From: a virus
IMG/VR virus record: IMGVR_UViG_3300006754_000098
Span: 1 to 29,614 of that record
Strand: one strand, 5' to 3'
DNA length: 29,614 nucleotides
The notes under the pieces are model-generated. The model had not been told where the DNA came from and did no database searches. It saw only the letters and a list, made by a program, of their open reading frames with translations. The translations under genes and the position numbers were made by a program. Each line of letters begins with the position of its first letter. Position 1 is the first letter of the stretch. Positions 1-29,614 of the stretch are shown here, piece by piece.

Positions 1-4
1 AATA

Positions 5-409
5 ATGAATAAAGAGGCTTTAAAAAAACAAATTAAAGATGTCATTAGGGAAGTTTTTGATTCACCATTTCTTTCCGGCGATAAAGAGCCAGAAAAAGTA
101 TTTAGCTCTTTTCAAGGCATGGAGTCTCAGGATCCATTTGATTCTTTAGACAAGATAGAAAACTTAGCTGATAAAGTAGAGCTTGGAATTAAAAACCCAA
201 GAGAGGCTTTAACACAAATATCTGATAATGTTGTTAAGGGATTGGCTGGTATGTCTGGCAATGCGAGCGCAGAAGACAAAAGAATTGTTGATCAGATATT
301 AATACCAATACAAGAAGAATTAGATCTTGTCTTGAGTGGTGAGCACAGCATACAAGAGTTTTATGCTCGCCTTAGAACAAAGATCGATGAATATTATGGA
401 GAAGGATAA
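5..409 (+). CDS. Hypothetical phage protein, helical, 134 aa
   Basis: I do not recognise this protein. It is predicted mostly helical and charged. The N-terminus (MNKEALKKQIKDVIREVF) is a lysine-rich helix that resembles the (I/L)xE-ended tags on several other proteins here (1857, 8717, 9503, 10554), with I-R-E at about residues 14-16. The middle is a small acidic stretch and the C-terminal half looks like a helical bundle. The stop overlaps the next ATG (TAATG at 407-411), which suggests translational coupling. The start lies at the very edge of the window, so its ribosome site and any upstream extension are not visible. A minor structural or internal head protein is possible, but that is inferred only from context and the tag-like start. 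Confidence 0.7.
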   Translation: MNKEALKKQIKDVIREVFDSPFLSGDKEPEKVFSSFQGMESQDPFDSLDKIENLADKVELGIKNPREALTQISDNVVKGLAGMSGNASAEDKRIVDQILIPIQEELDLVLSGEHSIQEFYARLRTKIDEYYGEG

Positions 410-906
410 TGAGAAAAGCAATTGCTTTAGTGTTAATTTATACACTTATTTTTCCGGCTGTACTTTATGCAGATCCACCGGAACCAACACTACCTGTAGT
501 AGAGACTCCAACACAACCTTCAACAGATATTCCAGATCCTCCTAGAATTATGGGGATTCTTAAAGGGCAGCGAGCACCGTATAACGGCGTATTGCTAAGC
601 ACCACGGCAGCTGCAAGGTTGTTTGTACAAAGTGACTATTCACTAACAGAGTGCAACCTTAGAATTAATTATGAAGTAGATAAAGAGCGCGCAAGAATGC
701 AATTGTTATTAGACTCAACACGAGTAAGCCTAGATTCTATGCGAACGAGAAACGATAGTGTAATGGCTTTAAAAGATCAAGAAATTAAGCGACTTACTGA
801 AATCGCCTCAGAGGGGGCAAACGACTATTCAGTTTGGTGGGCTGCTGGCGGAATCATTGTTGGCATTGCCTTGACAATTGGAGTTGTATATGCTGTCAAG
901 GAATAG
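409..906 (+). CDS. Secreted/membrane protein with signal peptide, coiled coil and C-terminal TM helix
   Basis: Residues 1-21 form a classical signal sequence: MRK, a hydrophobic core, then A-D at a likely cleavage site. A proline/threonine-rich spacer follows (about 22-45), then a compact segment containing RAPYNGVLLS (about 55-64) that I associate with other marine-phage proteins. Residues 75-135 are a heptad-like charged helix (LDSTRVSLDSMRTRNDSV). Residues 142-163 are a single transmembrane helix before a short basic/acidic tail. The predicted product is therefore an envelope protein with a periplasmic coiled coil. A spanin-like or other lysis/envelope role is possible, but no lysis gene neighbours it. 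It starts by TAATG overlap with the upstream gene. Confidence 0.75.
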   Translation: MRKAIALVLIYTLIFPAVLYADPPEPTLPVVETPTQPSTDIPDPPRIMGILKGQRAPYNGVLLSTTAAARLFVQSDYSLTECNLRINYEVDKERARMQLLLDSTRVSLDSMRTRNDSVMALKDQEIKRLTEIASEGANDYSVWWAAGGIIVGIALTIGVVYAVKE

Positions 907-912
907 TAATAT

Positions 913-1482
913 ATGCCCAGAGATATAAGCAAATACTCACATGCCAAATTAGTTGAAACAATTAAAAAACATAGTGCGCCCACCGAGCCCACCGAGGACA
1001 CCGCCGCGACGGTAACAACAAAGCGTTTGATTCTTGCGGCTAGCGCCTGCACAGCCACAGGTAGAACACAAGATATTACAATTTATACGAAAACAGCAGC
1101 TGAAGGGATCGCTAATGTCCGCGTGCGGTGGGGATCGTCAAAATTTAATTATGGTGGTTCGATTTTTTATTTTAGTGTTGGTTTCCACCCCACCGACGGC
1201 TCATTAGATGAAGATTCTTTTTTGCTTCAGAGAGATGTTGCTGGTGTTTCTGCAGGCGATTTCGCAATTGAAGAATATTTGTCTAATTGGGGTGTCGTGT
1301 GGGGACCAAATAGTTATGGGCGGCGATATTATATGCACACACTAGCTCATTATCAAACAGCCGGCGATATTACGGTTTCTATTCTTCTAGGATCCGGCGA
1401 GGATGTTAGCGATATATCTTCTGGAACAATAGAAGTCTTTTTAGATATTGTAGAACCAGGGGATGGAACGACAATAAGTTAA
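913..1482 (+). CDS. Hypothetical beta-rich structural-type protein, 189 aa
   Basis: Family not recognised. A short helical N-terminus (about residues 1-17) leads into a linker rich in Pro, Thr, Glu and Ala (about 18-35). After that comes a domain of alternating hydrophobic/polar strands rich in Gly, Tyr, Trp and Ser, with an acidic C-terminal end. This composition is usual for virion decoration or fibre domains. The linker is encoded by an unusually GC-rich patch (about 978-1013) compared with the AT-rich surroundings. The gene sits six bases after the upstream stop with little Shine-Dalgarno. A surface virion protein is an inference from composition only. Confidence 0.7.
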   Translation: MPRDISKYSHAKLVETIKKHSAPTEPTEDTAATVTTKRLILAASACTATGRTQDITIYTKTAAEGIANVRVRWGSSKFNYGGSIFYFSVGFHPTDGSLDEDSFLLQRDVAGVSAGDFAIEEYLSNWGVVWGPNSYGRRYYMHTLAHYQTAGDITVSILLGSGEDVSDISSGTIEVFLDIVEPGDGTTIS

Positions 1483-1483
1483 A

Positions 1484-1870
1484 ATGAAAAAAGATTTAAA
1501 TAAAATAGTTCAAATTGAAAAAGCAATTGCTAAAAAATATGGTAAAGAAGCAGTCGCCAATCCAAAATCTGGCTGGACGGACGAAAAAGAAAAAGAGTAT
1601 CTTGAAGAATTAAAACAAATTTCTCATAAGGATTATAAAAAAAGTAAATCCATAGAGAAAGTAGAGAAAGACGGTTTTTTATTATCTAAGAATCTAATTA
1701 ATAGGAAAAGCAAAAGAAAATGCTCCGTTTGTGATGTATATTCTTTTGATATGGAAGATGACTTATATATGAACAAGTTTGAATGTTGCTTTCAATGTTT
1801 TGTTCAGTGGGTGGAAGGAAGAGAAGAGCGGTGGAAAAAAGGGTGGAGGCCAAATAATGAAACTAGCTAA
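1484..1870 (+). CDS. Zinc-ribbon-like hypothetical protein, 128 aa
   Basis: The N-terminal two thirds are very lysine-rich and helical. The C-terminal part holds a probable metal site: CSVC at about residues 81-84 and ECCFQC at about 98-103, followed by an aromatic, charged tail ending KKGWRPNNETS. The spacing C-x2-C ... C-x2-C fits a zinc ribbon or treble-clef knuckle. I recall similar tails (YMNKFECC... EGREERWKKGWRP) from other phages but know no function. The start follows the previous stop by one base, and the end overlaps the next gene by 14 bases, so the genes are probably co-translated. Confidence 0.7.
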   Translation: MKKDLNKIVQIEKAIAKKYGKEAVANPKSGWTDEKEKEYLEELKQISHKDYKKSKSIEKVEKDGFLLSKNLINRKSKRKCSVCDVYSFDMEDDLYMNKFECCFQCFVQWVEGREERWKKGWRPNNETS

Positions 1871-2144
1871 AACTAGACTTAAACAAATTATTAAAGAAGA
1901 GTTGGCTTTTTATAATAAAAAGAGCAATTCTAAAAATATGCTTGTTAAGGAGTTTTTTAGAAAGGAGCAAGATCTTGCTGGCAAGGTGCAGGATTTGATT
2001 GCACATATTGAAGGTATGGATTCAGTGCCCCCACCAGTTGAGGAGTTGTTGACAGCTGCAAGGGCTGTAGAGTCCGCAGCTGGAGGGGTGTCTGTTGTGC
2101 CGCATCATTTAGAGCCAGGTGGCGCAACAGTGGTAGATCGATAG
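1857..2144 (+). CDS. Small protein with (I/L)KEEL N-terminal tag, 95 aa
   Basis: I place the start at the ATG at 1857. From there the protein begins MKLAKTRLKQIIKEEL, almost the same as the start of the gene at 8717. A longer reading from 1779 would add 26 residues that merely shadow the upstream zinc-ribbon gene in another frame. After the tag comes a lysine-rich segment, a helix and an Ala/Val/Pro-rich tail. The tag ends in I-K-E (residues 12-14), which matches the (I/L)-x-E cleavage rule of T4-type prohead proteases. I infer a small head-internal protein. A Shine-Dalgarno-like GGAGG at 1845-1849 precedes the start. Confidence 0.65.
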   Translation: MKLAKTRLKQIIKEELAFYNKKSNSKNMLVKEFFRKEQDLAGKVQDLIAHIEGMDSVPPPVEELLTAARAVESAAGGVSVVPHHLEPGGATVVDR

Positions 2145-2163
2145 TAATAAAGGAGCAAAATTA

Positions 2164-2724
2164 ATGGCAACTATATACGATGTTATACAAGGAATTAGTC
2201 AAGCAGCTGCAAATGCTTATGATGGCTCACATGATGAAAGGTATTCATCAGATGGTGAGGCGAGGAAGGTTGGCTTAAAGAGAGAAGAAGGTGATCCCAT
2301 CACTGATTCAAGAATTATGGATGGATTTAAAGTTAAGTTTCATGGTGATAAATTAGTGGTTCTTTATCACTCAGAGCTTCCCATTAAAGAGGTGCATAAT
2401 AATAACTTTGTTAATGATGTAGAGTCAATATTTTCAGATATTACTAAGTTTCTTAGAAAGGAATATAAATCTGTTACTGGAAATAGCCTAACATTAACTT
2501 CTCAAGGGGATGCCCAAGTTTTATTACAAAACATGTCCAATATTAGGACTTGGTGTCAGGCTAATAAGACATACAAAATTGGTGGATTGAACGAAGTTGA
2601 GCCAGTATCTGCAGGTACTCCTAAAGATAGGTTGGATAAAGCAATTGAGAAGTTTTTGTCGATAGGAAAAGATAAATATTCGGGCGCAAAAAAGCCAACA
2701 AATATTACAAGAAAAAATGATTAA
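2164..2724 (+). CDS. Conserved phage protein upstream of terminase, 186 aa
   Basis: It begins MATIYDVIQGISQAAANAYDG, then has a central segment with DSRIMDGFKVKFHGDKLVVLYHSE in two or three strands, then a helical region (FVNDVESIFSDITKFLRKEYKSVTG) and a basic tail. I recall relatives in marine T4-like phages immediately before gp17, with no assigned job. Its position would suit a small terminase, but I see no helix-turn-helix, and the beta/alpha mix does not look like T4 gp16, so I do not call it that. A good Shine-Dalgarno (AAAGGAGC at about 2149) precedes ATG 2164. It ends nine bases before terL. Confidence 0.75.
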   Translation: MATIYDVIQGISQAAANAYDGSHDERYSSDGEARKVGLKREEGDPITDSRIMDGFKVKFHGDKLVVLYHSELPIKEVHNNNFVNDVESIFSDITKFLRKEYKSVTGNSLTLTSQGDAQVLLQNMSNIRTWCQANKTYKIGGLNEVEPVSAGTPKDRLDKAIEKFLSIGKDKYSGAKKPTNITRKND

Positions 2725-2732
2725 AACACATT

Positions 2733-4334
2733 ATGAGTTATCAACCCTCAAAAAAAGAAATTCTAAAAGAAATTATAAAATGCGGTAGAGATCCATCCTA
2801 TTTTACAAATAGTTATGCGAAAATTTCTCACCCCTTAGAAGGGTTGATTCCTTTTAAAACTTATGATTATCAAGGACAGTTGTTAGAAGATTATAATGAT
2901 TATCGTTTTGTCGTGATCTTGAAGGCACGTCAGCTTGGTATTTCTACTATTACGGCTGTATATATTGCATGGTTGATGCTTTTTCATCGTGACAAAAATG
3001 TTCTTGTTATGGCAACAAAATTTGGAACTGCTGCCAACCTAGTTAAAAAAGTAAAGAGTATTATAAAGAGCCTACCTTCGTGGTTAAGGCAAGTGGCAAC
3101 AGTTTCAATTGATAACAGAACTTCATTTGTGTTAAGTAATGGCTCTGAAATAAAAGCATCTACAACATCGTCCGACGCTGGGCGTTCAGAAGCCCTTTCA
3201 TTGCTGGTTATTGATGAGGCGGCACATGTTGAAGGTTTGGATGATTTGTGGACTGGCTTGTATCCCACGCTTTCAACTGGTGGACGATGTATTGCGCTTT
3301 CAACTCCGAATGGTGTTGGTAATTGGTTTCATAAAATTTATGTTGAAGCTGATCAACAGAAAAATGATTTTCATCCTGTGAAATTGATGTGGTATACACA
3401 CCCTGATCGTGATGATGAGTGGTTTGAAAAAGAAACCAGAAACATGTCTCAAAGACAAATTGCACAAGAGCTTGAGTGTAATTTCAACACCTCCGGAGAA
3501 ACTGTGATTCATCATGGCGATATAAAGAGGTTGAAGCAGAACGTTAAAGAGCCAAAACATAGAACTGGGTTTGATAGAAACTTTTGGATATGGGAAGAGT
3601 ATAAGTCTGATAATACGTATTTATTAACAGCTGACGTTGCAAGGGGTGATGGTGCTGACTTTTCTGTTTTTCATATTATGAAGTTAGAGACTTTAGAAAT
3701 AATTGCTGAATATCAGGGTAAGGTAACTCCTGATATATTTTCCACGATCGTTCACGATGCTGGCTGTGAATATGGCAATTGTATGATTGTGGTAGAAAAT
3801 AATTCTGTTGGCTTTACTGTCTTGGACAAATTGATGGAAAGAAACTATCCTAACGTCTTCCACTCAGTAAAATCAACGCATGAATATATCGATCAGTATC
3901 GAGCCGAAACAAAAAGTAACGCTATTGCCGGGTTTACCACCTCTTCAAAAACTCGTCCTTTGATTATTGCAAAGTTTGAAGAATTCATTAGAAATAAATT
4001 ATTAACTATTTACTCTTCAAGGTTTTTGGCAGAGTTTGATACGTTTGTTTGGTATCATGGGAAGCCGGAAGCTCAAAGGGGTTATAATGATGATTTAATT
4101 ATGGCTTGTGCTATTGGGTGTTGGGTGAGAGATACAGCTATTATAGAAAATCAAAGAGCTGTGGAATATAATAAAGTTTTTATTGAGAGTATGATAAAAT
4201 CAAATTCTGTTATAGACACACATATATCTGGTATGCACAAATCACCAGCGCTGGAGGTGAATGACAAGTATTTTGATAATATTAAAGAAACTAATAAAAC
4301 TAAGAAAGAATATTTATGGTTGTTAAAAGGATAA
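2733..4334 (+). CDS. terL: Terminase large subunit (gp17-like packaging ATPase/nuclease)
   Basis: This is the DNA-packaging motor, which docks on the portal, translocates DNA with ATP and cuts the concatemer. The ATPase domain shows a Walker A variant KARQLGIS (residues 64-71), Walker B LLVIDEAAH (157-165; D161, E162) and the coupling motif STPNG (190-194). The C-terminal RNase H-fold nuclease shows the first acidic residue in LTADVARGDGADFS (D301), VVENNSVG (E355) and YNDDLIMA (D453/D454), matching the three-acid metal site of T4 gp17. At 533 aa it is somewhat shorter than T4 gp17 (610 aa) but complete. It is followed six bases later by the portal gene. No obvious small terminase is next to it. 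Confidence 0.96.
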   Translation: MSYQPSKKEILKEIIKCGRDPSYFTNSYAKISHPLEGLIPFKTYDYQGQLLEDYNDYRFVVILKARQLGISTITAVYIAWLMLFHRDKNVLVMATKFGTAANLVKKVKSIIKSLPSWLRQVATVSIDNRTSFVLSNGSEIKASTTSSDAGRSEALSLLVIDEAAHVEGLDDLWTGLYPTLSTGGRCIALSTPNGVGNWFHKIYVEADQQKNDFHPVKLMWYTHPDRDDEWFEKETRNMSQRQIAQELECNFNTSGETVIHHGDIKRLKQNVKEPKHRTGFDRNFWIWEEYKSDNTYLLTADVARGDGADFSVFHIMKLETLEIIAEYQGKVTPDIFSTIVHDAGCEYGNCMIVVENNSVGFTVLDKLMERNYPNVFHSVKSTHEYIDQYRAETKSNAIAGFTTSSKTRPLIIAKFEEFIRNKLLTIYSSRFLAEFDTFVWYHGKPEAQRGYNDDLIMACAIGCWVRDTAIIENQRAVEYNKVFIESMIKSNSVIDTHISGMHKSPALEVNDKYFDNIKETNKTKKEYLWLLKG

Positions 4335-4340
4335 AAATTA

Positions 4341-6320
4341 ATGGCAGACAATAAACATAATCCCAAAAATCCCGCCTCTACCCTGTTTAAAAAGCTTACC
4401 CGTTTATTTTCAGGACCAATTATAAACTATAGATCGCAAACCACACGACAACTTCGAAGAAGAAGATTAGATAAATATGCAAAAATATTTAAAGACACTG
4501 CAGGACAAAAGTTTCAAAGAAGTTCTTATAATCCATATGAGTCGCTTACAGCAAACATCATGGCTCAACAAAATAGAATGCAGCGCTATTCTGATTTTGA
4601 TCAAATGGAATTCACTCCAGAGATTGCTTCTGGGTTAGACATCTATGCTGATGAAATGACTACGCACAGCGATTTAAGACAAATGTTGCGTATAGAATGT
4701 GACAATGAAGAAATTAAATCGATTTTACATTCCCTTTACATAAACATTCTTAATATAGAATTTAACATGTTTGGTTGGTGTCGCACCATGTGCAAGTATG
4801 GAGATTTTTATCTGTATCTAGACATTGATGAAGAGATAGGTGTTAAAAATGTTATTGGACTTCCTGCGCCACAAGTAGAAAGACTTGAAGGTGAAGATAA
4901 GACAAACCCAAACTATGTTCAGTTTCAATGGAACGATGCAGGGATAACGTTGGAAAATTGGCAGATGGCACATTTTAGAGTTTTAGGTAATGATAAATAT
5001 GCACCATATGGCACATCTGTATTGGAAGCTGCCAGGAGAATTTGGAGGCAATTGACACTTCTAGAAGATGCAATGATGGCTTATCGTATTGTCCGCGCAC
5101 CAGAAAGAAGGCAGTTTAAGGTGGAAGTGGGCAATATTCCACCACAAGATGTTGAAGCTTATATGCAGAAAGTTATAACTTCAATGAAGAGAAATCAAAT
5201 TGTAGATCCAGATACGGGACGTGTTGACTTGCGTTACAATCCGATGAGTGTTGAAGAAGATTATTTTATTCCTGTGCGCAATGGAGTTGGTACTGAAATC
5301 ACTACATTGCCTGGCGGATCGTATACGGGCGATATTGATGATGTCAAATATCTAAGAGATAAACTATTCTCAGCTTTAAAAATACCACAATCATATTTGG
5401 CTCGCGGCGAGGGTGCAGATGAAGATAAAACCACTTTAGCTCAAAAAGATATTCGATTTGCTAGAACTATTCAAAGATTACAAAGATCAATCATTTCTGA
5501 ATTAGAAAAAGTAGGAATTATTCACCTTTATATACTGGGCTTTAGAGGGGATGATTTGACTTCCTTTAAACTTAAATTAAATAATCCTTCTAAAATTGCT
5601 GAGTTGCAAGAGCTTGAACATTGGAAAACTAAATTTGATACAGCAGCCGGCGCGACGGAAGGGTATTTTAGTAGAAGGTGGGTAGCCGTTAAAATACTTG
5701 GCATGTCTGAAGAAGAGTATCTTAGAAATCAAAGAGAGATGTTCTTTGATAGAAAGCTCGATGCAGCGCTTGAAGCCGTTGCCGAAGAGGGTGCAGCGAT
5801 GGGCAGCGCTGGCGGTGGCGATGCGGCTGAGTTTGGTGAAGAAGACATGGGCGGCGAAGAAGACATGGGCGGCGAAGAAGACATGGGCGGTGAAGAAGAC
5901 ATGGGCGGTGAAGAAGAAATGGCACCCGAAGAAGACTTGGGCGGTGAAGAAGACACTGCGTTGCTGGCTGCTCCCCCAGCAAAGCGTGATGATGGTTATG
6001 TCTATCACCGTGATGGATCTCACACAAGCCCACGTGGAAAGGGGCATGTATACACACCAGTCTCAGTTGAGCGCGGGTGGGATAACAGACCCGCTGGAGC
6101 CCGCTCCAGACACTGGGGAAGCTGGGGCGCTATTGAAATGGGAAAATTACCTAGAAGACAAATAATCCCTGGAGGTTCAGAACTGTTTAGTCTTGGTAAA
6201 GGGATTCCTGAGAATGTTGATACTAATTATAAAGACGAAGAACGTAAATTATTCGAAGTTACAAAAGAAATCAAAGATTTAATTAAGGAGCTAGAAATAA
6301 GAGATGAAGTTAAAACATAA
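4341..6320 (+). CDS. Portal protein (gp20-like) with acidic repeat tail
   Basis: It forms the dodecameric portal at the packaging vertex. Recognition comes from YNPYESLTANIMAQQNRMQRYSDF, the FTPEIASGLDIYADEMTT block, GTSVLEAARRIWRQLTLLEDAMMAYRIVRAPERR and YMQKVITSMKRNQIVDPDTG..., all typical of T4-like gp20. PGG followed by DIDDVKYLRDKLFSALKIPQSYL marks the stem/crown region. After about residue 490 comes a low-complexity acidic tract of GEEDMG-type repeats (seven 18-base units, 5835-5960), then a Gly/Arg/His/Trp-rich segment and a charged helical C-terminus. At 659 aa it is longer than T4 gp20 (524 aa), the excess being this tail. The 3' end overlaps the next gene by 17 bases. Confidence 0.94.
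   Translation: MADNKHNPKNPASTLFKKLTRLFSGPIINYRSQTTRQLRRRRLDKYAKIFKDTAGQKFQRSSYNPYESLTANIMAQQNRMQRYSDFDQMEFTPEIASGLDIYADEMTTHSDLRQMLRIECDNEEIKSILHSLYINILNIEFNMFGWCRTMCKYGDFYLYLDIDEEIGVKNVIGLPAPQVERLEGEDKTNPNYVQFQWNDAGITLENWQMAHFRVLGNDKYAPYGTSVLEAARRIWRQLTLLEDAMMAYRIVRAPERRQFKVEVGNIPPQDVEAYMQKVITSMKRNQIVDPDTGRVDLRYNPMSVEEDYFIPVRNGVGTEITTLPGGSYTGDIDDVKYLRDKLFSALKIPQSYLARGEGADEDKTTLAQKDIRFARTIQRLQRSIISELEKVGIIHLYILGFRGDDLTSFKLKLNNPSKIAELQELEHWKTKFDTAAGATEGYFSRRWVAVKILGMSEEEYLRNQREMFFDRKLDAALEAVAEEGAAMGSAGGGDAAEFGEEDMGGEEDMGGEEDMGGEEDMGGEEEMAPEEDLGGEEDTALLAAPPAKRDDGYVYHRDGSHTSPRGKGHVYTPVSVERGWDNRPAGARSRHWGSWGAIEMGKLPRRQIIPGGSELFSLGKGIPENVDTNYKDEERKLFEVTKEIKDLIKELEIRDEVKT
5835..5960 (+). repeat. 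18-bp tandem repeat in the portal gene (about 7 units)
   Basis: The unit GGYGAAGAAGACATGGGC is present four times nearly perfectly (5835-5906), then in three degenerate copies up to 5960. It encodes GEEDMG/PEEDLG-type acidic repeats. The copies differ at wobble bases in places, so the repeat is partly aged. It keeps frame, as expected of a coding minisatellite, and could vary in copy number. Confidence 0.9.
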
Positions 6321-7125
6321 TAAAAAGAGAAATACTGCATTTTTATTTGAAATACTGGCAAGAGAAGTTGTTAAAAGTACCATATCAAATGATTTAAAAA
6401 GAAAAAATTGTACCATTTCTTTAATAAGAGAGTGTTTCTCTAAAAACACTGCACTGGGCAAGGAATTGCGACTTTATAAAACACTTACGGAGTCTAAAGA
6501 TATGAAGCCATATGTTGCTGAAAAGTTAATACAGGAGTCAAAAATTTCTCATGCAAAAATTAATAAAGCTTCTTTGTTTAAGGAACAGAGTGTACTAATT
6601 TCTAAAATTAATAAAAGATTATCAAAAAGCGTGTTTTCTAATTTTGTGCCCAACTATAAGAACATGGCTACTATCTTTCAAATATTCGGAGATAGCACAA
6701 CTGTTAAAGCACGAGTTCTGCTAGAAAGTACAATTCTTGAACAACTAACAGTTAACTCTATAGATAACAGTAGAGAAGATAAAAACGTTGGAAATCTAGC
6801 TCTTAGAACTTTTGTCAAGAAGTATAACGAAACATATTCAGGACAATTTTTAGAGGAACAGAACACGCTCTTAAATCACTACATTATGTCCTTTTCAGAT
6901 AATGGAATTGATTTGAAGATCTTCTTAAATGAAGAAATACCACGCTTGAAAAGGGTTGTCAACTCTTCATTTAAAATGGAAGTTATCAAAGCTGATGATG
7001 AGATGAACAATAAAACAAAACAGGTTTTAAATCTTTTAGAGGGATTTAAAAACAAAAAAATAGATAAAGATGTGGTGAGACAAATATTAAAGATTCAAGG
7101 CTTGGCAAGAGAGATAACAGAATAA
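6304..7125 (+). CDS. Conserved hypothetical protein downstream of portal, 273 aa
   Basis: Family not identified. The protein is almost wholly helical and basic: the N-terminus (MKLKHNKKRNTAFLFEILAREVVKS) has alternating charged and hydrophobic residues, and there is a long run of Lys/Asn/Leu-rich helices. The C-terminus (VVRQILKIQGLAREITE) is helical. I recall similar FLFEILARE starts directly after gp20 in marine T4-like phages, which suggests a head-assembly or connector-associated role, but I cannot name one. It overlaps the portal gene by 17 bases, and its stop overlaps the next start (TAATG at 7123), so the three genes look translationally coupled. Confidence 0.75.
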   Translation: MKLKHNKKRNTAFLFEILAREVVKSTISNDLKRKNCTISLIRECFSKNTALGKELRLYKTLTESKDMKPYVAEKLIQESKISHAKINKASLFKEQSVLISKINKRLSKSVFSNFVPNYKNMATIFQIFGDSTTVKARVLLESTILEQLTVNSIDNSREDKNVGNLALRTFVKKYNETYSGQFLEEQNTLLNHYIMSFSDNGIDLKIFLNEEIPRLKRVVNSSFKMEVIKADDEMNNKTKQVLNLLEGFKNKKIDKDVVRQILKIQGLAREITE

Positions 7126-7685
7126 TGTCTATTAATATAAAAGTCGATTCAGATGCAGCTGCAGCATATAAAGTATTAAAGAAGCTGGAGCCGCAAGCTA
7201 AGGTATTCCTTAGAATGAGGAAGCTTTTAGATGGCAGCTTGATAGTTTTTGATCACACTGATATTGATATTGTTATTAATGGTAAGAAAAATAAAATCAC
7301 CTCTTTTCCAAAAGATGAATTTGGAGATCATATCTATGCTTCTCAAAGCAGGTTGTTTGATTTCTTAGCAAGAAAAGGTGTCGTATTGCATGATAGTATA
7401 AGAGGCGGCAATGTTTATGGCTCTTTAGAGGGGACAATACCCGACACCGATGATGTTGATACAATTCAAGTGGCTGTTTTTGTTATATCAAAGTTTATTG
7501 AAGAAGAGAGAGAGTATAACAAAGGTAGTGAAGAATATGAAAAAGAAATTGAAGATCATCTTTTCAAGCCTGATGCTGATGACTCTACAGAGCTAGGGGA
7601 AATCCCACACGATCCGAAGAAGGGTGGATACGGAAAATGGCCGGGTGCCGCTGCAGCATACGCACTTCATGGAATGTACAGGTAA
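7125..7685 (+). CDS. Conserved hypothetical phage protein, 186 aa
   Basis: I cannot assign a function. The N-terminal 110 residues form an alpha/beta domain: a helix AAAAYKVLKKLEPQAKVFLRMRKL, strands LDGSLIVFDHTDIDIVI, then DDVDTIQVAVFVISKFIEEE. This includes GGNVYGSLEGTIP, whose short, Gly-rich strand pattern suggests a compact beta element. A charged helix and an acidic linker follow. The C-terminus ends with a Gly/Lys/Tyr/Trp-rich segment plus AAAAYALHGMYR. It lies between the post-portal gene and a small membrane protein, and starts on the TAATG overlap, so it belongs to the same translation unit. Confidence 0.72.
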   Translation: MSINIKVDSDAAAAYKVLKKLEPQAKVFLRMRKLLDGSLIVFDHTDIDIVINGKKNKITSFPKDEFGDHIYASQSRLFDFLARKGVVLHDSIRGGNVYGSLEGTIPDTDDVDTIQVAVFVISKFIEEEREYNKGSEEYEKEIEDHLFKPDADDSTELGEIPHDPKKGGYGKWPGAAAAYALHGMYR

Positions 7686-7694
7686 GAAACTAAT

Positions 7695-8015
7695 ATGCAA
7701 TTATTGTATTTTATTCTAATAGCATATGGGCTTACACAAATGTTGGTATACGGCTCCATTTTTAACAAAATCAGACCTTCTAAACAATGGCTAAAAGGAT
7801 TTGGACAACTCTTTCACTGTCCCATGTGTATGGGTTTTTGGGTAGGAATGCTTTTATTTGGTATTAATGAAAACACAGAACTATTTACATTTGAATATAC
7901 TTTAGTTAATTTAATATTATTGGGGTGCTTAAGTTCTGGTACTTCATATATTTTGTGCACGGTATTTGGGGACGAAGGAATAAAACATGAACATCGAAAT
8001 GCAAACAATGGATAG
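7695..8015 (+). CDS. Small membrane protein with CPMCxGFWxG motif (DUF1360-like)
   Basis: 106 aa with about three hydrophobic segments (residues 2-22, 46-60 and 68-92). The motif HCPMCMGFWVG (residues 41-51; C42 and C45) is the hallmark I associate with DUF1360-type small membrane proteins, found in bacteria and in phages. The CxxC could bind metal or be redox-active in the membrane. Function is unknown. It lies between a head-cluster gene and the small open frame before the protease. The ending overlaps the next short frame by 29 bases. The family name is from memory of the motif, not a search. Confidence 0.7.
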   Translation: MQLLYFILIAYGLTQMLVYGSIFNKIRPSKQWLKGFGQLFHCPMCMGFWVGMLLFGINENTELFTFEYTLVNLILLGCLSSGTSYILCTVFGDEGIKHEHRNANNG

Positions 8016-8091
8016 GGTATGGAAAATACGCCCAGTTAGGCGTTGTAAGAATGGCTGTTCATTCATGCGGGTTGCGCCCGTTCAACAATGA
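7987..8091 (+). CDS. Possible 34-aa protein before the prohead protease
   Basis: A short open frame from ATG 7987 to TGA 8089-8091 encodes MNIEMQTMDRVWKIRPVRR followed by a Cys pair (C-x3-C in RCKNGCS) and FMRVAPVQQ. The composition (Trp, Arg, paired Cys) is not that of random AT-rich DNA, and the stretch from 8016 to 8103 would otherwise be empty. It overlaps the upstream gene by 29 bases; an internal start at ATG 8008 (MDRVWKIRPV) would avoid most of that. The downstream gene begins 12 bases later after its own GAGGGG. It is a plausible genuine micro-gene, but supported only by composition and position. Confidence 0.42.
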   Translation: MNIEMQTMDRVWKIRPVRRCKNGCSFMRVAPVQQ

Positions 8092-8103
8092 GAGGGGATT
8101 ATA

Positions 8104-8715
8104 ATGTCAAAACTGCTTCTTAGAGAATATTATGAACTATGTCCAGGTGGCATTTGTCAAGATCTTCTAACAGAGGAAGAGAAAAGACTCTCAGCGCAAG
8201 GTATTGTTTTCATGTCTGGAATCATGCAACGCTGCGACACAAGAAATGGTAATGGGCGAATCTATCCTAGACCGATCCTAGAAAGAGAAATGTCAAATTA
8301 CGGCAAACTTGTTAAAGAGAACAGAGCTTTAGGGGAACTTGATCACCCAGAAGATTCTATTATCAATCTCAAAAATGCTTCACATCTCGTTACTGATGTT
8401 TGGTGGGATGGTGATGCTGTTATGGGCAAAGTTAGAGTTTTAAACACGCCAGCGGGACAAATTCTTTCAGGTTTAATAGAATCTAATGTAAAGCTTGGGA
8501 TTTCTTCTAGAGGACTGGGCTCAGTTAAAGAAAGCAGTGGCGATACTATAGTTGAAGATGATTTTCAATTAATTTGTTTTGATTTCGTTTCAGAACCATC
8601 AACCCCAAATGCGTACATGGTTAAAGAAAGTAGACAAAGAGAGCTTATGAACACTGTTTTTACCAAAGGTGACAAAATTAATCGAGCATTGAATGAAATA
8701 TTAAGGATACAATAA
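8104..8715 (+). CDS. Prohead core protease (gp21-like)
   Basis: This serine protease sits in the prohead core and digests the scaffold, trims capsid protein and then itself. Matching features are GNGRIYPRPILEREM (about residues 49-63), GELDHPEDSIINLKNASHLV with the likely catalytic His81, and VKLGISSRGLGSV with the likely nucleophile Ser134/135, all in the order known for T4 gp21-type enzymes. The length of 203 aa is normal (T4 gp21 is 212 aa). The N-terminus LLLRE contains an L-x-E that could be an autocleavage site. It is followed within two bases by genes for probable substrates. The Shine-Dalgarno is GAGGGG at about 8091. Confidence 0.93.
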   Translation: MSKLLLREYYELCPGGICQDLLTEEEKRLSAQGIVFMSGIMQRCDTRNGNGRIYPRPILEREMSNYGKLVKENRALGELDHPEDSIINLKNASHLVTDVWWDGDAVMGKVRVLNTPAGQILSGLIESNVKLGISSRGLGSVKESSGDTIVEDDFQLICFDFVSEPSTPNAYMVKESRQRELMNTVFTKGDKINRALNEILRIQ

Positions 8716-8716
8716 A

Positions 8717-9490
8717 ATGAAACTAACCAAAGCACAACTTAAGAAACTTATCAAAGAAGAATTACAAAACACATTGCAAGAAGGCTGGTGGCCTTTTGGA
8801 AAGAAAGAGAAGGAAGCAGAACCAGAAGCAGAACCAAGCACCTCAACAGAAGAAAGAGATGAATTGTTTTCTGAATTTCAAACGTTGTGGAAAAGCGTGC
8901 AAAGAAGGTACGATCAAATGCTTTATAATAGACATGATCAGCCAATGTCAAATCATGATCCCCGCGCACCGACTGTTGGAACAAGGCTTTGTCGAGATGA
9001 TCATGGAAAAATTTGCGACGGACGTATGGAAGCTTTTAATGAACGGGTTGAAGAATTTATAAGAGTTGGCAAAGAAACTGGCCAAATTGAGGAAGCAGAT
9101 ATAGATGTGCTCCATGGTGGGTGGGGATATAAGGGAACTGGAAGAATTGAAGCAGGTAGGGGTTCTAACATGGAGGGTTTTGAAGAGCTAAAATCAAAGC
9201 TCCGTATGCTCGATCACCAAGCCGAGCGCCTTATAGATAAGCTAAAAGAGAAACACGAGGAATGGCGGGAGAATATGGACAAACACAAAGAAGGGATGCG
9301 GAGCGCTAAAAAATGGGAAGAGGAAGATTGGGTTGAAGACTATGAAAGCGAAGGAAGACCAGACTTCGATGTTAGTTTTAGAAAAACGAAGAGACGTTCA
9401 GGGCGCAAAAATCCATATGCCGAATACCTCCAAGAAAATAAAAAATCTAAACTTAAAAGAATAATTAAAGAAGAGTTAAAAAACCTATAG
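8717..9490 (+). CDS. Probable internal head/core protein with (I/L)KEEL tags at both ends
   Basis: It begins MKLTKAQLKKLIKEEL and ends KSKLKRIIKEELKNL, so the same lysine-rich (I/L)KEEL element is present at both ends. Potential (I/L)-x-E sites are I12-K-E14 and L20-Q-E22, the latter followed by GWWPFGKK. The middle is highly charged and helical (EELKSKLRMLDHQAERLIDKLKEKHEEWRENMDKHKEG), interrupted by a Gly/Arg/His region with two Cys. I do not recognise a catalytic domain. It starts one base after the protease stop, so it is made together with the enzyme that may process it. This is a T4 internal-protein-like role by analogy, not by visible homology. Confidence 0.72.
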   Translation: MKLTKAQLKKLIKEELQNTLQEGWWPFGKKEKEAEPEAEPSTSTEERDELFSEFQTLWKSVQRRYDQMLYNRHDQPMSNHDPRAPTVGTRLCRDDHGKICDGRMEAFNERVEEFIRVGKETGQIEEADIDVLHGGWGYKGTGRIEAGRGSNMEGFEELKSKLRMLDHQAERLIDKLKEKHEEWRENMDKHKEGMRSAKKWEEEDWVEDYESEGRPDFDVSFRKTKRRSGRKNPYAEYLQENKKSKLKRIIKEELKNL

Positions 9491-9502
9491 GGGGCAGCTG
9501 TT

Positions 9503-10546
9503 ATGAAGATGAAACAAATCTTAGAGAACTTTAGAAGGTACGAAAGGCAAATTTTGAAAGAAGAACTTGAACTTGAGAAAACCTCTGAAGTACCAGAAGA
9601 GGTTCCAGAAGAGGTTCCAGAAGAGGTTCCAGAAGAAACTCCAACATCAGGCGGGGCTTTAGTAGATATTAATGCTGGTCCTGCAGAGGTTTTAGCGGCA
9701 GTTAAAAAGTTGAATGATGATCCAAAGCTTAAAACCGCATTAAAAGCGGGAAGAACAGACGCGGCTGGACCTAGTGATGAAGTTATAAAAATTGAACACA
9801 AACCAAAGGCAATTGCGGCAAAGGATCTAACTCCAACCCAAAGTCAAATTGGAACTGGTCAAAGTCTCAATGATCAATCCATGGATGAGGATTTTGACAA
9901 CCCAGGTCCAACAAATTTAGATCGAGCTATTGCAGGAGGCATGCTAAAATCAAGAACTGGTGAATTTCCTATTTTAGTCTTTAACAATCACATCCTTGAT
10001 GGGCACCATCGATGGAGTCAGTTTATGACAACAAACCCAAATGCGATGGTTGATATTGCCGATATAACGGCTCCAGGTATAAAAAGTGAGAAGGGCGCAT
10101 TAGGTTTGCTTCATTATATGAATTATACTCTTTTTGGCAAATCACCAACTAAGGATTTCAAGGGTAAAAACATTTATGATGTTAAGCCTGACGATATATA
10201 CGATCTTGCTTTAAAGCCTGAAGTGATGGTAAAAACTGGTGAAGTTGATCCGGAAACAGGAAAAGACATAAAAAAGCCAGCAAGGGCAGATTTAGCTAAC
10301 ACGACAGTGAAGAAATTATACAATGCAAAATTAATTGCTCAACCTACTAAAGAGGCAGCAGCAAAACACTTTGCGGATAACTTAAAGGCGCTTCAGGCAA
10401 AAGGAGCGGGCATTTATCCTAGAACTGTCATGCCACAGCCTGGGGATTCGGGTTCGCCTGATGGGTTTGCAACAACTCCAGAAGAAGCTGCAGCTGGTGA
10501 AATTAACTATCGCGATCCAAAGCCAGGGGATGTCAAACAAACATAG
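9503..10546 (+). CDS. Tagged head-internal protein with ParB-like nuclease-type domain
   Basis: 347 aa. The first 25 residues form a charged helix ending QILKEELELE (L18-K-E20), like the other tags. A PEEV tetrapeptide repeat follows (9593-9640). From about residue 95 a ParB/sulfiredoxin-like domain is suggested by KPKAIAAKDLTPTQSQIG, then the segment around 145-170 with FPILVFNNHILDGHHRWSQF, where DGHHR (166-170) is the typical phosphate-binding/active-site loop of such domains. The C-terminal part is helical and ends in a Pro/Gly-rich tail. It could be an NTP-binding or nuclease domain packaged in the head and delivered to the host. The domain call is by motif only. It follows a clear GGGGG site at about 9490. 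Confidence 0.7.
   Translation: MKMKQILENFRRYERQILKEELELEKTSEVPEEVPEEVPEEVPEETPTSGGALVDINAGPAEVLAAVKKLNDDPKLKTALKAGRTDAAGPSDEVIKIEHKPKAIAAKDLTPTQSQIGTGQSLNDQSMDEDFDNPGPTNLDRAIAGGMLKSRTGEFPILVFNNHILDGHHRWSQFMTTNPNAMVDIADITAPGIKSEKGALGLLHYMNYTLFGKSPTKDFKGKNIYDVKPDDIYDLALKPEVMVKTGEVDPETGKDIKKPARADLANTTVKKLYNAKLIAQPTKEAAAKHFADNLKALQAKGAGIYPRTVMPQPGDSGSPDGFATTPEEAAAGEINYRDPKPGDVKQT
9593..9640 (+). repeat. 12-bp tandem repeat coding PEEV (four units)
   Basis: The unit CCAGAAGAGGTT occurs three times exactly (9593-9628), followed by CCAGAAGAAACT (9629-9640). It encodes a Pro-Glu-Glu-Val linker between the N-terminal tag and the ParB-like domain. It is an acidic spacer that is likely extended and solvent exposed. 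Confidence 0.85.
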
Positions 10547-10553
10547 AGGTAAT

Positions 10554-10982
10554 ATGAAAAAGACAGAATTAAAAAAAGTACTTAAACCACTCATTAAAGA
10601 TTGTATAAAAGAGATTTTATTTGAAGAGGGAATATTATCTAATATTGTCTCTGAGGTGGTGAGAGGGGTTCAGCCAATGCAGGTTGCACATGTTGCGACT
10701 CAAACTAATGTGATTGATGAACAGTCAAAAGCATTAGATTTAGAAAGACGTAATTTATTAGAACAAAGAGCAGAAGCAGAACGTCAACGAAAAATTAGTA
10801 TATTAAATGCAACAGGATTTTCTGATGTTTTTAAAGATGTTAAGCCGATATCTGAACAGGGTGTGCCTGGAGCTTCAAAAGCTCAAGGCGCCTTGGCAGG
10901 CGTTGATCCATCCGACGCTGGCGTAGACATATCGGGAATATTTGCATTGGGTGGAAAAAAATGGAAGCAATTAGCAGGATAA
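10554..10982 (+). CDS. Conserved tagged protein upstream of bS21, 142 aa
   Basis: I start at ATG 10554, preceded by AGAGGT; an upstream reading from 10461 would only shadow the ParB-like gene. The protein begins MKKTELKKVLKPLIKDCIKE, with (I/L)-x-E sites at I18-K-E20 and L22-F-E24. It continues as a long helix (VIDEQSKALDLERRNLLEQRAEAERQRK) and ends with a Gly/Ala/Asp-rich segment containing GVDPSDAGVDISGIFALGG and a basic KKWKQLAG tail. I recall this arrangement in marine phages, without a known function. Its place in the prohead cluster and its tag point to a head core or internal protein. It ends 11 bases before the bS21 gene. Confidence 0.75.
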   Translation: MKKTELKKVLKPLIKDCIKEILFEEGILSNIVSEVVRGVQPMQVAHVATQTNVIDEQSKALDLERRNLLEQRAEAERQRKISILNATGFSDVFKDVKPISEQGVPGASKAQGALAGVDPSDAGVDISGIFALGGKKWKQLAG

Positions 10983-10993
10983 GGATATAGAAT

Positions 10994-11230
10994 ATGTCAA
11001 AAAGACCAGTGAATGTAGAAGTTACTCCTCGATATCGGAATGAATCAGCAGAAAAAATGATCAAGAGATTTAATAAAAAAGTAAAAAATGAACGAATTAT
11101 TGAAGATTTTAGAGAACGTCAGCGTTATGAAAAACCCTCTCTTAAGAGAAAAAGATTAAAGCTTCGCAAGCGCTTAGTCTTGGAAAAACTTCAAAAAACC
11201 ATTGATGAAAAAAAGAAATTAACTAGTTAG
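10994..11230 (+). CDS. rpsU: Ribosomal protein bS21-like
   Basis: 78 aa, very basic. The order matches bS21: an N-terminal strand (RPVNVEVTPRYRNESAE), a first helix KMIKRFNKKVKNERIIEDFRERQ, the diagnostic YEKPSLKRKR box (E. coli: FYEKPTTERKR), and a C-terminal lysine/arginine helix. bS21 binds the small subunit near the 3' end of 16S rRNA, next to the anti-Shine-Dalgarno, and helps initiation. A phage copy could replace or compete with the host protein and bias translation. bS21 homologues are known from other phages. The gene is embedded among head genes, with AAGGAT at 10980 as its ribosome site. I am fairly confident of the family; its action on the host is inferred. Confidence 0.87.
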   Translation: MSKRPVNVEVTPRYRNESAEKMIKRFNKKVKNERIIEDFRERQRYEKPSLKRKRLKLRKRLVLEKLQKTIDEKKKLTS

Positions 11231-11247
11231 ATACAAGGAGTTTACTA

Positions 11248-11667
11248 ATGGCTAATAACAAATTGTTTCCAGGCGGCGCTGGAGTTGGATTAAGAAATGT
11301 GGGATCCTATCAGGTGTCTGGACATCCATTCATAACCGGCTCAACAGACATGGGAGGCAAAGATATTGAAAATAAGATTGAGTTTCCTTATGTTACTAAA
11401 AATGTAACAGTAATTGCATCTGGCTCTAGTATAGTTAATGTGCATTTTAATACAACTTCTAGTACGGATGTGGTTGCTGGAAATCATTATATTACTCTCG
11501 ACTCAGATGAAGACAGCTTTACGTTCGATGCAAAATGTAAAGAAATATATATAACTAGTGTCAATGCTAACGCTGGCTATCAATTGTATGCAACCCTTAC
11601 CAACATTCCAACGATAAGAATGTATGATCTAACAGGTTCTGGATTAACGACTGGCGATGGTACCTAA
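11248..11667 (+). CDS. Small beta-rich virion protein, 139 aa
   Basis: It begins MANNKLFPGGAGVGLRNVGSYQVSG, then TGSTDMGGKDIENKIEFPYVTKNVTVIASGSSIVNVHF and further strands with Ser/Thr/Gly/Asn-rich turns, ending IRMYDLTGSGLTTGDGT. It is predicted to be a beta-sandwich. I recall similar short proteins (KIEFPYVTKNVTV...) in T4-like marine phages near the capsid genes, where a head decoration or surface role is likely. There is no cleavage tag. It has a good Shine-Dalgarno, CAAGGAG at about 11234. It ends five bases before the LamG-like gene, so the two may form a surface pair. Confidence 0.75.
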   Translation: MANNKLFPGGAGVGLRNVGSYQVSGHPFITGSTDMGGKDIENKIEFPYVTKNVTVIASGSSIVNVHFNTTSSTDVVAGNHYITLDSDEDSFTFDAKCKEIYITSVNANAGYQLYATLTNIPTIRMYDLTGSGLTTGDGT

Positions 11668-11672
11668 TAAAA

Positions 11673-12590
11673 GTGGGTGGTTATCGTAAGTTTTTTAAGG
11701 ATGGGACTGGCGGGCTCAGAGGAGGTCCAGGCGCAGCTACTGGTAAATTCGAATCAAGCGAGAAGCGCGCCACCACGAGTACAAATGTTTGGGACGATTC
11801 AATTCCCGTTGGCTATTGGGACATGTCTGATGAATCGGGCGCTACAGTGAGTGATGTATCTAGTGCAGGTAATGATTTAGATGGCACTCGACATGGAGAT
11901 TCTGGTGATGCCGGTCCAGTTTGGGATACGACAAATAAGGTCAGAGGCGACGCTTCATTGAATTTTATTGACAATTATAGTGATCGAGTATATATGGCTG
12001 ATAATAATGCTTTGGATTTTAATGTTAGTGACACTTTTAGCCTATCATGTTGGCTGAAAAGAGGTTCTGGAACACCTCCTGTTGGTTATGGTGGGTTAAT
12101 AGCTAAGATGGCACAAACTGGAAAAACCAGCAGTGGTGATGGTGTTTTTGAAGGGTATACTCTTTGGGTAGAAAGTGTCCAGAAGGCTCCAGCTTTTTTT
12201 ATATATGAAGCCTACCCAAATCCGGTTTTGCATGTTCGTAGTTCGAATCAGGCTATAGTTAATGATGAAAATTGGCATCATCTTCTTGTAACGTATGATG
12301 GAAGCGCTTCACAAGCTGGTACTATAATTTATTTAGATGGAAGCGCTATAGACACAGACGAAGTGACAGACACTTTGGCTAGCGATGACGATATACTTAA
12401 TTCAACGGAACTATCCATTGGATGTGTAATTAATAATGCAAATGCTGATCCTCCATCTAGTATATATCATTTTAATGGTAATATTGATGAAGTTGCTATA
12501 TGGAGCAAAGTATTATCAACAGATGAAGTTGCCGATGTTTACAATAGTGGTGATGCTGCAGATCTTACAGATGGTATACCCAAAACATAA
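11673..12590 (+). CDS. LamG/concanavalin-like jelly-roll protein (likely capsid-surface lectin)
   Basis: 305 aa starting at GTG 11673. The first 45 residues are Gly/Lys/Arg-rich and disordered. From about residue 48 a LamG-type jelly roll follows: VGYWDMSDESGATVSD, ALDFNVSDTFSLSCWLKRG, WHHLLVTYDGSASQAGTIIYLDGSAI, ELSIGCVI and HFNGNIDEVAIWSKVLSTDEV. These are the signature pieces of sugar- or ligand-binding LamG domains. Placement between bS21 and gp22 suggests a head protein, not a tail fibre. I infer display on the capsid, perhaps for weak adhesion, as is proposed for Ig-like domains on other phage heads. GTG and a weak ribosome site suggest coupling to the gene before. Confidence 0.8.
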   Translation: MGGYRKFFKDGTGGLRGGPGAATGKFESSEKRATTSTNVWDDSIPVGYWDMSDESGATVSDVSSAGNDLDGTRHGDSGDAGPVWDTTNKVRGDASLNFIDNYSDRVYMADNNALDFNVSDTFSLSCWLKRGSGTPPVGYGGLIAKMAQTGKTSSGDGVFEGYTLWVESVQKAPAFFIYEAYPNPVLHVRSSNQAIVNDENWHHLLVTYDGSASQAGTIIYLDGSAIDTDEVTDTLASDDDILNSTELSIGCVINNANADPPSSIYHFNGNIDEVAIWSKVLSTDEVADVYNSGDAADLTDGIPKT

Positions 12591-12628
12591 CTATAATTTA
12601 TAATTTATGGTAAATTAGATATTTAATG

Positions 12629-12637
12629 ACTATTTAT
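12629..12637 (+). promoter_or_regulatory. ACTATTTAT element upstream of the gp22-like gene
   Basis: An exact copy of the recurrent nine-base element, 38 bases before ATG 12676 in an 85-base gap. The gap is AT-rich and has no hairpin terminator that I can see. The element may be a late promoter part or a leader element; see the finding on this motif. Confidence 0.4.
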
Positions 12638-12675
12638 GGTAGAAATTTTTTTTAAGTACTTGAAGGAGAGAACTT

Positions 12676-13707
12676 ATGTCCAGCATGCTTGATCAAGCTA
12701 TAATTGATGCAGAGGCTTTAAAAGAGGCAGCAATAAAAAATGCTGAATCAGCCATTATCGATAAATATTCTGCAGATATTAAAGAGGCTGTAGAGAAGCT
12801 CTTAGAGCAACCTGAAGATATGGGAATGGGTCTAGAAGATCCAGCAGCAGAAGAAGAGCCGGGGTTTTTAGATAAACAAGTACCCGCGGCAGCCACTGAT
12901 GGTGAGAAACTCTGTCCATGCCCAGCAAACGAGGATGAGGTTTGGGAGTTCTCACTAGATGATATAGCTCATGGGTTGAAAGCGCAAGATACCATAGACG
13001 CATCTGAATTGATAGATCCATTGCAGTTTGCAGAAGACGAGCTGGGTATGGATTCTGAAGAAGATATAGAATTAGAACTGCAGGAGTCTACATTGTTGGA
13101 TTTAATTCAAGACTCTTTGCTTGATACCTTAAACGAAGAGGAAGAAGAGGACGAAGAAGAGGACGAAGACGAGGACGAAGAAGAGGACGAAGAAGACAGA
13201 CCTAAAGGCAGACTTTCAGGTGCAGAACTACAGAAACTAAAGCAACAAAAACAGAAGCAGAAACAAAACGAATCTCTCATTCGTGAAAATAAGCAACTTT
13301 TAGGTGCTACAAAAACAAACAAACAAAAAATTAAAGCTCTTAAAGAGCAGAACAATAAATATAGAACATTGGTTGAGAAAATTAAAGAGAGATTAAATGA
13401 AGTTAATCTTTCAAACGCAAAACTTTTGTATATGAATCGGATTTTAGAAAATAACTCCTTGAATGAGCGGCAAAAAGATATAATTGTCGAAAAGCTTTCT
13501 AACGTTGATTCAGTCGAAGAAGCTAGGACTATCTTTGAAACGCTTCAGAGTGCAGTGGGCAGTGCTTTAAATAAAAAAGCGCCAAAATCGCTGAACGAAG
13601 TGGTGAGGAATGGATCTTCAGCATTTTTGCCTCGTAAAGAGGAAAAGCAATCTTATTCTTTTAAGAATAGAATGCAGATTTTGGCAGGAATTGATTTAAA
13701 TAAATGA
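12676..13707 (+). CDS. Prohead core scaffold protein (gp22-like)
   Basis: 343 aa. N-terminal MSSMLDQAIIDAEALKEAAIKNAE is typical of the scaffold, and L15-K-E17 fits a protease site. The central region is acidic (residues 154-174, EEEEEDEEEDEDEDEEEDEE) and is followed by a Lys/Gln/Asn-rich coiled coil. A conserved C-terminal part (about 249-292) reads LLYMNRILENNSLNERQKDI then VEEARTIFETLQ, as I know from gp22 of T4-like phages. It forms the core around which gp23 assembles and is later digested by gp21. It precedes the major capsid gene by 19 bases. The Shine-Dalgarno is GAAGGAGAG at 12661. Confidence 0.88.
   Translation: MSSMLDQAIIDAEALKEAAIKNAESAIIDKYSADIKEAVEKLLEQPEDMGMGLEDPAAEEEPGFLDKQVPAAATDGEKLCPCPANEDEVWEFSLDDIAHGLKAQDTIDASELIDPLQFAEDELGMDSEEDIELELQESTLLDLIQDSLLDTLNEEEEEDEEEDEDEDEEEDEEDRPKGRLSGAELQKLKQQKQKQKQNESLIRENKQLLGATKTNKQKIKALKEQNNKYRTLVEKIKERLNEVNLSNAKLLYMNRILENNSLNERQKDIIVEKLSNVDSVEEARTIFETLQSAVGSALNKKAPKSLNEVVRNGSSAFLPRKEEKQSYSFKNRMQILAGIDLNK
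13134..13198 (+). repeat. Acidic low-complexity tract in the scaffold gene
   Basis: A purine-only run of GAA/GAG/GAC codons coding Glu/Asp, imperfectly periodic in 6- and 12-base steps. Such acidic stretches are common in digested scaffold proteins. The opposite strand reads as poly-serine and is not a gene. Confidence 0.75.
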
Positions 13708-13726
13708 TAAAAGGAGGAATTATATA

Positions 13727-15511
13727 ATGTCTATTTTAAATAAATTAACTGAAGGCATCGTTAATCGAGATCTCCGACAAGAAGGCGCTGCTCTACTTTC
13801 AAAGTGGGAGAAGACAGGTCTTTTAGAAGGTATCGGTGATGCTCAGAAAAGGCAAACTATGTCACGTTTGCTAGAAAACCAGGCTAAGGAGCTACTTCGT
13901 GAGGCTTCTACTATGGCTGGTGGGGATGTTGAGGGTTTTGCGGCTGTCGCATTCCCAATCGTTCGCCGCGTATTTGGTGGCTTGATTGCTAACGATCTTG
14001 TTAGTGTTCAACCCATGAGTCTCCCTTCGGGACTCATCTTCTTCTTGGATTTTACCACGTCTAACAATGGCGCTGGACTTCCAAGACTAGGATATGGACA
14101 GACTGACAGTCCCCTTAACACTGATGCTATGGAAGAATCACTTTATGGCGGTGGTGTGAAAGGTATGCAGATTACTGGTGGTGTGGATCTTTCTTCTGTT
14201 GTTGAGACTGGGTTTTACGCCCTTAACAACGGGTATGCTTCGCCAACTGGTAGTGTTTCGACTGCAACCACACCTGTTGCTTCTGGTACTTTCTTGGGTA
14301 CTGATAACGAGTCTAATACCGTTTCTAAGGCTGCTAGATTTGATGCAGATTTGACTTCTGGATCCGATCAGCTTTATGTTTGCTCAGTCGCACCAACAAC
14401 GTTGGTGACTACTAATGGTAGCTCAGTCAATCTAGACAACTTGGTTACAATTACCGTCTCTTCATCTGCTGGTGTTGGTCAGTTCCTTGACAGCACTGCT
14501 CCCGGTCAGAGTCTAACTCAGTTACGACGTCTGACACACCTCGATAGCGATGGTAACATTAACTTTGTTGCTGTTCGTTCTGGTGGTGGAGGGACTCTAG
14601 CTACTGACATGGCTTCAGTTGACAATACGCACACATACAGCTTCCCAATTCAAGATAACATTACAAATGTTGGATCTCGTGCGTTGGGCTCTGTTGTTGG
14701 TACGGATGATTGGGGGCTTGAGAATAACACTGCGATTCCTGAGATTGACATCAAGGTTGATTCAGTCTCGATTACCGCAATCACTAAGAAGCTCAAGGCA
14801 AAGTGGACTCCTGAACTTGGTCAGGATCTTAATGCTTATCACAACCTCGATGCAGAGGTTGAGCTTACATCGATTCTTTCTGAGCAGATTGCTCTAGAAA
14901 TTGATCGTGAGATTCTTAATGATCTGGTTGCCGGCGCAAAGGCTGGTACGTATTACTGGGCACGTTCGCCGGGACTGTTTGTGAATCGCACAACCGGTAC
15001 TGAAATTGGTGCATCTTCGGCTGCTCCGGATTTCACCGGTACTGTGTCTGAGTGGTATGAGACGCTTGTTGAGACAATCAACGACGTGTCTGCTCAGATT
15101 CACCGCAAGACTCTTCGCGGAGGCGCGAACTTCCTTGTTACCAGCCCCGAGGTTGCTAACATTCTAGAGTTCACTAGCGGTTTCCGTGCGAATCTTACTG
15201 CTGACGCTGATAAGGGTACCGTTGGTGCTGTTAAGGCTGGTACGGTGAGTAAGAAGTGGGATGTTTGGGTTGATCCTTACTTCCATCGCAACCTTGTTTT
15301 GGTTGGACGTAGAGGCAATAGCTTCCTTGAGAGTGGCTATGTTTATGCTCCTTATGTACCACTGCAGGTTACTCCCACTATCTTCGGTACGGAAGACTTC
15401 GTACCACGTAAGGGTGTCATGACTCGTTACGGTAAGAAGATGGTACGTCCTGATATGTACGGCTTGGTTGTTGTACGAGGACTTCTTGGTGAGGCTGGTG
15501 CAACTAGCTAA
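13727..15511 (+). CDS. Major capsid protein (gp23-like)
   Basis: 594 aa. The HK97-fold precursor is recognisable from FPIVRRVFGGLIANDLVSVQPMSLPSGLIFFLDF and C-terminal APYVPLQVTPTIFGTEDFVPRKGVMTRYGKKMVRPDMYGLVVV. The N-terminal part contains ELLREAST, with L57-R-E59|A60 matching the T4 gp23 maturation cut near residue 65. Residues about 150-310 are a Ser/Thr/Gly-rich inserted segment, making it longer than T4 gp23 (521 aa). Arg codons are mostly CGT/CGC and Lys AAG, unlike the AGA/AAA-rich neighbours, as expected for a highly expressed protein. A strong AAAGGAGG precedes ATG 13727. A terminator follows at 15536. Confidence 0.96.
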   Translation: MSILNKLTEGIVNRDLRQEGAALLSKWEKTGLLEGIGDAQKRQTMSRLLENQAKELLREASTMAGGDVEGFAAVAFPIVRRVFGGLIANDLVSVQPMSLPSGLIFFLDFTTSNNGAGLPRLGYGQTDSPLNTDAMEESLYGGGVKGMQITGGVDLSSVVETGFYALNNGYASPTGSVSTATTPVASGTFLGTDNESNTVSKAARFDADLTSGSDQLYVCSVAPTTLVTTNGSSVNLDNLVTITVSSSAGVGQFLDSTAPGQSLTQLRRLTHLDSDGNINFVAVRSGGGGTLATDMASVDNTHTYSFPIQDNITNVGSRALGSVVGTDDWGLENNTAIPEIDIKVDSVSITAITKKLKAKWTPELGQDLNAYHNLDAEVELTSILSEQIALEIDREILNDLVAGAKAGTYYWARSPGLFVNRTTGTEIGASSAAPDFTGTVSEWYETLVETINDVSAQIHRKTLRGGANFLVTSPEVANILEFTSGFRANLTADADKGTVGAVKAGTVSKKWDVWVDPYFHRNLVLVGRRGNSFLESGYVYAPYVPLQVTPTIFGTEDFVPRKGVMTRYGKKMVRPDMYGLVVVRGLLGEAGATS

Positions 15512-15535
15512 ACCTAACTAATTTAATTTAGTTTT

Positions 15536-15574
15536 AAAGCCCCGGCTTCCTTGTGAGGTCGGGGCTTTCTTTTT
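15536..15574 (+). terminator. Rho-independent terminator after major capsid gene
   Basis: AAAGCCCCGGC (15536-15546) pairs with GTCGGGGCTTT (15558-15568) in an 11-bp stem with one G-U pair, and CTTTTTT follows. It ends the capsid transcript 25 bases after the stop. Confidence 0.9.
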
Positions 15575-15632
15575 AAAAGCGAACATGTCAAAAAATTTTA
15601 TTCAAGTAATTTTTGATATTTGAATTGTGTGC

Positions 15633-15641
15633 ACTATTTAT
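15633..15641 (+). promoter_or_regulatory. ACTATTTAT element downstream of the capsid terminator
   Basis: An exact copy of the recurrent element, 59 bases after the terminator and 60 before ATG 15702. It is followed directly by a small hairpin holding a first GGAG (15646-15664). Confidence 0.42.
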
Positions 15642-15645
15642 AACT

Positions 15646-15696
15646 GAAAGGAGAAACACCTTTCGTTAATTGACCTAATATACTATAAGGAGAAAC
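15646..15696 (+). promoter_or_regulatory. Leader with duplicated Shine-Dalgarno and small hairpin
   Basis: AAGGAGAAACA occurs twice (about 15648-15658 and 15686-15696). The first copy lies in a hairpin, GAAAGG (15646-15651) with CCTTTC (15659-15664), and has no ATG behind it. The second serves ATG 15702. This may be a translational control leader or a remnant of a duplication. Confidence 0.4.
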
Positions 15697-15701
15697 ATAT
15701 T

Positions 15702-16187
15702 ATGGGAACTAAAAGAGTAGGTTGGGCTAGAATTAAGAGCCTGATTAACGAAAACACAAATGCATTAAAAATTCAAAGAAATCCGATTAAAGTAATTACT
15801 ACTGATACGGTTTTAACAGCTGCCGATAGCGGCAAAATAATCTTTTTAGATGCGAACGACATCGAGGTTACATTGCCCCACTCAGTTTCACTGGGAATGA
15901 ACTTCAGAGTTATTATGGCGGATAATTACGACACCGCAGCTTCTACAGTAACTTCTTCCGCTGACTCAGTAACATATTTTCGGGGTGCTATTTCCACTTC
16001 TACATCCGATCACCTTCCTGGTGCAAATCCAGTTGCCGGAACGAGTGATAATTATTTGGGAGCATCTTTTGGTGCTACTTCTATTGCCGGTGATTGGATA
16101 GAGTTTATTGGTGGTGACAGTAATACTAATTCATGGTTTGTTAGTGGACATGTCTCGGCGTCAAATGGCGTCACGTTCTCTGTTTAA
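15702..16187 (+). CDS. Small capsid-associated beta-rich protein, 161 aa
   Basis: It begins MGTKRVGWARIKSLINENTNAL (a helix with basic residues), then strands in VITTDTVLTAADSGKIIFLDANDIEVTLPHSVSLGMNFRVIMADNY and TSIAGDWIEFIGGDSNTNSWFVSGHV. I recall this form, with the MGTKRVG start and the tandem strand region, in the gene after gp23 in other T4-like marine phages. A head decoration or minor capsid role is the natural inference, but there is no proof. It sits alone between two terminators, with its own upstream element, so it may be expressed separately and strongly. Confidence 0.78.
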   Translation: MGTKRVGWARIKSLINENTNALKIQRNPIKVITTDTVLTAADSGKIIFLDANDIEVTLPHSVSLGMNFRVIMADNYDTAASTVTSSADSVTYFRGAISTSTSDHLPGANPVAGTSDNYLGASFGATSIAGDWIEFIGGDSNTNSWFVSGHVSASNGVTFSV

Positions 16188-16215
16188 TTACTTAGTTTTA
16201 CATTTTTGATTAATT

Positions 16216-16244
16216 GCCCCCTTTCTTTGATCGGGGGTTTTTTT
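16216..16244 (+). terminator. Rho-independent terminator
   Basis: CCCCC (16217-16221) pairs with GGGGG (16233-16237), with a possible extra G-T pair at the base, followed by seven T. It separates the gene at 15702 from the one at 16284. Confidence 0.8.
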
Positions 16245-16253
16245 ATTTAAAAT

Positions 16254-16262
16254 ACTATTTAT
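16254..16262 (+). promoter_or_regulatory. ACTATTTAT element after second terminator
   Basis: An exact copy nine bases after the terminator T-run and 21 before ATG 16284. Upstream TTAAAATACTATT resembles the extended T4 late promoter TATAAATACTATT. There is no room for an independent -35 box outside the terminator. Confidence 0.48.
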
Positions 16263-16283
16263 TGTGAAAAAAGGGAGGTACTT

Positions 16284-16715
16284 ATGGGTAAGAAAAGAAG
16301 AATGACACATTCAGGAAAATTTAAAAATAAACTTTCCTCACACCCAAGAACAAAAATAATAAAAACAAGTTCCAGCTCAGTAAATGAATCGTTAAATGTG
16401 TTGGTTGAATCACCGGCAGACAGTGTTGAAATTAGTTTAGCTTCTCCGGTGTTCGAAGCGGTTGAAGTGCCAAAGACACAAGAACCTTTTCCACAATTAG
16501 TTGTCGCTGCCCAGCCAGAGCCAGTTGCTGTCCAGCCAGAGCCAGAGCCAGTTGCTGTCCAGCCAGAGCCAGTTGTTAAAAAACAGACTCGTGCAACAGC
16601 TAAAAAGTCTAATACTAGGAAAAAGCCCTATAGTTCTAGAACTAAGAAAAGAAGAGCAGCTTCTAGATCTAGGACTAGCTCTTCAGAAAGAGTAAGTCAA
16701 TCAAAGAACAATTAG
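16284..16715 (+). CDS. Basic/low-complexity protein with Lys/Arg/Ser tail, 143 aa
   Basis: Residues 1-28 are basic (MGKKRRMTHSGKFKNKL). The middle is acidic to neutral, with VAVQPEPEP-type repeats (about 16511-16576). The C-terminus from residue 99 is strongly basic (KKQTRATAKKSNTRKKPYSS, then RTKKRRAASRSRTSSS), like histone tails or SR-rich nucleic-acid-binding proteins. A role in binding packaged DNA or RNA is a reasonable guess, but unproven. MTHSGKF-type starts occur in other phage proteins I recall. It has GGGAGG at 16273 as its ribosome site. No structured domain is visible. Confidence 0.72.
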   Translation: MGKKRRMTHSGKFKNKLSSHPRTKIIKTSSSSVNESLNVLVESPADSVEISLASPVFEAVEVPKTQEPFPQLVVAAQPEPVAVQPEPEPVAVQPEPVVKKQTRATAKKSNTRKKPYSSRTKKRRAASRSRTSSSERVSQSKNN

Positions 16716-16733
16716 CCTTTTGTTGAAAGCTTA

Positions 16734-16742
16734 ACTATTTAT
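16734..16742 (+). promoter_or_regulatory. ACTATTTAT element upstream of neck genes
   Basis: An exact copy, 19 bases before ATG 16762 and only two bases before the AGAGGAGA ribosome site. If it were a -10 box the message would start inside the ribosome site. It may instead be at the start of the RNA or part of the leader. Confidence 0.42.
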
Positions 16743-16761
16743 TTAGAGGAGATTTAAATGA

Positions 16762-18015
16762 ATGGCTCTACCAATACTAAGACCGTCTAGTCAGACTAGC
16801 GCAATAACACTACCTTCTGGAAGTTCTCCTAGTGACGTATCTGCTGCAGAGTTGCCTTTTGGGATATATCAGTCAGATTCATATTTTTTATCTGGAGCGG
16901 CTGGCCAGGTTGCGTATACATACAAAAAATTTGGTGGTGATATATTAGACATAGAGATAACAAAAGAACAAGTTTATGCAGCGTATGAAGAGTCTGTTCT
17001 AGAATATTCATATATTGTCAACATTCATCAAGCAAAAAATGTTCTTGGAGATGTGTTTGGAGATACTACAGGGACATTCAACCACGATGGCAGTACAATA
17101 ACCGGTCCAGCAAATGTTAGTTTAAAATTTCCAAAGATTACTTTTTCATATGCCAAAAGAGTGTCTGAAAGAGTTGCAACTGAAGCGAACATTGGGGGCA
17201 ATGTTAGAATTCATTCTGCTTCTTTTACTACAGCTGTAAACCAGCAAGATTATGATTTGCAAAATATTATATCATCATCAGCAGCAACAGATACGGGTGT
17301 TCCTTATTATGGTTTGGTGGGGGATAAAAAGATTTATGTTCAAAGAGTGTACCATAAAACTCCCCATGCGATGTGGAGGTTTTATGGCTACTATGGTGGT
17401 TTAAACACTGTTGGAGATTTGGCTAGCTATGGTCAATTTGCTGATGATTCAACATTTGAAGTGATACCTCCATTTCAAAATAAACTTCAAGCTATGGCGT
17501 TTGAGGATGCTATATATACACGAAATTCTCATTATTCTTACGAGATCAAAAATAATAAATTAAGATTATTCCCCGCTCCTGTTGGAAATAGTCCATCACA
17601 ATTTTGGATTGAATTTTATATCAGAGAAAATGCCTGGGAAGAATCATCAGGTCCAAAAAGTGGAATTGATGGTATTAATAACATGAACACTCTTCCGTTT
17701 AGTAATTTACCGTATCAAAATATAAATTCAATTGGTAAGCAGTGGATTAGAAGGTTTGCTTTAAGCTTATCCAAGGAGATGTTAGGACAAGTTCGTAGCA
17801 AGTTTGGCTCCATCCCCATCCCTGGGGAGGCGGTTAATTTAAATGGCGATGCGTTACTTACACAAGCCAAAGAGGAACAAGATAAATTAAGAGAAGAACT
17901 TAAAACCGTCTTAGATGAATTAACTTATAGTAAAATGGCAGAAAATGATGCTAGTTTTATGGAGAGTACAAGCAAGATTCTATCTAAAATACCAAATCCG
18001 ATTATTGTGGGGTAA
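16762..18015 (+). CDS. Neck/head-completion protein (gp13-like)
   Basis: 417 aa. The N-terminal region is Ser/Pro-rich, then DILDIEITKEQVYAAYEESVLEYSYIVN suggests the helical connector part. Later WIRRFALSLSKEMLGQVRSKFGSIPIPGEAVNLNGDALLTQAKEEQDKLREEL (about 329-382) is the most diagnostic part and is shared with neck proteins of T4-like marine phages, by recollection. It probably sits under the portal and closes the head. ATG 16762 is chosen as the start; an ATG four bases earlier (16758) has a short out-of-frame run ending at TAG. gp13 is my best equivalent from position and motifs, but divergence is large. Confidence 0.65.
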   Translation: MALPILRPSSQTSAITLPSGSSPSDVSAAELPFGIYQSDSYFLSGAAGQVAYTYKKFGGDILDIEITKEQVYAAYEESVLEYSYIVNIHQAKNVLGDVFGDTTGTFNHDGSTITGPANVSLKFPKITFSYAKRVSERVATEANIGGNVRIHSASFTTAVNQQDYDLQNIISSSAATDTGVPYYGLVGDKKIYVQRVYHKTPHAMWRFYGYYGGLNTVGDLASYGQFADDSTFEVIPPFQNKLQAMAFEDAIYTRNSHYSYEIKNNKLRLFPAPVGNSPSQFWIEFYIRENAWEESSGPKSGIDGINNMNTLPFSNLPYQNINSIGKQWIRRFALSLSKEMLGQVRSKFGSIPIPGEAVNLNGDALLTQAKEEQDKLREELKTVLDELTYSKMAENDASFMESTSKILSKIPNPIIVG

Positions 18016-18022
18016 AATATAA

Positions 18023-18517
18023 ATGGCAGATCGTGAAAATAAATGGACACAACCCACACAACCTCCTCCCCCATTGTTTGTGGGAAAAAAAGAACGTGAT
18101 TTGGTTAAACAAGTCAATGATGAATTAATAGAGAGAGTCATAGGGCAACAAATAGCTTATTATCCCATAAGCATTGAACATACTAATTTTCATTCTTTAT
18201 ATGGCGAAGCTATCCAAAAAACATTTTTGCCCCCTGTACGAGTCTATGCTCTAATAATGTGGGAGGGAGAACAAACTACAAATACTGATTTTGGTATAGA
18301 TAGAAGACCTTCTATTATAATTCATTTTCACAAACGTAGGTTAACAGAAGATCAAGATTTGTTTGTCAGAGAAGGTGATTTTGTGTTGTATGGAGAACAA
18401 TTTTATGAAATAGCAACTCTCAATGAACCAAAAGAACTGTTTGGACAAGTAGATCATAAAATGGAAATAGAAGCCAAGTGCATTAAGGCTCGTGAGGGAA
18501 CGTTCAATGCCAAGTAA
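18023..18517 (+). CDS. Neck protein (gp14-like, divergent)
   Basis: 164 aa. It begins with a Pro-rich stretch (TQPTQPPPPLFVGKKERDLV), then LIERVIGQQIAYYPISIEHTNFHSLYGEAI, DFGIDRRPSIIIHFHKRRLTEDQDLFVREGDFVLYGEQFYEI and a C-terminal KCIKAREGTF. I recall this family in the neck region of marine myophages, where it is equated with gp14. It is shorter than T4 gp14 (256 aa). It lies seven bases after the gp13-like gene and overlaps the next start. A role as neck or head-closure protein is inferred from position and recollection. Confidence 0.6.
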   Translation: MADRENKWTQPTQPPPPLFVGKKERDLVKQVNDELIERVIGQQIAYYPISIEHTNFHSLYGEAIQKTFLPPVRVYALIMWEGEQTTNTDFGIDRRPSIIIHFHKRRLTEDQDLFVREGDFVLYGEQFYEIATLNEPKELFGQVDHKMEIEAKCIKAREGTFNAK

Positions 18518-19418
18518 AGAATATGGACAAGAATACCAACCATCGACATTAGAAAATGTAGATTTTGCTTTTTATGACTGGATCGATAAAAGAATGGATA
18601 TTTTTACTACAACTCATGATGGATTTAAAAAAATACCAATCATTTGGTCTTCACCAGAACGAGCTTTTCAAATTAAAAATACTAAAGAATTTAGGGATTC
18701 GAAGGGAACCTTAATTTTGCCCTTGATAACAGTTGAAAGAGTTAGTGTGGAAAAAAACCCTGAAAGTAAAGGCACTTATTGGGGTAATGTACCTCCTATA
18801 GATAATATACGCGGAGGCAGCATAACAATAGCTAAAAAAATTAATGTAGAAAAGACACGCAACTACCGCAGATCAGACTCTAGGAGAGCAAGCGGAGGTT
18901 CAGCAGATATAGGACATCAACAAGACAATTTTCCAACGAATCGTGCTAAGTCGGCATCAGTTTTATATGGCGGAAAGAACCCACCTGAAGCCGGAAAGAC
19001 AATCGTTTATAATGTTATGACAGTTCCTATGCCTGTTTATATTGATGTTGTCTATAAAGTGAATATTATGACTAACTATCAACAACAAATGAATGAAATT
19101 ATAGCTCCTTTTATAACAAGACCAGGAGGAATAAACTATCAATATATTAACAAAAATGGTCACCGTTATGAAGCATTTATACAGCCGCAGTTTGCTTTTG
19201 AAAATAACATTTCTTCCATGGACGTTGAAGAAAGATTGTATAAAACTTCACTTGATATAAAGGTGTTAGCGTATCTTATTGGAAGTGACAAAAATCAAAT
19301 TAGGCCAAAAATTGCAGTTAGAGAAACTGTTGCTAAAGTTAAATTACCACGTGAAAAAGTTATTTTTGGAGACATTCCAGAACACAATGATCCTAATACA
19401 ACCTTTTATAAGGAATAA
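18507..19418 (+). CDS. Tail terminator/sheath stabiliser (gp15-like)
   Basis: 303 aa from ATG 18507, which sits behind GAGGGA at 18494. A GTG at 18492 would add only five residues and lies on that ribosome site. Key parts are VDFAFYDWIDKRMD, IPIIWSSPERAFQIKN, ILPLITVERVSVEKN and PMPVYIDVVYKVNIMTNYQQ then QMNEIIAPF, a beta-alpha pattern shared with gp15/gp3-type tail terminators. It probably caps the tail tube/sheath for head joining. It overlaps the upstream gene by 11 bases and ends before a 90-base gap. The assignment is by motif and position and is not certain. Confidence 0.68.
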   Translation: MPSKEYGQEYQPSTLENVDFAFYDWIDKRMDIFTTTHDGFKKIPIIWSSPERAFQIKNTKEFRDSKGTLILPLITVERVSVEKNPESKGTYWGNVPPIDNIRGGSITIAKKINVEKTRNYRRSDSRRASGGSADIGHQQDNFPTNRAKSASVLYGGKNPPEAGKTIVYNVMTVPMPVYIDVVYKVNIMTNYQQQMNEIIAPFITRPGGINYQYINKNGHRYEAFIQPQFAFENNISSMDVEERLYKTSLDIKVLAYLIGSDKNQIRPKIAVRETVAKVKLPREKVIFGDIPEHNDPNTTFYKE

Positions 19419-19441
19419 AATGGATTTTCAATCTTAGAGCA

Positions 19442-19450
19442 ACTATTTAC
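19442..19450 (+). promoter_or_regulatory. ACTATTTAC element (one-base variant) before sheath gene
   Basis: It matches the recurrent element at eight of nine bases, 58 bases before ATG 19509 in the 90-base gap, with AAAAGGAG behind it. A similar TTAACTATTTAC also occurs inside terL (about 4002), so a one-mismatch copy is weak evidence. Confidence 0.28.
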
Positions 19451-19508
19451 TACAGAAAACAAGAAATACGTATTCCATTTTATAGGTTAAAAAAAAGGAG
19501 AAATACAG

Positions 19509-22484
19509 ATGTCAGTTGATAAGTTTAAATTTGTTTCACCGGGTGTTTTTGTTAATGAGATTGATAATTCACAGAAACCGGATATTGCGGGGGCGATGGG
19601 ACCTCTTATTATTGGACGAGCCCGCCGTGGACCAGCCATGCGCCCGGTAAGAGTTAGTTCAATGTCTGAATTCGTTGAAATATTTGGTAATCCCGTCCCA
19701 GGCGGCGTCGGCGGCGATTTATGGCGCAATGGAAACCTTGCTGGACCCACCTATGGCGCGTACGCTGCGCAGGCTTGGCTACAGAACAATAGTCCAGTAA
19801 CCTATATCAGACTGTTGGGGGATCAACACGCTCAAGCTACTACCGACGGTGAGGCGGGCTGGAATTTCGACAAGTCTCCCAAAACCGATGTAAGTCTTAA
19901 TGGTGGTGCGTATGGGTTGTTTGTTCTAGAATCTGGATCATGGCACTTGGGAGATCGCAGCACCGCCACTCTGGCGGGGATGAATGCCGTAACTGGTACT
20001 CTTGGAGCCATTTTTTATGTAAAAGATGGTGCCGTTAGACTCAGTGGATCGTTAGTCGCGACTGATGCGGCAACCACCGCATCTATAGATGCTTTTGTTG
20101 AGAGTGACGCAAGTGGACATTTTAAAGTAGAGGTGCTAGGCACCACCGGGGCTGTAACCGAAGCAGCGACAATTTCTTTTAGCAGAAATAATGAAAACTT
20201 TATTAGGCGAGCATTAAACACCAACCCAACCAGATGCAATAGCACTGTTTCGAGCGCAGACGGGTTAAAGACCTATTGGGTTGGAGAAACGTTTGAAAAG
20301 TCTGTTGAAGACCTTGTTTCAACTACTAAAAAGATAGGATTCATTACATGTTTACAAGAAGAGGACAGTGCAGTAGTCGGATCCGACTTCACTTTCGGCA
20401 GTCAGAGAGCACAAACTGGATGGTATTTTGCTCAAAATCTAGGTGCGGCAGCACAATATGATGCTCGAAATATGCAAAAACTCTTTTATCTTGAAGCTCT
20501 AGAATCAGGAGAGTGGGAACAGTCCAATCTTAAGGTATCAATAGGAAGAGTGAAAGCTCCGAACAACCCATCAGCCAACCCGTATGGCTCTTTTGATGTT
20601 GTTATTCGCAATATTAGAGATACGGATGCCACTCCAATGGCTGTTGAGCGATTCTCTAATTGCAATTTAAACCCTTATTCTCCCAATTATCTTGCTAAGA
20701 AAATTGGAGATAAGCACATCACCTGGAGCGATACGGAGAGAAGATATAGAGAGTATGGGAATCACCCCAATATATCAAAGTATATTCGGGTTAGAATGAG
20801 TGGGGATGTTGATCGTGGACTGACAGATCCAGAATTGTTGCCCTTTGGTGTGTATGGACCAACTCGATTCCAGTCTTTTGGGATTGTTTCTGGTAGCGAG
20901 GGGTTTAATGTAACAGATATTGAAAATGTTAATTCAGGTGGCGCGGGTGATACACAAACAACCACAGAATTAGCTAATCGGTTTGTCAAGGCAAATGCAG
21001 GTCCATCCAGCCCAGGACACATCGGCGCCTATGATTACATTTTGGCTCCATCGCTTACACACGAGCAGGACTGGGGGATCCCGACGTCAAACACTCAATT
21101 GACAGCTACAATTCACTTCCCCGCGCTTACATTAAGAGCTTCTAGTGACGATAGCGCTCTTGGCGATCCATCAGATGCTTATTTTGGTGTTGATACGCGA
21201 GAGCGCAATGGTTCAAATATATTTGATAGAGGTGTTGTGGATCTTGTTCGCGCCCACCCTGGAAACGTTGGCAAATCAGGTGCAGTCTCATTAAGCACAG
21301 ATCCAGTAACTAAATATTCATACATTTTCACATTGGATGATTTGGTTGGCGCTTCAGGTTCGTTGGAAAATGCAGTATATACATCTGGCAGCTGCCAGGC
21401 TGGAACTTCTTGGACGGCAATTAGTGGTACTTATAGGCAAATTCTCGATGAGGGTTTCGACTCATATACCACTGTATTGGCTGGAGGGTTTGACGGGTTG
21501 GATGTCCTGGAGAAAGAGCCATTCGGGAATCATGTTCTTGATGAAAACCAGGGTGAATTAACAAACTCCGCTTATTATTCTGTTAAAAAGGCGATTAATG
21601 CAGCTGCAGATCCAGAGGTTGTGGAATATAATTTAATTACCATGCCTGGGATTAGATTACCTGCCTTGACAGATCACTTGATGAACACCGCTGCAGCACG
21701 AGCAGATGCACTAGCTATTATTGATTTAGAAAGCGATGGTGGTTATATTCCTGACACTGAATCTAATGCCGCAGCCTCCGCCCGCGGCGGAAGTGTCACC
21801 ACCACAGTGACAAAATTACGAAATCGTGCAATAAATACAAGCTATGCATGCACCTTCTTCCCATGGGTTCAAATTAGGGACACCATTGAAGGTGGCTTAA
21901 TATGGGTTCCCCCGTCAGTTGTGGCTTTAGGTGCAATGTCTTTCTCTGAGAACCGCTCAGAGCTTTGGTTTGCTCCTGCAGGGTTTACTAGAGGCGGCTT
22001 AAGTCGCGGCGCCGCAGGCATACCTGTCGTGGCTGTAAACCAGCATCTAACTAGCAAAGAAAGGGATAAGCTTTACGATGTGAATATTAACCCGATTGCT
22101 AGCTTTCCAGCTGAAGGGATTGTAATCTTTGGACAGAAGACGCTTCAAGTTACAGCTTCTGCTCTTGATAGAATTAATGTTCGTAGAATGTTAATTTATG
22201 TTAAGAAAACTGTTTCTAGAATGGCGGCTACAATCTTGTTTGATCAAAATGTTGACGCAACGTGGGCGCGTTTCATCGGTAGGGTTAACCCCTTCTTAGC
22301 CTCTGTTAAGTCAAGACTTGGATTGTCTGATTTCAAAGTTATTTTGGATAGGACAACGACAACCCCAGACTTGATTGATAGAAATATTATGTATGCAAAA
22401 GTTTTCCTTAAGCCAACAAAAGCCATTGAGTTTATTGCTCTTGACTTTACCGTTACGGACCAAGGAGCTTCTTTTGCAGATTAA
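19509..22484 (+). CDS. Tail sheath protein (gp18-like), large
   Basis: 991 aa, the contractile sheath. The N-terminus (SPGVFVNEIDNSQKPDIAGA, then MGPLIIGRARRGPAMRPVRV and FVEIFGNPVPGG) and C-terminal core (SFSENRSELWFAPAGFTRGGL, DVNINPIASFPAEGIVIFGQ, then RINVRRMLIYVKKTVS and FLKPTKAIEFIALDFTVTDQG) are the standard sheath pieces. It is far longer than T4 gp18 (659 aa). The excess is in the middle, rich in Gly/Ser/Thr, and probably forms surface domains on the sheath. It is preceded by AAAAGGAG. A 62-base gap then leads to the tube gene. Confidence 0.93.
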   Translation: MSVDKFKFVSPGVFVNEIDNSQKPDIAGAMGPLIIGRARRGPAMRPVRVSSMSEFVEIFGNPVPGGVGGDLWRNGNLAGPTYGAYAAQAWLQNNSPVTYIRLLGDQHAQATTDGEAGWNFDKSPKTDVSLNGGAYGLFVLESGSWHLGDRSTATLAGMNAVTGTLGAIFYVKDGAVRLSGSLVATDAATTASIDAFVESDASGHFKVEVLGTTGAVTEAATISFSRNNENFIRRALNTNPTRCNSTVSSADGLKTYWVGETFEKSVEDLVSTTKKIGFITCLQEEDSAVVGSDFTFGSQRAQTGWYFAQNLGAAAQYDARNMQKLFYLEALESGEWEQSNLKVSIGRVKAPNNPSANPYGSFDVVIRNIRDTDATPMAVERFSNCNLNPYSPNYLAKKIGDKHITWSDTERRYREYGNHPNISKYIRVRMSGDVDRGLTDPELLPFGVYGPTRFQSFGIVSGSEGFNVTDIENVNSGGAGDTQTTTELANRFVKANAGPSSPGHIGAYDYILAPSLTHEQDWGIPTSNTQLTATIHFPALTLRASSDDSALGDPSDAYFGVDTRERNGSNIFDRGVVDLVRAHPGNVGKSGAVSLSTDPVTKYSYIFTLDDLVGASGSLENAVYTSGSCQAGTSWTAISGTYRQILDEGFDSYTTVLAGGFDGLDVLEKEPFGNHVLDENQGELTNSAYYSVKKAINAAADPEVVEYNLITMPGIRLPALTDHLMNTAAARADALAIIDLESDGGYIPDTESNAAASARGGSVTTTVTKLRNRAINTSYACTFFPWVQIRDTIEGGLIWVPPSVVALGAMSFSENRSELWFAPAGFTRGGLSRGAAGIPVVAVNQHLTSKERDKLYDVNINPIASFPAEGIVIFGQKTLQVTASALDRINVRRMLIYVKKTVSRMAATILFDQNVDATWARFIGRVNPFLASVKSRLGLSDFKVILDRTTTTPDLIDRNIMYAKVFLKPTKAIEFIALDFTVTDQGASFAD

Positions 22485-22506
22485 TTAGGATTTTTTAAAA
22501 AAACTG

Positions 22507-22520
22507 ACTAATTATAAATG
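22507..22520 (+). promoter_or_regulatory. Possible late promoter before tail tube gene
   Basis: ACTAATTAT (22507-22515, one mismatch to the recurrent element) overlaps TATAAATG (22513-22520), a seven-of-eight match to the T4 late box TATAAATA on the + strand. It lies 26 bases before ATG 22547. Confidence 0.33.
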
Positions 22521-22546
22521 TGAGTTAATTAAAGGAGATTAGAACT

Positions 22547-23230
22547 ATGGCAGGCAGTAATAGCACACCATTTTGGGCAGACGCATTCACTGAACCAAAA
22601 AGAAAATATAAATTTCTTTTTGAGTTAACTGGAGATACAGAAAAAATAGAACCATTTCTTGTTAAAACGGCTAAAAAGCCTTCATGGGAAGTGGGAGAAG
22701 CAGAGCACCATTTTTTAAATCATACTTTTTATTATCCTGGTAAAGTTAAGTGGAGCGAGATGGAGATAACTGTAGTAGATCCCACCGACGTGGTTGCTCG
22801 TTTGGTGAAGATATTAGTACAAACAGGCTATCCACTTCCGTTGAAATCGGAGAACTTCAAAGCCATGGCACACACTGGTTTGACCTATGAACAGGCGATA
22901 GCGACAACAGTTTCTAAAGCTAGAGGTGTGGGTGCGGTAGGTAATGTAAAGTTAACACAAATGGCACCAGCAATGAAAGTCCCAGAACCTAGAAGCTTTG
23001 CCGAAGGGCAAGACCACATCGCTGAACAGTGGACTTTGCACAATGCTTGGATGAAAAATGTTGATTTTGGTGATTTAAGTTATGAAGACGAGGGCATGTC
23101 AGAAATAACCATGACTATTCGCTATGATTGGGCTACATTAACCGGTGGTAAAGCAGCAAGCATCTCGTGGGCCTCGGGGGGAGGAGGCCCCACCACCGTC
23201 GGCACTCAGGCTGCGAGCAAGATCCTCTGA
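22547..23230 (+). CDS. Tail tube protein (gp19-like)
   Basis: 227 aa. FWADAFTEPKRKYKFLFELTG, VKTAKKPSWEVGEAEHHFLNH, FYYPGKVKWSEMEITVVDP and SEITMTIRYDWATL form the beta-barrel inner tube of contractile tails. It is longer than T4 gp19 (163 aa), mostly through a central insert (about 90-160) and a Gly/Ser-rich C-terminal tail. That tail is encoded by strikingly GC-rich DNA with a 7-bp hairpin (23169-23175 with 23184-23190), unlike the rest of the gene. Its Shine-Dalgarno is AAAGGAGA at 22531. Paired with the sheath gene upstream, this assignment is secure. Confidence 0.9.
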   Translation: MAGSNSTPFWADAFTEPKRKYKFLFELTGDTEKIEPFLVKTAKKPSWEVGEAEHHFLNHTFYYPGKVKWSEMEITVVDPTDVVARLVKILVQTGYPLPLKSENFKAMAHTGLTYEQAIATTVSKARGVGAVGNVKLTQMAPAMKVPEPRSFAEGQDHIAEQWTLHNAWMKNVDFGDLSYEDEGMSEITMTIRYDWATLTGGKAASISWASGGGGPTTVGTQAASKIL

Positions 23231-23301
23231 GGCTGACTCGACACCAGGCTAATATTAAAAATATATTTAAAATAATAACCTACTTATTCTAGAGGTGTTT
23301 A

Positions 23302-24177
23302 ATGTCAAATAGAAATAATGAGGATCGCTTAAGCGCTAAACACGCTAATAGCGCCCCTCCCATTCCCCCCATTGTGGATAACAGTGATAATAGTCCAAAC
23401 AAACCAGTGTTTAACTTTTCTACTCCTACTGAGTTTGTAGAACTCCCTTCAAAGGGCAAATACTATCCAAAAAACCATCCCCTACATAATGAAGAGTTTA
23501 TAGAGATTCGTTATATGACAGCAAAAGATGAAGATATTTTGTCTTCAAAAGCTTTATTAAAAAAGGGTGTAGCTATTGATAGAATGTTGGCTAATCTTAT
23601 TGTCAATAATAATATTAAAGTTCAAGGTCTACTAACTGGAGATAAGAACGCTCTGGTTGTGGCTGCTAGAGTGACTGGCTATGGAGATAAGTATGAAACT
23701 AAGGTTACATGTCCTGTTTGTGGGAACACCAATGAACATGAATTTAATTTAAGCGAGGCTAAGATGATTGATGGCAACGATCACGGTCAGTTTATTATTA
23801 TTAACAACAACGATGGTACATTTATAACTAAGTTGCCGAAGTCTGATTTTGAGATAACATTTCGTTTATTGAACGGTGCAGATGAACAAAAATTGGTTCA
23901 CTTGGCGACACAGCAGAAAAAGAAAAGAACTGGTATTGAAAACACCAACACAACACAATTAAAACTATGTATAGTGAGTATTGATGGAGAGACTAGTTCT
24001 AAAATCATTAATGATTTTGTAAATAACATGCCAGCTATCGATGCCAGATATTTACGCGATTCGATGAAAAAGGCGACTCCCAACATTGACTTAACACAAG
24101 AATTCTATTGCCATAATTGCGATTTTGAGGGCAATATGGAGGTTCCGTTTACGACGGACTTTTTTTGGCCTAAGTGA
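23302..24177 (+). CDS. gp26-like baseplate/tail assembly protein (short frame)
   Basis: 291 aa. A disordered N-terminus (about 1-40) precedes FVELPSKGKYYPKNHPL, IEIRYMTAKDEDILSSKALLKKG, LTGDKNALVVAARVTGYGDKYE and then VTCPVCGN (C137, C140). A second pair is FYCHNCDF (C270, C273), so a zinc-ribbon split across the protein is likely. The pattern matches the T4 gp26-type baseplate family as I recall it. It lies between the tube and the tape measure, the place of tail-assembly chaperones in other tailed phages. It ends DFFWPK at TGA 24175 just after a T7 run, from where the +1 frame continues in a 63-residue extension. Confidence 0.82.
   Translation: MSNRNNEDRLSAKHANSAPPIPPIVDNSDNSPNKPVFNFSTPTEFVELPSKGKYYPKNHPLHNEEFIEIRYMTAKDEDILSSKALLKKGVAIDRMLANLIVNNNIKVQGLLTGDKNALVVAARVTGYGDKYETKVTCPVCGNTNEHEFNLSEAKMIDGNDHGQFIIINNNDGTFITKLPKSDFEITFRLLNGADEQKLVHLATQQKKKRTGIENTNTTQLKLCIVSIDGETSSKIINDFVNNMPAIDARYLRDSMKKATPNIDLTQEFYCHNCDFEGNMEVPFTTDFFWPK
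24160..24166 (+). other. Probable programmed frameshift site (T7)
   Basis: In zero frame this is GAC TTT TTT TGG CCT AAG TGA. A Phe tRNA on TTT 24163-24165 can slip +1 to TTT 24164-24166 with full pairing and continue GGC CTA AGT; a -2 slip gives the same frame with one extra Phe. The -1 frame hits TAA at once. The fused product would be 351 or 352 aa. Confidence 0.7.
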
Positions 24178-24358
24178 TCGTTATATTAAAGATGTTTATG
24201 AACAATTTTTCCTTCTGAAATACCATAGTGGGTGGAGCTTTTTTGAAGCCTATAATCTGCCAATTCAAATAAGAAAGTGGTTTATATGGCGCCTGTCTAA
24301 ACAATTTGAAGACGAGAAAAAAGAATACGAAAAAGCTAAAAGAAAATCTAGAAGTTAA
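24167..24358 (+). CDS. Frameshift-reached C-terminal extension of the gp26-like protein
   Basis: 63 codons open after the T7 run, in the +1 (or -2) frame relative to 23302. They encode GLSDRYIKDVYEQFFLLKYH then WSFFEAYNLPIQIRKWFIWR and a charged helical end. The composition is that of a real conserved protein (many aromatics, three Trp), not of random sequence. There is no Met in the extension and no sensible start with a ribosome site; the only upstream option is a TTG at 24125 inside the short gene. It is probably made as the C-terminus of a minor fusion, like lambda GT. The terminator follows five bases after the stop. Confidence 0.75.
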   Translation, partial: GLSDRYIKDVYEQFFLLKYHSGWSFFEAYNLPIQIRKWFIWRLSKQFEDEKKEYEKAKRKSRS

Positions 24359-24362
24359 TTAT

Positions 24363-24391
24363 AAAGCCGGGAGCCTCCCGGCTTTATTTTT
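24363..24391 (+). terminator. Strong rho-independent terminator
   Basis: AAAGCCGGGA (24363-24372) pairs perfectly with TCCCGGCTTT (24376-24385) around a GCC loop, followed by ATTTTT. It closes the sheath-tube-gp26 unit. Confidence 0.93.
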
Positions 24392-24402
24392 ATTATAAAC
24401 TA

Positions 24403-24411
24403 ACTATTTAT
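24403..24411 (+). promoter_or_regulatory. ACTATTTAT element before the tape-measure unit
   Basis: An exact copy 11 bases past the terminator and 20 before ATG 24432, with AGGAG right behind (24418-24422). Upstream TATAAACTAACTATT partly resembles the T4 late box. The reverse strand reads a perfect TATAAATA, pointing away from the gene. Confidence 0.47.
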
Positions 24412-24431
24412 ATCACTAGGAGACTGTTATT

Positions 24432-24794
24432 ATGGGAAAGCTTCAAGAAGATACATTAGTTAGTTTAGAAATGGAGGTTTTTGACTTCACTGCTTCTGCA
24501 GAAGAAAAACTTAATGAGAGTTTTTTAAGAACATTTGGATGGTTGACAAAAACCCTTTTAAAAAAAATGTTTGGAGATCCAGCTGCAGCCGCCGCCGCAG
24601 CAAATCTTAAAATTAAGGCGTCCCCCCTACAAGCACAACTATTCAGCGATGCTTTGCGTAATGAAAAGAGCTATATGAATGCATTTGTAAAATATGGTTT
24701 GAACGATCCCAGAACTTTTAATAGTAAATGGACACTCGATGCGGCTGTGAGTAAATTTGAAAGAGCTACTGGTTTAAAGTGGCCTTTTAAATAA
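24432..24794 (+). CDS. Conserved small protein upstream of tape measure, 120 aa
   Basis: 120 aa. It has a helical N-terminus (MGKLQEDTLVSLEMEVFDFT), then SFLRTFGWLTKTLLKKMFG and a seven-alanine run at residues 51-57. The C-terminal half is FSDALRNEKSYMNAFVKYGLNDPR, ending in FERATGLKWPFK. I recall closely similar FERxTGIKWPFK endings in marine phage genes before the tape measure, so a tail-assembly role is likely, but no function is known. It heads the unit behind a terminator and the recurrent element, and ends 12 bases before the tape measure gene. Confidence 0.75.
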   Translation: MGKLQEDTLVSLEMEVFDFTASAEEKLNESFLRTFGWLTKTLLKKMFGDPAAAAAAANLKIKASPLQAQLFSDALRNEKSYMNAFVKYGLNDPRTFNSKWTLDAAVSKFERATGLKWPFK

Positions 24795-24806
24795 GGAATA
24801 TAGTTT

Positions 24807-27800
24807 ATGGGTAATGATTTTCCAAAATTAACAGATAAACAAATAAAGCTCTATGAGCGCGCACGTGGGCTGTACGAAGAGATGAACGATCTCGCAGCCG
24901 CCCGCCTTGCCAAAGAAAAGGCATATGCTGATTTTGTCGGAGAAGAGCTTGATTTTCATGATCAAGCGCTGAAATACAAAGACAAGTTGCTCGATAAGAT
25001 CAGAGCTTCCACAGCCGAAATGATGCAAACCAACGCGCAGATAGAAAAATCAATCAGTCAAGAACAAGAGTTGCTCATAGCAACAGAAAAACGCTTAGCA
25101 AAGCTCAAAGTGGCGGCGCTGCAAGCTGGGGAAGAGCAGGAAGATAGAGATGAAGCAATAAAAAAACAAGAAGAAATGATTGAGAATCTGAAGGCGCAGA
25201 CGGATCGTCAAAAACATCTTCTTGAATTGGGTGAAGAAGGAAGAAATGCTAAAATAAAAGAGAATGAAACCGCACACTATATTCTCAACACTGAGAAAAA
25301 ATCGATTAAAGCAAGAAAGTCTATTGTAGGCAGCATACAGTCTGGCGTTGAAGGAATGTTTGGCATGAGCAAAGCCAGCGAGTCCGTGAATTTAAAATTA
25401 GCTTTGATTTATGCCTCTGGACAAAGCCTGACTGATATTATAAAAGAAGCTGCGGCAGAGATGTTTACAATGGAGTTTGCTGCTAGAATGATGCAATCTG
25501 CTTCTGAAAAGATCGGAGAAGCCTTAACAGCCGGGTTTTTCAAGGTATGGGATATATTAGCGGCGCTAGATGGTTTGAGTGTAGAATTCAGTAAGGCGAC
25601 TGGCGAGGCAAGAGACTATAAACAAACAATAGCAGATTTGCAGCAAACAAACTCTAAATATGGAGCAACACAGGAAGAAGTGGCAGGCAACTTAACGGCA
25701 TTGCGTCAAAACTTCACATCAGCAACAAAAGTGTCTGCAGAGACAGAAAAACAATTAGCTTCTCTCATGATAGTCATGGATCGTAATGGAATGTCTGCTG
25801 GAACGACTACGGAAGCTTTAGAAACATTTAATACTGGATTAGGGATGAGCGTGGCAGAATCACAAGCTGCAGTTAAGGACTTAGGACACTTAGCTAAGAA
25901 ATTGGGAATGATTCCAGATCAACTGGGTAAGTCCTTTAGTGCATCGATGAAAGAGTTGGGCAAATACGGAAAAAATGCACCTAAAGAATTTGCTAAAGTT
26001 GCAGCCGCAGCAAAAGCAACTGGTATTTCAATAGAAGAATTAATGAGCATTACTAAAAAGCTAGACACATTCCAAGGAGCTGCAGATGCTGCTGGTAATT
26101 TAAATGCAATGCTTGGAACAACAATCAATTCTACTGATCTCCTATTAGCATCAGAGGGTGATAGAATTAAGATGCTTAAAGACTCTGTTTCAATGTCTGG
26201 TAGATCGTGGTCTTCAATGAATAAATTTGAAAAACAAGCAATTGCGGCAGCAGCTGGAATTGATGACATGACAACTGCAAATCGTTTATTTGGTGGCTCG
26301 GCTGCGGAATATGAGAAGTATCAAGAAGAGCAGCGCAAAGCAGGCGAAGAACAAGCAAATTTAGAAGAGCAAGCAAAAAAGAACACTCAGACAGCAGCTA
26401 AACTCGGCGCCGCCGTTCAACAGCTCTCGGCAGCATTTGCGCCTTTGATTGATCATGCACGTGCCGTCGCATCGTGGTTTGCAGAAAATACTTGGGCTGG
26501 CACGACGTTGCTTTACACTCTTTTACCTTTGTATGTAGCTACAAAAGCCATGGCGTTTGCGCTTCAGGTTAAATCAATATGGAGCAAAGCAGCAGCTGCA
26601 GGATCCTTTTTGTCAGGAATACGAGATAAATTCGCGTCAATCTGGGCTAGAATAAAAGGTAGTAGTGATATCTTCGCTGGTATCCAATCACGAATTAGAG
26701 CCGGTTGGGAAAAATTTAAAGCAATGTGGACAAATAGAGGTAAGGTGGCTGACACTGCAGCAGCGGCAGCAGCTAGAACTAAAGCAGCAGCAGATGCAGC
26801 GTCTGGTAAAGCTGCCCTAAAAAGTGGCACAAAAACCGCCGCAGGAACATCGATGGCGGGCAAAGCAGCTGCTAGAAGCGCGCCACAAATGTTAGCATTG
26901 GGTGCCGCAGTTCTTATGATTGCCATTGGTATTGCCATTGTTGTTTTATCATTGGCGGTACTAGCTAATCAAATGAAAGAGATGTCAGGTGGGCAAATGT
27001 TAGCTTTTGCTGCTGTTGTGCTAGCTATTGGGGCAGCGTTATACTTTGCGATACCAGCAATTCTTGGTGCCGGTTCAAGCGGCGCCGCAGCTGCACCGGG
27101 GATGGCGATATTTGGCGTTGCATTAATACTGGTTGCTGTTGGTGTTGTAAAGATTGCTCTGTCAATGGCTCTTCTTGTTCTGGTAATTGTTGTTCTTGTT
27201 CTGGCTTTTATTGAATTAATAACTGTTATGGCACAAAACGCGCCGCAGCTAACAATGCTTCTTGGGGCAATGGCACTGCTCGGAATGACTGGAATGTTTG
27301 CGGCGGCTTCTATTGGAGCAATTGCTCTGGCATTTGGAGGCTTGGCTCTGGCTCTGGCGTTTATTAAAACTGCAGATCTACAAGCGATGGGTGATATATT
27401 TAGTGGTATTGGCAATATAGGTGGAGATACTGCTAGCGCGCTATCAGATGTTGGAAGTGCTATAAAAGAATTTGCTGGATTAGCCGATGATATTGATTTT
27501 GATAAAATGATAGGCATAGAATGGTTTGTTAGTGGCTTAGCCGGTGTGAATGCAATAGACCCAGAAAAATTAAAAGCCACATCGGAAGTTATTGCTAGTG
27601 CTGCAATAATTAAGCCTGGTGCCGGCGCAGCACTGCAAGAAATAGCTGGCGGATTTTTAGAATTAACTTTGGGAAGTCTTTTTATCACAGAGTCAAAATT
27701 AGACAAAATAGCTGACGTTATTAGAGCCGCAACAGGACAATCTGGCGGTGGAGGTGGAGGTGGGGCAGCTGCAGCAGAAGGTGGTTCAGATGTTGTGCTT

Positions 27801-27884
27801 GTGCTTAATGAAAGAGAATTAGGAAGAGCTATAGATGTACATATGGAAAATAAATTATCATTTACAAAAGTACAATCGTCCTAA
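24807..27884 (+). CDS. Tail tape measure protein
   Basis: 1025 aa, which sets tail length and is ejected at infection. The first 170 residues are a long charged coiled coil (AAARLAKEKAYADF..., EKSISQEQELLIATEKRLAK). A middle region rich in Ala, Lys and Thr follows (KQTIADLQQTNSKYGATQEE, LMIVMDRNGMSAGTTTEALE), containing typical tape-measure helices. From about residue 690 there are four or five hydrophobic segments (APQMLALGAAVLMIAIGIAI, MLAFAAVVLAIGAALYFAI and others), usual for pore-forming tape measures. The C-terminus has a glycine/alanine linker and a short mixed domain. Sheath or tube lengths are not tested. It is the clear candidate by size, composition and position. Confidence 0.9.
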   Translation: MGNDFPKLTDKQIKLYERARGLYEEMNDLAAARLAKEKAYADFVGEELDFHDQALKYKDKLLDKIRASTAEMMQTNAQIEKSISQEQELLIATEKRLAKLKVAALQAGEEQEDRDEAIKKQEEMIENLKAQTDRQKHLLELGEEGRNAKIKENETAHYILNTEKKSIKARKSIVGSIQSGVEGMFGMSKASESVNLKLALIYASGQSLTDIIKEAAAEMFTMEFAARMMQSASEKIGEALTAGFFKVWDILAALDGLSVEFSKATGEARDYKQTIADLQQTNSKYGATQEEVAGNLTALRQNFTSATKVSAETEKQLASLMIVMDRNGMSAGTTTEALETFNTGLGMSVAESQAAVKDLGHLAKKLGMIPDQLGKSFSASMKELGKYGKNAPKEFAKVAAAAKATGISIEELMSITKKLDTFQGAADAAGNLNAMLGTTINSTDLLLASEGDRIKMLKDSVSMSGRSWSSMNKFEKQAIAAAAGIDDMTTANRLFGGSAAEYEKYQEEQRKAGEEQANLEEQAKKNTQTAAKLGAAVQQLSAAFAPLIDHARAVASWFAENTWAGTTLLYTLLPLYVATKAMAFALQVKSIWSKAAAAGSFLSGIRDKFASIWARIKGSSDIFAGIQSRIRAGWEKFKAMWTNRGKVADTAAAAAARTKAAADAASGKAALKSGTKTAAGTSMAGKAAARSAPQMLALGAAVLMIAIGIAIVVLSLAVLANQMKEMSGGQMLAFAAVVLAIGAALYFAIPAILGAGSSGAAAAPGMAIFGVALILVAVGVVKIALSMALLVLVIVVLVLAFIELITVMAQNAPQLTMLLGAMALLGMTGMFAAASIGAIALAFGGLALALAFIKTADLQAMGDIFSGIGNIGGDTASALSDVGSAIKEFAGLADDIDFDKMIGIEWFVSGLAGVNAIDPEKLKATSEVIASAAIIKPGAGAALQEIAGGFLELTLGSLFITESKLDKIADVIRAATGQSGGGGGGGAAAAEGGSDVVLVLNERELGRAIDVHMENKLSFTKVQSS

Positions 27885-27911
27885 TTATAAGCGACAGGGG
27901 GTATATTAACA

Positions 27912-28835
27912 ATGCCACGTGATTGGTTAAAAAGTGAAGATGAGGTAATAACTAGTTATTATAATGGTCCTCAAGATTATGCTAGACAAAAACAGCTTTA
28001 TATAGAGTGGTACTCTTTTGCTGCGCAATCATCAGTAAAATTTGAGGCATGGTTAACTAAGTTTAGTGATAAATATGAGTCTGATTGGGCTAGCCAACAG
28101 GTATACGGACGTAACGATCCAATACAAACCTTCAAGGGCACAAAAAGAACAATTCAAATAAGTTGGAAGCTTATTGCAGATCATTTACAGCAAGCAATAG
28201 ATAATCAAGGAAAAGTTTCTTTATTAATGGCATATTTATATCCTGTATATGATACTAGTGGTTTTTTAATGGCACCTCCTTTAATGAGATTACGATTTGC
28301 AAATTGGGCAGTCAGTGCAGACAGCATTCCCACTACAAAAGCGCCATCACCATTCGATCCAAATCTAGTTCAACCAGCTAAAGATTCTGGACTGGTTGGT
28401 AGATGTGATGGGTTTAGTTTTGAACCAGTAATAGAAAATGGAGTATTTGATGACATGGCGGGTAGCTTATATCCAAAAGAACTTGAGTTATCAACCACGT
28501 TTCATGTTTTTCACACTCATAGGCTTGGCTGGCAAATAGGTGGAGATGGTGTTCAAACTCGTGATCAAGGATTTCAGAGCTTTCCATATGGAGAGAGCTT
28601 AACACGCGCCGTGGCAGATGGTACTCGAATTGCATATGCTAGCGCAACGCCTCTGCCAGCTAATAGTTGGAATTTAGCGGAACAAACAGCGTATCAAGAA
28701 TTGATGAAAGATGGACTATATTCGCCATCCGAGGCTAGACGGCATGTGCAGGAGATGTATAACAGAAGACTCGACGGGGAGGGCAACGACGGCTTCTTCG
28801 CCACGGCGAAGAAGCTGATGAGGGGAACATCATAA
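27912..28835 (+). CDS. Baseplate/tail hub-type protein after tape measure, 307 aa
   Basis: 307 aa. It begins MPRDWLKSEDEVITSYYNGP, then FEAWLTKFSDKYESDWASQQVYGRNDPIQTFKGTKRTIQI, which resembles a tube-initiator or hub-type fold by the usual GRxDPI strand pattern. PPLMRLRFANW, CDGFSFEPVIENGVFD and YPKELELSTTFHVFHTHRLGW continue the beta fold. A helical, charged C-terminal tail (about 255-307) is encoded by a GC-rich patch with an 11-bp perfect inverted repeat (28792-28802 with 28805-28815). I cannot say which T4 baseplate part it equals; gp48/gp54-like tube initiation is a reasonable guess. Confidence 0.65.
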   Translation: MPRDWLKSEDEVITSYYNGPQDYARQKQLYIEWYSFAAQSSVKFEAWLTKFSDKYESDWASQQVYGRNDPIQTFKGTKRTIQISWKLIADHLQQAIDNQGKVSLLMAYLYPVYDTSGFLMAPPLMRLRFANWAVSADSIPTTKAPSPFDPNLVQPAKDSGLVGRCDGFSFEPVIENGVFDDMAGSLYPKELELSTTFHVFHTHRLGWQIGGDGVQTRDQGFQSFPYGESLTRAVADGTRIAYASATPLPANSWNLAEQTAYQELMKDGLYSPSEARRHVQEMYNRRLDGEGNDGFFATAKKLMRGTS

Positions 28836-28837
28836 TT

Positions 28838-29188
28838 ATGGCTACAATTGATAGGTATGCAAAAAAGGTTATTTATAAAAACGATTTAAAACAACACAAG
28901 CACTTGTTTGATCAAAGAAAAGTTAAATTTATTAGACATTATCCCACTCCTGTTTTAAAACATGCATCTGGAAATGATACAACAAGAAATGAAATTACAG
29001 TGATTTCTAGAATATGGGTACAAGGAGATAAGTTGTATAAGATTGCTGATGAATATTATGACGATCCTTCATTATGGTGGATTGTTGCGTGGTGGAACAA
29101 AACTCCAACTGAATCGCACATAAGATTAGGTGATGTAGTCAATATTCCAGTGCCACTTAGAGACGTATTGAGGTTCTATAATGTATAG
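28838..29188 (+). CDS. Baseplate wedge protein with LysM-like domain (gp53-like)
   Basis: 116 aa. After a basic N-terminus (MATIDRYAKKVIYKNDLKQHKH) come strands, then IWVQGDKLYKIADEYYDDPSLWWIVAWWNKTPTESHIRLGDVVNIPVPLRDVLRFY (about 60-115). The GD-KLYKIADEYY-DP-LWW and GDVVNIPVP pieces are the LysM-like signature known from T4 gp53 and LysM proteins of other tails. It is shorter than T4 gp53 (196 aa). It begins two bases after the upstream stop. A wedge or hub-associated role is well supported by family; exact equivalence to gp53 is inferred. Confidence 0.78.
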   Translation: MATIDRYAKKVIYKNDLKQHKHLFDQRKVKFIRHYPTPVLKHASGNDTTRNEITVISRIWVQGDKLYKIADEYYDDPSLWWIVAWWNKTPTESHIRLGDVVNIPVPLRDVLRFYNV

Positions 29189-29212
29189 CGAGAGAAAGAG
29201 GCTTTAAACTAA

Positions 29213-29614
29213 ATGACTACACCCAAACCCACAGTTCCAATATCATCAGATTGGGCTACGTCGTCCCCTGCAACAAAGAATAATAGTCTGAAAGCCGCAG
29301 CCAGATCGCAATTTGAAGAACAGTGTTTTTTAATGCACTTTTATGAACAAATACATAATCGCGTCGGCGCTCGCGGCGGGAAGTCTCCTAATGAACGAGA
29401 ATTTAAAAATTTTTCTAGACTAATGGCAACCCCCAGCACCATAAAAGAAATTTTAGGAAAATTAACTAGAAGGGCGCAGTTGGCGCGCTATATGAGATCT
29501 ACTCCAGCAGAGCAAGCAGCATTAGTGCCGGTGATTAGCATACGTAAGTTATATAAAAGTTATTCGGGCATCTATTCAAAAGAAATTAAATTTGAAGATT
29601 ATACAAAATTAGAT
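29213..29614 (+). CDS. Partial structural protein, likely baseplate (3' end beyond window)
   Basis: From ATG 29213 the frame stays open to the window end (134 codons). It begins MTTPKPTVPISSDWATSSPA, then helical LMHFYEQIHNRVGARGGKSP and FKNFSRLMATPSTIKEILGKLTR, followed by EQAALVPVISIRKLYKSYSG and KEIKFEDY. The LVPxIxxxKLY then KEIxF pattern recalls large virion proteins located after gp53-like genes in marine phages. A baseplate or hub subunit is likely but cannot be named from a fragment. The ribosome site is weak (AGAAAGAGG at about 29193). Confidence 0.68.
   Translation, partial: MTTPKPTVPISSDWATSSPATKNNSLKAAARSQFEEQCFLMHFYEQIHNRVGARGGKSPNEREFKNFSRLMATPSTIKEILGKLTRRAQLARYMRSTPAEQAALVPVISIRKLYKSYSGIYSKEIKFEDYTKLD

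Follow-up and report, generated by a model that had tools for sequence, protein, structure and literature searches.

Tail assembly chaperones (TACs) such as λ G/GT and those of HK97, P2 and Mu are produced from two overlapping ORFs located between the tail tube and tape measure genes, as a short form and a frameshifted long form (Xu 2004; Atkins 2016, PMC5009743). G/GT frameshifting was described as conserved "except T4" (Atkins 2016). For T4, Leiman 2010 (PMC3004832) places gp26 and gp51 among the chaperones of hub assembly; it describes gp51 as essential for assembly and missing from the finished particle, and mentions genetic support for a presence of gp26 in the hub. According to the papers that cite it, the work of Vladimirov, Gautam and Davidson (2022) has already proposed a TAC identity for T4 gp26 and gp51; one of them (PMC10885494) credits it with describing T4-like TACs as a short gene plus a longer fusion, another (PMC12846349) with polyT −1 signals in the T4-like genes for TAC-N, and its title puts the emphasis on a mechanism other than frameshifting.

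Here we analyzed a window of 29,614 bases, corresponding to a whole IMG/VR virus record, in which a gp26-like locus very probably encodes, judging from sequence comparisons, a two-form TAC of the λ G/GT kind in a T4-type phage, produced via a +1 slip. It resembles the λ, HK97, P2 and Mu systems by a pair of overlapping ORFs placed between the tail tube gene and the presumed tape measure gene, by a short form accompanied by a predicted frameshifted long form, and possibly by a TAC fold, predicted via a homolog from bacterial contractile injection systems (eCIS). Unlike them, it would shift +1 on UUU/CUU_UGG, and its N-terminal protein (TAC-N, PF12322) carries CPxC zinc-ribbon-like motifs and is more than twice as long as the HK97 TAC chain in 2ob9. 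A +1 mechanism for this clade did not turn up in the literature searched, although Vladimirov et al. 2022 may mention part of it; with this reservation, the +1 site and the eCIS link are new here.

Organization of the window locus

All features described below lie on the + strand. The gp26-like gene (23302-24177) begins with an ATG shortly preceded by a ribosome-binding site read from the sequence (AGAGGTG, 23291-23297), and is adjoined on its 5′ side by a gene (22547-23230) assigned to the tail tube protein by PHROG (phrog_4542, E 1e-19). Its frame-0 product of 291 aa, the short TAC-N, matches phrog_150 (E 4e-19) and PF12322 T4_baseplate, with 60.5 bits (E 2.5e-16) for a curated cut-off of 24.5 bits, and was modeled with a pLDDT of 88.6. 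We verified the claim of the first-pass annotation that this 291-codon frame ends just past GAC TTT TTT TGG: the junction reads GAC TTT TTT TGG CCT AAG TGA, with the TGA (24175-24177) as third codon after TGG, and the frame-0 protein terminates in ...TTDFFWPK*.

The candidate +1 frameshift site, TTT TTT TGG, occupies positions 24160-24168 (P-site TTT at 24163-24165, A-site TGG at 24166-24168) and includes a run of seven T (T7, 24160-24166). From its first codon, GGC at 24167, to the TAA at 24356-24358, the +1 frame forms a DUF6760-like extension of 63 codons plus stop (24167-24358), designated TAC-C, and the −1 frame closes immediately at the junction (GCC TAA). This agrees with the first-pass description of a +1 frame open over 63 codons without Met and a −1 frame closing at once. 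The same is true of the proposal that the extension stops right before a terminator, a strong terminator-like intrinsic hairpin with a stem of 12 pairs followed by a T tract being located at 24361-24387. Further downstream are a small ORF (24432-24794), taken from the ORF list and without Pfam match, and an ORF of 1025 aa (24807-27884), also without Pfam match, which we presume to encode the tape measure protein from its position and size. In the phages immuto and LIS04, the gene just 3′ of the homologous locus is annotated as tape measure.

No Met, GTG or TTG is found after the slip site in the 63-codon frame of the window; a caveat is a TTG at 24125, which lies inside the gp26-like gene, 5′ of the site, and shares the +1 frame. 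A Markov-1 model of the region gives a chance of 0.7% for so long an open +1 frame, so that openness alone is weak evidence and it is conservation that makes the extension real. The window protein is present at 100% identity in three further IMG/VR records (L002-L004). Since the junction is likewise identical in these records, a sequencing error in a run of in fact six or eight T is very unlikely and was set aside.

Conservation of the second frame and choice of mechanism

Relatives were collected from viral contigs (587 found, 80 kept), and additional scans enlarged the set. The layout was counted in 157 distinct loci that belong to the groups of the window, of L035 and of the Flavobacterium phages and that extend far enough downstream: the extension is open in +1 in 156 of them and in −1 in one, loci within a clade being kin so that such counts are not independent and the 97 clusters obtained at 80% identity are the safer figure. 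Pairwise substitutions in the +1 frame amount to 3219, 1432 and 7737 at codon positions 1, 2 and 3, respectively. The comparison of synonymous and non-synonymous changes, which the first-pass annotation had put forward, gave a dN/dS of 0.043 in +1 and values above 1 in both other frames. Because of the third-position excess and of this low ratio in +1 only, we conclude from these alignments that strong purifying selection acts on the extension, which behaves as translated sequence.

The site itself is conserved as YTT_TGG in 166 of 171 loci (TTTTTT_TGG in 123, TTTCTT_TGG in 32 and TTCTTT_TGG in 11), and in each of these a frame-0 stop lies at a distance of 3-8 codons from TGG; the five exceptions read TTTCTA_TGG (three loci), TTTCTT_TAC (L337) and TTTTTT_TGT (L043). 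Where the P-site codon encodes Phe, it is TTT in 134/134 cases and never TTC, TTC accounting for 24.8% of Phe codons across these genes; the naive P is 2.6e-17, or 1.7e-11 when computed over the 97 clusters. From the codons present, a tRNA on UUU can re-pair in +1 with either UUU or UUC, and one on CUU with UUU, which is the situation of prfB; the three CTA_TGG loci would need a slip one codon earlier, on TTT_C. The +1 frameshift of prfB takes place at CUU_UGA through a CUU to UUU slip. A similar slip before a slow codon is possible in the 32 CTT_TGG loci, where, unlike in prfB, the slow codon is the sense codon TGG and not a stop, and no SD lies three bases upstream. Indeed, a SD at the prfB spacing (about 3 nt 5′ of the P-site codon) was not found; an SD-like motif stands about 20 nt upstream instead, as GGAGGT at 24138-24143 in the window. 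No conserved RNA structure was detected downstream of the site (mean z −0.6 to −1.0), and the hairpin just 5′ of it showed no covariation. Given that neither a conserved stimulatory structure nor a SD at prfB spacing is present, the shift rate may be modest. GGAGGT about 20 nt 5′ of the slip site is common across clusters, at a spacing unlike that of known +1 or −1 SD stimulators, and its frequency may reflect the encoded E-V.

The first-pass annotation had proposed a shift by +1 or −2 on the T7 run. A −2 slip, as employed by Mu, would produce DFFFGLSDR, and in the window the TTT at 24163 does re-pair two bases back inside the T7. However, some homologs that keep both frames have the T-run itself broken, in TTTCTT and TTCTTT variants, and the −2 re-pairing is mismatched at TTTCTTT, TTCTTTT and TTTCTAT. 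In total 46 of 171 loci (32 TTTCTT_TGG, 11 TTCTTT_TGG and three TTTCTA_TGG) thus lack the re-pairing of a Mu-type −2 slip yet keep the same frame, which favors the +1 half of the proposal and leaves the −2 half very unlikely. Transcriptional slippage, which would add or remove a base in part of the mRNA, could be invoked for a T7 homopolymer placed directly 3′ of a weak hairpin-like stretch, but the layout is kept where the run is TTTCTTT or TTCTTTT and this stretch does not covary; such interruptions of the T-run in relatives make it an extremely improbable origin. The extension could also be a separate protein, obtained by reinitiation or from the upstream TTG at 24125, in the manner of cyanophages that have their own ATG: in the S-SKS1 clade, where −1 is the frame of the extension in 55/55 loci, an ATG lies just past the site, and in 31 of 166 loci the sole start codon is downstream of the site, mostly an ATG at codon 7. 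Against this, 21 loci contain no ATG, GTG or TTG in the +1 frame from the preceding stop through 10 codons beyond the site, the window has no start past the site, and the GL encoded just past the slip is invariant across 26 aligned extensions. We therefore regard a separate start as quite unlikely for the window.

It could be argued that the two-form protein is real and is a structural component of the baseplate hub rather than a chaperone of the tape measure, databases annotating "baseplate hub" throughout. This appears unlikely, as the T4 proteins gp26 and gp51 are described as hub assembly chaperones and gp51 is not in the particle (Leiman 2010, PMC3004832), the fold predicted for the homologous eCIS TAC-N (see below) has the HK97 TAC as its best match, and the locus sits between the tube and the presumed tape measure genes.

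With a TAC made by a +1 slip as the preferred reading, most ribosomes would stop at 24177 and release the short gp26-type TAC-N. In a minority, the Phe-tRNA on the P-site UUU (or, in relatives, the Leu-tRNA on CUU) would slip by +1 with UGG waiting, and these ribosomes would read GGC CTA AGT... to give a long form, TAC-NC, with a TAC-C tail of 63 residues and the junction DFF|GLSDR. What the sequences show is the conserved layout in two frames, the conserved site, the coding selection acting on the extension and its kinship with known families; slippage and its rate, like the binding functions, are inferred. By analogy with λ, TAC-N would form a coat on the tape measure protein, TAC-C would bring in the tail tube protein, and neither form would be present in the virion. 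The homologs, the selection on the extension, the gene order and the family links all speak for the initial idea that a tail chaperone of gp26 type is extended by a frameshift 5′ of the tape measure.

The T4 family and cultured relatives

T4 was the standard exception to frameshifting of the G/GT kind (Atkins 2016, PMC5009743), and the gp26 family of T4-type phages now displays a conserved +1 site that spans a large marine clade and cultured phages. PF12322 is common to the window TAC-N and to T4 gp26 and gp51: gp26 consists of this domain alone (1-206 of 208 aa), and gp51 of the same domain (1-201) followed by a C-terminal tail of 48 residues. The gp51 tail is colinear with the extension, with a weak profile similarity (E 0.034), and its comparison with the phage and eCIS extension profiles gives an E of 0.03 at best. 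Unlike the window, in which a single gene would be combined with a +1 frameshift, T4 uses two paralogous genes. The connection between the T4 gp26 family and the G/GT system made in the first-pass annotation is thus supported, without being new, as the papers citing Vladimirov et al. 2022 attribute it to that work. In the RB43 record (L218), a gp26-type-looking ORF with CPDC (2237-2794) is located downstream of a gp51 relative in the same orientation, the T4 layout being divergent.

The +1 layout is found in the cultured phages Flavobacterium immuto (TTT CTT TGG), Microcystis Mel-JY01 and Rhodothermus RM378 (both TTT TTT TGG), and related sites occur in Bacillus SP-15 (TTT TTT CAC), Streptococcus GXN1 (TTC TTT CGT) and Listeria LIS04 (TTT TTT AGT). 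A tblastn search with SP-15 gp26 against plasmids returned no match. In Pseudomonas phage Paride the extension is in −1 after T_TTT_TTC, and no start codon was seen before it. S-SKS1-type cyanophages share with the window a gp26-type TAC-N closely followed by a TAC-C-like ORF of 59 aa; they differ by an extension in −1 on T_TTT_TTC with its own ATG, the junction being AGT TTT TTC GC plus ATG (GTATGG) in all 12 listed.

A change of frame is visible within the family, at 3836-3910 of L035 and in L039. These two records, which come from different metagenomes and do not differ over 3,252 bases, read GAG GAT TTT TTT TGG, that is T_TTT_TTT, and contain a net insertion of 7 nt before the conserved part of the extension, which is now in the −1 frame; a 55%-identical relative (L221) retains the +1 form. 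By this comparison, the lineage has switched from +1 to −1, with a new T_TTT_TTT that permits a −1 shift. A single gene family has several solutions, namely +1, −1, −1 with its own ATG, and two genes, with one visible switch from +1 to −1.

DUF6760 and contractile injection systems

The window extension scores 17 bits against PF20546 (DUF6760), below the curated cut-off of 27 bits, and 23 of the 26 extension homologs match this family at E ≤ 0.1 (best 1.3e-4), all of them below the cut-off. Comparison of the extension with eCIS DUF6760 by hhalign gave a probability of 80.5 and an E of 1.3e-5. On these profile scores the window extension is related to PF20546 and is not a formal member of it. 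eCIS loci were sampled with a degenerate pattern for IAYHFHW, a motif of DUF6760; the sample is one selected by an exact DNA motif. At least 119 genome-contig loci (L094-L212) were obtained, spanning actinobacteria, cyanobacteria, Chloroflexi, Myxococcota and others. Pieces from two of these loci match PF20546 with E 2.6e-15 and 2.4e-16, and sheath genes are present at the three loci examined, two of which also have tail tube genes.

In eCIS, DUF6760 is encoded in −1 relative to an upstream TAC-N-like gene of about 125 aa, at a conserved NNG_GGG. Of 108 aligned loci, 103 have GGG as the frame-0 codon at this site, vs 140 of 717 Gly codons (about 20%) elsewhere in that frame. One locus (L164) reads TCG_GGA_AAG, and its GGGAAAG is the heptamer of λ itself. 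No ATG, GTG or TTG occurs on either side in 38 of the 114 loci with a site, and in 22 of 104 no ATG, GTG, TTG or CTG separates GG from the domain core. In most Streptomyces-type loci a GTG overlaps the TGA, so that translation may restart by coupling in these loci. The protein encoded upstream shows homology to the phage TAC-N over the C-terminal half of the latter (hhalign 96.5%, E 8e-10). Its model (pLDDT 81) finds the HK97 TAC 2ob9 as the top two matches in the PDB (probability 0.84, E 0.095), followed by probability by YqbN 3klu (0.57), a prophage TAC. A fold search of the PDB with the phage TAC-N model gave no significant match, 2ob9 having the highest listed probability (0.20), and sequence searches of the PDB with the phage and eCIS TAC-N profiles returned nothing relevant.

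The eCIS and window loci are thus alike in TAC-N homology over its C-terminal half, in a weak homology of the extensions, and in an overlapping second frame that is start-less in many loci; they differ in that eCIS would shift −1 on NNG_GGG and are chromosomal injection systems of bacteria, not phages. From these sequence relationships it is likely that one frameshifted TAC family joins T4-type phages and eCIS, that eCIS DUF6760 is the TAC-C of a −1 product, and that phages reach the same two products by shifting +1 or −1, by starting the second product separately or by means of a second gene. The overlaps, +1 in phages and −1 in eCIS, suggest one widespread way of tail building. If true, this link would give DUF6760 a function and predict a hitherto unassigned assembly chaperone in injection machines now under engineering for the delivery of proteins. 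In the literature searched, programmed frameshifting and contractile injection systems are not treated together in a relevant way, although Vladimirov et al. 2022 may mention part of this.

In eight eCIS loci, mostly from Deltaproteobacteria/Myxococcota (L133, L134, L152, L155, L170, L191, L197 and L125), the junction differs, with GGG followed by a frame-0 stop, and several of them have a GTG overlapping the TGA. Finally, weak matches to P2 GpE (PF06528, E 0.0036) and Mu gp41 (PF23746, E 0.099) were observed at L150:4543-4686 and L133:5130-5534, hinting at a possible shared ancestry of TAC-C and TAC-N across phages.
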